Below, one piece after another: positions 1-64,000 of a stretch of 64,000 nt of DNA; positions within the stretch are counted from its first letter, which is position 1; each line of letters begins with the position of its first letter. A model generated the notes under the pieces. The model was not told the DNA's origin. It did no database searches and worked only from the letters and a program-made list of their open reading frames with translations. This stretch comes from Cellulomonas dongxiuzhuiae (GTDB lineage: Bacteria > Actinomycetota > Actinomycetes > Actinomycetales > Cellulomonadaceae): the NCBI RefSeq assembly GCF_018623035.1, contig NZ_CP076023.1, forward strand, positions 2,666,001 through 2,730,000, read 5' to 3'. The position numbers and the translations under genes were made by a program.

Positions 1-501
1 CAGCTGGCGCGCGACGGGGTGCTCGAGGCCGCGCAGGATCTCCGCGGTGCGCCGCGGGGCGCGGAAACCCACCAGCGCCTCGAACGCGGTGAGCGCGTAG
101 ACCAGCTCCGGCTTGTGGTTGCGGTCGCGGTACGACCGCCGCGGGTCATCCAGCGGGACGCCGCGGGCGTCCTCCCGCGCGTACCCTTCCTGCGCGAGCT
201 CGACGCTCGGGTGCACCTGCAGCGACAGCGGCCGGACGGCGGCGATGACCTTGAGCAGGAACGGCAGCTGCTCGCCGAAGCGCGACGCCACGTCCGCGCC
301 GAGGAGCGCACCGGGCCGGCGCGCGATGGCCGTGTGCAGCGACTCGCCCCCGTGGCCGGTCAACCGCGACGAGGAGGACGGGTGCCCACCGAACCACGCC
401 TCGGCGACCGGCTCCGTGCCGGGCGCGAAGCCCAGCAGCTCCGGGATCGCGGTCGTCGACCCCCAGGCGTACGCCTGGAACGTCGGCTCGAGACCCTGCA
501 C
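1..501 (-). CDS. manA: Mannose-6-phosphate isomerase, class I (3' end outside the window)
   Basis: Interconverts mannose 6-phosphate and fructose 6-phosphate in the cytoplasm, feeding GDP-mannose and glycan synthesis. Only the first 167 codons are visible; the gene runs off the left edge. The N-terminus has the family pattern YAWGS followed by IPELLG and then AEAWFGGHPS. The core segment LPFLLKVIAA, then LSLQVHPS, and later the metal-site region DRNHKPEL followed by FEALVGFR, are all typical of zinc-dependent type I enzymes. The GTG start at 501 is preceded by a purine-rich AGGAGAGGTGGGG stretch, a good ribosome site. It lies 96 bases downstream of the histidine kinase gene on the same strand. 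Identification is by motif recognition and is firm for the family. Confidence 0.9.
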   Translation of the reverse strand, partial: MQGLEPTFQAYAWGSTTAIPELLGFAPGTEPVAEAWFGGHPSSSSRLTGHGGESLHTAIARRPGALLGADVASRFGEQLPFLLKVIAAVRPLSLQVHPSVELAQEGYAREDARGVPLDDPRRSYRDRNHKPELVYALTAFEALVGFRAPRRTAEILRGLEHPVARQL

Positions 502-597
502 GCTGGCTCCCCACCTCTCCTGGTCCTGACGACCTGGTCGGTAGCCTAGCGGGCGAGGGGCGCCGGAAGGGTGTGACTTGCGCCTTTCAATCGCATG

Positions 598-1935
598 TCA
601 CCACCGCCGGTCCCGGCGGACGGAGACGACGGCACCGCGCGGCAGGACCACGTCGGGCCGCAGCGACGCGGGCACCCCCGAGAGGAAGAGCGCGAACACC
701 GCAGGCCGACGCTGCGCGAGCTCGAGCCGACCCCCGTCCGCGCTCGCGAGGTCGCGCGCGAGCGCCAGGCCCAGGCCCGTGCCGGCGCCCGACGTGACGT
801 CGCGCTCGAAGATGCGCGGTGCGAGGTCGTCCGGCACGCCCTCGCCCTCGTCCCCCACCTCGACGACGACGGCGCGCGACGACCCGCCGGCGCGTGACCG
901 CACGGTCGTGGTACCCGCACCGTGCTTCAGGGAGTTCTCGATGAGGGTCGCCAGCACCTGGGCGAGGGCACCGGGCGTCGCGAGCACCTGCGTGGCGGGG
1001 TCGACGTCGACGACGAGGCGACGACCGGCCGCCGCGAACGTCGGCGCCCACTCCTCCTCCTGCTGGTGCGCGACCTCACGCAGGGAGATCGCCTCGGTGG
1101 TACCGCCCTGGGCGCGACGCGACCCGGCGAGCAGGTCGTCGACGACGCGCACGAGGCGCTCGACCTGCTCGAGCGCGATGCGGGCCTCCTCGCGCACCTC
1201 GTCCTCGCCCGCGGTGAGCATGATCTCCTCGAGCCGCATCGACAGCGCCGTCAGGGGCGTGCGCAGCTGGTGCGACGCGTCGGAGGCGAACTGCCGTTCC
1301 GCCGCAAGGCGGCCCGCCATCCGGTCGGCGCTGCGGGCGAGCTCGGCGGCGACCAGGTCGATCTCCTCGACACCGGACGGCTCGAGCTGGGGCCGGACCT
1401 GCCCGGACCCGAGCTGCTCGGCGGAGGCGGCGAGGTACACCAGCGGTGCCGCGAGGCGGTTGGCCTGCCAGATCGCCATGGCGATCCCGGCCGCGAACGC
1501 CACGACCGCGGCGACCACGACGAGCGCGATGACCTGGGTCGACATCCAGAAGACGTCCCACCACGAGACGTAGAGCAGCACGGTCGCCCCGGTGTCGGAG
1601 GTGCTCTGGACCGTGAGCCGGCGCTGGTCGAGGTTCGGGCCGGCCCGGTAGGTCTCGCCGTCGGGCGTCCGCACCACGACGGTCGAGCGGAGCCCGCCAC
1701 CCGGACCGCTGGCGTCGTCGCCGCCGGTGTAGGGCTCGAGCATGCGGTCGGAGAGCGCGATCTGCTGCTCGACCCGGAAGTCGACCGTGCGGGCGACCGA
1801 CTCGGCACGGACCTCGAGCCCGTACAGCGCGTTCTCCCGCACGAGCTGCGCGCCGAGGAAGGCGAGCGGGAACCCGAGCAGGACCACGGCGACCGTGACG
1901 GCGGCGATCGTCGCCTGCAGGACGCGACGGCGCAC
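598..1935 (-). CDS. Membrane sensor histidine kinase (HAMP-HisKA-HATPase)
   Basis: Autophosphorylating sensor kinase of an OmpR-class two-component system, partner of the regulator immediately upstream (3-base gap). The 445-residue protein has one membrane helix at about residues 8-30, an extracytoplasmic sensor stretch of about 100 residues, a second helix near residues 130-155, a HAMP linker, and a dimerisation domain with the H box SDASHQLRTPLTAL; the phospho-accepting histidine is H222. The ATPase domain shows an N box (LIENSLKHG), a G1 box (VGDEGEGVPDD) and a G2 box (GTGLGLALA). The start is GTG at 1935. The short, poorly conserved sensor region gives no clue to the stimulus, and no obvious target operon lies next to the pair. 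Confidence 0.9.
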   Translation of the reverse strand: MRRRVLQATIAAVTVAVVLLGFPLAFLGAQLVRENALYGLEVRAESVARTVDFRVEQQIALSDRMLEPYTGGDDASGPGGGLRSTVVVRTPDGETYRAGPNLDQRRLTVQSTSDTGATVLLYVSWWDVFWMSTQVIALVVVAAVVAFAAGIAMAIWQANRLAAPLVYLAASAEQLGSGQVRPQLEPSGVEEIDLVAAELARSADRMAGRLAAERQFASDASHQLRTPLTALSMRLEEIMLTAGEDEVREEARIALEQVERLVRVVDDLLAGSRRAQGGTTEAISLREVAHQQEEEWAPTFAAAGRRLVVDVDPATQVLATPGALAQVLATLIENSLKHGAGTTTVRSRAGGSSRAVVVEVGDEGEGVPDDLAPRIFERDVTSGAGTGLGLALARDLASADGGRLELAQRRPAVFALFLSGVPASLRPDVVLPRGAVVSVRRDRRW

Positions 1936-1938
1936 GCG

Positions 1939-2676
<738 letters not shown>

Positions 2677-2864
2677 TCGGCCATGCTAGGTCACGAACTC
2701 CCCCTGGCGGCCAGCCCTCGGTCCCGGACGCGCCGCGAGCTTCTCGTTCGTCGCGCACGGCGCGGCGGCATGCGCCCGCCCCTGCTCCCCCGGGTGGACC
2801 GGCCCCCCGCCAGGTCCACCCGCGGGTGCACGCCGACGCCCCGCACCGCACCTACGCTCAGGGG

Positions 2865-4211
2865 ATGTCGTGGTGGGACCGGTTGTGGCAGTGGGAGGAC
2901 ACCCATCGCCACGGAGTCGACGTCACGCTCGCCGTGCTCCTCACGCTCGCGCTGGTCCCCGTGTCCATCGCCGCTGTGGGCACTCGGGCGTCCGGCGCCG
3001 GCGCGGTGCTCGTGTCGTTGTGCGTCCTCGGCGTCGTCGCACCGGTGGCCTGGCGCCGCACGCGCCCGGCGGCGGCGGTCACGGTCGTGTACACGTGCGC
3101 GCTGCTGCACGTCGTCGCCGGCTTCCCGGTGCTCCCCGTCGACGTCGTCGTGCCGTTCGCCCTGTACTCGGTCGCGCTGCACGGTCCGCGCTGGGCCCAC
3201 CGCACCGGCATCGTCGCCGCGATGGTCGGCTCGTTCGTCGTCGCCGCCGCCCTCGTCATGCCGTACGGCCGGGCCGTGGCGGTGATGGTCGTGGTGCTCA
3301 TCGCCAGCATCTTCCTCGTCGCCTGGGCGTTCGGCCTCGTGCGCCGCAGCCGGCGCGAGCACCTCGAGGCCCTGGTGGACCGCGCCCAGCGGCTCGAGGT
3401 CGAGCGTGACCAGCAGGCGATCATCGCGACGGCGGCGGAGCGCTCGCGCATCGCGCGGGAGATGCACGACATCGTGGCGCACAGCCTCTCCGTGATCATC
3501 GCGCAGGCCGACGGCGGCCGGTACGCCGCCGCGCAGGACCCGCAGGCCGCGACCCGCTCGCTGGGCACGATCGCCGAGACGGGACGTGCCGCGCTGACGG
3601 ACATGCGCCGTCTGCTGGGGGTGCTGCGCGAGGCACCGACGCCCGGCGGACCGGGGCGCGCCGGAGCCGACGGGGCGGGGGCCCCCGGGCGTGCGGGGAA
3701 CGCCGGTACGGCACCCGGCGTGGCCACGACGACGCCGCAGCCGGCCGTCGAGGACATCGAGCAGCTCGTCGCGCAGGTGCGCGCGAGCGGGATGCGGGTG
3801 TCCTTCGTCCGCCTGGGCACGCCCCGTCACCTGCCGCCCGGCGCCGGCCTGACCGTCTACCGCATCGCGCAGGAGTCCCTGACCAACGTCCTCAAGCACG
3901 CGGGGCCCGACCCGGGCGTCACCCTCATGCTGCAGTGGCAGCCCACGTCGGTGACGCTCGAGGTCAGCGACGACGGGCGCGGCGCCGCTGCCGACACCGA
4001 CGGCCTCGGGCAGGGACTGGTGGGGATGCACGAGCGCGCCACCATGTTCGGGGGCACGGTGACCGCCGGTCCGCGCCCCGGCGGCGGCTTCCGCGTGCGT
4101 GCGACGCTGCCCACCCCGGGCTCGTCGACGGCACCGGCACCCGGCGCCGTCGAGACCGCCACGCCCACACCCGCACCGACCCACGACCCAGCCGGAGGAC
4201 GTCTCCCGTGA
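2865..4211 (+). CDS. NarL-family sensor histidine kinase (HisKA_3)
   Basis: Sensor kinase of a NarL/LuxR-class two-component system. About four to five hydrophobic helices occupy the first 150 residues, then a basic cytoplasmic linker leads to the dimerisation domain IAREMHDIVAHSLSVI with phospho-accepting H201. The ATPase domain has ESLTNVLKHA (N box), VSDDGRGA (G1) and GLGQGLVGMHERATMFGG (G2). There is a low-complexity Gly/Ala/Pro linker around residues 260-290, and a proline/threonine-rich tail follows the ATPase domain. I chose the ATG at 2865 because the membrane domain begins directly after it; upstream sequence in the same frame is Pro/Arg-rich and not protein-like. The gene overlaps the regulator start by four bases, and a MacB-type ABC exporter lies directly downstream, as in many actinobacterial drug- or envelope-stress modules. 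Confidence 0.9.
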   Translation: MSWWDRLWQWEDTHRHGVDVTLAVLLTLALVPVSIAAVGTRASGAGAVLVSLCVLGVVAPVAWRRTRPAAAVTVVYTCALLHVVAGFPVLPVDVVVPFALYSVALHGPRWAHRTGIVAAMVGSFVVAAALVMPYGRAVAVMVVVLIASIFLVAWAFGLVRRSRREHLEALVDRAQRLEVERDQQAIIATAAERSRIAREMHDIVAHSLSVIIAQADGGRYAAAQDPQAATRSLGTIAETGRAALTDMRRLLGVLREAPTPGGPGRAGADGAGAPGRAGNAGTAPGVATTTPQPAVEDIEQLVAQVRASGMRVSFVRLGTPRHLPPGAGLTVYRIAQESLTNVLKHAGPDPGVTLMLQWQPTSVTLEVSDDGRGAAADTDGLGQGLVGMHERATMFGGTVTAGPRPGGGFRVRATLPTPGSSTAPAPGAVETATPTPAPTHDPAGGRLP

Positions 4212-4939
4212 CCACCCCGCTCCCCGACGCGGCGACCGTCCGCGTCGCCCTCGTCGACGACCAGCAGCTCGTCCGTGCCGGGTTCCGCATGGTCATCGAC
4301 TCCCAGCCCGACCTCGAGGTCGTCCTGGAGGCCGGTGACGGCGCGCAGGCCGTGCGCGCCCTGGACCCGGCGGCGCGGACCGCGACCGCCCCGGTCGACG
4401 TCGTCCTCATGGACGTGCGCATGCCGACGATGGACGGGCTCGAGGCGACCGAGCGCATCGTGTCGCGCGCCACACCGGACGCTCCGGCGCCCAAGGTCAT
4501 CGTCCTGACGACCTTCGACCTCGACGAGTACGTCCTGGCAGCGATCCGCGCCGGTGCGAGCGGCTTCCTGCTCAAGGACGCCCCGCCGGAGGAGATGCTC
4601 GCGGCGATCCGCACCGTGCACCGTGGCGACGCGGTGATCGCACCGTCCAGCACGCGTCGCCTGCTCGAGCACCTGGTCACGGCCCTCCCCGACGACGCGC
4701 CGGCGGTCAGCGACCACCCGGCGCACCAGGCTGTGGCCCAGCTCACGGAGCGTGAGCGCGAGGTGCTGGTGCTCATGGCGCGCGGTCGGTCCAACACCGA
4801 GATCGGGCAGGACCTGTACGTCGCCGAGGCGACCGTCAAGACGCACGTCGGGCGCATCCTGGCGAAGCTCGGGGCGCGCGACCGCGTCCAGGCCGTCGTC
4901 GTCGCCTACGAGGCGGGGCTGGTGCGCGCCGGGTCCTGA
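4208..4939 (+). CDS. NarL/LuxR-family response regulator
   Basis: Cognate regulator of the preceding kinase, translationally coupled through a GTGA overlap at 4208-4211. The receiver domain shows VALVDDQQLVRAGF near the N-terminus, the phospho-acceptor D69 in VVLMDVRMPTMDG, and the conserved lysine in FLLKDAPPEE. The C-terminal LuxR helix-turn-helix is clear: LTEREREVLVLMARG then TVKTHVGRILAKL. Length (243 residues) is a little above the family average because of a short insertion before the phosphorylation site. The most likely target is the ABC exporter operon that starts 141 bases downstream, but no operator has been identified. Confidence 0.92.
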   Translation: MTTPLPDAATVRVALVDDQQLVRAGFRMVIDSQPDLEVVLEAGDGAQAVRALDPAARTATAPVDVVLMDVRMPTMDGLEATERIVSRATPDAPAPKVIVLTTFDLDEYVLAAIRAGASGFLLKDAPPEEMLAAIRTVHRGDAVIAPSSTRRLLEHLVTALPDDAPAVSDHPAHQAVAQLTEREREVLVLMARGRSNTEIGQDLYVAEATVKTHVGRILAKLGARDRVQAVVVAYEAGLVRAGS

Positions 4940-5080
4940 CGCGACCTGCGGGGGACGCGCCGGACGACGGGCCTGCGGCCTGGGGATGACGCCGCGGCCG
5001 CGACGACCCACCCACGGCCGGACGCCGGCGGGGGTGCGGCGCGCGAGGCTGGGGGCACCCCTTCGAGACAGGAGCACCCG

Positions 5081-5920
5081 TTGCACACCACCCCCCGTCC
5101 TGCCGACCCGGCCGCGGTCGACCCGTCCGCACCGGCGTCCCGCGCCCGCGCGCTGACCAAGGTCTACGGCACCGGAGCCGCTGCGGTCCGTGCGCTCGAC
5201 GCCGTCGACGTGGACTTCGCCACGGGGGCGTTCACCGCGATCATGGGCCCCTCGGGCTCGGGCAAGTCCACGCTGATGCACCTGCTCGCCGGCCTCGACG
5301 ACGCCACGTCGGGCACCGTGCACCTGGGCGCCACCGAGATCACGGCGCTCGGCGACGACGCGCTGACGCGGCTGCGGCGCGACCGCATCGGCTTCGTCTT
5401 CCAGTCGTTCAACCTGCTGCCGATGCTCACCGCCGAGCAGAACGTGCTGCTGCCGCTCGACCTCGCGGGACGCGCACCGGACCGCGCCTGGCTCGACACG
5501 CTCGTGGGGACGCTGGGCCTGCAGTCACGCCTGACGCACCGGCCGAGCGAGCTGTCCGGCGGGCAGCAGCAGCGGGTCGCCATCGCGCGCGCGCTCATCG
5601 CCGAGCCCGAGGTGGTCTTCGCCGACGAGCCCACGGGCAACCTCGACTCCCGCTCGGGCGCGGAGGTCCTGAGCTTCCTGCGGCGCTCGGTCCGCGAGCT
5701 GGGGCGCACGGTCATCATGGTGACGCACGACCCGACCGCCGCCGCCTACGCCGACCGTGTGCTGCTGCTCGCCGACGGTCGGATCGCCGGCGACATCGCG
5801 GACCCCAGCCCCGAGTCCGTCCTGGCGGGCCTCGAGGGCCTGCGGGTGCTCGAGGCGCCGGCCGGCGCCCCGACGGGTGCGACGCCGGTCGTCGACGTCG
5901 CCGCGGGGGGTCGTCGCTGA
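5081..5920 (+). CDS. MacB/LolD-type ABC exporter ATPase
   Basis: Nucleotide-binding subunit of a lipid-, peptide- or drug-exporting ABC transporter. It has the Walker A motif GPSGSGKST, a Q loop in FVFQSFNLLPML (typical of the LolD/MacB/FtsE branch), the signature LSGGQQQRVAIARAL, Walker B VVFADEPTGNLDS and a switch histidine in VTHDP. An unusual Pro/Ala-rich extension of about 30 residues precedes the fold. I chose the TTG at 5081 because AGGAGCACCCG sits just upstream and no ATG or GTG fits. The stop codon overlaps the permease start by one base, so the two are made together. Likely activated by the upstream two-component pair. Confidence 0.93.
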   Translation: MHTTPRPADPAAVDPSAPASRARALTKVYGTGAAAVRALDAVDVDFATGAFTAIMGPSGSGKSTLMHLLAGLDDATSGTVHLGATEITALGDDALTRLRRDRIGFVFQSFNLLPMLTAEQNVLLPLDLAGRAPDRAWLDTLVGTLGLQSRLTHRPSELSGGQQQRVAIARALIAEPEVVFADEPTGNLDSRSGAEVLSFLRRSVRELGRTVIMVTHDPTAAAYADRVLLLADGRIAGDIADPSPESVLAGLEGLRVLEAPAGAPTGATPVVDVAAGGRR

Positions 5921-8484
5921 TGCTGCGGCTCACCCTCGCCCAGATGCGCCGCAGCCTGGGCCGCCTCGTCGCGGCCGGTGTCGCGATCCTGCTCGGGTCG
6001 GCGTTCGTCACCGCGACCCTGACCGCGGGCGACGTGATCACGCGCGGCGGCTACGACGCCATGACCGCCGCCTACGGCACCGCCGACCTCGTCGTCCCGC
6101 CCGTCGACACCCCGATCTCACGGGTCCTCGCCACCGCGCGGGCCGTGCCCGGGGTCACCGCCGCCGACCCGCTGCTGATGGGCTGGGGAACCTTCGAGAG
6201 CGGACGGCGCACGGTCAACGAGACCCTGGTCTCGGCCCCGTCCACGCCGTCGCTGGGCTCGCTCGAGGTCGTCGAGGGCCGCGTGCCCACGTCCGCGACG
6301 GAGGTGGCCCTGCCCGCCGCGTCCGCCGAGCGCCTGGGCGTCGGCGTCGGTGACACCCTCCAGGCCCGGTGGTACGTGTGGCCCGAGGAGCCGACCGGGG
6401 ACGTCACGGCGGAGCCGGCCGGCGAGGACGCGGAGGCCGGCGACGCGGTCGCGGCCCCGGCGGACGACGATGTCGAGGAGCTGACGGGCGACGTCGTGCT
6501 CGTCGGGCTCGTCGAGGACCCGAACAACGCGTGGTCCCGTTACGGCGGGGCCGGCCTGGCGACCGTCGAGGCGATCACGCGGTGGGGCGGTGCGACGGAC
6601 CCCGACGCGTTCGGGCCGACGAACGTGCTCGTCGACGTCGACGGCGACGTCGAGACGGTGCGCGCGGCGCTGACGCAGGAGCTCGCCGGGGCGGACGTCC
6701 TGACGCGCGACGAGGCCGCCGCCCGCGCGGTCGAGCAGTGGGGCGGCGGCAACGTCATCGTCATGGTCGTGCTCGGCTTCGCTGCCGTGGCGATGCTGGT
6801 CGCCGCGCTGGTGATCGCGAACACCTTCCAGGTCATCGTCGCGCAGCGCACCCGCATGCTCGCGCTGCTGCGCTGCGTCGGCGCGCGCCGCGGTCAGCTG
6901 CGCACCGCGGTCCTGCTCGAGGCCGGCATCCTGGGTGTCGTCTCCGGCGTCGCGGGCGTCGTGACGGGGCTCGCCCTGGCACAGGGTGCGCTCAGCGTGC
7001 TGTCGCGGACCCAGGACGGCGTACCGCTGCCCACGACCGTCACCCCGACGTTGGGCAACGTGCTGGTGCCCGTGCTGGTGGCGGTGCTGGTGACGGTCGG
7101 CGCCGCACTGGTCCCGGCTCGGGCCGCGACGCGCGTCTCCCCCGTGGCGGCGCTGCGCCCCGCCGACGCACCGTCGGTCCGGGCACGGCCCGGGCGGGTC
7201 CGCCTGGTGCTCTCGCTGCTGCTCACCGTGGGCGGTTTCGTCGCCCTGGCAGGCGGCGTCGCGCTCGCCCGCGCCGGCATCGCGGTGGACGCGATGCTGC
7301 CCCTCGCGATCGGGGTGCTCGGCGGTGGGGCGTCCTTCGTCGGCCTGCTCGTCGGCTCGCCGCTGTGGGTCCCGAAGGTCGTCTCGGCCCTCGGCCGGCC
7401 GGTGGGGGCCATCAGCACGAGCGCACGCCTGGCGGCGGCGAACACGCTGCGCAACCCCCGGCGCACGTCGGCGACCAGCACCGCGCTGGTCATCGGCGTC
7501 ACGCTGGTCGTGATGATGAGCACGGGGGCCGTGTCCGCGCAGCAGTCGCTCGCCCGCGGGTTCGACGAGAGGGGACCGGTCGACCTCCTGGTGCTCGGGA
7601 CGCCGGGCGAGGCGCTCGACGCGGCCGGCCGGGACGACGTCGCCGCCCTCGACGGCGTCGAGACCGTGGCCGTCTCGAGCGTCGCGGACGTCGAGACGCC
7701 CGACGGCCGCGCGACCGAGGTCCTCGTCCTCGACGTCACCGACGCCGGTGTGCTGCGTGACGACGCCGCAGCCGCGGCGCTCACCGACGGCCGCAGCGTC
7801 GTCCCGCGCTGGTGGTCGGGCGACGTGGTGCGCATGGAGCTGCACGCGGGGGACAGCGCGGTGCTCGACGTGGTGGCGCGTGGCGGCGACCGGGCACTGC
7901 TGACGCCGCAGGCGGCGCAGGCGCTGGGGATCGACGAGGCGCCGTCCGCGCTGCTGGTCCGGCTGACCCCGGGCGCCGACGCCAAGACCGTGCTGGGCGA
8001 CGTGCGGGACGTCGTCGGAGACGACTCGGTGCGTGTCGAGAGCGCGGCGGCCGAGCGGCAGAGCGACGAGCAGATCGTCGACGTGGTGCTGGCCATCGTC
8101 ATCGGCCTGCGGGGCGTGGCCGTCATGATCGCGCTCATCGGGGTCGCGAACACGCTGTCGCTGTCGGTCATCGAGCGGCGCCGGGAGTCGGCGACGCTGC
8201 GTGCCGTCGGCCTGTCGCGACGCGGGCTGCGGTGGATGCTCGCGACCGAGGGGATGCTCATCTCGGGCGTGGGTGCGCTGATCGGCGTGGCGCTCGGGCT
8301 GGTGTACGGGTGGGCGGGCGCCGCCACCGTCTTCGGCCCGATGAGCGAGGTGCGCCTGTCCGTGCCGTGGGCGCAGCTGGGTGGGGTGCTGCTGGTCGCG
8401 CTGGTCGCAGGCTTCGTGGCCTCGGTCCTGCCGGCCCGCGCCGCTGCCCGCACACCTCCCGTCGCCGCCCTCGGCGTCGACTGA
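5920..8484 (+). CDS. FtsX/MacB-type ABC exporter permease, double FtsX domain
   Basis: Permease partner of the preceding ATPase. The 854-residue protein follows the actinobacterial layout of two FtsX modules: an N-terminal membrane anchor, a large extracytoplasmic domain (about residues 45-270), a three-helix FtsX block near residues 280-410, a pair of helices around 430-480, a second short extracytoplasmic region, and a final three-helix block near residues 720-850. The second block contains ALIGVANTLSLSVIERRRES, followed by LRAVGLSRRGLRWML, the hallmark of this family. An acidic insertion rich in Glu and Ala lies near residues 155-190. Such complexes act as mechanotransmitters or pump hydrophobic compounds; substrate is unknown. 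A strong hairpin follows at 8545-8585. Confidence 0.92.
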   Translation: MLRLTLAQMRRSLGRLVAAGVAILLGSAFVTATLTAGDVITRGGYDAMTAAYGTADLVVPPVDTPISRVLATARAVPGVTAADPLLMGWGTFESGRRTVNETLVSAPSTPSLGSLEVVEGRVPTSATEVALPAASAERLGVGVGDTLQARWYVWPEEPTGDVTAEPAGEDAEAGDAVAAPADDDVEELTGDVVLVGLVEDPNNAWSRYGGAGLATVEAITRWGGATDPDAFGPTNVLVDVDGDVETVRAALTQELAGADVLTRDEAAARAVEQWGGGNVIVMVVLGFAAVAMLVAALVIANTFQVIVAQRTRMLALLRCVGARRGQLRTAVLLEAGILGVVSGVAGVVTGLALAQGALSVLSRTQDGVPLPTTVTPTLGNVLVPVLVAVLVTVGAALVPARAATRVSPVAALRPADAPSVRARPGRVRLVLSLLLTVGGFVALAGGVALARAGIAVDAMLPLAIGVLGGGASFVGLLVGSPLWVPKVVSALGRPVGAISTSARLAAANTLRNPRRTSATSTALVIGVTLVVMMSTGAVSAQQSLARGFDERGPVDLLVLGTPGEALDAAGRDDVAALDGVETVAVSSVADVETPDGRATEVLVLDVTDAGVLRDDAAAAALTDGRSVVPRWWSGDVVRMELHAGDSAVLDVVARGGDRALLTPQAAQALGIDEAPSALLVRLTPGADAKTVLGDVRDVVGDDSVRVESAAAERQSDEQIVDVVLAIVIGLRGVAVMIALIGVANTLSLSVIERRRESATLRAVGLSRRGLRWMLATEGMLISGVGALIGVALGLVYGWAGAATVFGPMSEVRLSVPWAQLGGVLLVALVAGFVASVLPARAAARTPPVAALGVD

Positions 8485-8544
8485 GAGCCACGGCCGCGGA
8501 GCGGTGCGGAGGAGGGCCCGCCGCTCGGTCGAGCCGACCACAGA

Positions 8545-8585
8545 CCCGGGGCCGGGAGGTGTCACCCACACCTCCCGGCCCCGGG
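8545..8585 (+). terminator. Strong hairpin after the ABC exporter operon
   Basis: Perfect inverted repeat with 18-base arms (8545-8562 and 8568-8585) and a five-base loop. It starts 60 bases after the permease stop codon and ends 37 bases before the next gene. It has no U-tract, as is usual in very GC-rich actinobacteria. It probably ends the 2865-8484 transcripts, and it separates them from the unrelated triple-ATPase gene. Confidence 0.75.
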
Positions 8586-8622
8586 ACGTCCCGGCGCACC
8601 CCGTGGGGCGGATGCTCCCGGG

Positions 8623-11600
8623 GTGCGCCTCACCCTCCCCTCCCCCGTCCTGCCCGGTCGGCACCTCGACGTCGAGGTCGAGGCCGGGCTGCCCGCGGGT
8701 GACCTGCGGCGCCGGCTCGCGGTGCTCACCGGGGACACCCGCTGGGCGGCACCGCGAGCGCGTCTCGAGGTCGCGGGCCACGTCCTCGACGACGACCACC
8801 CCGCGGGCGCTCCACCGCTGCTGCCGGGTGCCCACCTGGCGCCCGGGCCCGCGCCGCACCACGACGTCGATGCGGCCGTGCGGGCCGGGAGCCACCTGGC
8901 CGTGCTCACCGGCCCGGGCGCCGGACGCCTGCTGCCGCTGCCCGACGGCGGACGTCTGACCCTGCGGCCCTACGGACCCGTGCGCGTCCAGGTGCGTCGC
9001 CGCGGCGCCCGCACCACGGTCCGGACGATCGGCGCGCGCGGGTCGATGACGGTCGAACCGCGGCCCCGGCTCGCGCGCGCCCGCACGCGGTCGCGCCGGC
9101 CGACGGTCGGGCGCCTCCCCCGCCGCTGGCCCACCCACGCCGACGTCCGGGTCGGCCGGACGCACCTGCGGCTGCGCGTGCCGGCCGAGGACGAGCCCGC
9201 CCCCCGTGGCCGGGGGCCACGCGTTCCGCCGTGGGCCTGGACCGCCCTCGCGTCGTCGGCCGCCGCGCTCGCCCTGGCAGCCGCGCTGCGGCAGCCGCTG
9301 CTCCTGCTCACGGCGGTCACGGGCCTCGTCGGGCTCCTCGGAGCGCGGGGGGCGCGCGCACCGCAGCGGCGCACGGTGCCGCAGGACGCGACCGTCGCGG
9401 CGTCCTCGGACGTCCCGCTGCTGCGCCTGACCACGGGCCTGCGCCTGCGCGACCTCGCCGGACCCGTCCCCGGCGACGACGCGCTGTGGCCGCCCGACGC
9501 CACGTTGGCGCTGGTCGGCTCGCGGGGCTCGGCGCTCGGGGCCGCTCGCGCCGTCGTCCTGCGCACGCTCGGTGCGGGCGCACCGGTCCGGCTCGTGCTG
9601 CGGACCGGTGCCGCGGCGGACTGGGAGTGGACACGCTGGTGGGAGCCCGACGCCCACCTGCCGGCGGCCGGCGACGACCACGACGACATCCTGGTGGTCG
9701 CCGACGGCAGCGACACCGCACTGGCGTCGTGGCGCCTGGCTGCGCCGCACGCCCGGCTCCTGCTGGTGGTGCCACCGGGCTCGTCCGCACCGGCCTGGGC
9801 GTCCACGGTCCTGCGCACCGACGACGGCACGTCGCCGGGCCCGGCCCCCGAGCGGGTGGACGCGGACGTGGCGGACGCCCAGGCGCGCTCGGCGGCCGCG
9901 CTCAGGTGGCTGCTGTCCACGCACGGCACCTCGGGCGCGCGCGCCCCGGCGCTCGCCCCGGCGCTCGGGGACCTGCCCCGGGTCCCGGCTCCCGACGCGG
10001 CCGCCGTCGCGTCGTCCTGGCGCCGTCCCGGCGCTCCCCGCGTGCTGGCCACGGCCGTCGGCACCGGGGTGGCGGGCCGGCCCGTGGTCCTCGACCTCGT
10101 GCGGGACGGGCCGCACGCCCTGGTCGCGGGCACGACGGGCGCGGGCAAGTCGGAGCTGCTCACGACGGTGGTCCTCGGGCTCGCGCTGACCCACCCCCCG
10201 TCCCGCCTGGCCGTCCTGCTGGTGGACTTCAAGGGCGGCACGGGCCTCGGACCGCTCGCCCGGCTGCCGCACGTCGTCGACCACGTCCACGACCTCGACG
10301 TCGCCGCCGCGCGGCGCACGCTCGTGGGGCTCCGGGCGGAGCTGCGCCGCCGCGAGCGCCTGCTTGCGGCCGCGGGCTGTGCCGACGTCGCCGACCTCGA
10401 CCGCGCGGGCACCGCGTCGCCCGCCCGCCTGCTCGTGGTCGTCGACGAGCTGCGCGCCCTGGTCGACGACGTGCCCGAGGCCGCCGCCGCGCTCGCCCGC
10501 CTCGCCGCGCAGGGCCGTGCGCTGGGCATGCACCTGCTGCTCGCCACGCAGCGTCCCGCCGGTGCGGTGCCCGCGGACCTGCGCGCCAACGTCGGGCTGC
10601 GCATCGCGCTGCGTGTCGCCGACGAGGACGACTCGCGCGACGTCATCGGCTGCGCGGACGCCGCGCACCTCGACGTCGCCCACCCCGGCAGCGCACTCGT
10701 GCGGACCGGGGCCCGGCCGGTGGCGCCGCTGCAGGTGGCGCGCGCCCGCCACCGGCGTGCGGCACCACCGGTCCGCGTCGTGCCCTCCGTCCCGGCGCGG
10801 CAGGCGCCCGCCTGGCGCATCGCCCGCCGGCCGGACGACGACGTCTCCGCCTGGGTGGCCGCGTGCCGTCAGGCGGCGCGGGACCTGCCCGGCACGGGTG
10901 TGCCCTGGTCACGCGCCCTGCCGGACCGCGTCACCGCCGACGAGGTGGGCGCCGGGGCGGACGCCGACGGCCTCCTCGTCGCGGTGGCCGACGTCCCCGA
11001 CGAGCAGCGCTGGGCCCCCGTGCGGTGGGGCCCGGGGCACGGCCACCTCCTCGTGCTCGGCGGACCACGCTCGGGACGGTCCACGTCGTTGGTCACCGTC
11101 GGTCACCACGCGCTGCTCGACGGCGCCCACGTGCACACCGTCGGCCTGCCGGACGGTCCGGTCCGCCGCCTGCGCGAGGCCGCGGGACCCCTCCTGGGCA
11201 CGACGCTGCCGCTCGACGACGTGCATCGCGCGCTCCTCCTGCTCGACCGCCTCGCGACGCGTCGCGACGGGGCCGGGGCCGTGGTGGTCCTGGTCGACGG
11301 GCTCGATGCCCTCCTGGACACGCTCGCGACGCACGCGCGGGGCCTGGGCGTCGACCTGCTCACGACGCTCCTGCGCCATCCGCCCACCGGCGTGCGCGTG
11401 GCGGCCGCGGGACCGGTCGTGCCTGCGCTGTCGCGGCTGGCGGGCACCTTCGGGCTGCGACTGGTGCTGCCGGTGCCCGACGCCTCGCTCGATGCGCAGG
11501 CCGGGGTCCCGCACGGTCTGGTCGGCGCCCGGTCCACCCCGGGCCGCGCGGTGGCGTCCAGCACGCAGGGCGCGCTCGTGTGCCAGGTGGTCCTGCCGGG

Positions 11601-12363
11601 GCCCTCGGCGGCCGGCGCACCGGCGGCCGCCGCGGGCCACCGCGCCGGGGCGGCGCTGCGGCTCGGCGTCCTCCCCGAGATGGCGGCACCGCCGCCCGCG
11701 TCAGCTCCCCCGGGCGGCGGGATCCCCCTCGGCATCGGCGGCGACGGTCCGGCGCCGGTCGTGGTCGACCCGGACCGGCCGCTCGTCGTCACGGGTGCGC
11801 CCGGCACCGGGCGCACGACGGTGCTGCGCACGCTCGCCCACGGCTGGGCAGCGAGCGGCCACGACGTGCTCGTCGTGACGGCGGACGCGCGCCCGGGACG
11901 GGTGCGCGGCCGATGGCCCGGTGCACTCGCCGTGCCGCCGTCGGACGCGCTCGCCCACCTGGACCGGGCCGTCGGGCGAGCACCCGGACCGGCCCGCCGC
12001 ACCGTCGTGCTGCTGGACGACGTCGACGTCCTCGAGCGCGACGCCCCGGAGGTGGCGGAGCGTGTCGGACGGCTGCTCGACCCCGGCTCGCCGGACGTCC
12101 GGGTCGTCGCGCTGTGCACCACGAGCGAGCACGCCGCCGCCGGCTGGCGCGGCCCCGTCGCCACGGCGCTGCGCGCCCGTCAGCTGCTGGTGCTCGACCC
12201 CCACGGCCCGGCGGCAGCCGACCTGCTGGGGGCGGGGTCCGCTCTCCACACGGACCCGCGGGTGCGGCCTGCGGGCCGCGGCGTCCTGCGCCGGGACCGC
12301 GGGCTCGTCCGCGTCCAGGTGCACCGTCCCCCCGCGCCGCACCCGGCGCAGGGTGCCGCGTGA
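8623..12363 (+). CDS. EssC/EccC-like FtsK-SpoIIIE ATPase with three ATPase modules
   Basis: Large membrane-anchored ATPase of 1,246 residues. The order resembles the type VII secretion motor EssC/EccC: a soluble N-terminal region of about 200 residues, two adjacent membrane helices near residues 206-250, a linker domain, then three FtsK-type modules. Module 1 has an intact Walker A (GTTGAGKSE, K509), the FtsK-type motif VDFKGGTG, Walker B VVVDELRAL and sensor ATQRPAG. Module 2 (GGPRSGRST) and module 3 (GAPGTGRTT) carry arginine in place of the Walker lysine at R819 and R1064. Family knowledge: module 1 is the motor, while modules 2 and 3 bind substrate tails. No WXG100 substrate, EccB/D/E or mycosin gene lies nearby, so its substrate is unknown. 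GTG start at 8623. Confidence 0.85.
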   Translation: MRLTLPSPVLPGRHLDVEVEAGLPAGDLRRRLAVLTGDTRWAAPRARLEVAGHVLDDDHPAGAPPLLPGAHLAPGPAPHHDVDAAVRAGSHLAVLTGPGAGRLLPLPDGGRLTLRPYGPVRVQVRRRGARTTVRTIGARGSMTVEPRPRLARARTRSRRPTVGRLPRRWPTHADVRVGRTHLRLRVPAEDEPAPRGRGPRVPPWAWTALASSAAALALAAALRQPLLLLTAVTGLVGLLGARGARAPQRRTVPQDATVAASSDVPLLRLTTGLRLRDLAGPVPGDDALWPPDATLALVGSRGSALGAARAVVLRTLGAGAPVRLVLRTGAAADWEWTRWWEPDAHLPAAGDDHDDILVVADGSDTALASWRLAAPHARLLLVVPPGSSAPAWASTVLRTDDGTSPGPAPERVDADVADAQARSAAALRWLLSTHGTSGARAPALAPALGDLPRVPAPDAAAVASSWRRPGAPRVLATAVGTGVAGRPVVLDLVRDGPHALVAGTTGAGKSELLTTVVLGLALTHPPSRLAVLLVDFKGGTGLGPLARLPHVVDHVHDLDVAAARRTLVGLRAELRRRERLLAAAGCADVADLDRAGTASPARLLVVVDELRALVDDVPEAAAALARLAAQGRALGMHLLLATQRPAGAVPADLRANVGLRIALRVADEDDSRDVIGCADAAHLDVAHPGSALVRTGARPVAPLQVARARHRRAAPPVRVVPSVPARQAPAWRIARRPDDDVSAWVAACRQAARDLPGTGVPWSRALPDRVTADEVGAGADADGLLVAVADVPDEQRWAPVRWGPGHGHLLVLGGPRSGRSTSLVTVGHHALLDGAHVHTVGLPDGPVRRLREAAGPLLGTTLPLDDVHRALLLLDRLATRRDGAGAVVVLVDGLDALLDTLATHARGLGVDLLTTLLRHPPTGVRVAAAGPVVPALSRLAGTFGLRLVLPVPDASLDAQAGVPHGLVGARSTPGRAVASSTQGALVCQVVLPGPSAAGAPAAAAGHRAGAALRLGVLPEMAAPPPASAPPGGGIPLGIGGDGPAPVVVDPDRPLVVTGAPGTGRTTVLRTLAHGWAASGHDVLVVTADARPGRVRGRWPGALAVPPSDALAHLDRAVGRAPGPARRTVVLLDDVDVLERDAPEVAERVGRLLDPGSPDVRVVALCTTSEHAAAGWRGPVATALRARQLLVLDPHGPAAADLLGAGSALHTDPRVRPAGRGVLRRDRGLVRVQVHRPPAPHPAQGAA

Positions 12364-12381
12364 CGGGGCGCGCGCCGGGAC

Positions 12382-12837
12382 TCAGGCGCCCGGTTCACGC
12401 CCCCCGGAGGTGACGGCCACGACACGAGGGCTCAGCACGGCGACCACGACGACCAGCGCGACGACGCCCGGCAGGGCGGCCCAGGCACCGCCCCCGGAGG
12501 CCCACCACGTCGCCGCCGTCACCAGCAGGAACACCTGCGCGGTCACCACCGGGGCGCGGCCCCAGCGGCGCCCGGACCACAGGGCGCGCGCCGCGTGCAC
12601 GAGGAGCACCGCGGTCCCGAGAGCGAGCGTGCAGAGGAACAGCACCGGGGCGACGTCGCCGCCCTGCACGAGGGCCACCACGCCGGCGACCACGGCGACC
12701 GCGAGCGCCGTCGCCTCCACGAGGACCAGCGCGCACGCCACGGTGAGCATCGTCGGGCGCCCGGCGACACCGGGACGCGGCGGGCGCGGGGCGCCGGGGC
12801 CGGTGACCGGCTCACGGCCGGGAGGCGTGCTGCGCAT
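12382..12837 (-). CDS. Small four-helix membrane protein, unknown function
   Basis: I do not recognise the family. The 151-residue product begins with a polar, proline- and glycine-rich segment of about 28 residues, followed by four predicted membrane helices: about 30-50, 58-80, 90-110 and 117-135. A basic loop (ALWSGRRWGRAP) sits between the second and third helices, which predicts a cytoplasmic loop there. The tail is short and polar. It is convergent with the triple-ATPase gene, 18 bases away, so it is not part of that operon. It could be an accessory subunit or an orphan integral protein. Coding assignment rests on sustained hydrophobic periodicity and codon bias; function is open. Confidence 0.7.
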   Translation of the reverse strand: MRSTPPGREPVTGPGAPRPPRPGVAGRPTMLTVACALVLVEATALAVAVVAGVVALVQGGDVAPVLFLCTLALGTAVLLVHAARALWSGRRWGRAPVVTAQVFLLVTAATWWASGGGAWAALPGVVALVVVVAVLSPRVVAVTSGGREPGA

Positions 12838-13376
12838 GGCACGACCCTAGGCGGCGTCACGCCCACGGTCCCGTGCCGCGCGCCGCGGCGTGCGCAGGAT
12901 GCGGCACCACCCCGGCCCGCGACACCTCATACCAGAGACCGGACGCGCCTTCGACCACACGACGTCACCGCGGCACCCTGCACGACCCCACGGGCGCGGC
13001 GACGGCCGCAGGTGAACCTCGTCACTCCGGCGCTGCCGGCGCCCGTGCGTGACCGACGACACCCCGGGCCCCGTCCTTCACTACCCAGTGATCTCCCAGG
13101 TCAGCGGCACGCTGTGTCGCTCAGGGCCCTGACCTGGACGTTCGACCGACACGCGCCGCCCGGATCCTGCGGGGCGCGTGGGACGAGTCGGACGAGGCAG
13201 CCGCCCGTGTGATGAACGCCTCAGTCGTTATGGACATGAAACGTTGCCGTAACCCTTGTGCCCCGACGCCCCGGGTGTGACCCTTGGTGCAGCACGTTTC
13301 CCCCACCATTGATCCCATGCATTGTCGCGCGCGCTCCTCCGGGCGTGCAGACATGCGTGTGCCAAGGAGATTCCCC
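12838..13376. other. Intergenic region upstream of whiB1
   Basis: About 540 bases without a convincing gene. The last 170 bases are less GC-rich than the surroundings (runs such as TCAGTCGTTATGGACATGAAACG at about 13220) and probably hold the whiB1 promoter and its regulatory sites; WhiB1 genes in other actinobacteria are controlled by Crp-type regulators and autoregulated. I see no tRNA-like cloverleaf or clear -10/-35 pair. The remainder is GC-rich with no structure that I can name. Confidence 0.4.
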
Positions 13377-13625
13377 ATGGATTGGCGTCACCGCGCAGCC
13401 TGCCTCGACGAGGACCCCGAGCTGTTCTTCCCCATCGGGAACACGGGTCCTGCGCTGCAGCAGATCGAGGAGGCGAAGGCCGTCTGCCGTCGCTGCGACG
13501 TCGTCGACACGTGTCTCAAGTGGGCCATCGAGACGGGCCAGGACGCCGGCGTCTGGGGCGGGCTGTCCGAGGACGAGCGCCGCGCGCTCAAGCGCCGCAC
13601 CGCGCGCCAGCGCCGCGCCGGCTGA
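13377..13625 (+). CDS. whiB1: WhiB1 iron-sulfur transcription factor
   Basis: Redox/NO-responsive [4Fe-4S] regulator that binds region 4 of the principal sigma factor and DNA; WhiB1 is essential in mycobacteria. The 82-residue product has the four cluster cysteines at C9, C37, C40 and C46, exactly the spacing of mycobacterial WhiB1, followed by the turn GVWGG and the basic C-terminal segment with ALKRR that contacts DNA. The opening MDWRHRAAC and the block DEDPELFFPIGN are nearly identical to the mycobacterial protein. The ATG at 13377 has an ideal AAGGAGA seven bases upstream; longer starts in frame lack a ribosome site. A 12-bp-stem hairpin follows. The neighbour on the opposite strand is pdtaS, the same pairing as in Mycobacterium tuberculosis. 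Confidence 0.95.
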   Translation: MDWRHRAACLDEDPELFFPIGNTGPALQQIEEAKAVCRRCDVVDTCLKWAIETGQDAGVWGGLSEDERRALKRRTARQRRAG

Positions 13626-13662
13626 CACCGGGCACCCACCGGCGACGACCGCCGACCCACCC

Positions 13663-13692
13663 GACGGGGCCGCCGACCACGGCGGCCCCGTC
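13663..13692. terminator. Hairpin between convergent whiB1 and pdtaS
   Basis: Perfect inverted repeat with 12-base arms (13663-13674 and 13681-13692) and a six-base loop. It lies 37 bases after the whiB1 stop and 46 bases beyond the pdtaS stop, between convergent genes, so it can serve both transcripts as a GC-rich intrinsic terminator. Confidence 0.7.
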
Positions 13693-13738
13693 GTCGTCTC
13701 GACGGGACCGTGCCCGCACCGGCCGGCCTCACGCGACG

Positions 13739-15220
13739 TCACGCGACGGTCGCGGCGTCCCTCCCCTGGCGCAGCTGCGCCTCGATGACGACGGACGTGC
13801 CCCCGCCGTCGCGCGCGAGCCACGCGATCGACCCGCCGAGCTCGTTGCGGACGAGCGTCGAGACGATCTGGGTGCCCAGCCCGGTGCCCTCGCCCTTGCC
13901 CTCCGGCACGCCGCCGCCGTCGTCGGCGACCTCGACGCGCAGCCGGTTGCCCTCGCGCTCCACGACGATCTCGACCGTGCCCTGGTCGCGGCCGGCCAGA
14001 CCGTGCTCGACCGCGTTCGTCACGAGCTCGGTGAGGATGAGCGCGAGCGCCGTGGCGTCCTCCGCCGGCACCGCGCCGAACGAGCCGCGGACCGTGGTGC
14101 GCACGTGCGCGCCCGCGGTCGCGACGTCCGCCGCCAGGCGCAGGCTCCGGCCGACGAGGTCGTCGAAGGGCACGCTCTCGTCGAGGGTCTGCGAGAGGGT
14201 CTCGTGGACGAGCGCGATCGTCGCGACACGACGCATGGCCTCGGCGAGCGCGTCGCGCGCCTCCGGCGAGCTCATGCGACGCGACTGGAGCCGCAGGAGC
14301 GCGGCGACCGTCTGCAGGTTGTTCTTCACCCGGTGGTGGATCTCCCGGATCGTCGCGTCCTTGGTGATGAGCTCGCGCTCGCGGCGCCGCAGCTCCGAGA
14401 CGTCGCGGCACAGCAGGACGGCACCCGTGCGCTGGCCCCGCTCGGTCAGCGGGACCGCGCGCAGCGAGAGCGCCACGCCGCGCGCCTCGACGTCCACGCG
14501 CCAGGGCGCGCGGCCCATGAGCACCAGCGGCATCGACTCGTCGACGGTCGCGTTCTGCTCGATGAGGTCCGACGTCACCTCGATCAGCGACCTGCCGACG
14601 AGGTCGCCCAGCACACCGAGGCGGTGGAAGCAGGACAGCGCGTTCGGGCTCGCGTACAGCACCTCGCCCTCGCCGTTGAGCCGCACGAGTCCGTCGCCGA
14701 CGCGTGGTGCCCCGCGGCGCGGACCCGTCGGCGCGTCGGGTGCGGGGAACTCGCCGCGCGCGACCATGCCCACCAGGTCGTCGGCCGCCTCGACGTAGTT
14801 GAGCTCGAGCCGCGACGGCGTGCGCGCGCCCCCGAGGTTGGTCTGGCGCGCGAGCACAGCGATGGACCTGCCGCCGCGCACGACCGGGACGGCCTCCTCG
14901 CGCACCGCGTACGAGCCGAACCAGCGCGGCTCGCGCGAACGCTGGGGCGCCTGCTCCTCGAGCGCCCGGCGCAGCTGGGAGACCTGCCCCTCGGGCGGGC
15001 GGGAGCCCACGACGTCGTCGTAGTGCACGGTGGCCCCGGTCGACGGCCGGCACTGCGCGACCGCCACGAAGTCGCCGTCCGACATGGGCAGCCAGAGGAC
15101 CAGGTCGGCGAACGCGAGGTCCGACACGACCTGCCAGTCGCCGACCAGGAGGTGCAACCACTCCACGTCGGCGGGGTCGAGCGCACCATGACGCGTGACG
15201 AGGTCGCTCAGCGTGGACAC
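13739..15220 (-). CDS. pdtaS: PdtaS-like cytosolic sensor histidine kinase
   Basis: Soluble sensor kinase of the PdtaS family, whose partner PdtaR is an antiterminator (ANTAR) response regulator. The 493-residue protein has an N-terminal GAF-like domain (about 1-150), a PAS domain (about 160-270), a HisKA_2 helix pair with IREIHHRVKNNLQTVAALL, and an ATPase domain containing ILTELVTNAVEHGL, then VADDGGGVPEG and GTGLGTQIV. No membrane helix is seen, in line with the family. The HHRVKNN form of the H box is diagnostic for this class. Adjacent, convergent whiB1 reproduces the Rv3219/Rv3220c arrangement of M. tuberculosis, which strengthens the name. No pdtaR gene is visible here, and it is unlinked in mycobacteria too. 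Confidence 0.9.
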   Translation of the reverse strand: MSTLSDLVTRHGALDPADVEWLHLLVGDWQVVSDLAFADLVLWLPMSDGDFVAVAQCRPSTGATVHYDDVVGSRPPEGQVSQLRRALEEQAPQRSREPRWFGSYAVREEAVPVVRGGRSIAVLARQTNLGGARTPSRLELNYVEAADDLVGMVARGEFPAPDAPTGPRRGAPRVGDGLVRLNGEGEVLYASPNALSCFHRLGVLGDLVGRSLIEVTSDLIEQNATVDESMPLVLMGRAPWRVDVEARGVALSLRAVPLTERGQRTGAVLLCRDVSELRRRERELITKDATIREIHHRVKNNLQTVAALLRLQSRRMSSPEARDALAEAMRRVATIALVHETLSQTLDESVPFDDLVGRSLRLAADVATAGAHVRTTVRGSFGAVPAEDATALALILTELVTNAVEHGLAGRDQGTVEIVVEREGNRLRVEVADDGGGVPEGKGEGTGLGTQIVSTLVRNELGGSIAWLARDGGGTSVVIEAQLRQGRDAATVA

Positions 15221-15337
15221 CCGCCCAGGGTACGCAGCGGCGGCTACGCTCGGGGACGACGGGCGCCTCGCGGGCGGACGCCCGTCGACGGTCCGCGCGG
15301 CCGCTCGGACCGGAGCCCACCACCCCGGGGGTCAGCG

Positions 15338-15871
15338 GTGCAGCTGCACGTGACGATCGACCTGCCCACCGACGTGCGCGGTGCGGCCCATCTGCTGGCC
15401 GACCCGGCGTACGTCCACGCGAAGGTGCGGGCCTCGGGCGCCGTCGAGGAGCAGGTGGACGTGTCCGGCACCGCCGCGGGCGCCTTCACCGTGACGACCC
15501 GGCGCGCCGTCCCCACCTCGCAGATCCCCGCCCACCTGCACCCGTTGGTCGGGGCGCGGATCGACGTGCGCCAGGTCGAGGCCTGGGGGGCACCGGCCGC
15601 GGACGGCTCACGCACGGGGACCGTCGTCGTCGAGATCGCGGGCGCACCGGTGCGCGTGACGGGCCGGACGTCGCTGGTGGCCACGGGGCCCGGCGCGTCG
15701 CGCGTGACGTACGAGGGGGAGGTCCGCGCCGCCGTCCCGCTGTTCGCGAGCGCCGTGGAGGAGGCCGCAGGTGCGGCCGTGCGGGCGGCGCTGCGCGAGG
15801 AGCAGTCCGTGGCCGCACGGTGGCTCGCGAGCGCCGACGGGACACCGGCGGTCGGGCCGGCAGCGCCCTGA
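15338..15871 (+). CDS. DUF2505-family protein
   Basis: A 177-residue protein of the actinobacterial DUF2505 family, which has a START/SRPBCC-like lipid- or ligand-binding fold; its role is unknown. The opening beta strand LHVTIDLPTDV, the helix ADPAYVHAKV, the VTTRRAVPTSQIPAHLHPLVG segment (about residues 52-72), and an alternating strand pattern through residues 75-140 followed by a long C-terminal helix fit that fold. It is divergent from pdtaS by 117 bases. I chose the GTG at 15338 because the fold begins at once; upstream sequence in the frame is antisense to pdtaS. The family is common next to WhiB1/PdtaS genes in this group, so it is probably core genome. Confidence 0.75.
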   Translation: MQLHVTIDLPTDVRGAAHLLADPAYVHAKVRASGAVEEQVDVSGTAAGAFTVTTRRAVPTSQIPAHLHPLVGARIDVRQVEAWGAPAADGSRTGTVVVEIAGAPVRVTGRTSLVATGPGASRVTYEGEVRAAVPLFASAVEEAAGAAVRAALREEQSVAARWLASADGTPAVGPAAP

Positions 15872-16312
15872 CACCTGCGGGGAGGCGCGCCGGCCGACGG
15901 CGCACCTCCCCCGCACGGCCGGTGCCCCATTCGTCGCGATATGGCCCCGGGCCTGTCGGGGGCGGGGCACGGCCGCGCCCGGGTCGCCCGAACGGGCCAC
16001 GGCGAGGGTCTCGGAGCCGTAACGATTGGATAACGTGGGAGCCGTGGGAAGGGGCCCTGACCTGCGCTGACGCCCGCGTGGGACCGCTACCACCGCACCG
16101 TTGCGCCGCACCGTCCTTGACACCCGACCATCTCCGGGACAAAGGTGTCCCGCAGTGCGTGGGAACGCTCCCGCGAGACTCATGCGGGAGCGCACCCACG
16201 CCGGGGCCCGACAGCCCCAACGCGCGAGGTCCGCCCAGCCGCAAGGGACGGGCGGGCGGCACGCGGACAAGGTGTACGGCGACGCAGCCGTCCGACTGAC
16301 AAGGGAGTCATT
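15872..16312 (+). other. Leader region of the sugar importer operon
   Basis: A 441-base non-coding stretch. The first 140 bases are featureless GC-rich sequence. From about 16020 it carries a less GC-rich element (TAACGATTGGATAACG), a consensus -35 hexamer at 16117 and two operator-like palindromes described separately, and then about 110 bases of leader before the GTG start of the binding-protein gene. Confidence 0.5.
16117..16198 (+). promoter_or_regulatory. Promoter with two tandem CebR/CelR-like operators
   Basis: A perfect -35 hexamer TTGACA at 16117-16122 is followed after 17 bases by a weak -10 (CAAAGG). Downstream lie two 14-base elements, TGGGAACGCTCCCG (16160-16173) and CGGGAGCGCACCCA (16185-16198). 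Each matches the known CebR/CelR operator TGGGAGCGCTCCCA of streptomycetes and Thermobifida at 12 of 14 positions. They are 25 bases apart centre to centre. Their place just after the start point suits a repressor that blocks elongation or open-complex formation. The LacI-family regulator encoded at 19779 is the likely ligand. The -10 assignment is uncertain. Confidence 0.65.
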
Positions 16313-17614
16313 GTGCGCAAGACCACACGCAAGGCGTGGGCGCTCGCAGCTGGTGTGACGAGCATGGCGCTCGTCGCCACCGCCTGCTCCTCGAGCAACG
16401 ACGCGGGCGAGGGTGACGAGACCGCGGACGGCGGCAACGTCACCCTCACGGTCGCCACCTTCAACAAGTTCGGCTACACGGACGAGATGTTCGACCGCTA
16501 CGAGGCCGAGCACCCGGGCGTCACGATCGAGCAGAAGGTCGCCGCGACGTCGAACGAGGCGCGCGAGAACCTCAACACGCGGCTCGCGGCCGGATCCGGC
16601 ACCGCCGACATCGAGGCCATCGAGGTCGACTGGCTGCCCGAGCTCATGCAGTTCCCCGACTACTTCGAGGACCTCGCGTCGCCCGAGGTCGAGGGTCGCT
16701 GGCTCGACTGGAAGGTCGCCCAGGCCACCACGCCGGACGGCAAGCTCATCGGCTACGGCACCGACGTCGGCCCCGAGGGCATCGCCTACCGCGCCGACCT
16801 CTTCGAGGCTGCCGGCCTGCCGAGCGACCGCGAGTCCGTCGCCGAGCTCTTCGGTGGCGACGCCGCCACGTGGGACACGTTCTTCCAGGTCGGCAAGGAC
16901 TACACGGCCAAGACGGGCAAGCCCTTCTTCGACTCGGCCAGCGCCGTCTACCAGGGCATGGTCAACCAGGAGGAGGCGGCCTACGAGGACCCCGACTCCG
17001 GTGACGTGATCGCGCTCGAGAACCCGCGCATCAAGGAGATGTACGACCAGGTCACGGCCGCTGCCACGACGGACAACATGTCCGCCCACTTCAGCCAGTG
17101 GAGCGACGACTGGACGAACTCGTTCCAGACGGACGGCTTCGCCGTCATGCTGGCACCGGGCTGGATGCTCGGCGTCATCGCGGGCAACGCGGCCGGCGTC
17201 ACCGGCTGGGACCTGGCCGACGTCTTCCCCGGCGGCTCGGGCAACTGGGGCGGCTCGTTCCTGACCGTCCCGTCGCAGGGCGAGAACGTCGAGGCCGCCA
17301 AGGAGCTGGCCGCGTGGCTGACCGCTCCCGACCAGCAGATCGAGGCCTTCAACAACGAGGGCACGTTCCCGAGCCAGATCGAGGCGCTCGAGTCCGACGA
17401 GATCAAGTCGGCGACCAACGAGTTCTTCAACAACGCGCCCGTCGGTGAGATCCTCGCCAACCGTGCCGAGGGTGTCGTCGTGCCCTTCAAGGGCCCGCAG
17501 TACTTCACGATCCAGGACGCGCTCTCCAACGCGATCGTCGAGGTCGACGTCAACGGCGCCGACCCCGCCGCCCAGTGGGAGACCTTCGTCGGGGTGGTCG
17601 AGGGTCTCGGCTGA
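16313..17614 (+). CDS. Sugar ABC transporter substrate-binding lipoprotein (CebE-like)
   Basis: Extracellular carbohydrate-binding component (family 1) of an ABC importer. The 433-residue precursor has a basic N-terminus (RKTTRK), a hydrophobic stretch and a lipobox-like end LVATAC with C25 as the likely lipidation site, then a Ser/Asp/Gly-rich tether. The mature part has VTLTVATFNKFG, an early helix, and the late aromatic/Gly segments (GWMLGVIAGN, GGSGNWGGSF) typical of oligosaccharide binders. The GTG start at 16313 has AAGGGAG upstream. Two CebR-type boxes precede it, and a 16-bp-stem hairpin separates it from the permeases. Context suggests cellobiose or other beta-glucan fragments; the substrate is inferred from operators, not from the protein itself. 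Confidence 0.88.
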   Translation: MRKTTRKAWALAAGVTSMALVATACSSSNDAGEGDETADGGNVTLTVATFNKFGYTDEMFDRYEAEHPGVTIEQKVAATSNEARENLNTRLAAGSGTADIEAIEVDWLPELMQFPDYFEDLASPEVEGRWLDWKVAQATTPDGKLIGYGTDVGPEGIAYRADLFEAAGLPSDRESVAELFGGDAATWDTFFQVGKDYTAKTGKPFFDSASAVYQGMVNQEEAAYEDPDSGDVIALENPRIKEMYDQVTAAATTDNMSAHFSQWSDDWTNSFQTDGFAVMLAPGWMLGVIAGNAAGVTGWDLADVFPGGSGNWGGSFLTVPSQGENVEAAKELAAWLTAPDQQIEAFNNEGTFPSQIEALESDEIKSATNEFFNNAPVGEILANRAEGVVVPFKGPQYFTIQDALSNAIVEVDVNGADPAAQWETFVGVVEGLG

Positions 17615-17636
17615 CCTGACCTGACCTCAACGCTCC

Positions 17637-17674
17637 GGGGCCGGGTCGGTGGTGACCGCCACCGACCCGGCCCC
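17637..17674 (+). terminator. Intra-operon hairpin between binding protein and permeases
   Basis: Perfect inverted repeat with 16-base arms (17637-17652 and 17659-17674) around a six-base loop, 22 bases after the binding-protein stop and 34 bases before the first permease. It is preceded by a short tandem repeat of TGACC. Such hairpins in importer operons stabilise the upstream message or partly terminate, giving excess binding protein over permease. Confidence 0.75.
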
Positions 17675-17708
17675 GTCCGCGTCGCCCCTGAGTCTCCGGA
17701 GGACCCCC

Positions 17709-18719
17709 ATGGCCACCTCGACCACGCAGCCGCGCGCCGGGCGCCGGCTGCCTGACTCCCCGCGCGAGCCACGCCGCGTCGGCTTCAGCCAGAAGCTGGG
17801 CCGCTGGGACGTCAAGGTCTCGCCCTATCTGTACATCTCGCCGTTCTTCATCCTGTTCGGCCTCACCGGCCTGTTCCCGCTGGCCTACACCGCCTACGTC
17901 TCGGTGTACGACTGGCACCTGCTCGGTGGCCAGGGTGAGTTCGTCGGCCTCGACAACTTCGCCTTCCTCTTCCAGGAGCCCAACTTCTGGAAGGGCCTGC
18001 GCAACACCTTCAGCATCTTCCTGCTGTCGACGATCCCGCAGCTCATGGTCGCGATCGTGCTCGCGGCGATCCTCGACGCCAACCTGCGCGCCAGGACGTT
18101 CTGGCGCATGGGCGTGCTGGTGCCCTACGTCATCGCCCCCGTGGCCGTCTCCCTGATCTTCGGCAAGGTCTTCGCGGACCAGTCCGGTCTGGCGAACTCC
18201 GTGCTCGGGCTCGTGGGCATCGACCCCATCAAGTGGCACGGCGCCGTGCTGCCGTCGCACTTCGCGGTGGCCACCATGGTGAACTTCCGCTGGACCGGCT
18301 ACAACACGCTCATCCTGCTGGCGGCGATGCAAGCCGTGCCGCGGGACCTCTACGAGGCGGCCGTCATCGACGGCGCCGCCCGCGTCCGGCAGTTCTTCTC
18401 GATCACGATCCCCCAGATCCGGCCGACCCTGATCTTCGTCGTCATCACGTCGACCATCGGTGGCCTGCAGATCTTCGACGAGCCCCGCATGTTCGACCAG
18501 CTCGGGCAGGGCGGTCCCGGTCGGCAGTGGATGACCGTGACGATGTACATCTACGAGCTCGGCTTCGGCAACCAGAAGAGCTTCGGACGAGCGGCTGCCG
18601 TCGCGTGGGTGCTGTTCCTCATCATCCTCGCCGTGGGCATGCTCAACTTCTGGCTCACCCGCCGCATCGCGTCCGACGCGACGCCGAAGGAACCACGACG
18701 GAAGAAGGTCAAGCGATGA
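17709..18719 (+). CDS. Sugar ABC transporter permease (MalF/CebF-like)
   Basis: First membrane subunit of the importer, 336 residues with six predicted helices after a basic cytoplasmic N-terminus of about 35 residues. The characteristic EAA loop that docks the ATPase is YEAAVIDGAARVRQFFSITI followed by P, near residues 215-235. Early YISPFFILFGLTGLFPLAY is typical of the MalF/UgpA class. The ATG at 17709 is preceded by GGAGG. Its last four bases overlap the start of the second permease (ATGA), so the two are co-translated. No ATPase gene is present in the operon; carbohydrate importers of this group use a shared MsiK-type ATPase encoded elsewhere. Confidence 0.92.
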   Translation: MATSTTQPRAGRRLPDSPREPRRVGFSQKLGRWDVKVSPYLYISPFFILFGLTGLFPLAYTAYVSVYDWHLLGGQGEFVGLDNFAFLFQEPNFWKGLRNTFSIFLLSTIPQLMVAIVLAAILDANLRARTFWRMGVLVPYVIAPVAVSLIFGKVFADQSGLANSVLGLVGIDPIKWHGAVLPSHFAVATMVNFRWTGYNTLILLAAMQAVPRDLYEAAVIDGAARVRQFFSITIPQIRPTLIFVVITSTIGGLQIFDEPRMFDQLGQGGPGRQWMTVTMYIYELGFGNQKSFGRAAAVAWVLFLIILAVGMLNFWLTRRIASDATPKEPRRKKVKR

Positions 18720-19624
18720 GCGCGCCCTCGGTCCCCTACATCCGGCAGACCGCCGGCGCCGGCGCGGCGCGCGCGGCGAACCGTTCGCGGGGGCACGGCT
18801 CGGAGCGCCGGCCGGGCTGGGTCACCTACGCGCTGCTGGTGCTCGCGGTCCTCGTGTTCGCGTCACCGATCTACTACGCGTTCCTGCTGGCGAGCTCGGA
18901 CTCCGCGACCATCGCCCAGAACCCGATCCCGTCGCTCGTCCCGGGCAGCAACTTCCTCCACAACGCCTCCGAGGTGCTGAACGCGGACATCAACTTCTGG
19001 AAGGCGCTGACGAACTCGATCATCGTGGCCGTCATCACCTCGGTGTCGGTCGTGCTGTTCTCGACGCTCGCCGGGTTCTCCTTCGCGAAGCTGCGGTTCC
19101 GCGGGCGGTCCGGGCTCCTCCTGTTCGTCATCGCCACGACGGCCGTGCCGACGCAGCTGGGCATCGTCCCGCTGTTCATCGTCATGGCGGAGCTGCACTG
19201 GCTCGGCAAGCTGGTCGCCGTCATCGTGCCCGGCCTGGTCACGGCGTTCGGCGTCTTCTGGATGACGCAGTACCTCGAGTCCGCACTCCCCTACGAGCTG
19301 ATCGAGGCGGCGCGGGTCGACGGCGCCTCCATGATCCGCACGTTCTGGAGCATCGCGCTGCCGGCCGCCCGGCCTGCCGCGATCATGCTCGGTCTGTTCG
19401 CGTTCGTCGGTTCGTGGACGAACTTCTTCTGGCCGTTCATCGTCCTCGGCTCGACGAACCCGACGCTGCCAGTGGCTCTCCAGCTGCTGCAGGCCACGTA
19501 CTTCGTCGACATGTCCCTGATCATGGCGGGCGTCGTGCTCTCGGCGATCCCGCTGCTGCTGCTGTTCGTGTTCGCCGGGCGCCAGCTCGTCGCGGGCATC
19601 ATGGCGGGGGCGGTCAAGGGCTGA
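18716..19624 (+). CDS. Sugar ABC transporter permease (MalG/CebG-like)
   Basis: Second membrane subunit, 302 residues with six predicted helices. The N-terminal 40 residues are polar and basic. The EAA loop reads LIEAARVDGASMIRTFWSIA followed by LP, near residues 190-212. FVGSWTNFFWPFIVL and the final helix before LVAGIMAGAVKG match the MalG end signature. The gene overlaps the first permease by four bases. A 13-bp-stem hairpin at 19643-19671 closes the operon, and the LacI regulator follows as a separate transcription unit. As with the other subunits, the sugar is inferred from operator type. Confidence 0.92.
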   Translation: MSAPSVPYIRQTAGAGAARAANRSRGHGSERRPGWVTYALLVLAVLVFASPIYYAFLLASSDSATIAQNPIPSLVPGSNFLHNASEVLNADINFWKALTNSIIVAVITSVSVVLFSTLAGFSFAKLRFRGRSGLLLFVIATTAVPTQLGIVPLFIVMAELHWLGKLVAVIVPGLVTAFGVFWMTQYLESALPYELIEAARVDGASMIRTFWSIALPAARPAAIMLGLFAFVGSWTNFFWPFIVLGSTNPTLPVALQLLQATYFVDMSLIMAGVVLSAIPLLLLFVFAGRQLVAGIMAGAVKG

Positions 19625-19642
19625 CGCGGCACGATGTGCCTG

Positions 19643-19671
19643 GTCGGGCGCCCGCCACGCGGGCGCCCGAC
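19643..19671 (+). terminator. Terminator after the sugar importer operon
   Basis: Perfect inverted repeat with 13-base arms (19643-19655 and 19659-19671) and a three-base loop, beginning 19 bases after the second permease stop. It separates the importer from the regulator gene. Confidence 0.75.
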
Positions 19672-19731
19672 CGCCGGACCGGACGGTCCGCAGGTACCCT
19701 CACGTCGTGCGGCGCGCGGGTCATGGCCAGA

Positions 19732-19741
19732 TGAACGTTCA
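19732..19741. promoter_or_regulatory. Possible operator upstream of the LacI-type regulator
   Basis: A perfect 10-base palindrome, TGAACGTTCA, with a central CG step as in LacI-family operators. It lies 38 bases upstream of the regulator start in an otherwise unstructured leader. It does not match the TGGGAGCGCTCCCA form found before the importer, so it may bind a different protein or be chance. Confidence 0.3.
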
Positions 19742-19778
19742 CGCTGCCTCAGCGCAGCCACAGAGGGGATGACCAACG

Positions 19779-20819
19779 GTGGTCGACAACTTCGCGATCC
19801 GCACCGACCCGTCGCGGCCGGCCGCGCCCACCCTCGAGCAGGTCGCCGAGCGTGCCGGCGTCTCGCGGTCGACGGCGTCCCGCGCGATCAACGGCGGGCT
19901 GCGGGTCTCCCCCGAGGCGCTCTCGGCGGTCGAGGCCGCCGTCGCCGACCTGGGCTACACGCCGAACCGTGCCGCGCGCTCCCTCGTGACGCGTCGCACG
20001 GACTCGATCGCTCTGGTCGTGCCCGAGCCGGACGAGCGCGTGCTGTCGGACCCCTTCTTCGCGGGCACGCTCAACGGGTTGAGCACGTCGCTCGCCGACT
20101 CCGACATCCAGGTCGTCCTCGTCATCGCCCGCCCGGGCGAGAGCGAGCGGACCATCCGCTACCTGCGCAACGGGCACGTCGACGGGGCGATCGTGGTGTC
20201 GCACCACCGGGACGACGAGCTCGACCGTGCGCTGCTCGCCTCGCGCGTCCCCAACGTCTTCGTCGGTCGCCCGCTCTCCGCCTCGGACGAGGACGTCCAG
20301 TACGTCGACACCGACAACACCGAGGGCGGGCGGCTCGCGACGCAGCACCTCATCGACCGTGGCTGCCGACGCGTGGCCACGATCGCGGGGCCGCAGGACA
20401 TGTCCGCCGGCATCGACCGGCTCGCCGGGTGGCGCCTGGCGATGGCGGCCTCGGACCTCGACCAGTCGGCGGTCGTCCACGGGGACTTCACCATCACGTC
20501 GGGCGCGCACGCCGCACGCGACCTGCTCACCCGCTTCCCCGACGTCGACGGGATCTTCATCGCCTCGGACCTCATGGCGACCGGAGCCCTCGGCGTGCTC
20601 GCCGAGCTCGGGCGCGAGGTGCCCGGTGACGTGGCGATCGTCGGCTACGACAACCTCGGCGTGGCCGCGACGACCACCCCGCCCCTGACGAGCGTCATCC
20701 AGCCCGTCGTCGCCATGGCGCGTGCCGCCGGCGCCCGGTTGCTCGACCAGCTGCACGGGGCCCCCGCCGCGGAGCCGCTCATCTTCGCCCCCGAGCTCGT
20801 GGTGCGCGCGTCCGCCTGA
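19779..20819 (+). CDS. LacI-family transcriptional repressor (CebR/CelR-like candidate)
   Basis: Sugar-responsive repressor of 346 residues. The DNA-binding domain starts at about residue 18: PTLEQVAERAGVSRSTASRA, then INGG and the hinge-helix region with YTPNRAARSLVTRRT. The ligand domain has the periplasmic-binding-protein fold with FFAGTLNGL, VDGAIVVSHH, GRPL and the late DVAIVGYDNL and TSVIQP segments. The start is GTG at 19779, with GAGGGG upstream. Its position directly downstream of the importer and the CebR-type boxes before that operon make it the likely repressor of 16313-19624; binding of a cello-oligosaccharide would relieve repression. The N-terminal recognition residues would have to be compared with known CebR proteins to confirm the operator specificity. 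Confidence 0.88.
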   Translation: MVDNFAIRTDPSRPAAPTLEQVAERAGVSRSTASRAINGGLRVSPEALSAVEAAVADLGYTPNRAARSLVTRRTDSIALVVPEPDERVLSDPFFAGTLNGLSTSLADSDIQVVLVIARPGESERTIRYLRNGHVDGAIVVSHHRDDELDRALLASRVPNVFVGRPLSASDEDVQYVDTDNTEGGRLATQHLIDRGCRRVATIAGPQDMSAGIDRLAGWRLAMAASDLDQSAVVHGDFTITSGAHAARDLLTRFPDVDGIFIASDLMATGALGVLAELGREVPGDVAIVGYDNLGVAATTTPPLTSVIQPVVAMARAAGARLLDQLHGAPAAEPLIFAPELVVRASA

Positions 20820-20860
20820 CCCGTCGCGGGCGACTCCCAGCAATGGCCCGCCCTGACCCA

Positions 20861-20883
20861 GTGCTGTCGCGCCTTGACAGCAC
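20861..20883 (+). terminator. Hairpin after the LacI-type regulator gene
   Basis: Perfect inverted repeat with eight-base arms, GTGCTGTC and GACAGCAC, and a seven-base loop, 42 bases after the stop codon. The right arm contains TTGACA (20874-20879), so it could also overlap a -35 element of the next gene, but no convincing -10 follows. Confidence 0.5.
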
Positions 20884-20974
20884 AGGTGGCGTCGCGTCAG
20901 GGTGGGGCCGGCGCCGCACGACGGGGTGCGGCGCCGCCCCGTCAGCGCCTCGGCGGGAGCCGAGAGGAGACGCG

Positions 20975-21451
20975 ATGCTCCGCAGCACGCACCACGCGCG
21001 CCACGCCGCAGTCCCGGCCACCCGGCACGAGCGGCTGCACGCGGCGCGCGGCAGGCGTGCCCGTCGCCGCGTCACGACCGCGCTGGCGGTCGCGGCGGTC
21101 GTGGCGACCACGCTGCCGAGCGCGGCCACCGCGCGCGACGCCGGGGCGGCCCGGTCGGCCGCCACGAGCACGGACCGGAGCGTCGCGGCCCCGCCGGCCG
21201 CAGACCTCGACGCCGTCACCACGCCGGGCACCGAGGACGCCGAGATCTGGTGCGACTACCTCTCCTCGTACTACCTGGCGTTCCCGTCGCCGTGGACCGC
21301 CCGCGTGATCAACTGCCGCTCCACCAGCCTGCTCGTCGCGCCCGTCCGCTCCGACGGGTCGCTCGGGACGTGCGTCCTGGTGCCCGCGCGTCACAGCCGT
21401 CACCTCGGGGGGAACGTCGTCAGGTGGGTGACGGACACCCGGCTCTGCTGA
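20975..21451 (+). CDS. Small secreted protein, unknown function
   Basis: I do not recognise the family. The 158-residue product has a long, arginine- and histidine-rich N-region (about 1-30), a hydrophobic core VTTALAVAAVVATTLPSAA (about 32-50) and a likely signal-peptidase site near SAATARDA. An Ala/Ser/Thr-rich stretch leads to a compact C-terminal half starting at EIWCDYLSSYYLAFP. It contains four cysteines (one in WCDY, then RVINC, LGTC and the C-terminal TRLC), so two disulfide bonds are plausible outside the cell. ATG start at 20975 with GAGAGGAGA upstream. It stands alone between the regulator and gdhA. A small beta-rich extracellular module is my best guess, not a function. Confidence 0.65.
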   Translation: MLRSTHHARHAAVPATRHERLHAARGRRARRRVTTALAVAAVVATTLPSAATARDAGAARSAATSTDRSVAAPPAADLDAVTTPGTEDAEIWCDYLSSYYLAFPSPWTARVINCRSTSLLVAPVRSDGSLGTCVLVPARHSRHLGGNVVRWVTDTRLC

Positions 21452-21486
21452 CGGGTGGCGGGCTGGTCGACGTGCCAGGGTGAGGC

Positions 21487-22788
21487 ATGGGCCACCCCTC
21501 GACCACGACCACGGACGGCGCGACCGTCCACCCGCACCCCGACCCGGACACCGCCCCCCTGGCGACCGCGCAGGCGCAGCTGAGGCGCGCGGTCGAGATC
21601 CTGGGGTACGGCGAGGACCTGCACGAGGTGCTCGCGACCCCGCGCCGCGAGCTGCGCGTCGCCGTGCCGCTGCGGCGCGACGACGGTCGGGTCCAGGTCT
21701 TCACCGGCTACCGCGTGCAGCACAACATCTCGCGCGGACCCGGCAAGGGCGGTCTGCGCTACGCGCTCGGCGTCGACATCGACGAGGTCCGTGCGCTCGC
21801 GATGTGGATGACGTGGAAGTGCGCCGTCGTCGACGTCCCCTACGGCGGTGCCAAGGGCGGCGTGACGGTCGACCCGCACGCCCACTCGACCGGCGAGCTC
21901 GAGCGCATCACCCGCCGCTACACCAGCGAGATCATGCCCATGATCGGCCCCGAGCGGGACATCATGGCGCCCGACATCGGGACGAACGAGCAGACCATGG
22001 CCTGGGTCATGGACACGTACTCGGTCAACCGGGGGTACACGATCCCGGCGGTGACCACGGGCAAGCCGCTCGCGGTCGGCGGGTCGCTCGGACGCCCGAC
22101 GGCCACGTCGCAGGGCGTGGTCCACACCGCGCGCGCGGCCCTGCGGGCCGACGGTGTCGAGCTGTCCGAGGTCCGTGCGGCCGTGCAGGGGTTCGGCAAG
22201 GTCGGGTCCCACACCGCCAGGCTGCTGCACGAGGCCGGCAGCCGCGTCGTCGCGGTCAGCGACGAGCACGGGGGCGTGCGGCGGGACGACGGGCTCGACC
22301 TGCCGGCGCTGCTCGAGCACGTCGCGAGCACGGGCTCCGTGACCGGGTTCGCGGACGCCGACCCGCTGAGCAACCAGGAGCTCCTGGCACTGGACGTCGA
22401 TCTGCTGGTGCCGGCCGCCGTCGAGGGGGTCCTGGACGGCGAGACGGCCCGGCAGGTCAAGGCGCGATGGGTGGTGGAGGGCGCCAACGGACCCACCACG
22501 AGCGAGGGCGACCGGGTGCTCGCGGAACGGGGCGTCGTGGTGGTGCCCGACGTCCTGGCGAACGCCGGCGGGGTCGTGGTCAGCTACTTCGAGTGGGTGC
22601 AGGCCAACCAGGCCTACTGGTGGACCGAGGGCGAGATCGCCGAGCGGCTCGAGCAGCGCATGCTCGCGAGCCACGCGGCGGTCGCCGCGCTCGCGCGCGC
22701 CGAGTCGGTCACGCTGCGGGAGGCCGCGATGACGATCGGCGTCCGCCGGGTGGCGGAGGCGCACCTGATCCGCGGTCTGTACCCCTGA
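21487..22788 (+). CDS. gdhA: Glu/Leu/Phe/Val-type glutamate dehydrogenase
   Basis: Catalyses reversible reductive amination of 2-oxoglutarate to glutamate with NAD(P)H in the cytoplasm. The 433-residue length is standard for the hexameric class. Substrate-domain motifs are present: RVQHNISRGPGKGGLRY, then WMTWKCAVVDVPYGGAKGGV with the catalytic-site lysine. The nucleotide-binding domain has VQGFGKVGSHTA followed by VVAVSDEHGG. Near the end are EGANGPTTSEGD and VPDVLANAGGVVVSYFEW, family hallmarks. ATG at 21487; nothing upstream suggests an operon, and the gene is convergent with the META protein gene, only eight bases away. Confidence 0.93.
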   Translation: MGHPSTTTTDGATVHPHPDPDTAPLATAQAQLRRAVEILGYGEDLHEVLATPRRELRVAVPLRRDDGRVQVFTGYRVQHNISRGPGKGGLRYALGVDIDEVRALAMWMTWKCAVVDVPYGGAKGGVTVDPHAHSTGELERITRRYTSEIMPMIGPERDIMAPDIGTNEQTMAWVMDTYSVNRGYTIPAVTTGKPLAVGGSLGRPTATSQGVVHTARAALRADGVELSEVRAAVQGFGKVGSHTARLLHEAGSRVVAVSDEHGGVRRDDGLDLPALLEHVASTGSVTGFADADPLSNQELLALDVDLLVPAAVEGVLDGETARQVKARWVVEGANGPTTSEGDRVLAERGVVVVPDVLANAGGVVVSYFEWVQANQAYWWTEGEIAERLEQRMLASHAAVAALARAESVTLREAAMTIGVRRVAEAHLIRGLYP

Positions 22789-22796
22789 GCAGGTCG

Positions 22797-23213
22797 CTAC
22801 TCCTGAGCAGGGACGTCAGGCGCGCGCACGAGCTCGAGGACCCGTCCACCGGGCGTCCGCAGCGTGAAGGTGTCGGGCTCGGACGTCACCTGCCCACCGT
22901 CCTGCAGCACACCGAGGACCGTCCGCTCGGTGGCCGTCGCCCCCGGCGGACCCGCCATGAGGGTCGCGACGACCGGCCCGAACGTCAGCGCCGTGCCATC
23001 GAGCCGCCACGTCCCGCGCACGCGGTTCACGCCCGCGTGGCCGAACACCATGCCGTCACCGTCGAAGGTGAGCCACGGCGGTCCCTGCATGCCGTCGGCG
23101 AGCGGCGCCCCGTCGCAGCGCACGACCCGCCACGTGCCGTGCAGCCACGGAGCGTCCTGGCCGGCCCCCGGGGGGTCGACGGAGGTCGGTCGGTCGTGCC
23201 CGTCGTCGCGCAT
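22797..23213 (-). CDS. META-domain protein
   Basis: A 138-residue protein with a META/HslJ-like fold, a small beta-barrel often found in secreted heat-shock or antibiotic-stress proteins. The pattern PWLHGTWRVVRCDGAPL, followed by LTFDGDGMVFGHAGVNRVRG, then LTFGPVVATLMAGP and ERTVLGVL, follows the domain consensus (start strand, G..G.N turn, T.M.C-like block). The MAGPPG replaces the usual cysteine-containing TRMAC, and there is no signal peptide or lipobox, so this one is probably cytosolic. It ends the minus-strand series cpfC, chdC, META with a 23-base gap, though a link to heme is not evident. Moderate confidence in family. Confidence 0.7.
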   Translation of the reverse strand: MRDDGHDRPTSVDPPGAGQDAPWLHGTWRVVRCDGAPLADGMQGPPWLTFDGDGMVFGHAGVNRVRGTWRLDGTALTFGPVVATLMAGPPGATATERTVLGVLQDGGQVTSEPDTFTLRTPGGRVLELVRAPDVPAQE

Positions 23214-23236
23214 GGTCGATCATGGCACCTGCGGTC

Positions 23237-23953
23237 TCAGGCGCGCGGCAGGAGCTGCGCCCACTCCTCGAGCTCGACGCGCGGTCCCGTGTAGAAGGGG
23301 ACCTCCTCGCGCACGTGCCGACGCGCCTGCGTCGCACGCAGGTCGCGCATGAGGTCGACGATGCGGTGCAGCTCGGGGGCCTCGAAGGCGAGCACCCACT
23401 CGTAGTCGCCCAGCGCGAAGGACGACACCGTGTTGGCGCGCACGTCGGCGTAGTCACGCGCGGCGGCGCCGTGCTCGTGGAGCATCTGCCGGCGCTCGTC
23501 GTCGGGCAGGACGTACCACTCGTACGACCGCACGAACGGGTAGACGCACACGTAGTCGCCGGCGGGCTCCCCGGCGAGGAAGGCCGGGACGTGGGCCCGG
23601 TTGAACTCCGCGGGACGGTGCAGGCCGACGACCGACCAGACGGGCGTCAGCACCTCGCCGAGCGCGCTGGCGCGCAGCCGGTGGTAGGCGCCCTGGACCT
23701 GCTCGACGGTCTCGGCGTGCCACCAGACCATGAGGTCGGCGTCCGCGCGCAGCCCCGCGACGTCGTACCAGCCGCGCACGACGAGCCCCGGGTCGGACGC
23801 GACGGCACGCAGCGCGTCGGCGACGACGTCCGCACGCTCCGCCGCGTCGGCGGGCAGCGGGCCGTCGACGGCGAACACCGACCACATCGTGTAGCGGATG
23901 GTCGTGTTGAGCGCGTCGGGGTCGGTCGGGTGGGCGGTCACGTGCGTGGTCAC
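23237..23953 (-). CDS. chdC: Coproheme decarboxylase (HemQ/ChdC)
   Basis: Last enzyme of the coproporphyrin-dependent heme pathway: oxidative decarboxylation of coproheme to heme b. The 238-residue length and motifs match the actinobacterial chlorite-dismutase-like family. The segment [18 protein letters not shown] carries the catalytic tyrosine region, [12 protein letters not shown] the proximal-histidine helix, and [19 protein letters not shown] plus [15 protein letters not shown] the C-terminal core. The GTG at 23953 has CGGAG upstream. It lies 39 bases after the ferrochelatase gene on the same strand, so product and substrate steps are co-expressed. This pairing supports a monoderm-type coproporphyrin pathway in the organism. 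Confidence 0.93.
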
Positions 23954-23992
23954 AGGGGCTCCGTCATCGGGTGGGCAGCAGGTCGGGTGGGG

Positions 23993-25156
23993 TCAGGACC
24001 AGGGGTCGACCGAGCACGCGGCCGGGCGGCCCGAGTCGACGCCCTCGCGCATCCGGCAGCACCCCGGGACGCAGACCGAGCGGAACGCGGGCAGGTCGCC
24101 CGTCGTCGCCTCGGCGGGCCGCGGCGCACCGGCGTCGTCGGCCCGGGCGATCGCGGCGCGCTCGAGCAGCAGGTCGACCAGGCCGCGCACGAAGGGCTCG
24201 CGCACGCCCACGGAGTCGGCCCGTACGGCGGTCATGCCCAGCTCGTGCGCCGTGGCCAGCGCCTCCGTGTCGAGGTCGAACGCGACCTCCATGTGGTCGG
24301 ACACGAAACCGATCGGCGACAGCACGACCGACGTCGTGCCCGCCGCCGCGAGGGCGCCGAGGTGGTCGTTGACGTCGGGCTCGAGCCACGGCTGGCTGGG
24401 CGGGCCAGAGCGCGAGCAGAAGGCCAGGTCCCACTCGACGGGGCGACCGAGGCGCTGCCCGGCCGCTGCGGCGACGGAGCGGGCGACGTCGAGGTGCTGC
24501 TCGCGGTACGACGCGCCGGCGACGGTCGACGCGGCCTCCATCGTGTCCGGGATCGAGTGCGTCACGAAGACCAGGCGGGGCCACGCGGCGTCGGCGGCCG
24601 TCGCCTCGTACGCCTCGACGACGGCGTCCACGTTGGCCTGCACGAAGCCCGGGTGGTTGAAGTACGACCGTGCCTTGTCGACGACGAGCGGCTCCCTGTC
24701 CGGGGCGGCCACCGCGTCCAGCGCCGTCCAGAGGTCCTCGCGGTACTGCCGGCAGCCGGAGTACGACGAGTACGCCGACGTCACGAGCGCGACGATGCGG
24801 CGCGCACCGGCGGCGCGGGCCTCGGCCAGCGCGTCGCGCGTGTAGGGCTCCCAGTTGCGGTTGCCCCACACGACGGGGACGTCGAGACCACGCCGCGCCA
24901 GCTCGTCCTGCAGCGCGGCCCGCAGCGCGAGGTTCTGCTCGTTGATCGGGCTGCGCCCGCCGAAGTGGTGGTAGTGCTCCGCGACCTCGGCCAGACGCTC
25001 GTCGGGGATGTTCTTGCCCGCGGTCACGTTGCGCAGGAACGGCAGGACGTCGTCCGGGCCGTTCGGGCCGCCGAAGGAGAACAGCAGGACGGCGTCGTAC
25101 GGCGCCAGGCCCGCCGTGCCGGCGTCCGGCGTCGGGTCGGTCGAGGGGGGCGTCAC
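23993..25156 (-). CDS. cpfC: Coproporphyrin ferrochelatase
   Basis: Inserts ferrous iron into coproporphyrin III. The 387-residue protein has the family opening APYDAVLLFSFGGPNGPDDV, then HYHHFGGRSPINEQN, the middle YSGCRQYREDL, the FVTHSIPDTME block with the metal-site histidine, and SPIGFVSDHMEVAFDLD with the catalytic-site glutamate region. The C-terminal extension holds cysteines in VCVPGCCRM and PAAC, consistent with the [2Fe-2S] cluster known from actinobacterial ferrochelatases. I chose the GTG at 25156 over the one at 25165 because GGAGG lies nine bases upstream of the former but abuts the latter. First gene of the cpfC-chdC operon; divergent from the protein kinase by 223 bases. Confidence 0.92.
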   Translation of the reverse strand: MTPPSTDPTPDAGTAGLAPYDAVLLFSFGGPNGPDDVLPFLRNVTAGKNIPDERLAEVAEHYHHFGGRSPINEQNLALRAALQDELARRGLDVPVVWGNRNWEPYTRDALAEARAAGARRIVALVTSAYSSYSGCRQYREDLWTALDAVAAPDREPLVVDKARSYFNHPGFVQANVDAVVEAYEATAADAAWPRLVFVTHSIPDTMEAASTVAGASYREQHLDVARSVAAAAGQRLGRPVEWDLAFCSRSGPPSQPWLEPDVNDHLGALAAAGTTSVVLSPIGFVSDHMEVAFDLDTEALATAHELGMTAVRADSVGVREPFVRGLVDLLLERAAIARADDAGAPRPAEATTGDLPAFRSVCVPGCCRMREGVDSGRPAACSVDPWS

Positions 25157-25379
25157 GAGAGGCACCCTCCGATCATCCCACCGTGCCCGCGGGACGCCCT
25201 GCGGGTTCGGCCGCCCGGCACGTGACGTTGTCGGGACGGTTTGTCACCTCCTGCACGTCGACGCATCACCCGTTCGGTGGGCTCCGCGTGCGCCCTCCCG
25301 GGGACGGCTCTACCGTCGTCGTGGCGCGCGGTCCGCGTGCCGAGCCGTGAGGAATCGGAGCCCCACCGATGAGCAAGCC

Positions 25380-26261
25380 GTGACGCGCGCCGGGCGGCAC
25401 GCCGCGCCCGAGCTGGCGCACCGCTACGTCCTGGGCGAACGGCTCGGCGAGGGCGGATCGGCACAGGTGTACCGGGCGGTCGACACACGTCTGGACCGTC
25501 CCGTCGCGATCAAGCTGTTCCGCCTCGCAGGGGCCGACCCCGCGCAGGTGCGCCGGTACGCGCAGGAGGCGCGGGTGCTCGCCGAGCTGTCGCACCCGTC
25601 GCTGGTGGCGCTGCTGGACGTCGGCGCGGACGTCACGCCGGGGACCGGCCCCGTCGCGTTCCTGGTCATGGAGCTCGTCGAGGGTCGCACGCTGCGCGAG
25701 CTCGTCGCGGACGGTCCGCTCGACGCGGCCACGACCGCGGACATCGGGCACCAGCTCGCGCAGGGCCTGGCCCACGCGCACCGTGCCGGCGTCGTCCACC
25801 GCGACGTCAAGCCGTCGAACGTCCTGGTGGCGGACACGACCCCGGCCTCCGGCCGGCGCGACGCCCCGACCCTGCCCGTCGTGCTCGCGGACTTCGGCAT
25901 CGCCGCGTCCGACGCGGCACCCCGCACAAGCCGCACGGACGACCGCGCGACGGCCAGCTACCAGAGCCCCGAGCAGGCGCTCGGAGAGCAGGCCGGACCC
26001 GCGAGCGACATGTACTCCCTCGGTCTCGTCCTGCTCGAGTGCCTCACGGGCCGCCGGGCGTACCCGGGCGACCCGCTCACGGCGTCACTGGCCCGCCTGC
26101 TGCACGGTCCGCAGATCGCCGACGACCTCGACCGCGACTTCGCCGCGCTGCTGCGCGCCATGACCCGCACCGACCCGACGCAGCGCCCGACCATGGTCGC
26201 CGCCGCCGCCGAGCTGCGCGGGCTGCGCCGCCAGCGGGAGCGGGCGCTGCGGGTCTCCTGA
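25380..26261 (+). CDS. Soluble Ser/Thr protein kinase (Hanks type)
   Basis: Eukaryotic-like protein kinase of 293 residues without membrane helix, PASTA or other sensor domain. Subdomains are intact: glycine loop LGEGGSAQVYRA, lysine VAIKLF, catalytic loop VVHRDVKPSNVLV, metal-binding DFGIA, activation-end ASYQSPEQALG, and the AD/GL segment ASDMYSLGLVLLECLTGR. It stops about 20 residues after the kinase fold. The start is uncertain: the GTG at 25380 begins just before the fold (ELAHRYVLGERL) but has only a distant GGAG. A four-codon mini-ORF, ATG AGC AAG CCG stop (25369-25383), overlaps the start and could couple translation. Substrates unknown. Confidence 0.88.
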   Translation: MTRAGRHAAPELAHRYVLGERLGEGGSAQVYRAVDTRLDRPVAIKLFRLAGADPAQVRRYAQEARVLAELSHPSLVALLDVGADVTPGTGPVAFLVMELVEGRTLRELVADGPLDAATTADIGHQLAQGLAHAHRAGVVHRDVKPSNVLVADTTPASGRRDAPTLPVVLADFGIAASDAAPRTSRTDDRATASYQSPEQALGEQAGPASDMYSLGLVLLECLTGRRAYPGDPLTASLARLLHGPQIADDLDRDFAALLRAMTRTDPTQRPTMVAAAAELRGLRRQRERALRVS

Positions 26262-26319
26262 CCCGCTGCCCCCGCCGCGCGGCCCGAGACCCTTCCCCGG
26301 CCCGCTCGGGCCGGCACGC

Positions 26320-26844
26320 TCACCCGCGACGCGACGCCACGGGAGGGTGCACGGGTGCGGTGCCGAGCGCGTCGGCGATCTCGTCGGCCCAGGCGGCGAC
26401 GGCCGCCATGTCCCGGTGGTCGCCCTCGCGAGCACGGCCGCCGGCGATGATCGCGCGCTCGGTGAAGGACAGCAGCGAGCGGTCGAGACGCCCGCGGAAG
26501 CTGCGGTGGGCGCGGGCCCCGATCCGCTCGCGCAGCGCCGCCACCTCGAGCGGCGAGTTCGCGGAGTTGGCCGGCTGCGTGGCGAGCCCGGACGAGAACA
26601 TCCACACCGGCCGGGCGCGCAGCCCGTCGACGCAGCGCTCCGCCACGTCGCGCGCGGCGGGCAGCCAGTGCGCGGTGTAGACCGCCGACCCGAGCACGAC
26701 CGCGTCGTAGTCCGCGACGCTCGTGACGTCCTCGGGGGCGCGCAGGTCGACCTCGTGACCCCGGTCGCGCAGGCGACGCGCGATCACCTCGCCGATCTCC
26801 CACGTGCCCTGGTGGCGCGACGCCACCGTCAGCAGGATGCGCAT
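26320..26844 (-). CDS. Flavodoxin-domain protein
   Basis: FMN-binding flavodoxin-like protein of 174 residues, similar to HemG/MioC-type flavodoxin domains in actinobacteria. The first strand and phosphate loop MRILLTVASRHQGTWEIGEV, then VADYDAVVLGSAVYTAHWLP with the isoalloxazine loop, and PVWMFSSGL fit the fold. The longer annotated-looking start is Arg/Gly-rich and unlikely; the ATG at 26844 has GAGGAACG upstream. It follows the MarR gene by 99 bases on the same strand. A role in menaquinone-dependent protoporphyrinogen or other redox chemistry cannot be told from sequence. Confidence 0.8.
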   Translation of the reverse strand: MRILLTVASRHQGTWEIGEVIARRLRDRGHEVDLRAPEDVTSVADYDAVVLGSAVYTAHWLPAARDVAERCVDGLRARPVWMFSSGLATQPANSANSPLEVAALRERIGARAHRSFRGRLDRSLLSFTERAIIAGGRAREGDHRDMAAVAAWADEIADALGTAPVHPPVASRRG

Positions 26845-26943
26845 CGTTCCTCCTCGCCGTCGTCGTCGGGCGCCGTGCCCTCCGGGTCTTATCGTCACCG
26901 GGGTGGAGCCGCACGGCGTGGGCCGGAGGTCCCCGTGGCGGCC

Positions 26944-27483
26944 TCAGACCTCGGGCGGGTCGTCGCCCGTGAGCCCGACGGGGTCGGGCAGGTCGGCCTG
27001 CGCGAGGCGCAGCCGGTCGCACAGCCGCTCGAGCGTCGCGAGCTCGTCGGCGTCGAGCGCCCCACCGACCAGGGCGGCGATGGAGCGGGCGTGGCGCCGG
27101 CCGATCTCGCGCTGCCGTCGCCGCCCGGCGTCCGTCAGCTGCACCGCCTTGCCCCGCCGGTCACCCGCGACGGGTCCGCGCCGGACCAGGCCCTCGGCCT
27201 CCAGCCGGTCGACGAGCCTCGACAGGCTGGGCTGCGTCAGCAGGCTCGACCCGGCGAGCTCGCGCAGCCGCATCGCCCCGCCCTCGGCGAGCGACAGGGT
27301 GTAGAGCACGTCGTACTCGCGCATGCTCGTCCCGCCCCACACGTCGTGGCGCGCGAACCGTCGCACGAGCGTGACCTGGGCGCGGAACAGCGCCTCCCAC
27401 GCGGCCACCGACGCGCGGACGTCGACGTCGCCGCGCGGCGGACGGTCGGCGCGCGCCGCCGGTCCCAGGTCGTCGTCGGACAT
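26944..27483 (-). CDS. MarR-family transcriptional regulator
   Basis: Winged-helix dimer that typically senses small aromatic or oxidative ligands. The 179-residue product has an N-terminal dimerisation helix with AWEALFRAQVTLVRRFARHD, the HTH region LRELAGSSLLTQPSLSRLVD, the wing GLVRRGPVAGDRRGKAVQLT and a C-terminal helix pair. The DRRGK wing motif is a family hallmark. GTG at 27486 and ATG at 27483 are adjacent; the ATG has GAGGAGGG at better spacing. Divergent from the NYN gene by 131 bases and upstream of the flavodoxin gene, so control of either neighbour, and of itself, is plausible. Confidence 0.88.
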   Translation of the reverse strand: MSDDDLGPAARADRPPRGDVDVRASVAAWEALFRAQVTLVRRFARHDVWGGTSMREYDVLYTLSLAEGGAMRLRELAGSSLLTQPSLSRLVDRLEAEGLVRRGPVAGDRRGKAVQLTDAGRRRQREIGRRHARSIAALVGGALDADELATLERLCDRLRLAQADLPDPVGLTGDDPPEV

Positions 27484-27614
27484 CACCCGGTCCCTCCTCG
27501 CGCCACGGCGACGTGGTGCCCGTCACCGGTCCTCGCCCGGACGAGGACAGATCATGTCACCACACCGCGTCGCCCGCTGCCGTCGCGCGGCCCGTGCGCG
27601 TCTAGGCTGGGACG

Positions 27615-28178
27615 ATGAGCGAGACGGGCACCACGTACCTGCTGGTCGACGGCGAGAACATCGACGCCACGCTCGGCTCCTCGATCCTCGGCGGACGGCC
27701 GACGCCCGAGCAGCGACCCCGCTGGGAACGGGTGCTGAGCTTCGCGCAGCAGACGTGGGACCAGCCGGTCAAGGCGCTGTTCTTCCTCAACGCGTCGAAC
27801 GGCTCGCTGCCGATGTCCTTCGTGCAGGCGCTGACCGCGATCGGGTTCGTGCCGATCCCGCTGTCGGGCGAGTCGTACGAGAAGGTCGTCGACATCGGCA
27901 TCAAGCGCACGCTCGACGCGATCGCGGACCGCGAGGGCGACGTCCTGCTCGCGAGCCACGACGGCGACTTCGCCCCCGAGGTCGCCGATCTGGTGGACGC
28001 GGGGCGCCGCGTGGGGCTGCTCGCGTTCCGCGAGTTCACGAGCCAGTCGCTCGCGGGCCTGACGGCTCGTGGGCTGCAGACGTTCGACCTCGAGAGCGAC
28101 GTCGCCGCCTTCAACGTGCAGCTGCCCCGCCTGCGGATCATCCCCCTCGAGGAGTTCGACCCGCTGCGCTACCTGTGA
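27615..28178 (+). CDS. NYN-domain (PIN-like) protein
   Basis: Putative RNase of the NYN/PIN superfamily, 187 residues. The acidic active-site set can be seen: TTYLLVDGENIDATLG (first Asp), EKVVDIGIKRTLDAIAD (second), and DVLLASHDGDFAPEVADLV with two Asp residues. Strand-helix alternation fits the Rossmann-like NYN fold. The ATG at 27615 is immediately followed by the first strand. It stands alone, divergent from the MarR gene and convergent with the lipoprotein gene. Homologues are thought to process RNA; a specific target is not known. Confidence 0.85.
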   Translation: MSETGTTYLLVDGENIDATLGSSILGGRPTPEQRPRWERVLSFAQQTWDQPVKALFFLNASNGSLPMSFVQALTAIGFVPIPLSGESYEKVVDIGIKRTLDAIADREGDVLLASHDGDFAPEVADLVDAGRRVGLLAFREFTSQSLAGLTARGLQTFDLESDVAAFNVQLPRLRIIPLEEFDPLRYL

Positions 28179-28233
28179 GCCCACGGCGGCCGCCCCGGGG
28201 ACCCGGGTGCGGCCGTCGTCGGACGCGGGTGGC

Positions 28234-29046
28234 TCAGCCCTCGCCGAAGCCCTGGCTGAGCGCTGTGTCGATCGTGCCGCGCACGTGCTCGGCGTGGTAG
28301 CCGTCGGGCGCCATGAACTCGATGCCGTGGGCGGTGCCGGACACCTCGGTGACGATGGAGGTCTTGTCGTTGCGCACGACGAGCGCGCTGTCGGCCGCCG
28401 GCACCTGGGGGTCGTCGGTCGAGGAGAAGACCTGCAGCGGGCCGGTGAACTGGTTGGCCTCGACGCGCGCGTCGACGTCGCCGTACTGGGCGGGCGGGCT
28501 CAGCGCGACGACGGCGACGGCGGCGAGGTCGTCGGCCAGCCCGGCGGCCAGGGTGCCGCCGGCGGACGCGCCGACGAACGCCACGCGGTCGGCCCCGGTG
28601 GCCTTCAGCACGTCCAGCGCCGCCTGGAAGCCCGCCTGGCCCGACGCGCCCCAGTCGTAGGTCGCGACGAGGTACCCGGCGCCGGCGAGCCGCGCGACCT
28701 CGGCGGACCACTGGCAGACGTCGCCGTTCTCCTGCGGGGCGAACAGGACGCCGCGGTCGCCCGCGCCGGCCCAGGCGACCGTGGTGGCGCCCCCGTCCTG
28801 CCCGACGGTCGCGTAGGCGATGCCCTCGGAGAGGCACTCGGGAGGCTCGGCGGCCGCCAGGTCGACGGGGGCGCTGGCGAGCATCGTGGGGGTCTCGGCC
28901 GCGGTGGCCTGCGCGGGGTCGCCGGTCTGCGGCTCGGTGCCGGCGGAGCACGCGCCGAGCAGGCCGATCGCGAGAGCGGCCACGACGGCCGACCTCACGT
29001 GCGCGCTCGTGGGACGGGGGGACACGGTGACGGGTTGCAGACGCAC
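28234..29046 (-). CDS. Secreted lipoprotein with an alpha/beta-hydrolase fold
   Basis: A 270-residue lipoprotein. Signal sequence with AVVAALAIGLLGAC gives a clear lipobox (LLGAC). The mature domain has the strand-nucleophile elbow ADRVAFVGASAGGTLAAGLA (GxSxG), a preceding strand YLVATYDWGASG, and a late strand PLQVFSSTDDPQVP (acid position) plus VSGTAHGIEF with the likely catalytic histidine. This is the dienelactone-hydrolase/esterase-like layout. GTG at 29046 has AGGAAT upstream. Substrate cannot be predicted. It is convergent with the NYN gene, 55 bases away. Confidence 0.8.
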   Translation of the reverse strand: MRLQPVTVSPRPTSAHVRSAVVAALAIGLLGACSAGTEPQTGDPAQATAAETPTMLASAPVDLAAAEPPECLSEGIAYATVGQDGGATTVAWAGAGDRGVLFAPQENGDVCQWSAEVARLAGAGYLVATYDWGASGQAGFQAALDVLKATGADRVAFVGASAGGTLAAGLADDLAAVAVVALSPPAQYGDVDARVEANQFTGPLQVFSSTDDPQVPAADSALVVRNDKTSIVTEVSGTAHGIEFMAPDGYHAEHVRGTIDTALSQGFGEG

Positions 29047-29145
29047 ATGCGATTCCTAGGCGGTCGTCGGCGCGGGGACAAGACGCACGGCGGGCCCTAA
29101 ACGTTTCACAGACCCTGTGCGTGACGACGCGCTACCGTGTGGGCC

Positions 29146-29592
29146 ATGCCGACGCTGTTCACGCGCATCATCGACGGCCAGATCCCCGGGCGCTTCGTCT
29201 GGGCGGACGACCGCGCGGTCGTCCTCCTCACGATCGCCCCCATCACCGACGGGCACGCCCTCGTCGTGCCCCGCGACGAGGTCGAGCAGCTGACCGACGC
29301 GCCCGACGACCTGCTGGCCCACCTCGTGCAGGTCGCCAAGGCCGTCGGCCGCGCGCAGCGCGCCGCGTGGGACGCACCGCGCGCCGCGCTCCTCGTGGCC
29401 GGCTTCGAGGTGCCGCACCTGCACCTGCACGTGCTGCCCGCGTGGGACGAGTCGAGCCTCTCGTTCGACCAGGCGCGCCACGACGTGCCCGCGGCCGAGC
29501 TCGACGCCGCCGCCGAGCGCCTGCGCGACGCGCTGCGCGCCGCCGGGCACGGCGACCACGTCCCCACCGACGTCACCTCCCCCGCCCTCTGA
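29146..29592 (+). CDS. HIT-family protein
   Basis: Nucleotide hydrolase or transferase of the histidine-triad family, 148 residues. The catalytic triad is VPHLHLHVLP; the N-terminal TLFTRIIDGQIPGRFVWADD and ITDGHALVVPRDEVE are standard. Divergent from the lipoprotein gene (99 bases), and only four bases before the nhaA start, so the two are co-transcribed. The ATG at 29146 is preferred to two upstream in-frame codons because the family begins here. Confidence 0.9.
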   Translation: MPTLFTRIIDGQIPGRFVWADDRAVVLLTIAPITDGHALVVPRDEVEQLTDAPDDLLAHLVQVAKAVGRAQRAAWDAPRAALLVAGFEVPHLHLHVLPAWDESSLSFDQARHDVPAAELDAAAERLRDALRAAGHGDHVPTDVTSPAL

Positions 29593-29596
29593 CCGC

Positions 29597-31042
29597 GTGA
29601 CCGGCCCGGGGAGCACGCCGCCCACCGTCGAGACGGCGCCGAGCGCCCGTCCCCCGCTGCGCACCCGGGTGCTCGGTGGGCACGGTGAGGGTCGCAGCGT
29701 CGCACCCGCGCTGCGCAGGTTCCTCGCCACCGAGGCCGGCAGCGCGGCCGTGCTCCTCGTCGCCACGGTCGCGGCGCTCGTGTGGGCCAACTCCCCGTGG
29801 CGCGACACCTACACCGCCCTGTGGCACGCACCCGCGGGCGTCTTCGTCGGCGGCGCCGGCATCGAGATGGACCTGCAGCACTGGGTCAACGACCTCGCGA
29901 TGGCCGTGTTCTTCGCCGTCGTGGGTCTCGAGATCAACCGGGAGCTCACGCGCGGCGAGCTGCGCGACCCTCGCGCGGTCGCCGTGCCCGCGTTCGGCGC
30001 GATCGGTGGGCTGCTCGTGCCTGTCGTCGTCTACCTCGCGTTCAACGCGGGCACCGACGCCGCGCACGGGTGGGGCGTCGTCATGTCGACGGACACCGCG
30101 TTCCTCGTGGGCGTGCTGGCGCTGTTCGGTCCCCGCTGCCCCGACCGGCTGCGGCTGTTCCTCCTGACCCTCGCGATCGTCGACGACATCGGCGCGATCA
30201 CGGCGATGGCCGTGTTCTACACCGACGACGTCGACCTGCGGGCGCTCGCGGCGGCGGCCGTCCTGGTCGTCGCCCTGGTCGTGCTGCGACGCCGCGGCGT
30301 GTGGCGCCTGGCACCGTACGTCGCCGTCGGGCTCGCCCTGTGGGTCGCGGTGCTCGCGTCGGGCGTGCACCCGACGATCGCCGGCGTCCTCGTCGGCCTC
30401 CTCGTGCCGACGTCGCTCCCCCATGAGCGACGACGTCAGGCGGTCGCGGTGCACGCGCGCCGGTTCCTGTCGGAAGGGGGCGCCGACCGCGAGCACGCCG
30501 CCGAGGTCGCGGGCCGCGCGGCCGTGCCGACCGGTGACCGGCTGCAGCGCGCGCTGCACCCGTGGAGCGCGTTCGTGGTGGTCCCGCTCTTCGGTCTCGC
30601 CAACGCGGGCGTACGCCTCGACCCCGCCACGCTCGCGGACGCCTTCTCGTCGCGCCTGACGGTCGGCGTGGCGGTCGCGCTGGTGCTCGGCAACGCCGTG
30701 GGTGTCGCGGGTGCCGCGACACTCGCGCTGCGCCTGGGGCTGGGCGACCTGCCCGGCCGGGTGCGCTGGGGTCACCTCATGGGGGGAGCCGTCCTGGCGG
30801 GCATCGGGTTCACGATCTCGCTGTTCATCGCGCAGCTCGCGTTCGACGACCCCGTGCTCCTGGAGCGCGCGAAGATCGGTGTGCTCGCGGGCTCGCTCGT
30901 CGCGGCCGTCGCGGGCTCGCTGCTGCTGCGCTGGCTCGGCGAGCGGCTGCCGCTGTGCACGCCGCCGGACCTGCCGCCGACGCTGCCGCCGCTGCCGTGG
31001 CGCGCGGACGCCACGCGCGCGGACGCCGCCGCGACCGACTGA
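29597..31042 (+). CDS. nhaA: Na+/H+ antiporter NhaA
   Basis: Sodium/proton exchanger for pH and salt homeostasis in the cytoplasmic membrane. The 481-residue protein has about twelve predicted helices. Diagnostic motifs: WVNDLAMAVFFAVVGLEINR, then VMSTDTAFLVGVLALFG and LTLAIVDDIGAITAMAVFY with the paired Asp residues that bind Na+. The late GAVLAGIGFTISLFIAQLAF is also conserved. The polar N-terminal 40 residues and a Pro-rich C-terminal tail are longer than in E. coli NhaA. GTG start four bases after the HIT stop codon. Convergent with the SDR gene. Confidence 0.95.
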   Translation: MTGPGSTPPTVETAPSARPPLRTRVLGGHGEGRSVAPALRRFLATEAGSAAVLLVATVAALVWANSPWRDTYTALWHAPAGVFVGGAGIEMDLQHWVNDLAMAVFFAVVGLEINRELTRGELRDPRAVAVPAFGAIGGLLVPVVVYLAFNAGTDAAHGWGVVMSTDTAFLVGVLALFGPRCPDRLRLFLLTLAIVDDIGAITAMAVFYTDDVDLRALAAAAVLVVALVVLRRRGVWRLAPYVAVGLALWVAVLASGVHPTIAGVLVGLLVPTSLPHERRRQAVAVHARRFLSEGGADREHAAEVAGRAAVPTGDRLQRALHPWSAFVVVPLFGLANAGVRLDPATLADAFSSRLTVGVAVALVLGNAVGVAGAATLALRLGLGDLPGRVRWGHLMGGAVLAGIGFTISLFIAQLAFDDPVLLERAKIGVLAGSLVAAVAGSLLLRWLGERLPLCTPPDLPPTLPPLPWRADATRADAAATD

Positions 31043-31090
31043 CGCCCGGCCCGCCGCCGGGCACCCGCGCTGCCGCCGCGGTCCGCGACG

Positions 31091-31939
31091 TCACACCGCC
31101 GGGTCGTCCGGACCCCAGGTCGACAGCCGCAGCGTGCGGGCGTCCGTCGCCACGATCACGTCGGCGTGCTCCCGCAACGAGGCGACCGTGTCGACGCCCG
31201 CCCGCACGAACCGACCCGACAGCGCGTCGAGATCCCCCGCCGCGAACCCCACGGCGAGGGCCGCCACCTGCTCGGGCGACGTCCACTCGGTGCGCTGCGC
31301 GTGCACCGGCATGGCGGCCGTCATGTCGGTCGCCACGACGCCGGGTGCGAGGTCCAGCACCCGGATGCCCGCCCCGACGTACTGGCGGTGCAGCTGGGTC
31401 GTCAGACGCGCGAGCGCACCCTTGCTGATCGCGTAGCCCGTGTAGGAGGTCATGGCGCGGTGCCCGGCGCCCGAGTTCATGTTGAGCACCCGCCCGCCGC
31501 CGCGCGCCAGCATGCCCGGCAGGACCGCGTGGGTCGCGAGCAGCGGGCCGCGCACGTTGGTCTCGACCACGCGCCAGACGTCCTCGACGTCGTCGGCCGC
31601 GAACGGGAGCTCGGCGTGCTCGATGACGCCGGCGTTGTTGACGAGCAGCCCGATCCCGCCCTGCGACGCCAGGCCCGCCTCGACGCGCCCGACCGCGTCC
31701 GCGACCGCGGTCGCGTCGACCAGGTCGGCCGCCGCCACGGTCACCGGCGCGCCGAGCGCGCGGGCCTCGTCGGCGACCTCCTCGAGGCGTTCCCGCGTGC
31801 GGGCCACGAGCCCGAGCGCGTACCCCTCGCGCGCCAGCGCCAGGGCCAGCTCACGGCCGATCCCCCGGCCGGCACCGGTGACCAGTGCCGTGCGCGGGAC
31901 GGGGGGACGCGTGGGCAGGTCGGGCGTCGTCGCGGTCAC
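31091..31939 (-). CDS. Short-chain dehydrogenase/reductase
   Basis: NAD(P)-dependent oxidoreductase of the classical SDR family, 282 residues. Cofactor motif TGAGRGIGRELALALA, NNAG at the expected place, catalytic Ser/Tyr/Lys in NMNSGAG and SYTGYAISKGALARL, and the later DLAPGVVATDM loop. The TGxxxGIG with a following Arg suggests NADP preference, but that is inference. Stands alone on the minus strand, 57 bases downstream of the thioredoxin-fold gene. The substrate is unknown. Confidence 0.88.
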   Translation of the reverse strand: MTATTPDLPTRPPVPRTALVTGAGRGIGRELALALAREGYALGLVARTRERLEEVADEARALGAPVTVAAADLVDATAVADAVGRVEAGLASQGGIGLLVNNAGVIEHAELPFAADDVEDVWRVVETNVRGPLLATHAVLPGMLARGGGRVLNMNSGAGHRAMTSYTGYAISKGALARLTTQLHRQYVGAGIRVLDLAPGVVATDMTAAMPVHAQRTEWTSPEQVAALAVGFAAGDLDALSGRFVRAGVDTVASLREHADVIVATDARTLRLSTWGPDDPAV

Positions 31940-31996
31940 GAGCCCATCGTGGCGCAGCGCCCGGCCCGGCGCGCGCCGCGGCTCCTGCGGCGCCGG

Positions 31997-32524
31997 TCAC
32001 ACGGCGTCGACGACGCTGCGCAGCTCCTCGAGCGCGATGCGACCGCGGTACGGCACGCGGTCCACGAGCAGCGTCGGCGTGCCCGGGACGTCGAGCTCGA
32101 TACCGCCCTCGTAGTCCGCCTGCACCGCGCGGGCGTACCGGTCCGCCGGCGCGCCGACGATCTGCTCCGGGTCGAGCCCCAGGTCGTGGGCGTACCTCGC
32201 GAGGTCGTCGTCCGTCAGGGCGTCCTGGTGCTCGAACAGCAGCCGCTGCATCTGCCAGAACTGCCCGTGCGCACCGGCAGCCTCGGCCGCGAGCGCCGCC
32301 GCGAGCGCGTGCGGGTGTACCTGGAACAGCGGGAAGTGCCGCCAGACCAGGCGCACGCGCCCGTCGGACTCCTCGACGAGCTGCCGCAGCACCGGCTCGG
32401 CGTCGCGGCAGTACGGGCACTCGAGGTCGCCGTACTCGACGATCGTGACGGGCGCGTCGGGATCGCCCAGGACGTGGCGGTCCGGGTCGGTGATCACCGC
32501 GGCGGTGCTGTCGGGCGACGTCAT
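31997..32524 (-). CDS. DsbA-like thioredoxin-fold protein (CPYC)
   Basis: A 175-residue thiol oxidoreductase of the DsbA/Thioredoxin_4 type. It has the active site ECPYCRDAEPVLRQL with CPYC, a helical insertion from about residue 65 to 135 (HPHALAAALAAEAAG, FWQMQRLLFEHQDAL), and the cis-proline loop DVPGTPTLLVDRV. No signal peptide or membrane anchor precedes VLGDPDAPVTIVEYGD, so it is cytosolic, unlike classical DsbA. It starts 46 bases after the epimerase gene in the same direction. Possibly a FrnE- or Na+/H+-antiporter-associated-type redox protein; NhaA lies nearby on the other strand. Confidence 0.85.
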   Translation of the reverse strand: MTSPDSTAAVITDPDRHVLGDPDAPVTIVEYGDLECPYCRDAEPVLRQLVEESDGRVRLVWRHFPLFQVHPHALAAALAAEAAGAHGQFWQMQRLLFEHQDALTDDDLARYAHDLGLDPEQIVGAPADRYARAVQADYEGGIELDVPGTPTLLVDRVPYRGRIALEELRSVVDAV

Positions 32525-32570
32525 GCGCCCAGCGTGCCGCGCGACGCGCGCACCCGCACGCGGGGGCCGG

Positions 32571-33605
32571 TCACCGCCCGCGCGGGCGCAGGGGCGGGCT
32601 CACCGTGCCCGCGCCTGCGGCGATGCCCGTGAGGACCTCGTGCAGTGCCTGGACGCCCGAGCGGCGGGGACGCCAGTCGAGCTCGCGTTCGGCGCGCGCC
32701 GTGTCGAGCACGGGTGCCGACATCGCCATGTCGAGCCAGCCCGGCCCCACGGGCACCGCGCGCGCACGCCACCCGACGGACACGGCGGCGCGCGCGAGGC
32801 CGACCGGCACGTCGCGCAGGCGCGCGCCGGACACCAGCGCCGCGACGTCCGGCCCCCGCACGATCCCGGGGCCCGCGAGGTTGAACGCACCGCGCACCTG
32901 GCGGACGACGGCCTCGCGGTACGCGTCGGCGAGGTCGTCGGCATCGACGGCCTGCAGCCGCAGCCCGTGGGGCCAGGGCAGCACGGGGACGCGGCCGTCC
33001 AGGACGCGCTGCGGCACGAGCGGCCCGAGGAAGTACCGGGCGATCTCCTGGCCCGCGTCGTGCTGGAACACCAGCGCGGGGCGCAGCCGTGCGATGACGA
33101 GGTCGCCGCGCGCCTCCGCCCGGTCGAGGAGCGCCTCGACGGCGGCCTTGTCGACGCTGTACGACGAGGACGGGACGCCGTCCGTGGGCCACGTCTCGTC
33201 GCGCGGGACGTCACCGGGCGACGGCGAGTACGCGCCCACGGACGACGCGACGACCAGGTGCGGCACGCGGGCACGCTCGGCGCCCTCCACCACGCGCTGC
33301 GTGCCCACGACGTTGGTCGCGCGCAGCCGCGCCCGGTCGTGACTGGGCTGGATCGCCCAGGCGAGGTGCACGACGGCGTCGGCGCCGGCGAACACGCCCG
33401 CGAGCGCGGCCGTGACCTGCTCGTCGGGGGCGTCGGCGCCGATGTCGCAGGCCACCCACGTCGCGACGTCGTAAGGGGCCGGCGGGCGCACGCGCGGCGC
33501 ACGGCGCGCCACGCCGACCACCGACGTCACCGTGCTGTCCTGCGCGAACCGGCGCAGCAGCGCGGTGCCCACGTTGCCGCTGGCGCCGACCACGACGACC
33601 CTCAT
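32571..33605 (-). CDS. NAD-dependent epimerase/dehydratase-family protein
   Basis: Extended SDR of 344 residues. The dinucleotide motif is VVVVGASGNVGTALLRRFA; GASGxxG with an early Asp/Arg site fits NAD(P) binding. A central VVHLAWAIQPSHDRA and VVASSVGAYSP, then YSVDKAAVEALLDRAEA, give the SDR Tyr-x-x-x-Lys. The ATG at 33605 has GGAGG at six bases; the GTG two codons upstream does not. It forms a minus-strand series with the Zn-dehydrogenase (28 bases upstream) and the thioredoxin-fold gene. Likely acts on a sugar nucleotide or isoprenoid/steroid-type substrate; undefined. Confidence 0.87.
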   Translation of the reverse strand: MRVVVVGASGNVGTALLRRFAQDSTVTSVVGVARRAPRVRPPAPYDVATWVACDIGADAPDEQVTAALAGVFAGADAVVHLAWAIQPSHDRARLRATNVVGTQRVVEGAERARVPHLVVASSVGAYSPSPGDVPRDETWPTDGVPSSSYSVDKAAVEALLDRAEARGDLVIARLRPALVFQHDAGQEIARYFLGPLVPQRVLDGRVPVLPWPHGLRLQAVDADDLADAYREAVVRQVRGAFNLAGPGIVRGPDVAALVSGARLRDVPVGLARAAVSVGWRARAVPVGPGWLDMAMSAPVLDTARAERELDWRPRRSGVQALHEVLTGIAAGAGTVSPPLRPRGR

Positions 33606-33633
33606 GCGCACCTCCTCGGACGGGACACGCCCG

Positions 33634-34830
33634 TCACGACGTCGGGTCCAGGACGACCTTGATGCAGCCGTCCGCCTTGCGCTGGAACACGTCGTACGCG
33701 TGCGGCGCCTGCTCGAGGGACACGCGGTGCGTGCGCAGGTCGGCGACGGCCAGCGGGTCGGACGGGTCGGTGACCAGGGGCAGCAGGTCGTCGTACCAGC
33801 GCCGCACGTTGGCCTGACCGAACCGCAGGGTGAGCTGACGGTCGAACACGTCCATCATCGGGATCGGGTCCAGCGCGCCGCCGTACACCCCGACGACCGA
33901 CACGGTCGCCCCGCGACGCGCCACGGCGATGGCCGTGTGCAGCGCCGCCATGCGGTCCACCGCGGCCCGTTCGATGAGGGGCCGCGCGAGCGTGTCGGGC
34001 AGGAACGCCGCGGCCCGCTGCCCGGCGGCCGCGAGCGGCGAGCCGTGCGCCTCCATGCCGACGGCCTCGACGACCGCGTCCGCGCCGCGACCGTGCGTGC
34101 GGTCGCGCACCGCGGCGACGACGTCGTCGGTCCGGGCGGCGTCGATGACGTCGACGCCGTGCCGCGACGCCATGAGCAGCCGCTCCGCGACGAGGTCGAT
34201 GCCGATGACGCGCTCGGCGCCGCGGTGCAGCGCGATGCGCGCGGCCATCTGGCCGATCGGGCCCAGGCCCACCACGGCGACCGTGCCGCCGGGCGGCACG
34301 TCGGCGTACGCGACCGCCTGCCATGCGGTGGGGAGCACGTCCGACAGGTAGAGGTACGTCTCGTCCGGCCGGCCGTCGTCCGGCACCACGACCGGCCCGT
34401 ACTGGGCCTGCGGCACCCGCAGGTACTGCGCCTGCCCGCCCGGCACGCTGCCGTAGAGCGAGGTGTAGCCGAACAGGGCGGCGCCCTTGCCCGCGCCGCG
34501 GACCTGCGTCGTCTCGCACTGGCTCTGCAGACCCAGCGCGCACATGTGGCAGGTGCCGCAGGCGATGCCGAAGGGGACGACGACCCGGTCCCCCACGCGC
34601 AGGCGCGTGCCCGCCTCCGCCCCGACCTCCTCGACCACGCCCATCGCCTCGTGACCGAGCACGTCACCGGGCTTGAGGTACGCACCGAGCACCGAGTACA
34701 GGTGCAGGTCGGACCCGCAGACGGCCGTGGACGTCACGCGGATGACCGCGTCCGTCGGTTCCTCGACGCGCGGGTCCGCCACGTCCTCGACCCGCACCTG
34801 CTCGCGTCCCTGCCACGTCAGCGCCCGCAC
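33634..34830 (-). CDS. Zinc-dependent alcohol/formaldehyde dehydrogenase-like protein
   Basis: Medium-chain dehydrogenase of 398 residues. Catalytic zinc ligands appear in TAVCGSDLHLY and GHEAMGVVEEVG; the structural zinc site is CGTCHMCALGLQSQC. The Rossmann motif is VVGLGPIGQMAARIAL. The long region after it, with GTVAVVG upstream and HTAIAVARRGATVSVVGVYGG downstream, resembles the glutathione-independent formaldehyde dehydrogenase branch. The GTG at 34830 is where the family begins (RALTWQGREQVRVEDV); a weak AGGACGG lies upstream. It heads a run of minus-strand genes with the epimerase. Divergent from the secreted repeat protein at 35015. Confidence 0.87.
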   Translation of the reverse strand: MRALTWQGREQVRVEDVADPRVEEPTDAVIRVTSTAVCGSDLHLYSVLGAYLKPGDVLGHEAMGVVEEVGAEAGTRLRVGDRVVVPFGIACGTCHMCALGLQSQCETTQVRGAGKGAALFGYTSLYGSVPGGQAQYLRVPQAQYGPVVVPDDGRPDETYLYLSDVLPTAWQAVAYADVPPGGTVAVVGLGPIGQMAARIALHRGAERVIGIDLVAERLLMASRHGVDVIDAARTDDVVAAVRDRTHGRGADAVVEAVGMEAHGSPLAAAGQRAAAFLPDTLARPLIERAAVDRMAALHTAIAVARRGATVSVVGVYGGALDPIPMMDVFDRQLTLRFGQANVRRWYDDLLPLVTDPSDPLAVADLRTHRVSLEQAPHAYDVFQRKADGCIKVVLDPTS

Positions 34831-35014
34831 CTGTCCACCGTCCTGTCGCTCGTTGCTCGTTCGTCGCCACCGTGGCACCCGTCCGCCCGGCGCGCATCCG
34901 CAGACGGCCGACCCGCGCGCCCCCGGGCGGGACGGGTTCGCGCGACGGCTCCACATCCGCGCCGCGAGCCGCGTTTCCACGGTGCACGCGGTCACCCGAA
35001 CCAGGAGGAACACC

Positions 35015-35563
35015 ATGAACGCGACTCCCGCCCGCACCCCCGCCCGGCACCGACGGGTCATCGCCGTCGGCGCCGTCGCCGCCGGTCTCTCCGTGGCCTG
35101 CGCGGGAGGAGCGATGGCCGTCGCACCCGGGTCCGCCGTGTCCCGCACCCTGTCGGGTGCCCTGCAGAGCGTCGGCATCGAGTGGCAGGGCATGCCCGAG
35201 GGCTACACGCCCGAGCAGTACACGGCGTTCTGGGACGCCGGCTACACGTGGGGCGACGCGCAGCACCTCTCGGAGCTGTGGCAGCTCGACATCATCGAGA
35301 CCAAGTCCCAGGCGGGCCGGCTGCTCGCCGACGGGCAGACCCTGCCGATCACGCCCGGCACCTACCCCGAGGCGGGCGCCGACCCGCAGTCCGTCGCCCT
35401 CGACGCCTTCTGGTCCGTCGGGTACACCTACGAGGACGCCGAGCAGCTCGCCGCCCTGTGGGGCGTCGACGTCTCCGAGACCAAGGCGCGGGCCGGGCAG
35501 GCGCTCGTCGACGGGCAGACGCTGCCCGTCGAGCCGAGCGGCACCGCCACCACGGGGTCCTGA
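35015..35563 (+). CDS. Secreted protein with two copies of a ~45-residue aromatic repeat
   Basis: I do not recognise the family. The 182-residue precursor has a basic N-terminus, a hydrophobic core (VIAVGAVAAGLSVACAGGAM) and a probable cleavage site near AMAVAPG. The mature part holds two repeats of about 45 residues: repeat 1 from about residue 62 (FWDAGYTWGDAQHLSELW, then ETKSQAGRLLADGQTLPI) and repeat 2 from about residue 127 (FWSVGYTYEDAEQLAALW, then ETKARAGQALVDGQTLPV). Consensus: W-x-x-G-Y-x-x-x-D-A-x-x-L-x-x-L-W, then E-T-K-x-x-A-G-x-x-L-x-D-G-Q-x-L-P. Excellent AGGAGGA ribosome site. Two diverged copies occur at 44051-44449. Confidence 0.8.
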   Translation: MNATPARTPARHRRVIAVGAVAAGLSVACAGGAMAVAPGSAVSRTLSGALQSVGIEWQGMPEGYTPEQYTAFWDAGYTWGDAQHLSELWQLDIIETKSQAGRLLADGQTLPITPGTYPEAGADPQSVALDAFWSVGYTYEDAEQLAALWGVDVSETKARAGQALVDGQTLPVEPSGTATTGS

Positions 35564-35613
35564 CCCGATGACGTCCGGCATGCTGGGGCACCGCCACCGC
35601 GAGGAGACGACCA

Positions 35614-35627
35614 TCGACACGTGTCGA
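35614..35627. promoter_or_regulatory. Perfect 14-base palindrome
   Basis: TCGACACGTGTCGA, a perfect dyad with no loop, 50 bases after the secreted repeat gene. Too short for a terminator; it looks like a dimer-binding operator. The CACGTG core is not assigned to a known actinobacterial regulator here. Confidence 0.35.
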
Positions 35628-35824
35628 GATGCACGACAGATTGATCGAAGCCGAGCGTCGTACTCTGACCACGAGCGCGCCGACGGGGCCGGTCGGTCAA
35701 AGTAGGCATTGGCAGTGCCGACCTTCAGGCTGAAGGTGCGAATGGCCGCAACCGTAAGGACGCTGCTCGCCATCGACTACGCGTCGTCAGGCGCCGGGGC
35801 TCCTGCCGACCAGCTAGGTCGCGA

Positions 35825-35873
35825 CGCTCGAGCGGGGACTCACGCGCATTCCGGCGCTCTAGCTGGGACTCAC
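35825..35873. repeat. Two 19-base imperfect direct repeats with 30-base period
   Basis: Copy A at 35825-35843 and copy B at 35855-35873 agree at 17 of 19 positions (CGCTCGAGCGGGGACTCAC against CGCTCTAGCTGGGACTCAC). The 30-base period is near three helical turns, so proteins on both copies would face the same side of the DNA. Too few copies for an iteron or CRISPR array. Confidence 0.5.
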
Positions 35874-35914
35874 TGCGTTACACCGACACCAGTGATTCTG
35901 CGGTTGTCGGCGGG

Positions 35915-36079
35915 CTAGCTGAGGATCCGGCTCGTGGTGGCGTCGAGGCCGGTCGTGCGGGCCAGGAGCCAGAACGTCAGCACGGCCAGCGCCGGCGCGA
36001 CCACCCAGCGCTCGAGGGCGTGGTCGGGTATTCCCGCCGTCGTGCGAGCCGCCGCCGCGAGGACCGCCTGGCCCGGCAC
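35915..36079 (-). pseudogene. Possible remnant of a small membrane-protein gene
   Basis: A 54-codon minus-strand frame from GTG (36079) to TAG (35915). The product has a helical polar half ending in DHALERWVV and one hydrophobic segment (VAPALAVLTFWLLA) before a short tail. A stop codon lies two codons upstream of the GTG and there is no ribosome site, so it looks like the 3' end of a larger, lost gene rather than an intact one. Coding nature is uncertain. Confidence 0.3.
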
Positions 36080-36157
36080 GTATCACCGGCGCCGACCGCG
36101 TGCCCCTTCCCGAGAGTGTGAATGAGCACACTCAGCGGCCCGGCCCGAGGAGTCAGC

Positions 36158-37054
36158 GTGGAACCGACGGTGGTGTACGTGCACGGCATCGGCAACAAGC
36201 CGAGGCGTGAGGCGCTGGTGGCGACGTGGAACACCGCGCTCGCGCTGCGACCCGCGGTCGGCGCACAGATGGCGTACTGGGCGGACCTCCGGTATGCGAG
36301 CCCGCTGCCCGGCGGTGGGCTCGAGGGCTTCACGGACGGCGGTCTCGCGGCGGGCGGCGGCGCCCTGGAGGCCGGTGGGGTCGAGCCCACGGAGGCGTTC
36401 GTCGAGAAGACCGCCGTCGAGCTCGGCGGCCTCGACGCCTCGGCCGCCCCGCTCAAGGGCGTGCTCGAGCGGATGGCCTATGCCGCCGACGCCGCCGCGT
36501 CCGGCTCCGACTCGCTGCCCGACGACTTCGAGGTCATCCCAGGGCCGAAGTTCCTGCGGGTGGCCGCCTTCCGCGCGCTCGTGAAGGCCACGCTGCACGA
36601 CGTGCACGCCTACTTCTTCGACCAGGCCCAGGCCGAGGCGATCCGCGACCGCGTGCGCGCGGTGCTCGACGACGCCCACGGGCCCGTCGTCGTCGTCGCG
36701 CACAGCCTCGGCACGGTCGTCGCGTACGACGTCCTCAGCGAGCCGCGGTTCGCCGGGCTCGACGTGCCGCTGCTCGTGACGCTCGGCAGCCCGCTCGGCA
36801 TCCAGGAGATCCAGGACCAGGTCAAGGGCCGTCCGCTCGCGGTGCCCCCGTCGGTCGGCGCGTGGCTCAACGCGGCCGACGCGGCCGACGTCGTGGCGCT
36901 CGACCCGACGATCCGCCCCGAGTACCGCCCGGCGGACAAGTGCTCCGACGCGCTGGTGGTGAACCGCAGCGCCAACCGTCACGGCATCGCGGAGTACCTG
37001 GCGGCCGACATCGTGCGGCGCACGATCGCGAAGCACGTCGGGCGACCGGTCTGA
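36158..37054 (+). CDS. Alpha/beta-hydrolase, first gene of the conflict operon
   Basis: A 298-residue soluble hydrolase. The first strand and oxyanion region is VVYVHGIGNKPRREAL; the nucleophile elbow is VVAHSLGTVVAYDVL with S183; LLVTLGSPLGI follows as in lipases and PGAP1-like proteins; a late NRHGIAEYL supplies a plausible catalytic histidine. A long helical insertion (about residues 55-125) could form a lid. No signal peptide. I chose the GTG at 36158, which has GAGGAG seven bases upstream; the ATG at 36122 lacks a site. Four bases separate it from the protease gene. In this setting an effector that attacks lipids or acyl-modified molecules is likely, but that is inference. Confidence 0.8.
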   Translation: MEPTVVYVHGIGNKPRREALVATWNTALALRPAVGAQMAYWADLRYASPLPGGGLEGFTDGGLAAGGGALEAGGVEPTEAFVEKTAVELGGLDASAAPLKGVLERMAYAADAAASGSDSLPDDFEVIPGPKFLRVAAFRALVKATLHDVHAYFFDQAQAEAIRDRVRAVLDDAHGPVVVVAHSLGTVVAYDVLSEPRFAGLDVPLLVTLGSPLGIQEIQDQVKGRPLAVPPSVGAWLNAADAADVVALDPTIRPEYRPADKCSDALVVNRSANRHGIAEYLAADIVRRTIAKHVGRPV

Positions 37055-37058
37055 GTCG

Positions 37059-38132
37059 ATGGCGCTCACCGGACGGCAGTGGAAGCAGTTGAGCGACGCG
37101 CTGCGGCAGGCGTTCACTCTCGCGCGCTTCGACGAGCTGCTGCGCTACTCGCAGAACCGCAACCGCGAGGACATCGCGCTCGGCGGCGACTACCAGGAGA
37201 TCGTCTTCCGGGTCATCCAGACGGCGGAGGCCGAGGGCTGGACCATGAGGCTGCTCGCCGCGGCGCGCGAGGCCCGGCCGGGCAACGCGGAGTTTCTCGC
37301 CGCCGCGATGGACCTCGGGCTGGCGTCCGCCACCCCGGACCTCGAGACGCGGGTGCGCCAGGACGCCCCGTTCGTCGATGTCACCGCGTGGCGCGAGACG
37401 CTCGGCCGGCGTGAGGCGCAGGTGTGCCGCGTCGAGGTCGACGCCGGCGTGCACTCGGGCGTCGGCACCGGCTTCCTAGTCGGGCCCAATCTCTGCCTCA
37501 CCAACCACCACGTCGTCGCGGCGCTGCTCGACGGCCACGCGACGCCCGCCGACGTCATCCTGCGGTTCGACTACAAGCGTGCGCAGGGGGTCATCGTCAG
37601 CGCGGGGACGGAGCTGCGGCTCGCGCCGGCCGACTGGCTCGTCTCCTCGGCGCCGCCCGGCGCGGCCGACTCCGCGGCGGACGGCTCCCTGCCGTCACCG
37701 GACGAGCTCGACTACGCCTTGCTACGCCTCGCCGGGCGCCCCGGGGAGGAGGCCACCGGTCGCGCCGTCGCCGATCCGCAGGCGACGCCGCGCGGCTGGT
37801 TCGGCGGGCTCGGCCAGGGACCGGCCGACGGGTCGCCGATGCTCGTGCTGCAGCACCCCGAGGGCGCGCCCCTCAAGCTATCGCTCGGCTCGAGCGGCTC
37901 CGTCAACGCCAACGGCACCCGCGTGCGCCACCTCGTCAACACCGAGCCCGGCTCGTCGGGATCGCCGTGCATGGACGCGCGGCTCGACGTCGTCGCGCTG
38001 CACCACGCGGGCGACGGCACCCGCCCCCCGGGTCCCGGCCCGGCCTCGAACGGCGCCGTGCCTCTCAGCGCGGTCGTCGACCACCTGCAGCGCACCGGCT
38101 GCACCGAGAAGATCCTCACCCCCAGCGTCTAG
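37059..38132 (+). CDS. EAD-fused trypsin-like serine protease
   Basis: A 357-residue two-domain protein. Residues 1-75 form an all-helical effector-associated domain (EAD1-like) with the pattern LRQAFTLARFDELLRY, DIALGG, IVFRVIQTAEAEGW and the end motif RPGN. From about residue 120 a V8/trypsin-type protease follows: GTGFLVG, then CLTNHHVV with catalytic H151, ELDYALLRL with D218, and TEPGSSGSPCMD with S300. The triad is complete. No signal peptide, so it should act inside the cell. EAD-protease fusions are known from NTP-dependent biological conflict systems, where the EAD recruits the effector to a switch ATPase. The ATPase gene next to it carries a similar EAD. Confidence 0.87.
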   Translation: MALTGRQWKQLSDALRQAFTLARFDELLRYSQNRNREDIALGGDYQEIVFRVIQTAEAEGWTMRLLAAAREARPGNAEFLAAAMDLGLASATPDLETRVRQDAPFVDVTAWRETLGRREAQVCRVEVDAGVHSGVGTGFLVGPNLCLTNHHVVAALLDGHATPADVILRFDYKRAQGVIVSAGTELRLAPADWLVSSAPPGAADSAADGSLPSPDELDYALLRLAGRPGEEATGRAVADPQATPRGWFGGLGQGPADGSPMLVLQHPEGAPLKLSLGSSGSVNANGTRVRHLVNTEPGSSGSPCMDARLDVVALHHAGDGTRPPGPGPASNGAVPLSAVVDHLQRTGCTEKILTPSV

Positions 38133-38143
38133 GTGGCCCGTCG

Positions 38144-39244
38144 ATGCCCGCCCTTATCCTCACCGGAATCGTCATGCAGCACCTCGCGTACGCCCTGGCC
38201 GTGGCGTATCCCGAGCGCAGCGCCCTGCAACGTGTGCTCTTCGAGCGGACCGGCCGACGCCTCGACGACATCGTCAGCGTGAACGTCGGCAACACGGACA
38301 TGCGGCAGCAGCTGCTCATCGCCGCGAGCGACGGCGGCTGGGCGACGGAGGTCTTCCAGCTCCTCCAGGACAGCGAGAACCTCAGCGTGCGGCAGTACGT
38401 GCGCCTCGCGCGGGACGCGTTGGACGTGGTGTCGAACGCCGTGGTCGACCGCGAGGATCCGTTCCTCGTCCACCGCGTCGCCGGCCGGCCGTTCCTCGAC
38501 CGCACCGAGCTGCGCAAACAGCTCACCGAGCTCCTGGCGCGCGACGAGAAGCGGGTGCTCGTCGTCACCGGCGAGCGGCCGTGCGGCAAGACGTACGCGT
38601 GGCCGTTCCTGGACACCCTCGGTCGGACGCACGGATTCGACCCGGTACTGATCGACGTCGCGAGCCTGCCCGCCACCGAGCGCATGCCGGTCGACGTCGT
38701 GAGCAACGTCGCGCGGCAGCTCGGGCTGCCGAGGCTACCCGAGGTCGACCCGCTCGCCCAGGGCGCCAGCCAGGCGCAGCGGCTGTTCACGTGGCTCATC
38801 GGTGAGGCACGCCTCGCGCGGCAGTCCGGCGCGGCGTCGCGCTGGCTCCTCGTCATCGACAGCCTCGACAAGTTCCCGCTGCCGGCCGAGACGGAGGAGC
38901 TCTTCGTGCTCATGGGCAAGGGCGCCGCCGAGAACCGGATCGCCGACCTGCGGGTGGTGCTGCTGGGCTACGAGCACCAGCTCCCGGTCGACCTGTCGAG
39001 CTGGGTGCTCACGGACACGTTCAGCGACATCGACGAGCGCGCGCTGCGCGACTACTTCGACTTCCTCCTGAGGACCGCGCGCGGCGGCGGCATCGGCCCA
39101 ATGAGCGCCGACACCGCGATCGAGGACGCGGTGCGGCAGGTCGAGGAGGCGCTCGCCGGAGCCGACCGGGTCGACCGGTTCAGCCGCCTCGCGGCCGAGG
39201 TGGACCGGGTGGGACGCGCGCTCCAGGACGCGAGGACCCGGTGA
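38144..39244 (+). CDS. EAD-like domain fused to a small P-loop (AAA/STAND) ATPase
   Basis: A 366-residue protein. Residues 10-85 resemble the EAD of the neighbouring protease: LAYALAVAYPERSALQRVL, then LDDIV, then QLLIAASDGGWATEVFQLLQ. An ATPase follows from about residue 120, with Walker A GERPCGKTY (K149) and Walker B WLLVIDSLD (D239). A late helical part ends in a run of Arg/Asp-rich helices. The protein is shorter than usual STAND NTPases and has no repeat sensor of its own, which suggests that it works with the large STAND protein encoded next. The ATG at 38144 is 11 bases after the protease stop. The gene ends in a four-base overlap with the next start. Confidence 0.82.
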   Translation: MPALILTGIVMQHLAYALAVAYPERSALQRVLFERTGRRLDDIVSVNVGNTDMRQQLLIAASDGGWATEVFQLLQDSENLSVRQYVRLARDALDVVSNAVVDREDPFLVHRVAGRPFLDRTELRKQLTELLARDEKRVLVVTGERPCGKTYAWPFLDTLGRTHGFDPVLIDVASLPATERMPVDVVSNVARQLGLPRLPEVDPLAQGASQAQRLFTWLIGEARLARQSGAASRWLLVIDSLDKFPLPAETEELFVLMGKGAAENRIADLRVVLLGYEHQLPVDLSSWVLTDTFSDIDERALRDYFDFLLRTARGGGIGPMSADTAIEDAVRQVEEALAGADRVDRFSRLAAEVDRVGRALQDARTR

Positions 39245-42087
39245 TGAACGCGACCGGCTGGATGCGGCCCGCCGGGGTGGGGCGCGGGTTCGCCGACGCG
39301 CCCGAGGCGCTGCACGCTTATCTGCGCGCCGCGGCGATGCTCTCGAACTTCGACCCCATGGAGTTGCGGCCCCTCGACGGCGCCGACGACCCGAAGGCGC
39401 TCGAGCAGCTCCTCGAGCTCAGCGAGCCCGTGTTCTCCCGGCGGATCCCGCCCGGACGCTGGCAGCTGCCCGACTCGCTGCGCCGGTCGGTGCTGCGCTC
39501 GATGCGCGGCACGCCGGACCTGCACCGCGCCGTCGCCGCGACCACGGCGACCGACACCCCGGAGCAGGGGGCGCTGCGCCGCTACGTCGAGGGCGCCGCC
39601 GCGCCGATCGAGGGCCAGTCGGTCGAAGAGCTGCGCGCCAGCGCCCAGGCCGTCGCCTGGCTCGACGGGGTCGTCGACGGGCTGCCGTCGCTCGAGGACA
39701 TCGGGGCGCGCCTCGCCCTGCTGGAGCTGCTGGCGCCGCTGCGCCGGCTCGTGGGCGACCACTTCGCGGGGCGCGAGGAGGTGCTCGACCGGCTCGCTGA
39801 CCACGTCGCCGTCCTGCCCCCCGGCAGCCGGCTGCACTCGGTGCGGCGGCGCGTGCGTGAGGTGCTGTCGCTGCGCGACCACCCGCCGCTGTGCCTGTGG
39901 GGGCCGGGCGGCGTCGGCAAGTCGACCGTCCTCGCGAAGTTCGTGCTCGACCACGTGGACCTCGCCGACGACCAGGTGGCGTTCGTCTACGTCGACCTCG
40001 ACCGCGCCGGGCTCACGGTGTACGAGCCGCTCACGTTGCTGCACGACGGCCTGCGCCAGCTCGCGTTGCAGTTCCCGTCGATCCGCGACGAGGCGGAGGA
40101 GCTCCGGCAGGAGTGGGCAGAGGAGATGGAGGCGCCCGACGTCAGCACCTACAGCACCGCGGTGCTCGGCGCGCACCACCCGCAGGGGCCGCGCGCCACG
40201 GGCGTCGACCGCGGCCGGTTCTACGCCCAGTTCGCCCGGCTGGTCGCGGCGGCGGCGCCCGACCGCCCGCTGCTGTTCGTCGTCGACACCTTCGAGATGG
40301 CGCAGCGCCGCGGCGCGGACGTCGTGGCCGACGTGTGGGCGTTCCTCGACGGCCTGCAGGCGCACGTCCCGACGCTTCGGGTGGTCGTCGCGGGGCGCAA
40401 GGGCCTGCGCGAGGACGGGCTGCGCAGCAGCGATCTCGCGCTCACCGAGTTCGACCCCGCGTCGGCGCGCGCCTACCTCAGCCGAGCCCTCGGCGGCGCG
40501 CTCGCGCCGGATGACCCGGTGCTGCGCCGCGTCGTGACGATCGTGGGCCGCAACCCGCTGAGCCTCGGCCTCGCCGCGCAGCTGCTCCAGCTCGAGGGGG
40601 TCGACGCGCTGCGGGCCGGCGAGCCGCACCTTGTGTTCCTCCGGCTGCACGAGGGCCAACTCCAGGGCGTCCTCTACCGCCGCATCCTCGACCACATCGA
40701 GGACCCGGTCGTGAAGAAGCTGGCCTACCCGGGGCTCGAGGTCCGCAGGATCACGCCCGGGATCGTGCGGCACGTGCTCGCCGGCCCGTGCGGGCTCGAC
40801 GTGCCCGACGACGACGCCGCGCGCGAGCTCGTCGCGGCGGCCGCGCGCGAGGTCACACTGCTCGACCGCGCCGACGACGGCTCGCTGGTCCACCGCCCCG
40901 ACGTGCGCCGACAGATGCTCGCGACGCTGCGCCAGGGTGACCCGGCGCGGGTGCGCGCGATCGACGAGGCCGCCGTCGCCTACTACGCGCAGGCCGACGA
41001 CCTCACCTCGCGCGCCGAGGAGATCTACCACCGGCTCGTCCTCGACCAGCCTCGCGAGGTGCTCGACGCCCGGTGGCTCGGCGGCATCGAGCACCACCTG
41101 TGGGGCGCGCTCGAGGAGCTGTCGCCGAACGGCGCCGTCTACCTCGCGTCGCGGCTCGGCACCGCGCTGTCCCCAGAGCTCACGAGCCAGGCGGAGCAGA
41201 GCGTCTGGGAGCGGCACGCGCAGGCCCACGCCGCCCGGCTGCTCGAGCGGGAGGATCCGGCCGGGGCGCTCGCGGTGCTCCGCGAGCGCACGAAGCGACT
41301 GCACGGCAGCCCGCTGCTCGCGCTCGAGGCGCGAGCGCTCGAGGACCTCGGCCGGTTCGGGGAGGCCAGCCACACGCTGCGGCGCGCGGGCGCCGAGGCC
41401 AGCGACCTCGGGCACACGCGTGACGTCTTCCGCGCCCTCTACGGTCAGGCGCTGCTCGCGCACCGGCTCGGTGACCGAGCCGGGGCGCTCGCGCGGCTCG
41501 AGGAGTGCCGCGTCGTGGCCGCGCGCGTGGACGAGCCCATCGACAACCTCCGCCTCGCCACGCTCGACCTGCTCGTGCACGAGGCGGCCGGTGACGTCCG
41601 GGAGATGGACCGGGTGCACCTCGCCGCGGTCCTGGCCGACACTCCCCGCGCCGAGCTGCGCCGCGACCGCAGCCTGCTCGCGGAGGTCGCGGCCGCGGTC
41701 GGCGGCATGGACTCGCAGATCATCGGCGAGGCGCTGCGGGCCGTCGGGCTCCAGTCGCTGCTCGCGGTGGAGCGGCGACGGCTGGCGCAGGTGCTCGCGC
41801 GGTGGGACGCGCGGCTCGACGGCCGGCTGGCCGACGCCGCACACCTGCCGCCGCCCGAGTCGCCGTCGGAGCCGGCCGAGGACCCGGGAGCCTGGGAGCT
41901 GTGGCTCGAGGCGTCGACGCTGCCCACGGTCGCCGGCTGGATCGCGTCCGCGCTGTCGTCCTACCCGGGCGGGGAGGCCGTCAGCGCGGAGGTCTCGAGG
42001 CTCTACCGCGCCTGGCTCGACGAGGGGGCGCAGCCGTCGGCGCCGCCCCCGCAGGACAAGGCGTCCAAGTGGCGCGCGAAGCGGTGA
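39241..42087 (+). CDS. Large STAND-type NTPase with helical-repeat (TPR-like) C-terminus
   Basis: A 948-residue protein built as N-terminal helical region (about 1-170), NTPase module (about 185-480) and a helical-repeat tail (about 560-880). Walker A is LWGPGGVGKSTVL (K227); Walker B is LLFVVDTFEM (D349); a winged-helix-like segment comes near residues 495-600 (PGIVRHVLAG, VHRPDVRRQM). The tail has alternating Ala/Leu/Arg-rich helix pairs such as EREDPAGALAVLRERT and DRAGALARLEECRVV, as in TPR superhelices. STAND proteins are switch-like sensors that oligomerise on ligand binding. GTG (39241) and ATG (39244) both overlap the preceding stop. Last gene of the operon; likely senses a phage or stress trigger. 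Confidence 0.87.
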   Translation: MMNATGWMRPAGVGRGFADAPEALHAYLRAAAMLSNFDPMELRPLDGADDPKALEQLLELSEPVFSRRIPPGRWQLPDSLRRSVLRSMRGTPDLHRAVAATTATDTPEQGALRRYVEGAAAPIEGQSVEELRASAQAVAWLDGVVDGLPSLEDIGARLALLELLAPLRRLVGDHFAGREEVLDRLADHVAVLPPGSRLHSVRRRVREVLSLRDHPPLCLWGPGGVGKSTVLAKFVLDHVDLADDQVAFVYVDLDRAGLTVYEPLTLLHDGLRQLALQFPSIRDEAEELRQEWAEEMEAPDVSTYSTAVLGAHHPQGPRATGVDRGRFYAQFARLVAAAAPDRPLLFVVDTFEMAQRRGADVVADVWAFLDGLQAHVPTLRVVVAGRKGLREDGLRSSDLALTEFDPASARAYLSRALGGALAPDDPVLRRVVTIVGRNPLSLGLAAQLLQLEGVDALRAGEPHLVFLRLHEGQLQGVLYRRILDHIEDPVVKKLAYPGLEVRRITPGIVRHVLAGPCGLDVPDDDAARELVAAAAREVTLLDRADDGSLVHRPDVRRQMLATLRQGDPARVRAIDEAAVAYYAQADDLTSRAEEIYHRLVLDQPREVLDARWLGGIEHHLWGALEELSPNGAVYLASRLGTALSPELTSQAEQSVWERHAQAHAARLLEREDPAGALAVLRERTKRLHGSPLLALEARALEDLGRFGEASHTLRRAGAEASDLGHTRDVFRALYGQALLAHRLGDRAGALARLEECRVVAARVDEPIDNLRLATLDLLVHEAAGDVREMDRVHLAAVLADTPRAELRRDRSLLAEVAAAVGGMDSQIIGEALRAVGLQSLLAVERRRLAQVLARWDARLDGRLADAAHLPPPESPSEPAEDPGAWELWLEASTLPTVAGWIASALSSYPGGEAVSAEVSRLYRAWLDEGAQPSAPPPQDKASKWRAKR

Positions 42088-42156
42088 GCCGCGGCGCCGC
42101 GACAGGCCCGGACGGTCCGCGCCGCACGGCCGGCCGGCGGGTGCCGGGTGTCGGGC

Positions 42157-42333
42157 TCAGGCGTCTGGCGCCGAGGCGGCCGCGGCGGCACGGGCGGCCG
42201 CCGGCAGCGCGTCGAGCACGCGGTTCACCGCGTCGTCGTCGTGCGCGGCGGAGACGAACCAGGCCTCGAACGCCGACGGCGGCGCCGAGACCCCGGCGTC
42301 GAGCAGCGCGTGGAAGAACGCACTGCTCGGGCG
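42157..42333 (-). pseudogene. hemL: hemL 3' fragment (glutamate-1-semialdehyde aminomutase C-terminus)
   Basis: The last 58 codons of a hemL-like gene, ending at a normal TGA (42157). Recognisable segments are [20 protein letters not shown], then [19 protein letters not shown] and PAAARAA, which is the C-terminal end of GsaM/HemL. Reading further upstream (above about 42333) the frame turns into Arg/Pro/Gly-rich non-homologous sequence, so the remaining ~380 codons are missing. HemL is needed for tetrapyrrole synthesis, and a full copy must exist elsewhere if the organism makes heme. The truncation point marks the left edge of the 42.33-44.06 kb block. Confidence 0.8.
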
Positions 42334-42439
42334 ACGGGGTCCACGCTCTGGCCTGCCGCCCGGTGCGCACGGGTCGCGAGGTCGGCAAGCTCTTAAGCTG
42401 CGGCGTTCTCGCCGCGCTCGGCCACAACACACGGACGGC

Positions 42440-43525
42440 CTGACGCTGCGCACCGGCGTCGAGATCGAGCTGCGCGCACCTGCGGGCTCCGACCGGCAGG
42501 CGCTGGCCGACGTCCTCGCCGCCCGGAGCGGCGGCGCCGTGCGGCGGTCCTTCCACACCGACAGCGAGCCGTCGGCCGTGCCGGGCGTCGGTGTCTTCCG
42601 GCACCTGTCCCCCGCCTTCGACGTCGTCGACGGGCGCGGGCGGCCGCTCGCCCGCCTCGTCGACGACGTCACCATCGAGGCGGACCTCGTCCCGGTGCCC
42701 GGCAGGCGCGACCTGCCCGGGCACCGGGGCTGGTACCGGGTGCTGTGCGACGACCCGCGTCTCCTGCGTCTCGTCGAGCGGCACGTGGACCCGCAGGCGT
42801 CGCTCGCCGACGTGCTGCGGCCCGTGGCCGACCTGTTCGGTACCACGCTCGACGTGTTCCCCGGCGCCGCGCGCGTCAACGACGCGACCGGCGCGAGCAT
42901 CGCGGTGGCGATGGCCCTGCCACCGGGCCGCGAGCGCCCCTGCGAGATCGTGACGCCCCCGCTCGAGCGGGCGCACGCCCGCACGCTGGAGAACCTGCTG
43001 GCACCGGCGCGCGACCTCGGGTTCACGGTGCCCCACGAGGCGGCGGTGCACGTGCACGTCGACGGGGTGCCGTTCCGCCGGCCGGAGTCGTTCGCCAACC
43101 TCGTGCGCCTCTTCGCGCACTGGCGCGAGCCCCTGTGGGAGGCCCTGGGCACCAACCCCGCCTGCCGCCGGCTCGCGCCCCTCCCGGACGCGCTCGTCGA
43201 CCTCGTCGAGCAGGACCGTCCGGCGACGCCCGACGCCTGGGCGCAGCTGCAGCGCGACGCGCGCGCCGTCGGCCTGACCAAGTACGCCGACGTGAACCTC
43301 ACGCAGCTGGTGGCCGCACGGCCCGTGCGCGACACCGTGGAGGTGCGCGTCCTGCCCTGTTCGATCGACGGGCACGACGTGGTCCGCCGTGCCCGGCTCG
43401 TCGAGCGTCTGCTGCTGTGCTGCCTCGACGCGCGTCCCGTCCCACGGCCGGACGCGGACGCCGCGCACGACGCCGCCGGGGCGCTCGACGCCCTCGCGGG
43501 CGGGCACCCGGCGGTGGCGCGATGA
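42440..43525 (+). CDS. Putative amidoligase, 5' end apparently missing
   Basis: Member of the amidoligase family (ATP-grasp-related carboxylate-amine ligases, linked to peptide or murein modification). About 361 residues remain. The opening strand [17 protein letters not shown] contains the conserved Glu pair; [20 protein letters not shown], then [16 protein letters not shown] with the catalytic block, [20 protein letters not shown], and [10 protein letters not shown] follow. No ATG, GTG or TTG start is in frame for at least 130 bases upstream, and upstream is antisense to the hemL fragment, so the true 5' end is probably lost. The start given (CTG) marks only where similarity begins. Its last four bases overlap the sigma-factor start (ATGA). 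Confidence 0.72.
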
Positions 43526-44058
43526 GCGTGTGGACCACCACGTCCCCCGACAGCGCCGCGATCCCGGCGGTCCGGCCGCTGCGCGCGCCGACGGGCGCGA
43601 CGTCCGCCGGCACCAGCTCGCCCGGGCACCACCTCGACGAGGTCGTGCGCGCCCACCTGCCCGGGCTGCTGCGGTACGCCACCGTGCTGACGGGTGACGG
43701 GCACACGGCCGCGGACCTCGTGCAGGAGGTCCTGCTGCGCGCCCACGTGCGCTGGACGCGCATCGGCCTCCTGGAGCGCCCCGACCTGTACCTGCGTCGC
43801 ATGGTCACCAACGAGCACCTGTCGTGGCGGCGACGGTGGCACGTGCGCACGGTGCACCCGTCGAGCGACGACGTGCTGGCCGCACACGCCGACCCGGCAC
43901 GCGACCACGCCCACCGCGTGGTCGAGGACGACGCGATGTGGCGTCGCCTGTCCGAGCTGCCCCCGCGGCAGCGCACCGTCCTCGTCCTGCGGTACTACGG
44001 GGGCCTCGCCGACCCGGAGATCGCCCAGGTCCTCGGGACGTCCGCCGCGACCGTACGA
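43522..44058 (+). pseudogene. SigE-type ECF sigma factor, truncated in region 4
   Basis: An ECF sigma factor coupled to the amidoligase by an ATGA overlap. Region 2 is clear: [34 protein letters not shown], and [17 protein letters not shown]. Region 4 has [20 protein letters not shown] and then [14 protein letters not shown]. After that the frame runs into unrelated sequence; the expected recognition helix (a short Ser-His-Ala-Ser-Arg-type segment) is missing, and the reading frame continues in Gly/Arg-rich nonsense to about 44631. The following 390 bases code for a secreted-type repeat in the +1 frame. Likely nonfunctional as it stands, unless a sequencing indel is responsible. Confidence 0.78.
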
Positions 44059-44449
44059 GGCGTTGTGGGGTGCGGGCTACGAGATGGAGGACGTCACGGC
44101 GCTCGAGGAGCTGTGGGGCACGGACACGACGGAGACGAAGGCGCGGGCCGGGCAGCTGCTGCTCGACGGGCGCAAGCCGCCCGTCGCGCCCGGCACCGTC
44201 GCGCCGGGCACCGTCGCGCGCAGCACCGGCGCACCCGGCACCGAGGCTCCCGGCGCCGGGGCGACGGCCGTCACCGGCGCCCGGCTGGAGGCGCTGTGGG
44301 CGGCGGGCTACGTGTGGGAGGACGCGCTCGCACTGGCCGACCTGTGGGACGTCGACGTGAGCGAGGCGAAGGCGCGCGCGGCGGTCGCGGTCGCCCAGGG
44401 CCAGGCGCTGCCCCTGCCGCCGTCCGGTCCGCCCGGGGGCGACGGCTGA
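44051..44449 (+). pseudogene. 5'-truncated gene with two more copies of the aromatic repeat
   Basis: About 132 codons in the +1 frame relative to the sigma gene, ending at TGA 44447-44449. Two repeats match those of the protein at 35015: [18 protein letters not shown] with ETKARAGQLLLDGR, and LWAAGYVWEDALALADLW with EAKARAAVAVAQGQALP. A Thr/Pro/Val-rich linker of near-identical short units (APGT) lies between. No signal peptide or start codon precedes the first repeat; a secreted precursor's 5' end has been lost at the junction. The 18-base string AAGGCGCGGGCCGGGCAG is identical in this copy and repeat 2 of the 35015 gene. Confidence 0.72.
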
Positions 44450-44455
44450 GCAGGG

Positions 44456-44989
44456 TCAGGCCGGTTCGTCGGCCATCCGCGCGAGCGTCGTCACGGTGCG
44501 CCAGTTGCGTGACGTGCCGGCGGGACCGGGGCGACGCGCGAGGCGTGCCGCCAGCGGGCTGCGCCCGATGCCGTGCGGCAGGTACAGGTACACCTCACGC
44601 CCGGCGACGGCGAGGTCCTCGGGCGGGGTGACCTCGACGTCGGGGTCCCGGGCGGGTGCCGTGCCGGGCAGGAAGACGACGTGGTGGTGCGTCGGGTCGT
44701 CGTCGCGGTCGAGGAACGGGTTCGCGGCGAGGACGGCGTGCAGCTCGTCCCGGGTGCGGACCACGACGTCGGGGGCCACCGGGAACGCGGCCGCGCACGC
44801 CGCGCGCAGCGTCGCGGCGACGGCCTCCGTGTCCGTGCCGTCCGCCGTCAGCACGACGTTGCCGCTGTTGACGTACGTGCGGACCGCGCCGTAGCCGGCG
44901 TCGACGACGACGCGCCGCAGGTCGGCCATCGGCACCCGCGTGGTGCCCCCGACGTTCACGCCGCGCAGCAGCGCCACCATCACGGTCAT
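44456..44989 (-). CDS. DUF1697-family protein
   Basis: A 177-residue protein of the widespread DUF1697 family, unknown function. Family features: VALLRGVNVGGTTRVPMADL at the N-terminus (RGINVGG block), GAVRTYVNSGNVVLTADG, then VVRTRDELHAVLAANPF and the C-terminal ending TSRNWRTVTTLARMA, which is diagnostic. ATG at 44989 with GAGGACC upstream. It converges on the repeat-fragment with six bases between stops. Its upstream neighbour is ogt on the same strand. Confidence 0.9.
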   Translation of the reverse strand: MTVMVALLRGVNVGGTTRVPMADLRRVVVDAGYGAVRTYVNSGNVVLTADGTDTEAVAATLRAACAAAFPVAPDVVVRTRDELHAVLAANPFLDRDDDPTHHHVVFLPGTAPARDPDVEVTPPEDLAVAGREVYLYLPHGIGRSPLAARLARRPGPAGTSRNWRTVTTLARMADEPA

Positions 44990-45009
44990 CGTGGTCCTCC
45001 CCTCGACGC

Positions 45010-45528
45010 TCAGAACAGCGTGCCCGCGCCCGACGCGACGCGTGCCTCCAGCGCCAGGAGCTCGCGCTTGCGCTCGACGCCTCCCGAGAAGCCGGTGAGG
45101 GTGCCGTCCGCGCCGATCACGCGGTGGCACGGCACGACGATCGGCAGGCGGTTGGCGCCGTTCGCGGCGCCGACGGCACGGGCCGACGTCCGCGGGTCCA
45201 GCCCGAGCGCGGTCGCGAGCGCACCGTACGTCGTCGTGGTGCCGTAGGGGACGGCACGCAGGCCCTCCCACACGCGCTGCTGGAACGGGCTGCCGCGGTA
45301 GCGCAGCGGCAGGTCGAAGCCGCGCAGCTCGCCGGCCAGGTACGCCGTGAGCTGCTGCACCGCGGCCGCCAGCACCGGGTCGTCCGCCGGCGCGGCGGGC
45401 TCGCCGAGACCGTCGGTCGCCGCGGAGCCGTCGAGGTGCGGGAACCGGACGTCCGTCACGGCGCCGTCGGCCACGGCGACGGTCACGGGCCCGAACGGGG
45501 CGCGCACCACCGCGTACGTCGTCGTCAC
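45010..45528 (-). CDS. ogt: Methylated-DNA-protein-cysteine methyltransferase
   Basis: Suicidal repair protein that removes alkyl groups from O6 of guanine. The 172-residue product has the HTH wing SPFQQRVWEGLRAVPYGTTT and the active site VVPCHRVIGADGTLTGF with catalytic cysteine in PCHR; an early VVRAPFGPVTVAV strand is also typical. Both GTG at 45528 and GTG at 45543 are possible; the former is nearer the start of similarity and has AGGATGG upstream. An AlkA-type glycosylase gene lies 4 kb away, and the two may belong to one alkylation-repair set, though they are not linked in transcription. Confidence 0.92.
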   Translation of the reverse strand: MTTTYAVVRAPFGPVTVAVADGAVTDVRFPHLDGSAATDGLGEPAAPADDPVLAAAVQQLTAYLAGELRGFDLPLRYRGSPFQQRVWEGLRAVPYGTTTTYGALATALGLDPRTSARAVGAANGANRLPIVVPCHRVIGADGTLTGFSGGVERKRELLALEARVASGAGTLF

Positions 45529-45576
45529 GCGGCCATCCTGCACCGGACCACCGACACGCGACAGGGGCTGGCGGCG

Positions 45577-46233
45577 CTACAGCGAGTGGAGCGCCGCGAA
45601 GCCGGTGCACGCGAGCGCGGTGGTGGGCACCAGCCACCGGGCGATCGCGCCGTGCTGCCGCCCGTGCCGCCCCAGCAGGACGAACGTGACGGCACCCGCC
45701 CCGACGAACGCGACCGCGTGCCCGGTGTACCGCAGCACGACCGCGTACGTCACGACCGCCTCGGCGAGCCACGCGGCCACGAGGACCGCCCCGCCGAGCC
45801 CGCGCTCGCGCGCCGCCCACCGCGACGGTGCCGGCGCGTCGCCCGACCGCCACCACGACCAGCCCGCCGCCCCGGCCGCCAGACCACCGGGGAGTGCGCA
45901 CGCGAGCCACATCAGCACCCACCCGGTGCCGACCGGGAACCCGCGCAGGTGCGCCGTCGCGTAGTAGCCCATCACCTGCGCCGCGCACGCCACGACCCCC
46001 ACCACGAGTGCCCACCGACGCCGCCGTGGGGTCGCGCCGACCACGAACGGCACCACGAGCCACGGCGCCACCGCGTTCGCGAAGCCCGCGAACGGGAACG
46101 GGAGGAGCCCTTGCGCGAACGACGTGATCACGCCGGACACCGTGCCGCCCGCGACCGCGAGCGCCAGGGCGCCGGCCGGACCGTACCCGCGCAGCGCGGT
46201 GGACCGCAGGGGCAGGGTGCCGGTGCTCGCCAT
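45577..46233 (-). CDS. DUF6518-like integral membrane protein
   Basis: A 218-residue membrane protein with six or seven predicted helices. The segment VSGVITSFAQGLLPFPFAGF then NAVAPWLVVPFVVGA fits an actinobacterial DUF6518-type family; GYYATAHLRGFPVGTGWVLM is a second conserved block. Function unknown. ATG at 46233. The 40-base palindrome at 46289-46328 lies between it and the ABC-2 genes on the same strand, so it is probably transcribed separately from them. Confidence 0.75.
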   Translation of the reverse strand: MASTGTLPLRSTALRGYGPAGALALAVAGGTVSGVITSFAQGLLPFPFAGFANAVAPWLVVPFVVGATPRRRRWALVVGVVACAAQVMGYYATAHLRGFPVGTGWVLMWLACALPGGLAAGAAGWSWWRSGDAPAPSRWAARERGLGGAVLVAAWLAEAVVTYAVVLRYTGHAVAFVGAGAVTFVLLGRHGRQHGAIARWLVPTTALACTGFAALHSL

Positions 46234-46288
46234 GCCCGCAGTCTCGCGACCGGACGCGCACGTAGGCATCGGCCTGCGGTCGCGCGCG

Positions 46289-46328
46289 TGCGCGTGCCCG
46301 TCCACCCGCGGGTGGACGGGCACGCGCA
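46289..46328. terminator. 40-base perfect palindrome
   Basis: Perfect dyad without a loop, 20-base arms meeting between 46308 and 46309, core CCCGCGGG. Minus-strand transcription of the ABC-2 genes reaches it nine bases after their stop, where it should act as a terminator. As double-stranded DNA it could also extrude as a cruciform, and it has no free loop, which is unusual for a plain terminator. Confidence 0.65.
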
Positions 46329-46337
46329 GGGATGCCG

Positions 46338-47156
46338 TCAGTCCGTCGACGCGAGGATCGCGCGCACCCCCACCACGAGCCCGGCGACGGCCGTCAGGCC
46401 CGCGGCGAGGAAGCCCCACGCCACGGCCGACGCCGCCAGGTCCCCCGCGAAGAGCGCACGCTCGGCGTCGACGACCCACCGCAGCGGGTTCACGTTCGAC
46501 GCGACCTGCATCCACCGCGGGCCGGTCTCGAGGGGCAGCAGCAGGCCCGAGAGGATCATGAGCGGGAACAGGAACGTCTGCTGGACGGCCCAGAACACCC
46601 ACTGCTGCGAGCGGACCGCGAGCGCGAGCGCGTAGCTGAACGCCCCGAGGCCGACGCCGAGCACCGCGAGCAGCACGAGGCCCAGCACGACGCCGACCGG
46701 GTCGGGCCGCAGCCCGAACGGCAGCATGACGAGCACGACCAGGAGCGCCTGGGCCACGAGGGGCACGACCTCCTTGAGCGCCCGCCCGACGATCTGGGAC
46801 GAGCGCGACAGCGGCGTGACGAGCATGCGCTCGTGGGATCCCGCGATCATCTCGTCCTGCAGGTTGGAGCCGGTGGTGGACGTGCCGAACAGGGTCGTCA
46901 TCACCAGGACCGAGGGCACGAACCACAGCCACACGTCGGGCGCCGGCAGCCCGGCGCCCACGCTGCCGACGAGCAGCGGCCCGAACAGGGCCAGGAACAC
47001 CAGGGGCTGCACCAGCCCGAAGACGAGGGAGAACGGCTCGCGGACGACCGGGCGCAGCTCGCGCGCGAGCACGAGCCACACGTCGGACCACCAGGAGCGG
47101 CGCCTCTCGCGCGTCAGCGGTGCGGCCGTGCCGGTGTCGAGCGTGGTGGTGGTCAT
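46338..47156 (-). CDS. ABC-2 type exporter permease (DrrB-like)
   Basis: Membrane subunit of a daunorubicin-resistance-type ABC exporter, 272 residues with six predicted helices. Characteristic parts are REPFSLVFGLVQPLVFLALF, then IAGSHERMLVTPLSRSSQIV in the family's cytoplasmic loop, and FPLMILSGLLLPLETGPRWM with SNVNPLRWVVDAERALF late. The start codon overlaps the end of the ATPase gene by four bases. The 9-base gap to the palindrome suggests that this gene ends the operon. Confidence 0.92.
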   Translation of the reverse strand: MTTTTLDTGTAAPLTRERRRSWWSDVWLVLARELRPVVREPFSLVFGLVQPLVFLALFGPLLVGSVGAGLPAPDVWLWFVPSVLVMTTLFGTSTTGSNLQDEMIAGSHERMLVTPLSRSSQIVGRALKEVVPLVAQALLVVLVMLPFGLRPDPVGVVLGLVLLAVLGVGLGAFSYALALAVRSQQWVFWAVQQTFLFPLMILSGLLLPLETGPRWMQVASNVNPLRWVVDAERALFAGDLAASAVAWGFLAAGLTAVAGLVVGVRAILASTD

Positions 47157-48157
47157 GCTGCGTCCTTCCCGGCGGAGTCGTCCGCCCGGTCCTCGGTGGT
47201 GGTGGCGGTCTCCCGCAGGCTGCGGCCCGTCAGGGCCAGGAAGACGTCGTCGAGCGTCGGCCGCTGCGTCCGGACCTCGGTGACGTCGACACCGGCGGCG
47301 ACCGCGGCGCGCACGACCTGCGCCGCGGCGCTCGCGGCGTCGGCGACGCGCGCGGTGACGCGCGGGCCCTCGACCTCGACCTCGCGCGCGCCCGCCGCCC
47401 GGCCGACGACCTGCGCGAGCGCCGCGGCGTCCGCCGTCCTCGCGACGGCCAGCGCGAGCCGGTCGCCGGCGAGGTCGCGCTTGAGCGCGTCCGCCGTGTC
47501 GTCGGCGATGACGCGGCCGTGGTCGACGACCACGACGCGCTCGGCGAAGGAGTCGGCCTCGTCGAGGTAGTGGGTCGTCAGCACGATCGTCACGTCCTGC
47601 TCGGCACGCAGCCGTCCCACGTGCTCCCACAGGTGGGCACGGGTCTGCGGGTCCAGGCCCGTCGACGGCTCGTCGAGGAACAGCAGCCGGGGGCCGTGGA
47701 CGAGCCCCAGCGCGACGTCGGCACGCCGCCGCTGGCCGCCGGACAGGCTCTGCACCTTGCGGTGCGCGAGGTCGGTCAGGTCGAGCGCGTCGAGCAGCTC
47801 GTCGGCGCGGCGCCGTGCGGTGCGGGCGCTCAGACCGTGGACCCGGCCGTGGAGGACGAGCTCGTCGACGACGTGCTGCGAGCGCCCGGCACCGTTGCCC
47901 TGGCCGACGTAGCCGATGCGGCGGCGGACCGCGGCGGGGTCGGCCAGCACGTCGGCGCCCGCGACGGTCGCGGTGCCCGCGGTGGGTCGCACGAGTGTCG
48001 TGAGCATGCGCATCGTGGTGGTCTTGCCGGCCCCGTTGGGACCGAGGACCGCGACGAGCTCGCCGGCGCCGACGTCGAGGTCGATGCCGCGCACGGCGTG
48101 CACGGTCCGGGTGCGGCCGACGACGAAGTCCTTCGTCAGCCCTCGGGTGCGGATCAT
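47153..48157 (-). CDS. ABC exporter ATPase (DrrA-like)
   Basis: Nucleotide-binding subunit of the exporter, 334 residues. Walker A GPNGAGKTTT, Q loop VGQGNGAGRSQ, signature LSGGQRRRADVALGL, Walker B LLFLDEPSTGLDP and H loop TTHYLDEADSF. The C-terminal 90 residues (DADL-type with ALAVARTADAAAL and TEVRTQRPTLDDVFLALTG) form the regulatory tail found in the DrrA family. ATG at 48157; divergent by 93 bases from a WYL regulator, which is the likely controller. Probably exports a hydrophobic drug or lipid. Confidence 0.93.
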   Translation of the reverse strand: MIRTRGLTKDFVVGRTRTVHAVRGIDLDVGAGELVAVLGPNGAGKTTTMRMLTTLVRPTAGTATVAGADVLADPAAVRRRIGYVGQGNGAGRSQHVVDELVLHGRVHGLSARTARRRADELLDALDLTDLAHRKVQSLSGGQRRRADVALGLVHGPRLLFLDEPSTGLDPQTRAHLWEHVGRLRAEQDVTIVLTTHYLDEADSFAERVVVVDHGRVIADDTADALKRDLAGDRLALAVARTADAAALAQVVGRAAGAREVEVEGPRVTARVADAASAAAQVVRAAVAAGVDVTEVRTQRPTLDDVFLALTGRSLRETATTTEDRADDSAGKDAA

Positions 48158-48227
48158 GGCGGTCTCCAGGTCTCGTGCCGATCGGGACGACGTCGATGCT
48201 GCTCCGGTTAGCGGTCAGCTCCTGTCC

Positions 48228-48239
48228 GCCACCGGTGGC
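48228..48239. promoter_or_regulatory. Candidate operator between drrAB-like genes and WYL regulator
   Basis: Perfect 12-base palindrome GCCACCGGTGGC 12 bases before the regulator start, in the 93-base divergent region. Autoregulatory site for the WYL protein is possible. Confidence 0.35.
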
Positions 48240-48250
48240 ACTGTGGAGGC

Positions 48251-49258
48251 ATGTCGTCGCCGTCCTCGCGTCTCCTCGCGCTGCTGTCGCTGCTGCAGTC
48301 CCGCCGCGACTGGCCGGGTGACGTCCTGGCCGACCGGCTCGGCGTGAGCGCCCGCACCGTGCGCCGCGACGTCGACCGGCTGCGAGCGCTCGGGTACCCG
48401 GTGCACGCCACCAAGGGACCGGACGGTGGCTACCGGCTGACGTCCGGCGACCGCATGCCGCCGCTGCTGCTGGACGACGAGCAGGTCGTGGCGCTCTCGC
48501 TCGCGCTGCAGACGGCCGGCACGGGCGTCGACGGCGTCGACGAGGCCGCGCTGCGTGCGCTGACGACCCTGCGCCAGGTCATGCCGACGCACCTGCGTGC
48601 CGCGTCGGACGCCCTGGCGGTCACGGTGGTGCGGCGCCGCGAGCACGACGTCACCGTCGGCGCGGACGTGCTGCTCGCGGTCGGGACCGCCGTACGCGCG
48701 CGGGAGGTGCTGCGCTTCGACTACGAGGGCGGCAGCGCCCCGCTGATCGGCGCGGGCGACGCCGCGTTCCGACCGCCGCGGCGCGCGGAGCCGCACCACC
48801 TCGTGACGTGGGGCGGCCGCTGGTACCTGGTGGGCTACGACCTGGACCGTCAGGACTGGCGCACGTTCCGGGTGGACCGCATGACACCCCGCACGCCGAC
48901 CGGACCCCGCGTGCCGCCGCGCGGGGTTCCCGGGGGCGACGTGGCGACGTTCGTCGCCGCCCGCCTCGGCGCGCGGCCCGCGAGCCCCTGCCGGGGCGAG
49001 GCCGTGCTGCGCATGCCCGCGGCCGAGGTGGCGCGGTGGGCGGGCCGCGACGCCGTGGTGGAGGCGGTCGACGCCGCGCACGCCCGCCTGGTCACCTCGG
49101 CGTGGTCCTGGGACGCGCTGGCGGCGGTGCTGGGGATGTTCGGCGTGCCGTTCGACGTCGTCGCGCCGCCCGAGCTCGCCGACGCGTGCCGTCGCCTCGC
49201 CGCCCGCTACGGGGCGGCCGTCGCGTCGCCGGGCAGGGCGCCCGTGCCGTCGCGGTGA
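48251..49258 (+). CDS. HTH-WYL transcriptional regulator
   Basis: A 335-residue regulator with an N-terminal HTH (RLLALLSLLQSRRDWPGDVL, then LGVSARTVRRDVDRLRALGY) and a WYL domain (RAEPHHLVTWGGRWYLVGYD, followed by TFRVDRM). WYL domains sense ligands, often nucleic-acid-derived, and control conflict or efflux genes. The gene is divergent from the DrrAB-like exporter, the usual arrangement for a regulator that controls its neighbour. ATG at 48251. Confidence 0.9.
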   Translation: MSSPSSRLLALLSLLQSRRDWPGDVLADRLGVSARTVRRDVDRLRALGYPVHATKGPDGGYRLTSGDRMPPLLLDDEQVVALSLALQTAGTGVDGVDEAALRALTTLRQVMPTHLRAASDALAVTVVRRREHDVTVGADVLLAVGTAVRAREVLRFDYEGGSAPLIGAGDAAFRPPRRAEPHHLVTWGGRWYLVGYDLDRQDWRTFRVDRMTPRTPTGPRVPPRGVPGGDVATFVAARLGARPASPCRGEAVLRMPAAEVARWAGRDAVVEAVDAAHARLVTSAWSWDALAAVLGMFGVPFDVVAPPELADACRRLAARYGAAVASPGRAPVPSR

Positions 49259-49601
49259 CGTGCCCGGTGCGGACATGACCGGTCCCGCCCCCGACGCTGG
49301 GAGCGGGACCTGGCGGGAGAGCCGTCTCGCCGGCACGAGGCGTGGCGGACTCTCTGGCCCCGAGGGGCCGGCCCGGCTCTCGCCGGACCCTGTACGACGT
49401 GCGGAGTGACGTGGACGTCGGAACCGCGGGTGGCCGGTCGCGGTGGTGCCGCGATCGGCTGATGACCCGAGCATGGCACTGCTGCGTGACCTCCGCATCT
49501 CGAACGTGCGACCAGTTCGCGACCGGGTCTTTGCCGTCATGCGCCCTCCGTCACGCCATCCCCAGCCGGGGTCCGTCCGTCGACCGCACTAGCGTGATCC
49601 G
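49259..49601. other. Intergenic region with short hairpins
   Basis: About 340 bases. The part from 49310 to 49390 has several dyads: a compact hairpin GGCCCC-GA-GGGGCC at 49356-49369, flanked by GAGAGCCG (about 49317) and CGGCTCTC (about 49373), complementary arms that could pair around it. The rest is plain, and no gene or tRNA is visible. A terminator or small structured RNA is possible. Confidence 0.35.
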
Positions 49602-50483
49602 GTGCGCGCACCCCTCGAGCCCGGCCCCGCCCTCGCCTCGCTGGCGGCCCGGGCCGTACCCGGCGTCGAGGAGGTCGACGTGGCCGCGGGCACGGTGCGC
49701 CGCCTCGTCGACCTCGGTGCGGGGCCGGTGCCCGTCACGGCCCGCGTCACGGCGGCGGGGGTCCACGTCCGCACCGACGGGCCGGACGCCACCGGTGCGG
49801 GCGACCGGCTCGCCGCGCGGTGGTTCGGGCTGGACGACGACCTCGCACCCGTGCACGACGCGCTGGCCCACGACCCGACGCTCGGCCCGCTCCTGGCCGC
49901 CCGTCCGCACCTGCGCGTGCCGGGGCACCCCGACGGCTTCGAGGCCGCGGTGCAGGCCGTCCTGACCCAGCAGGTCTCGCTGCGCGCGGGGCGCACCACC
50001 GGGGGCCGGCTCGCGGCCGCGTACGGCCGGTCCCACGCGTCCGGTCTGACGGCGTTCCCGCTCCCCGGCGACGTCGCCGCCGCCGACCCCGTGGCGCTGC
50101 AGGCGGTGCTGCGCGTGCCGCACGTGCGGGCGCGGGCCGTGCACGCGCTGGCGGTCGCGTGCGCGAACGGTCTGGTGCTCGCACCGGGGGCGCCCGTCGG
50201 CGAGGTCCGCACCGCGCTCCTGGCGATCCCGGGCATCGGGCCGTGGACCGCCGACGTCGTCGAGCTGCGGGCGCTCGGCCACCGCGACGCCTACCCGTGG
50301 GGCGACCTCGTGCTGCGCCGGGCGCTGGGCGTGCCGGACGCGCGGGACGTCGCCGCCGCGGGTCGGGCGTGGTCGCCGTGGCGCGCGTTCGCGGCGACGC
50401 ACCTGTGGTCGTCGGTCGGCTACGCCGAGGAGCGGCCGGGCGGGTCCGCCCCGGTCGCGCACGCGGTGCGGCCGGACGGGTGA
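49602..50483 (+). CDS. AlkA-type DNA-3-methyladenine glycosylase
   Basis: Base-excision repair glycosylase of 293 residues, HhH-GPD superfamily. The N-terminal AlkA_N-like region is shortened (about residues 1-100). The core has PDGFEAAVQAVLTQQVSLR, then LLAIPGIGPWTADVVELRAL as the helix-hairpin-helix followed by GHRDAYPWGDLVLRRALG, where the Asp of WGD is the likely catalytic acid. No ADA-domain is present. Start GTG at 49602. No operon partner is visible; a DUF4349 lipoprotein follows 93 bases later. Confidence 0.88.
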   Translation: MRAPLEPGPALASLAARAVPGVEEVDVAAGTVRRLVDLGAGPVPVTARVTAAGVHVRTDGPDATGAGDRLAARWFGLDDDLAPVHDALAHDPTLGPLLAARPHLRVPGHPDGFEAAVQAVLTQQVSLRAGRTTGGRLAAAYGRSHASGLTAFPLPGDVAAADPVALQAVLRVPHVRARAVHALAVACANGLVLAPGAPVGEVRTALLAIPGIGPWTADVVELRALGHRDAYPWGDLVLRRALGVPDARDVAAAGRAWSPWRAFAATHLWSSVGYAEERPGGSAPVAHAVRPDG

Positions 50484-50576
50484 GCCCGGCATCGGTGCGG
50501 GCGCGATCCGGTGTCGAGGGGGTCACGATCCCGGTGTTCGGGCCCGGGCGGGACGCGCCGCACCTAGCGTGCGGCC

Positions 50577-51497
50577 ATGACGACCCGCACCCGCACCCTC
50601 GTGGCCACCCTCGCCGTGCTCGCCGCCCTCACCGGGTGCAGCGCCGACCGCTCGTCCGACTCCGGCATGACCGCGGCGGAGGCCGCGGCCGACGACGCCG
50701 CAGCGCTGAGCGCCGCCGGCGACGGTGGCGGGCGCGGGCAGGACACGGCCGCCGACACCGGCGAGGACCAGCAGGTCGTCCAGACGGCCCGCGCCACCAT
50801 GACCGCCCCGGATCCCGTCGCCGCGGCGCGCGAGGTGGTGACGCTGGTCGCCCGGCTCGACGGTCGCGTGGACGCCCGCTACGAGCGCTCGGGCAGGGGC
50901 GAGCACGACACGGGCAGCGCCACGCTGACGGTGCGGGTGCCGTCGTCGGCGATGGCGTCCCTCCCGGAGGACCTGGGTGAGATCGGCGAGGTCGAGGAGT
51001 ACCTCGTCGAGACCGAGAACGTCACGAACGCCGCCCAGGACCTCGACGCGCGCATCACGGCGACCGAGCTCTCGGTCGAGCGCATGTCCGCGCTGCTGGC
51101 GAGCGCGTCGACCAACCGCGACATCATCGAGGCCGAGGGTGCGTTGACCGAGCGGCAGGCCGAGCTCGAGCGGCTGCGGTCGGAGCGCGCACGCCTCGCG
51201 GACCGCGTCGCGCTGTCCACGGTCGACGTCGAGATCTACACGCCCGAGCAGGCGCCCGAGGCGCTCGTCGAGGAGCCCGCCACGTTCCTCGACGGGCTCG
51301 AGACGGGGTGGGGTGCCTTCGTCGCGACGGTGCGCGGCGTCCTCGTCGTCATCGGCGTGCTGCTGCCGTGGCTGGTGCTGGGCGCCCTGGTCGGGGCCGG
51401 CGTCCTGGTGTGGCGCCGCCGCCGGCCCGCGGCCCCCGCGGCGGCCCCCACGGCGCCGACCACGCCCCCGACGCCCGGCCCCGCAGCCGGAGCCTGA
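50577..51497 (+). CDS. DUF4349 lipoprotein with C-terminal membrane helix
   Basis: A 306-residue lipoprotein. The signal ends in LAALTGC (lipobox). The mature region has an Asp/Gly/Ala-rich tether, then the DUF4349 body: two strands VVTLVARLDGRVDARYER and TLTVRVPSS, a coiled-coil from about residue 145 to 210 (DLDARITATELSVERMSALL, EAEGALTERQAELERLRSER), and DVEIYTP. A single membrane helix at about 253-280 precedes a basic RRRR and a Pro/Ala-rich cytoplasmic tail. It would thus be attached at both ends. Function unknown; the ATG at 50577 is good. Confidence 0.87.
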   Translation: MTTRTRTLVATLAVLAALTGCSADRSSDSGMTAAEAAADDAAALSAAGDGGGRGQDTAADTGEDQQVVQTARATMTAPDPVAAAREVVTLVARLDGRVDARYERSGRGEHDTGSATLTVRVPSSAMASLPEDLGEIGEVEEYLVETENVTNAAQDLDARITATELSVERMSALLASASTNRDIIEAEGALTERQAELERLRSERARLADRVALSTVDVEIYTPEQAPEALVEEPATFLDGLETGWGAFVATVRGVLVVIGVLLPWLVLGALVGAGVLVWRRRRPAAPAAAPTAPTTPPTPGPAAGA

Positions 51498-51657
51498 CGG
51501 CGTCGCTCGCTCCTCGACGGCCCGAAGGTCCCGCCGACGGCGCGCCTTCCCGTCCTAATCTCTTGGCAAAGAGCAGACCGCGACCGCGAGGTCGCCGGAC
51601 TGCCTGCCGGGTGGCGTCGCCACGACCGTTCCCGGCTCCCGAGGCGAAGGAGCTGCC

Positions 51658-53568
51658 ATGAGCGTCACCGTGACCGGTCCCCTGGCGGACGTGTCTCTCG
51701 CACCCGAGGTGCGTGCGGCCCTGGAGGCAAGTCCGCGTCTGGTCGTCCCCGCGACGCGCGAGGAGCTCTACCGGCTCGCGCTGGGGCCCGAGGGCGGACC
51801 CACGTTCACCGTGGAGTACGACGTCGACGGCACCATGGTGCCGGAGGCCACGATCACCCGCTGCCGCAACGGCGTCGCGGTGAACTACCCCGAGGACTAC
51901 ATGCGCCGGCGCGACCCGGACTGCATGCGCATCGCCGACGACCTGCCGACCGACAAGCCGCGCTACCGCGACGTCTTCGGCGCGGAGTTCGACCCCACGC
52001 GCACCGAGACGCTCGAGTGGCTCGCGACCCAGGAGCTCGTCGTGGTGCCGTTCAAGGCCGGCGGTCCGCGGTTCGGCTACCCGTCGCTGGCGATCGTCCC
52101 GCTCAACAGCGCCTTCTTCGCGCTCACGCTGGTCGACCTGCAGGGCTGGGTGACGTTCGACGAGATCGGGCCGTTCACGCCCCGCTCGATCCTGTACGTC
52201 GCTCCCCCGTTCCGGCACACGCACTTCGGCGGCCGCCAGGTCGTCGTCCACAACCGCTCGCGCGATCTGCACGAGGTGTGGGCGTACAACCTGTACCCGG
52301 GGCCGAGCGCCAAGAAGGGCGTGTTCTCGGTCCTGCTCGACATCGGCGAGCAGGAGGGCTGGCTCACGGCCCACGCGTCGAGCGTGCGCGTCACGACGCC
52401 GTACGAGAACGAGACCGTGATCATGCACGAGGGCGCCTCGGGCGGCGGCAAGTCCGAGATGTGCCAGGAGATCCGGCGCGAGGACGACGGCCGCATCCTC
52501 GTGGGGACCAACGTCGTGCGCAACGAGCCGTACCACATCACCCTCGGCGAGACCTCGGCGCTGGCGCCGGTGACCGACGACATGACGCTGTGCCACCCGT
52601 CGGTGCAGAAGGGCAACGGCCGGCTCGTCGTCGCCGACGCCGAGGCCGGCTGGTTCGTGCGCGTCGACGGCATGACGAGCTACGGCGAGGACCCGGCGTT
52701 CGAGCGTGCCGTGATCCACCCGCAGGAGCCCGTGCTGTTCCTGTCGATCGACGGCGTCCCCGACGCCACCGCGCTGCCGTGGGAGCACACGCTCGACTCC
52801 AACGGCAAGCGGTGCCCCAACCCGCGCGTCGTCATCCCGCGCTCGTTCATCAAGAACGTCATCTCCGAGCCGCAGGAGGTCGACGTCCGCACGTTCGGCG
52901 TCCGGATGCCCCTGTGCACGCGCGACAAGCCCAGCTACGGGATCATGGGGATGATGCACATCATCCCGCCGTCGCTGGCGTGGGTGTGGCGCCTCATCGC
53001 CCCGCGCGGGGACAAGAACCCGTCGATCGGCGAGAGCAAGGACGTCAAGAAGACGCTCAAGCACGGCGGCATGGTCGCCGAGGGCGTCGGGTCGTACTGG
53101 CCGTTCTCGACGGGCACCAAGGTGGCCGCCGCGAACCTGCTGCTGCGCCAGATCGTCGAGAACGACCGCACGCGGTACGTCCTGGTGCCCAATCAGCACA
53201 TCGGTGCGTACAAGGTCGGGTTCTCCGCCGAGTGGCTGACCCGCGAGTACATGGCCCGCCGCGGCGGCGGACGCATCCATCCCGAGCACCTGACCCCCGC
53301 GCGCTGCGCGCTGTTCGGCTACCGGCCCAAGGACGTCAAGCTCGACGGGCAGCAGATCCGCCCGACGCTGCTGCAGCCCGAGTACCAGTCGCAGGTGGGC
53401 CTCGAGGCCTACGACGCCGGCGCGCAGATCCTCACGGACTTCTTCCGTTCGGAGCTCGAGCAGTTCCTCACCGACGAGCTGGACCCGCTGGGTCGCCAGA
53501 TCATCGAGGTCGTCCTGCGGGGCGGCACCGTCGAGGACTACGAGGCGCTCACACCGCTGTACGTCTGA
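51658..53568 (+). CDS. DUF4914-family P-loop protein (PEPCK-like kinase fold)
   Basis: A 636-residue protein of the DUF4914 family. It has the phosphate-binding loop EGASGGGKSEMCQEI (K265), similar to the PEPCK/HPr-kinase P-loop; DGRILVGTNVVRNEPYHITL and SYGEDPAFERAVIHPQEPVL follow. The C-terminal third has VGSYWPFSTGTKVAAANLLL and FSAEWLTREYMARRGGGRI. Family members are long, cytosolic and lack assigned reactions; a nucleotide-dependent carboxykinase- or kinase-like activity is plausible from the fold. ATG at 51658 with GAAGGAG at seven bases. A 14-bp-stem hairpin follows. Confidence 0.83.
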   Translation: MSVTVTGPLADVSLAPEVRAALEASPRLVVPATREELYRLALGPEGGPTFTVEYDVDGTMVPEATITRCRNGVAVNYPEDYMRRRDPDCMRIADDLPTDKPRYRDVFGAEFDPTRTETLEWLATQELVVVPFKAGGPRFGYPSLAIVPLNSAFFALTLVDLQGWVTFDEIGPFTPRSILYVAPPFRHTHFGGRQVVVHNRSRDLHEVWAYNLYPGPSAKKGVFSVLLDIGEQEGWLTAHASSVRVTTPYENETVIMHEGASGGGKSEMCQEIRREDDGRILVGTNVVRNEPYHITLGETSALAPVTDDMTLCHPSVQKGNGRLVVADAEAGWFVRVDGMTSYGEDPAFERAVIHPQEPVLFLSIDGVPDATALPWEHTLDSNGKRCPNPRVVIPRSFIKNVISEPQEVDVRTFGVRMPLCTRDKPSYGIMGMMHIIPPSLAWVWRLIAPRGDKNPSIGESKDVKKTLKHGGMVAEGVGSYWPFSTGTKVAAANLLLRQIVENDRTRYVLVPNQHIGAYKVGFSAEWLTREYMARRGGGRIHPEHLTPARCALFGYRPKDVKLDGQQIRPTLLQPEYQSQVGLEAYDAGAQILTDFFRSELEQFLTDELDPLGRQIIEVVLRGGTVEDYEALTPLYV

Positions 53569-53582
53569 GACGTCGCGCGGCA

Positions 53583-53618
53583 CCGGGGCCGCACCCTGCA
53601 CGTGGGGTGCGGCCCCGG
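53583..53618 (+). terminator. Terminator after the DUF4914 gene
   Basis: Perfect inverted repeat with 14-base arms (53583-53596 and 53605-53618), eight-base loop, 14 bases after the stop codon and 75 bases before the cation ATPase gene. Confidence 0.75.
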
Positions 53619-53693
53619 CCTGTGTCGCCCCGACGCCGGGCGTGCCACGATGCGAGAGGACGTCCGGTCCTGCCACACCGACCGAGGTGACGC

Positions 53694-56435
53694 ATGACGA
53701 GCACGGCCCACGACCACGACCGACGCGGCACGGACCCCGCCGCCCCGGACGGCGTCGACGACCTGCCCTACGCCCAGGAGCCGGACGCGGTGCTCGAGCG
53801 GCTCGGCACGACGACGTCGGGACTGAGCGCCGACGAGGCGGCCGCCCGCCTGCGGACGGTCGGCCCCAACCGGCTCCCCACGGCGCCGCGCCCCTCGGCG
53901 CTGCGCCGGTTCCTGTCGCACTTCGACGACGTGCTGATCTACATCCTGCTGGCCGCCGCCGTGCTCAAGGCGTTCCTGGGCGACTGGGTCGACTTCGGCG
54001 TCATCCTGGTGGTCGCGCTGGTCAACGCGCTCGTGGGCTTCCTGCAGGAGGGGCAGGCCGAGCGTGCGCTCGACGGCATCCGCACGATGCTCTCGCTCAC
54101 CGCGACCGTGCGGCGCGACGGCCGGTGGACCGAGGTCGGCGCGGAGACGCTCGTGCCGGGCGACATGGTCCGCGTGCGCTCGGGCGACAAGGTGCCCGCG
54201 GACGTGCGGCTCGTGCGCGCGACGAACCTGCAGGTCGACGAGTCGGCGCTGACCGGCGAGTCGGTGCCGGCCGTCAAGGACGTGGCCCCCGTGGGCGCCG
54301 ACGCGGGCGTCGGGGACCGCGCGAGCATGCTGTTCTCGGGCACCATCGTCGCGGCCGGCACCGGCAGCGGCGTCGTGACGGCCACGGGTGCCCGCACCGA
54401 GATCGGACGCATCCAGGCGCTCATCGCGGCCGTCGACCACCTCGACACGCCGCTGACGCAGCAGCTCGGGCGGCTCGGCATGCTGCTGTCGCGCGGGATC
54501 CTCGCCATGGCGTTCGTCATGCTCGTCGTCGGTCGGGTCGTCCACGACTTCGCGCTCCCGGACCTCGTGTCCGCCGCGATCGGGTTCGCCGTCGCGGCCG
54601 TCCCCGAGGGCCTGCCGGCGCTCGTGACCATCACCCTGGCCCTCGGCGTCCAGCAGATGGCGCGGCAGCACGCGATCACGCGCAAGCTGCCCGCGGTCGA
54701 GGCGCTCGGCTCCGTCACGACGATCTGCTCGGACAAGACCGGCACGCTGACGCGGAACGAGATGACGGCCCGCACGGTCGTCACGGCGGAGCGGACGTAC
54801 GCCGTCGAGGGCCTGGGCTACGAGCCGACCGGGAGCGTGACCCTCGACGGGTCCCCCGCGCCGCTCGCCGAGCACGCGGACCTCGCCGCGCTGGTCCGTG
54901 CCGGTGCGCTGTGCAACGACGCCCGCGTGACGGCCGGCGACGACGGCCGGTGGACCATCGTCGGCCAGCCGACCGAGGCCGCGCTGCGCACGCTCGCCCT
55001 CAAGACGGGCGCCGACACGGCGGGCACGCAGCGGCTCGCCGCCGTGCCGTTCGAGTCGGCCCACAAGCTCTCCGCGACGCTCGACCGCCTCGCGGACGGC
55101 ACGCTGCGCATCCACGTCCTCGGGGCCCCGGACCGGCTGCTGGACCGCTCGACCACGCAGCGCGGCCCGGACGGCGCACCGGTGCCGCTGGACCGCGCGC
55201 ACTGGGAGCGCACGATCGACGCGCTCGGCGCGCAGGGCCTGCGTGTGCTCGCCGCCGCGCAGCGTGCCGCGGCGCCCGACACGTCCGGTCTCGCGCTCGA
55301 GGACGTCGCGACGGGGCTCACGTTCCTGGGCGTCGTCGGCATCGTCGACCCGCCCCGCCCCGAGGCCGTCGCCGCCATCGCCGACTGCCACCGCGCGGGG
55401 ATCGCGGTCAAGATGATCACCGGCGACCACGCGGGCACCGCGGTGGCCGTCGCGCGCGAGCTCGGCATCGTCCCGCCGGGCGAGGACGTGCAGTCGCTCA
55501 CGGGCGCCGAGCTCGAGGCCATGAGCGCCGAGGACCTGCGCCGCCGCGTGCGAGACGTCGACGTGTACGCGCGCACGAGCCCGGAGCACAAGATCCGCAT
55601 CGTGCGGGCCTTGCAGTCGCACGGCGAGGTCGTCGCCATGACGGGCGACGGCGTCAACGACGCGCCCGCCCTGACGCGCGCCGACATCGGCATCGCGATG
55701 GGCATCAAGGGGACGGAGGCCACCAAGGAGGCGGCCGAGATCGTCCTGGCGGACGACAACTTCGCGACGATCGAGCGAGCCGTCAAGGAGGGGCGGCGGA
55801 TCTACGACAACATCCGCAAGTCCGTGGTGTTCCTGCTCCCGACGAACGGCGCGCAGTCCCTCGTCATCCTCGTGGCCGTGCTGCTCGGTCTCGCGCTGCC
55901 GCTGAGCCCGGTCCAGATCCTGTGGGTCAACCTCGTCACCGCGGTGACCCTGTCGCTGGCGCTCGCGTACGAGCCTGCGGAGGCGGGGATCATGGACCGA
56001 CCGCCCCGCTCGAGGAAGGAGGCGGTGCTGTCCCGGCCCTCGCTGGCCGTCGTCGTGTGGGCCTCGCTGCTCATCGGCGGCGCCACCCTGCTGCTCTACC
56101 TGGTGGAGCAGCAGCTCGGTGCGGACGACGCGGTGGCCCGGACCGCCGCCGTCACGATGCTCGTGCTCGGCCAGATGGCCTTCCTGTTCTCCTGCCGGTT
56201 CCTCAACGGCTCGAGCCTCACCTGGCGCGTCCTGACCGGGAACCGCGTCGTGTGGGTCGCCGTGGGGTCGCTGCTCGCGCTGCAGCTGGTCTTCACCTAC
56301 GCGCCGTTCATGCAGTCGTGGTTCGGCTCCGCCGCCATCGCACCGCGCGACTGGGGCCTGGCACTGCTGATCGCCGTGGGTGTGTTCCTGCTGTGCGAGG
56401 TGGGCAAGGTCCTCGCCCGCCGCATGCGGGCCTGA
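53694..56435 (+). CDS. P-type cation-transporting ATPase (P2-type)
   Basis: A 913-residue ion pump of the Ca2+/H+/Na+-like class. N-terminal cation_ATPase_N domain ([27 protein letters not shown]), actuator with [16 protein letters not shown], phosphorylation motif [13 protein letters not shown] with D347, nucleotide-binding site with [14 protein letters not shown], hinge [20 protein letters not shown], and about ten membrane helices including [20 protein letters not shown] in helix 4. PEGL in helix 4 fits the P2A/P2B group, which often moves Ca2+, but Na+ or other ions are possible. ATG at 53694 has GAGGTGACGC upstream. Confidence 0.93.
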
Positions 56436-56445
56436 GGCGCGCGCC

Positions 56446-56745
56446 TCACGCCGGCGTGCGCTCCGGCGGCACGAACCAGCTGATCGAACGCGCGACGTCG
56501 CCGGCGCGCAGCCACGTGTGCCGTTCCGAGCGCGGGTCCGTGTCGTGCTCGCGCCACGCGACCATGACGTGCGTGCGCGTCCACCGGATCGCCCGGGCCG
56601 CGCGCCACTCCTCGCCCCCGTCGGACCAGACCAGCCGCACGACGACCGCGACGTCCCCCTGCGGACGGGTCGGGATGCCGTCGGGGACCTCGCTGTTGGC
56701 GACGTCGCGGGCCGGCGGTCGGGGTGGGAGCGGGCGGTCGGACAT
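56446..56745 (-). CDS. Small hypothetical protein with a Trp-rich C-terminus
   Basis: I do not recognise this 99-residue protein. It has a Pro/Arg-rich N-terminal part (about 1-35) and a compact C-terminal module of beta strands: VAVVVRLVWSDGGEEWRAAR, IRWTRTHVMVAWRE, and TWLRAGDVARSISWFVPP. The latter looks like a small barrel of about 60 residues with several Trp. No signal or membrane segment. Convergent with the cation ATPase (10 bases). ATG at 56745 preferred over the more upstream one at 56766, which lacks a good ribosome site. Confidence 0.6.
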   Translation of the reverse strand: MSDRPLPPRPPARDVANSEVPDGIPTRPQGDVAVVVRLVWSDGGEEWRAARAIRWTRTHVMVAWREHDTDPRSERHTWLRAGDVARSISWFVPPERTPA

Positions 56746-56831
56746 GACGTCAGGATAGTCGAACACCTGTTCGATCGATCCGCCGCCCCGGCAGAATCAC
56801 CCGCCGGTGGCGCGCTGCACGCCGAGGGCCG

Positions 56832-57239
56832 TCAGACCTGGTTGATGCGGACCATGTTGCCCGCGGGGTCGCGGAACGCGCAGTCCCGCGTGCCGTACGG
56901 CTGGTCCATCGGCTCCTGCACCACCTCGGCGCCCCCGGCCTGCACCTTCTCGAAGGCGGCGTCGACGTCGGACGTCGCCAGCACGACCGACGCGTAGGAG
57001 CCCTTCGCCATGAGCGCCGCGATGGCGCGCCGCTCGTCGTCGGTGATCCCGGGGTCCGCCGCGGGCGGGTGCAGGACGATCGACGTCTGCGGCTGCGCGG
57101 GCGGGCCGACGGTGATCCAGCGCATGTCGCCGTACCCGACGTCGTTGCGGACGTCGAAGCCGAGCACGTCGCGGTAGAACGCGAGCGACGCCTCGGGGTC
57201 GTCGGCGGGGAGGAACGTGTAGTGGATGAGGAGGTCCAT
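56832..57239 (-). CDS. VOC-superfamily (glyoxalase-like) protein
   Basis: A 135-residue vicinal-oxygen-chelate protein. Two beta-alpha-beta-beta-beta units: IHYTFLPADDPEASLAFYRD with DVLGFDVRND, and YASVVLATSDVDAAFEKVQA with GTRDCAFRDPAGNMVRINQV at the end, with conserved His and Glu-type positions partly changed. Co-transcribed with the AraC gene, whose stop lies 10 bases upstream, the usual pairing of an AraC-type regulator with a VOC gene. Role may be antibiotic or metabolite binding or detoxification. Confidence 0.88.
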   Translation of the reverse strand: MDLLIHYTFLPADDPEASLAFYRDVLGFDVRNDVGYGDMRWITVGPPAQPQTSIVLHPPAADPGITDDERRAIAALMAKGSYASVVLATSDVDAAFEKVQAGGAEVVQEPMDQPYGTRDCAFRDPAGNMVRINQV

Positions 57240-57249
57240 GGCCACCACG

Positions 57250-57720
57250 CTAGGAGGACGCGTGCGGCTGCCGCTTCTCGGATCCTGACCGATCCCGCTG
57301 CGGACGCATCACCTGCTTGGCGACGCAGCTCGGGATGCCGGCACCGTCCGCGGCCGCGGTGCGGCGGTACTCCGACGGCGGGACGCCGACCAGCTCGGAG
57401 AAGCGCGTGCTGAACGTCCCCAGCGACGAGCAGCCGACCGCGAAGCAGACCTCCGTGACGGACAGGTCGCCGCGCCGCAGCAGCGTCATCGCCCGCTCGA
57501 CGCGCCGCGTCATGAGGTAGGAGTAGGGCGACTCGCCGAACGCGGCCCGGAACCGGCGGCTCAGGTGCCCGGCGGACATGTGCACGCCGCGGGCCAGCGC
57601 CTCGACGTCGAGCGGCTGCGCGTAGTCGCGGTCCATGCGGTCACGCACGGTGCGCAGCAGGCGCAGCTCCTGGAGGCGCGCGTCGCCACGGGTCGTCCCG
57701 CTGGTCGTGCCGGTCGCCAT
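57250..57720 (-). CDS. AraC-family regulator (HTH domain only)
   Basis: A short AraC/XylS-type regulator, 156 residues, that consists largely of the double HTH: LDVEALARGVHMSAGHLSRR, then FRAAFGESPYSYLMTRRVER, MTLLRRGDLSVTEVCFAVGC, SSLGTFSTRFSELVGVPPSE and YRR. No N-terminal ligand-binding cupin precedes it, only about 35 residues. ATG at 57720 with GGGGGG just upstream. It heads the pair with the VOC gene, which it presumably controls. Confidence 0.9.
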   Translation of the reverse strand: MATGTTSGTTRGDARLQELRLLRTVRDRMDRDYAQPLDVEALARGVHMSAGHLSRRFRAAFGESPYSYLMTRRVERAMTLLRRGDLSVTEVCFAVGCSSLGTFSTRFSELVGVPPSEYRRTAAADGAGIPSCVAKQVMRPQRDRSGSEKRQPHASS

Positions 57721-57831
57721 CCCCCCAGCCTGCCGTGCGGGACGCCGGATGCCCAGCACCCCGGGGAGTGCTCGCCACGGACGCGTGCGAAGGTGGCAGC
57801 GGCGAGCACGACGGACAGCGGACGGGGTGCC

Positions 57832-59433
57832 ATGGCGACGCGGCGCGACGAGGGACGCGGGCCGGGGCTGCTACGCCCGCACGACGTGCTGACGCTGCTC
57901 GCGCGCCTCGACCGCGCGGCGCACGCACGGACGTCGGCCTACCGCCTGGGCGCGCGCGTCGACGCCGCGCTGGTCCGGCTGTCCACCGCCGCCGACCGCT
58001 CGCGCCTGTGGTGCGCCGTCGCCGCCGGCCTGGCGCTGACGGGGTGGCGGGGGCAGCGGGCCGCGCTGCGCGGCCTGGGTTCGGTCGTGGCCGCGAGCGC
58101 GCTGGCGAACCTGCTGGGCAAGCTCGTCTTCGGCGGCCGACGTCCGGACGCGTCCCACCTGCCGTGGGTGCGGCGGCTCGCGCGGCAGCCGACGTCCGGG
58201 TCGTTCCCGTCGGGTCACAGCGCCTCGGCCGCGGCGTTCGCCACCGGTGTCGCGCTGGAGTGGCCGGCGGCGGGGGCGGCCGTGGCGCCCGTGGCCGCCG
58301 CCGTCGCGTACTCGCGGCTGCACGTCGGTGCGCACTGGGTGTCGGACGTGGCCGGCGGCGTCGCGCTGGGTGCGGGGGTCGCGCTCGCGGGGCGCCGGCT
58401 CGTCCCCAGCCGCCGGCTGCCGGGACCGGACGCGCCCGCGGGTCCGCCCGTGCGGCTCCCGGCCCTGCCCGACGGGGAGGGCCTGACGGTCGTGGTGAAC
58501 CCCCGCTCGGGTGCGGCGCGCGTGCGCGTGCACCCCGTGGCGGACCTCGTGCGCCGCGCGCTCCCCCGCGCGCACGTCGTCGTCCTGGACGAGGGCACGT
58601 CGGTCGCGCAGGTGGTGCGGGAGGCCGCGGCGCGCGGCGCGCGGGCGGTCGGGGCGGCCGGCGGCGACGGCACCGCGGCCGTCGTCGCGGACGCCGCGCG
58701 CCGGCAGGGGCTGCCGCTGCTGGTGCTGCCCACCGGGACGCTCAACCACTTCGCGCTGACGCTGGGCCTGTCGTCCGTCGGTGCCGCCGCCCGCACCGCC
58801 GCGGCGGGCACCGGGACGGTCGTGGACGTCGGTGAGCTGACCGTCGGCGACGGTGGCCCCGTGACGGTGCTCAACACGTTCTCCGTCGGGGTGTACCCGC
58901 AGCTCGTGACGGTGCGCGACCGTCTGACGCCACGCATCGGCAAGCCCTCGGCGACGCTCGTCGCAGCGGCCCGGGCCCTGCGCGCGGCCTCACCGGTGCC
59001 GCTGGTCGTCGACGACGAGGACGGCACCCGGTGGTCGCTCTTCGCCGGTGTCGGCCGCTACCACCCGCGGACCCTGGCACCGGTCGCCCGGCGACGCCTC
59101 GACGACGGCGTGCTGGACGTGCGCGACGCCGGGGCCGCGGCCGTGTACAGCCGCCTGCGTGCGTTCCTCGAGCTCGTGGCCGGGGACCTCGGGGCCCGCG
59201 TCCTGGCGGCCGTGCCGCCGGTGCGCCGGCGGCTGGTCGTGCGGCAGCGCACGGCTGCGAGCCTGACGGTGGGCACGGGCGTACCCGCCGTCCTGGCCCA
59301 CGACGGCGAGACCACACCGCTGCCCCCGGCGTCCGTCGCGCGGCTGCGCATCGTGCCCGGTGCGCTGCGGGTCTACGCGGCGCACCACCCGCACGACGAC
59401 CGGCACGACCGCCCGCCCGCTGAGCGCCCGTGA
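57832..59433 (+). CDS. PAP2 phosphatase-diacylglycerol kinase fusion protein
   Basis: A 533-residue bifunctional protein. The N-terminal part (about 60-185) is a PAP2 phosphatase with LVFGGRRPDASHLPW, then SGSFPSGHSASAAAFATGV and YSRLHVGAHWVSDVAGGVAL, containing all three catalytic motifs. From about residue 218 it is a lipid-kinase catalytic domain with VVVNPRSGAARV and AAGGDGTAAVVADA, then PLLVLPTGTLNHFALTLGL; the second lobe extends to about residue 510. The fusion pairs phosphatidate dephosphorylation with diacylglycerol (or undecaprenol-type) phosphorylation. ATG at 57832, divergent from the AraC gene. A GDPD gene follows, so glycerolipid turnover is a theme. Confidence 0.9.
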   Translation: MATRRDEGRGPGLLRPHDVLTLLARLDRAAHARTSAYRLGARVDAALVRLSTAADRSRLWCAVAAGLALTGWRGQRAALRGLGSVVAASALANLLGKLVFGGRRPDASHLPWVRRLARQPTSGSFPSGHSASAAAFATGVALEWPAAGAAVAPVAAAVAYSRLHVGAHWVSDVAGGVALGAGVALAGRRLVPSRRLPGPDAPAGPPVRLPALPDGEGLTVVVNPRSGAARVRVHPVADLVRRALPRAHVVVLDEGTSVAQVVREAAARGARAVGAAGGDGTAAVVADAARRQGLPLLVLPTGTLNHFALTLGLSSVGAAARTAAAGTGTVVDVGELTVGDGGPVTVLNTFSVGVYPQLVTVRDRLTPRIGKPSATLVAAARALRAASPVPLVVDDEDGTRWSLFAGVGRYHPRTLAPVARRRLDDGVLDVRDAGAAAVYSRLRAFLELVAGDLGARVLAAVPPVRRRLVVRQRTAASLTVGTGVPAVLAHDGETTPLPPASVARLRIVPGALRVYAAHHPHDDRHDRPPAERP

Positions 59434-59620
59434 CGGACGCCATCACCTCGCCGTCGTCACGGGGGGGCGAGCGCACGCTCGTCGTGACGCCGGCGGACGT
59501 CGTCGAGCGCCTGCTTCCGCAGGCCACGCGGACGGCGCAGGCATGACGGGACGGCGACGGCTGGGTGAAAACCCGGCCGTCGCCGTCGTACCTGCGGCCC
59601 GAGCGGGTCAGAGTGGTGAC

Positions 59621-60442
59621 GTGCACACGGATGACGACGTCGACGACAGCCGTGGGCACGCGCCGTCGCGCGCGTCGCACCCCTACTTCGACGACCCGAG
59701 CGGGGTCGTCGCGCTCGCGCACCGCGGGTTCGCGCTCGACGGGCGGGAGAACTCGCTGACGGCGTTCGGGGCCGCCGTCGACCTCGGCTTCCGGTACGTC
59801 GAGACGGACGCCCACGCGACGTCCGACGACGTCGCCGTCGCACTGCACGACGAGACCCTGGACCGCACGACCGACGCGGAGGGGCTGGTCTCCGAGCTGC
59901 CGTGGTCGGTCGTCGGACGCGCGCTCATCGGCGGCGTCGACCCCGTGCCGCGGCTCGAGGACGTGCTGGGCACGTGGTCGGGGCTGCGCGTCAACATCGA
60001 CGTCAAGAGCGAGCACGCGATCGTGCCCGTGGCGCACGCCATCGAGCGCACCGCGTCGCACGACCGCGTGTGCGTGACGTCGTTCTCCGTGTCCCGCCGC
60101 CGCGCGACGCTCGCCCACCTCAGCCGGCCGGTCGCCACGTCGGCGGCGTCGGGCGAGGTCGCGCGGTTCCTCGCGTCGCACCGCGCGCGCGCCGGGCGCC
60201 TGGCGGCCCGCGCGCTGCGGGACGTGGACGCGCTGCAGGTCCCGGTCGCGCAGGGGCGCCTGCGCGTCGTCGACGCGGGCACCCTGGCCGCGGCGCACGT
60301 GGCCGGCCGGCACGTGCACGTGTGGACGGTGAACGACCCGGTCGAGATGCACCGCCTGCTCGACCTGGGGGTCGACGGTCTGGTCACCGACCGCGCGGAC
60401 CTCCTGCGGGACGTCCTGCGCTCACGCGGCCTCTGGACCTGA
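59621..60442 (+). CDS. Glycerophosphodiester phosphodiesterase
   Basis: Hydrolyses glycerophosphodiesters to glycerol 3-phosphate and alcohol. The 273-residue TIM-barrel protein shows GVVALAHRGFALDGRENSLT, YVETDAHATSDDVAVALHDE, TLDRTTD, and the late VHVWTVNDPVEMHRLLDLGV plus DGLVTDRADLL. The catalytic His pair and Glu-x-Asp are present. No signal peptide, so it acts in the cytoplasm. I chose the GTG at 59621, with weak GAGTGGTG upstream; the preceding 190 bases contain nothing convincing. Follows the PAP2-kinase gene on the same strand. Confidence 0.93.
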   Translation: MHTDDDVDDSRGHAPSRASHPYFDDPSGVVALAHRGFALDGRENSLTAFGAAVDLGFRYVETDAHATSDDVAVALHDETLDRTTDAEGLVSELPWSVVGRALIGGVDPVPRLEDVLGTWSGLRVNIDVKSEHAIVPVAHAIERTASHDRVCVTSFSVSRRRATLAHLSRPVATSAASGEVARFLASHRARAGRLAARALRDVDALQVPVAQGRLRVVDAGTLAAAHVAGRHVHVWTVNDPVEMHRLLDLGVDGLVTDRADLLRDVLRSRGLWT

Positions 60443-60523
60443 CCCCGGACGAGCGGGGCGCCGTGCAGACCGGGGCTGTGGACGGCGCCCGCGGTGTCGG
60501 CACGGTTCGCTAGCGTGCGACGC

Positions 60524-63500
60524 GTGACGACGACGGGGCACGCACGGGCGCAGGGATCCCCCGGCCTGCTGCGCGTGCACACGTCCGAGCGCGCGGACGT
60601 CCTGGTGGACGCGCTGGCCGACGTGCTCGCGGACGTCCCGCCGGGCGTCGACCCGTTCGCGCGCGAGGTCGTCGCCGTGCCGACGCGCGGCGTCGAGCGC
60701 TGGGTGGCGCAGCGGCTGTCCCACCGGCTCGGTGCCGGGCCGGACGGCGAGGCCGGCGTGTGCGCACGCATCGACTTCGACCCGCCGACGCGGCTCGTGC
60801 GCGACGCGGTCGCCGCCGCCACGGGCACGGAACGCGACGACGACCCGTGGGAGCCGGAGCGGCTCGTGTGGCACGTGCTGCGGGCGGTCGACGACGCGGT
60901 CGCGGCCGGGACGCCGTGGGGTGCGCCCCTCGCCCGGCACCTGCAGGACGACCCCGGGGCGCGCGACGCCGTGCGGGCCGGGCGGCGCCTGCGCCTCGCG
61001 CAGCGGATCGCGGGCGCCTTCGCGGCGTACGCGGCGCAGCGTCCGTCGCTGGTCGTCGCCTGGGCCGCCGGGCAGGACGAGGACGGCGCGGGCGCACCCC
61101 TGCCGGCGGACGTCGCGTGGCAGGCGCCGCTGTGGCGCGCGGTGCGGGCAGCGGTCGGCGCGGCGAGCCCGGCCGAGCTGCTCGCCGACGCGTGCCGGGT
61201 GCTGCGCGCCGAGCCCGACCGGTCGGACCTGCCGCCGCGGCTCTCGGTGCTCGGCCCGACGCGGCTGCCGCAGGCGCACGTCGACGTGCTGACCGCGCTC
61301 GCGCTGCACCGCGACGTGCACCTGTGGCTGCCGCACCCGTCGCCGGTCCTGTGGGGGCGCGCGGCGGCGGCCGGTCCGCGGCCCGGGGCGTCGTCGCCGA
61401 CGGCGCCCCGCCGCGCCGACGTGCCGACCGTGGCCGTCCACCCGCTGCTCGCGTCGGCCGCGCGCGACGCGACCGAGCTCGGCGTGCGGCTGACCGCGTC
61501 CGGCGCGCGGGTCACGCACCACCCGGCGCCGCCCCCGCCGCCGACGGTGCTGGGGGCGCTGCAGGCGGCGCTGCGCGCGGACGAGCGGCCCGCGACCCGC
61601 GCGGCGGCGGCCGAGGACGACCGCACGGTCCAGGTCCACGCGTGCCACGGCCGCGGCCGGCAGGTCGAGGTGCTGCGGGAGGCCCTGCTGGGGCTGCTCG
61701 CCGACGACCCCACGCTCCAGCCGCGCGACGTCGTCGTGCTGTGCCCGGACGTCGAGGCGTTCGCACCGCTCGTCGTCGCCGCGTTCGGCGCCGCCGCGAC
61801 GCCGGGCGAGCCGGACGACGCGGGCGGGCCGCGGGGTACCGCACGCCCGGCCGTGCACCCCGGTCGCACGCTGCGCGTCCGCGTGGCCGACCGCGCGCCC
61901 GCACGGACCAACCCGTTGCTCCGGGTGCTGTCCGCGCTGCTGGCGCTCGCAGGCTCGCGCGTCACGGCGTCGGGCGTCGTCGACCTCGCCGGGCTGCCCG
62001 CGGTGCGTCGGCGCTTCGGGTTCGACGACGCGGACACCGAGCGGCTGCGCGCGTGGGCGCTGGAGTCGGGCGTGCGGTGGGGCGAGGACCAGGACCGCCG
62101 CGCACGGTACGGCCTGGGCGCGGTCGCGCAGGGGACGTGGCGCACGGCGACCGACCGCCTGCTGCTGGGTGTCGCGATGGCCGAGGAGGACCACCGGTTC
62201 ATCGGGTCGGCGCTGCCGCTGGACGACGTGGACAGCACGGACGTGGACCTCGCGGGCCGGTTCGCCGAGCTGGTGGACCGTTCGACCGCGCTGCTCGACG
62301 AGCTCGAGGGCGTGCGCCCGGCCGGCGCCTGGTTCGACACGCTGGAGCGCGCGCTCGTCCTGCTCACGGCCGCCGACCCGACGGACGCGTGGCAGGAGGT
62401 CGAGGCGCGCCGGGTCCTCGGCGACGCACGCTCGTCGGCCGCGGACGTCGACGTGCCGCTGCGCCTGCCGGACGTCGTCGCGCTGCTCGACCCGCGCCTG
62501 GCGGGCCGCCCGACGCGCGCCGGCTTCCGGACGGGCGCCCTGACGGTCTGCTCGATGGAACCCATGCGCGCCGTGCCGCACCGCGTCGTGTGCCTGCTCG
62601 GCATGGACGACGGCGCGTTCCCCCGCTCGGGTGCGCCCGACGGTGACGACGTGCTCGCCCGCGACCCCCTCGTCGGCGAGCGCGACCGCCGCGCGGAGGA
62701 CCGCCAGCTGTTCCTCGACGCCGTCATGGCCGCGGGCGACCACCTCGTGGTCGTGCACAGCGGCGCCGACGAGCGCACCGGCGCACCCCGTCCGCCGGCC
62801 GTACCCGTGGGTGAGCTGCTCGACGCGGTCGACGAGGCGGTCGAGCTGCCCCGTGGCCGCACGGCGCGCGAGGCTCTCGTGGTGCACCACCCGCTGCAGA
62901 CGGTCGACGAGCGCAACTTCGCACCCGGCGCCCTGGGGCGGCCCGGCCCGTTCAGCTTCGACGACGTGGACCGCCGTGCCGCGGCCGTCGCGCGCGAGCC
63001 CCGCCACCCGCGACCGCCGCTGCTCACGGCACCGCTGCCCCCGCTCGACGAGCCTGTGGTGGACCTCGACGACCTCGTGTCCGCGCTCGAGCACCCGGTC
63101 CGGGCGTTCGTCCGACGCCGGCTGGGCGTGCTGGTGCCGGGCGAGACGCAGGACCTCGACGACCGGCTGCCGTTGACGCTCGCCCCGCTCGACGGGTGGG
63201 CCACGGGCGACCGGCTGCTCGCGGCGGTGCTCGACGGCGTCGACCTGACCCGGGCGGCGGCGGCCGAGCGCCGCCGCGGCAAGGTGCCGCCCGGCAACCT
63301 CGGGGGCGCGGCGCTCGCTGACGTCGCGACGCGCGTCGCGGCCGTCGCGGACGCCGCCGTCCCGGTGCTCGCGGTCCCGGCCACGACCGTCGACGTCACG
63401 GTCGCGCTGCCGGGCGGACGCACCCTGACCGGCACGGTCCCCGGCGTGCACGGGGACGTGCTGGTCCGCGCGGTGTACGCGCGGCTCGGCGCCAAGCACC

Positions 63501-63988
63501 GGTTGCGCGCGTGGGTCCGGCTGCTGGCGCTGGCCGCGAGCCCGGGGGCGCCCGCGGTTCGCGGGGCGGCGACCGTGGGGCGGGGCCCGGGGTCACGCGC
63601 CACGGCGGCGACCTCGTGGCTGTCGCCGCCGTCCGCCGAGGACGCGCGGCGCCTGCTCGCGGACCTCCTCGCCGTGCGCGACCGCGCGATGTGCGCACCG
63701 CTCCCGCTGCCCGTGGCGGCCGCGGGCACCTACGCGCAACGGCGGCACGGGCACGACGACCCGGCGGGTGCGCTGGCCGATGCGGAGCACACGCTGCGGG
63801 ACCGGTTCGAGCACATCGACGAGCACCACGTGCTCGCGTGGGGCGACGGGTTCACGCTCACGGCCGTGGCGGGTGACCCGGGGCCGGCGGACCGCGCCGC
63901 GTGGCCCGACGAGCCGACGCTGCTCGGTGCGCTCGCGCGCACGGTGTGGGACACCCTCCTGACGCACGAGGGACGGGGGCCCGCGTGA
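60524..63988 (+). CDS. recC: Exodeoxyribonuclease V subunit gamma (RecC)
   Basis: RecC subunit of the RecBCD helicase-nuclease that processes double-strand breaks and degrades foreign linear DNA. The 1,154-residue protein has an inactivated SF1 helicase fold: LLRVHTSERADVLVDALADV, VPTRGVERWVAQRLSHRLG and the later LLGMDDGAFPRSGAPDGDDV, then ERDRRAEDRQLFLDAVMAAG, all standard in RecC. The C-terminal nuclease-like fold follows. GTG at 60524; the stop overlaps the next start (GTGA). In actinobacteria the order is recC-recB-recD, so the next gene is most likely recB. Confidence 0.93.
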   Translation: MTTTGHARAQGSPGLLRVHTSERADVLVDALADVLADVPPGVDPFAREVVAVPTRGVERWVAQRLSHRLGAGPDGEAGVCARIDFDPPTRLVRDAVAAATGTERDDDPWEPERLVWHVLRAVDDAVAAGTPWGAPLARHLQDDPGARDAVRAGRRLRLAQRIAGAFAAYAAQRPSLVVAWAAGQDEDGAGAPLPADVAWQAPLWRAVRAAVGAASPAELLADACRVLRAEPDRSDLPPRLSVLGPTRLPQAHVDVLTALALHRDVHLWLPHPSPVLWGRAAAAGPRPGASSPTAPRRADVPTVAVHPLLASAARDATELGVRLTASGARVTHHPAPPPPPTVLGALQAALRADERPATRAAAAEDDRTVQVHACHGRGRQVEVLREALLGLLADDPTLQPRDVVVLCPDVEAFAPLVVAAFGAAATPGEPDDAGGPRGTARPAVHPGRTLRVRVADRAPARTNPLLRVLSALLALAGSRVTASGVVDLAGLPAVRRRFGFDDADTERLRAWALESGVRWGEDQDRRARYGLGAVAQGTWRTATDRLLLGVAMAEEDHRFIGSALPLDDVDSTDVDLAGRFAELVDRSTALLDELEGVRPAGAWFDTLERALVLLTAADPTDAWQEVEARRVLGDARSSAADVDVPLRLPDVVALLDPRLAGRPTRAGFRTGALTVCSMEPMRAVPHRVVCLLGMDDGAFPRSGAPDGDDVLARDPLVGERDRRAEDRQLFLDAVMAAGDHLVVVHSGADERTGAPRPPAVPVGELLDAVDEAVELPRGRTAREALVVHHPLQTVDERNFAPGALGRPGPFSFDDVDRRAAAVAREPRHPRPPLLTAPLPPLDEPVVDLDDLVSALEHPVRAFVRRRLGVLVPGETQDLDDRLPLTLAPLDGWATGDRLLAAVLDGVDLTRAAAAERRRGKVPPGNLGGAALADVATRVAAVADAAVPVLAVPATTVDVTVALPGGRTLTGTVPGVHGDVLVRAVYARLGAKHRLRAWVRLLALAASPGAPAVRGAATVGRGPGSRATAATSWLSPPSAEDARRLLADLLAVRDRAMCAPLPLPVAAAGTYAQRRHGHDDPAGALADAEHTLRDRFEHIDEHHVLAWGDGFTLTAVAGDPGPADRAAWPDEPTLLGALARTVWDTLLTHEGRGPA

Positions 63989-64000
63989 GCGCGACGACCG
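63985..64000 (+). CDS. Start of a downstream gene, probably recB (cut by window end)
   Basis: A GTG at 63985 overlaps the recC stop by four bases and opens a frame (V-S-A-T-T) that runs off the window. The tight coupling and the known recC-recB-recD order in actinobacteria make RecB the likely product; only five codons are visible, so this is inference. Confidence 0.45.

What the first reader, a model, noticed from the sequence alone, without database searches (positions are those of the whole stretch)
36158..42087. Four-gene NTPase-protease-hydrolase conflict operon, likely an undescribed defence system
The genes are packed with gaps of 4 and 11 bases and a 4-base overlap. They encode an alpha/beta hydrolase, a trypsin-like protease with an N-terminal effector-associated domain, a small P-loop ATPase with a similar N-terminal domain, and a large STAND NTPase with a helical-repeat sensor. 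Established knowledge: EADs and trypsin-like effectors are parts of NTP-dependent biological conflict systems, and STAND NTPases such as the Avs proteins sense phage. The combination of two distinct NTPases with two hydrolytic effectors in one operon is not one I can place in a named system.
Basis: partly seen in the sequence, partly recalled or inferred. Interest (0 to 1): 0.88.

Follow-up and report, generated by a model that had tools for sequence, protein, structure and literature searches.

The report
Inflammasome-like operon with lipase-like gene
A bacterium has acquired a four-gene operon built like a simple inflammasome: an NTP-driven sensor is predicted to switch on a protease, which in turn would unleash a lipase-like enzyme against the cell itself, probably to stop viruses; it is an unusual variant of a recently described kind rather than a wholly new one.

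Summary
The four genes are real and as described. They sit in a 6.8 kb insertion: in four same-genus genomes the flanks are continuous, and the insertion cuts an amidoligase reading frame. The operon can be placed. Its core (trypsin, small ATPase, STAND NTPase) recurs in 29 of 29 fetched loci of one Streptomyces-like genus: as separate genes, as an ATPase–STAND fusion (8 of 29) or as an ATPase–STAND–trypsin fusion (8 of 29). Plasmid relatives have a 601-aa trypsin–ATPase protein, a STAND and a NucA nuclease, or a 662-aa trypsin–NucA protein. That is the layout published for LypABC, a CARD–NLR-like system. The window therefore looks like a CARD–NLR-type system with LypA split in two and an alpha/beta-hydrolase (G1) as death effector. 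Relatives of G1 occur in 14 of 25 type A loci, three of them without NucA, and beside caspase-like and trypsin–NucA genes in the window's own genus. Phage defence is untested. New variant of a known kind.

The parts
35623..42430 (.). Inserted segment (about 6.8 kb) carrying the operon; ACACG at both ends (short target duplication or microhomology)
   Evidence: blastn of window 28000-50000 against four same-genus loci: 35621 is contiguous with 42431 (42429 in one) in 4 of 4; junction sequences
36158..37054 (+). G1: alpha/beta-hydrolase, 298 aa, predicted effector. S183 and H275 invariant, D244/D249 candidates; length-variable segment about 52-105
   Evidence: searches (PGAP1 9.7e-5; invariant residues; 46-50% to four relatives), (segment 54-91 aa in the 7 rows measured, window included)
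37059..38132 (+). G2: EAD1 plus trypsin-like serine protease, 357 aa, predicted activating protease
   Evidence: EAD1 4.3e-20 (residues 1-83), Trypsin_2 3.1e-13 (136-314); GSSGSP serine S300, TNHH histidine
37059..37307 (+). EAD1 adaptor domain of G2
   Evidence: the only EAD1 match at E <= 0.01 in the genome
38144..39244 (+). G3: small P-loop ATPase, 366 aa, with N-terminus at the EAD1 position; Walker A GERPCGKT intact
   Evidence: (profile of five small ATPases matches the C-terminal domain of the Polaromonas trypsin-ATPase protein, 96.6%)
39241..42087 (+). G4: STAND NTPase, 948 aa: conserved N-terminal domain, ATPase (K227), C-terminal half possibly TPR-like; predicted sensor
   Evidence: AAA_16 1e-9; alignments; N-terminal domain shared with both Streptomyces types (95.5% and 97%)
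42182..42320 (-). Fragment in the tail of the insert, 86% identical to a place elsewhere in the same genome; its minus-strand translation reads like a HemL C-terminus (recalled)
   Evidence: translation of the minus-strand frame
35568..35622 (+). First 18 codons after the probable ATG of the host amidoligase gene, cut off by the insertion
   Evidence: the reading frame is continuous across the empty site in 4 of 4 relatives, with an in-frame ATG 18 codons before the junction
42431..43525 (+). Remainder of the host amidoligase gene (Amidoligase_2)
   Evidence: Pfam 2.9e-19

Best explanation
An acquired CARD-NLR-type abortive-infection (cell-suicide) operon. G4, a STAND NTPase, is the sensor. 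On recognising an invader signal it binds NTP and oligomerises. G3 (ATPase with EAD-like N-terminus) is a partner that joins the STAND oligomer. G2 (EAD1-trypsin) is recruited by adaptor contact with G3 and is activated by proximity. The protease then releases G1, a PGAP1/lipase-like alpha/beta-hydrolase, probably by cutting the variable segment at about residues 52-105, and G1 attacks membrane lipid or another cell component. Shown here: gene content, catalytic residues, conserved linkage, fusions, adaptor sharing in some relatives, effector swapping, recent gain. Inferred: sensing, oligomerisation, adaptor contact, protease activation, cleavage of G1, lipase activity, phage defence.
For: Trypsin and small ATPase lie beside the STAND gene in 29 of 29 loci of a Streptomyces-like genus selected on the STAND alone. 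Fusions: ATPase-STAND 8 of 29, ATPase-STAND-trypsin 8 of 29. Polaromonas PolTA (601 aa) carries trypsin plus a C-terminal ATPase domain that matches the G3 family (96.6%; blastp to G3 E 0.002; AAA_22 4.3e-5); Paraburkholderia has a 662-aa trypsin-NucA protein. These are the LypA and LypC layouts in PMC13236601. Trypsin and ATPase of one operon share an adaptor in two lineages: EAD1 in both in Paracoccus (8.3e-11, 2.4e-13) and in Streptomyces sp. t39 (2.5e-7, 1.6e-9); type B trypsin and ATPase N-termini match each other (hhalign 99%, five rows each). The effector slot varies: G1-type hydrolase in 14 and NucA in 20 of 25 type A loci; a DUF900-type hydrolase in 3 of 4 type B loci fetched plus L014; a PGAP1/LCAT-like domain on the STAND C-terminus in L014, L061, L063 and L064. 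In the window's own genus a G1-type hydrolase lies beside a caspase-like gene and a trypsin-NucA protein in 4 of 14 contexts fetched, and beside a subtilase and a trypsin in a fifth. Precedents: LypABC needs both peptidases, the LypB ATPase and the LypA ATP pocket for lysis; the AVAST protease cuts a gated pro-nuclease. Insertion into a gene and rarity in the family fit a mobile accessory system.
Against: No function was measured. EAD1 was not shown to have a CARD fold, a PDB profile search gave no CARD, and the N-termini of the Polaromonas and Caulobacter trypsins do not match EAD1 (4.3% and 1.3%). EAD1 in window G3 is sub-threshold. Adaptor sharing is not general: trypsin and ATPase N-termini do not match each other in type A (1.2%) or in Caulobacter (0.1%). 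The STAND N-terminal domain does not match EAD1 (0.2%). In LypC the endonuclease activity is dispensable for lysis, so the true effector there is unknown. G1-type hydrolases also occur away from any trypsin, STAND, small ATPase or NucA in 9 of 14 contexts tested, and 51 of 200 family genomes, the own one included, have one at E <= 1e-10. PADLOC gives only weak matches (best 6.4e-6, trypsin-like).
Confidence: 0.7

Rival explanations
1. A cell-lysis or release module rather than phage defence: like LypABC, the proteins control lysis for release of a particle or another programmed event, and the hydrolase aids lysis.
For: The nearest published architecture, LypABC, serves gene-transfer-agent release. 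The window's neighbours do not look like a defence island by gene calls.
Against: The operon is a rare insertion, which does not suit a standing lysis function. Two plasmid relatives lie near AbiE or PDC-M30/M41 genes. A gene-transfer-agent cluster was not looked for.
Confidence: 0.12
2. The trypsin is itself the toxic effector and cleaves host proteins (proteolytic suicide); the hydrolase is a separate regulator or second weapon.
For: Paracoccus and Caulobacter plasmid loci have trypsin-ATPase-STAND with no recognised hydrolase or NucA next to them, and 2 of 25 type A loci have neither.
Against: 23 of 25 type A loci add a hydrolase and/or NucA. The protease is one chain with the NTPases in 8 of 29 loci, a position more like a signalling enzyme (inference). 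In the precedents the protease activates an effector or is needed for lysis.
Confidence: 0.13
3. Selfish or decayed insertion with no present function.
For: The insertion cuts a host gene and carries a gene fragment in its tail.
Against: All four frames are intact with catalytic residues and tight spacing kept.
Confidence: 0.05

Closest known systems
LypABC / CARD-NLR systems (PMC13236601: abstract, sections 9 and 13 whole, passages; the founding Lysobacter gasdermin paper is recalled and not held)
   Same: Trypsin with a small N-terminal domain, an ATPase domain that goes with the trypsin, STAND/NLR-like NTPase with its own N-terminal domain, interchangeable death effector. Banks et al. state that phospholipases or endonucleases replace gasdermin in other variants.
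   Different: The window splits LypA into two proteins, keeps the Walker A motif in the small ATPase (LypA is reported to lack conserved Walker residues), has an alpha/beta-hydrolase and neither a second trypsin nor a nuclease in the operon.
System 3, NucA-trypsin conflict system (Kaur et al. 2020, PMC7159879: passages and sections 30 and 32)
   Same: EAD1-trypsin and STAND may occur together; proteolytic cascade proposed; type A relatives carry NucA and two trypsins; trypsin-NucA fusions occur in the window's genus.
   Different: No NucA in the window operon; the parts of the paper seen do not mention the small EAD1-ATPase or its fusions; the STAND described there has a trypsin and a Death-like domain at its N-terminus, which G4 lacks.
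AVAST type I (Avs1; PMC12799240: abstract, start of introduction, section 7)
   Same: Hydrolase gene, trypsin-like protease and STAND NTPase in one system; the protease cuts a gated effector.
   Different: Avs1a is a metallo-beta-lactamase-type nuclease; G1 is an alpha/beta-hydrolase. The extra ATPase is not in the description seen.
Caspase plus alpha/beta-hydrolase pair of VMAP ternary systems (Kaur et al. 2020, passages)
   Same: An alpha/beta-hydrolase accompanies a caspase; type A loci and four same-genus loci have a caspase or caspase-like gene near the G1 relative.
   Different: No MoxR, vWA or VMAP match in the four window proteins and no caspase match in them.

Membership tests
CARD-NLR (LypABC-like) | Trypsin-like protease with small N-terminal CARD-like helical domain | tested here: inconclusive
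CARD-NLR (LypABC-like) | ATPase domain associated with the trypsin | tested here: met
   G3 family matches the C-terminal domain of a 601-aa trypsin-ATPase protein, 96.6%; here it is a separate gene
CARD-NLR (LypABC-like) | STAND/NLR ATPase with own N-terminal domain and TPR-like repeats | tested here: inconclusive
   ATPase and N-terminal domain met (PolS 28% over 610 aa, 4e-25); repeats only weakly indicated
CARD-NLR (LypABC-like) | Interchangeable death effector gene | tested here: met
   G1 hydrolase present; the effector slot varies across relatives. That it kills is not tested
CARD-NLR (LypABC-like) | Direct sequence match to LypA/B or the Lysobacter proteins, or a DefenseFinder CARD_NLR model | not testable with these tools
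CARD-NLR (LypABC-like) | Protection against phage | not testable with these tools
   Needs an experiment
Kaur System 3 (NucA-trypsin) | NucA-type endonuclease in the system | tested here: not met
   No Endonuclease_NS match in the four proteins; present in relatives
AVAST type I | Metallo-beta-lactamase-type nuclease with the protease and STAND | tested here: not met
   G1 matches alpha/beta-hydrolase and related serine-hydrolase families only; no family listed as Avs in PADLOC matched the four proteins at E <= 1
MoxR-vWA-VMAP ternary system | MoxR ATPase, vWA protein and VMAP | tested here: not met
   None among the four proteins; neighbours were read only from gene calls

The most novel reading that the evidence does not exclude
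A proteolytically gated lipase: the protease cuts the variable segment of G1 and so turns a common alpha/beta-hydrolase into a membrane-killing effector, an inflammasome-like pathway in which the lipase takes the place of gasdermin. The same core in Streptomyces drives a composite death programme with caspase, NucA, hydrolase and two trypsins under one STAND, with the adaptor contact replaced by outright protein fusion in some species.
Probability: 0.3. Interest if true: 0.78.

Novelty: new variant of a known kind. Interest (0 to 1): 0.56.

Why it matters
It links two literatures. The EAD-coupling principle, predicted from sequence, and the experimentally studied CARD–NLR-like systems appear here to be one family: what is two EAD1-bearing proteins in Paracoccus and Streptomyces sp. 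t39 is one trypsin–ATPase chain in Polaromonas and one ATPase–STAND–trypsin chain in 8 of 29 Streptomyces-like loci. That makes the proposed adaptor contact directly testable. It adds a soluble alpha/beta-hydrolase as candidate effector, and shows the core in 28 of 295 genomes of a Streptomyces-like genus and in the window's genus. Whether DefenseFinder already lists these loci was not checked.

Tried and rejected
Wholly new system: rejected after the relatives and PMC13236601. AVAST type I: rejected, because G1 is not a metallo-beta-lactamase by Pfam. Chromosomal core function: rejected by the empty sites and family tally. Phage origin: no match to G3 in the phage records and one weak PHROG match, to G2 (7e-4); the other three genes were not searched in phage records. 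G166 weak match to G3 (66 aa, E 7.3e-4): in the 18 kb fetched (L090) only that ATPase match is seen, no trypsin, STAND, hydrolase or NucA. Protease specificity from sequence: not pursued, because the pocket alignment is unsure. Caspase, DUF900 and LCAT-like neighbours were classed by Pfam on examples only.

Limits: the genome search scored only 2 to 11 candidates per genome, so these tallies are lower bounds. The tree is a quick one with long branches, among them win_G4 and Paracoccus; their join with type B (94) is not firm. Of 30 distinct places, 29 were fetched (the second copy in G838 was left out). L059 is not counted as a triple fusion: one 1845-aa frame holds STAND and trypsin, but the ATPase match was not placed in the same frame. 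L061 ends at its trypsin, so its hydrolase cannot be judged. Hhalign used 25, 21 and 26 of 26 type A rows and 5, 5 and 4 of 5 type B rows for trypsin, ATPase and STAND; its EAD1 set had only three rows and failed to find type B EAD1s that Pfam finds (2.5-3.1%), so its negatives are weak. In one search, 11 hydrolase rows were used and 7 gave a segment length; the C-terminal 18 residues vary as much as the segment. In one search, 8 of 14 hydrolase contexts gave no gene by my caller; one search covers all 14.
Full report
Observation. G1 most likely starts at GTG 36158, which has a GAGGAG upstream and fits the alignment to four relatives. Two descriptions need softening: the EAD1-like N-terminus of G3 is below threshold in the window itself (E 0.11; 10.8% by hhalign), and the helical repeats of G4 are only weakly indicated.

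Genomic setting. The window lies in a single 3.98 Mb contig. Blastn of window 28000-50000 against four same-genus loci shows that position 35621 joins 42431 (42429 in one) directly in all four, with neighbouring blocks 80-95% identical. In those four the amidoligase frame is continuous across the site, with an in-frame ATG 18 codons before the junction. The operon therefore sits in a 6.8 kb insertion that cuts the amidoligase gene, with ACACG at both ends. I saw no recombinase in the gene calls of the insert but did not search for one. Its tail carries a fragment 86% identical to another place in the same genome. STAND profile searches find the system in 1 of 200 genomes of the family, 1 of 238 of the order and 2 of 396 of the phylum; the own genome is one of these each time, and few candidates per genome were scored. 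EAD1 occurs once in the genome at E <= 0.01.

Relatives. With a three-row STAND profile, 28 of 295 genomes of the genus of G551 match at E <= 1e-30. G551's genus is unnamed; I call it Streptomyces-like because its loci resemble these two. Of 30 distinct places 29 were fetched. All 29 have a related trypsin and a related small ATPase on the same strand near the STAND. Type A (25 loci) has the order [caspase, opposite strand]–NucA–hydrolase–ATPase–STAND–trypsin–second trypsin, with members missing from some: caspase is in 20, NucA in 20, the G1-type hydrolase in 14, NucA and hydrolase both in 11, hydrolase without NucA in 3, neither in 2; the second trypsin is in 24. Pfam on examples gives Endonuclease_NS (L052), caspase (L015, L037) and EAD5 plus Trypsin_2 (L015). 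Type B (4 loci plus L014) has DUF900-type hydrolase (3 of 4, and L014)–trypsin–ATPase–STAND, with a PGAP1/LCAT-like domain on the STAND C-terminus in L014, L061, L063 and L064 (Pfam on L014 and L063). The window has the gene order of type B but a hydrolase of the type A family (46-50% identity); in a quick tree its STAND goes with Paracoccus and type B (support 94, long branches).

Fusions. The ATPase and STAND are one chain in 8 of 29 loci, and ATPase, STAND and trypsin are one chain in another 8. On plasmids, Paracoccus has trypsin–ATPase–STAND as three overlapping genes with EAD1 on both trypsin and ATPase. Caulobacter rhizosphaerae has the same three without a Pfam EAD1. Polaromonas and Paraburkholderia have a trypsin protein of about 600 aa, a STAND, and a NucA or trypsin–NucA protein. 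The C-terminal part of the Polaromonas protein matches the G3 ATPase family at 96.6%; for Paraburkholderia the match is weak (16.9%). The second trypsin of type A matches the trypsin half of the Paraburkholderia trypsin–NucA protein (37% over 304 aa).

Link to the known. PMC13236601 describes LypA as CARD–trypsin–ATPase (domains at 1-80, 85-305, 324-592), LypB as N-terminal domain–ATPase–TPR and LypC as trypsin–endonuclease (endonuclease at 354-662). It reports that both peptidases, the LypB ATPase and the LypA ATP pocket are needed for lysis, that the endonuclease activity is not, and that gasdermins are replaced by phospholipases or endonucleases in other CARD–NLR variants. The Polaromonas and Paraburkholderia proteins have these layouts and sizes. 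By this chain G2+G3 correspond to LypA, G4 to LypB, and G1 to the death effector. I could not compare with LypABC or Lysobacter sequences directly.

The hydrolase. G1-type hydrolases are in 51 of 200 family genomes, the own one included, at E <= 1e-10. I fetched 14 such contexts (the 11 best-scoring after the own one and 3 further down the list). None has a STAND or small-ATPase match at E <= 1e-3; 9 have only the hydrolase; 5, all in the window's genus, have a trypsin nearby, and 4 of these also NucA. In those four (L107, L110, L111, L118) the hydrolase lies beside a caspase-like gene (Pfam C14 3.5e-4 and 0.0064 on two examples, under the cut-off) and a trypsin–NucA protein on the other strand (Pfam on L107 and L118). 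In the fifth (L119) it follows a subtilase (9.7e-42) and a trypsin. So the family is used both alone and with conflict-type peptidases.

Mechanism. Shown: intact catalytic residues; conserved linkage; adaptor sharing between trypsin and ATPase in Paracoccus, t39 and type B; one-chain forms elsewhere; swapping of effectors. Not general: type A and Caulobacter trypsin and ATPase N-termini do not match each other (1.2% and 0.1%), and the STAND N-terminus does not match EAD1. Inferred: STAND oligomerises on sensing; G3 joins it; adaptor contact brings G2 in; G2 is activated and cuts G1. G1 has a variable segment (about residues 52-105; 54-91 aa long in 7 rows, window included) between conserved stretches, which is where a gate could lie. 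AVAST is the precedent for a protease opening a gated effector.

Function in defence. Indirect only: STAND and EAD families; two plasmid relatives near AbiE (Caulobacter) and PDC-M30/M41 candidate genes (Paraburkholderia); rarity and insertion. PADLOC gives only weak matches to the operon.

Literature. Seen: PMC7159879 (passages, sections 30 and 32), PMC8195603 (passages), PMC13236601 (abstract, sections 9 and 13, passages), PMC12799240 (abstract, start of introduction, section 7), PMC10907252 (passages). In the listings of searches I recognised no paper on the hydrolase–EAD1 trypsin–EAD1 ATPase–STAND operon; the library lacks most subscription papers, including the founding CARD paper.

Verdict. 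A real, recently gained STAND operon with an EAD1 protease; most likely a new variant of the CARD–NLR kind with a lipase-like effector and a split LypA.

Noticed in passing
window 35568-35622 and 42431-43525: The insertion interrupts a host amidoligase gene 18 codons after its probable ATG; the frame is continuous in four same-genus relatives.
   Followed up: yes
L107, L110, L111, L118 (window's genus): A G1-type hydrolase beside a caspase-like gene and an opposite-strand trypsin-NucA protein, with no STAND match: a possible sensor-less or differently sensed relative of the system.
   Followed up: partly
window 42182-42320 (minus strand): Fragment inside the tail of the insert, 86% identical to 3774994-3775132 of the same genome; the translation reads like a HemL C-terminus (recalled), a possible trace of the donor site.
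   Followed up: partly
window 34673-35563 and 44046-44449: Two proteins with a repeated motif of the kind ALWxxGYxxEDAxxLxxLWxxDxxExKAxAGxxLxDG flank the insertion and amidoligase; the first has no Pfam match at E <= 0.01.
   Followed up: partly
window 44046-44057: About 440-465 bases present in four relatives are missing here, joining an ECF-sigma-like frame (by eye) to the repeat protein.
   Followed up: no
L011 12951-18885: Three tandem proteins of about 750 aa, alike at their starts, follow the Paracoccus operon; the two scanned have no Pfam match.
   Followed up: partly
L015 and L036-L060: Many of these Streptomyces-type loci combine caspase, NucA, alpha/beta-hydrolase, two trypsins and two NTPases in one neighbourhood, with the caspase gene on the opposite strand.
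   Followed up: partly
L091 4946-6301: The gene overlapping the start of the Caulobacter plasmid trypsin has no Pfam match but by eye looks peptidoglycan-hydrolase-like; it could be another effector in the same slot.
   Followed up: partly
G3 relatives: The small ATPase keeps the Walker lysine in the window, Paracoccus and t39 but has arginine there in MUM 178J, Caulobacter rhizosphaerae and the Polaromonas fusion (sequences, by eye), suggesting repeated loss of ATPase activity.
   Followed up: partly
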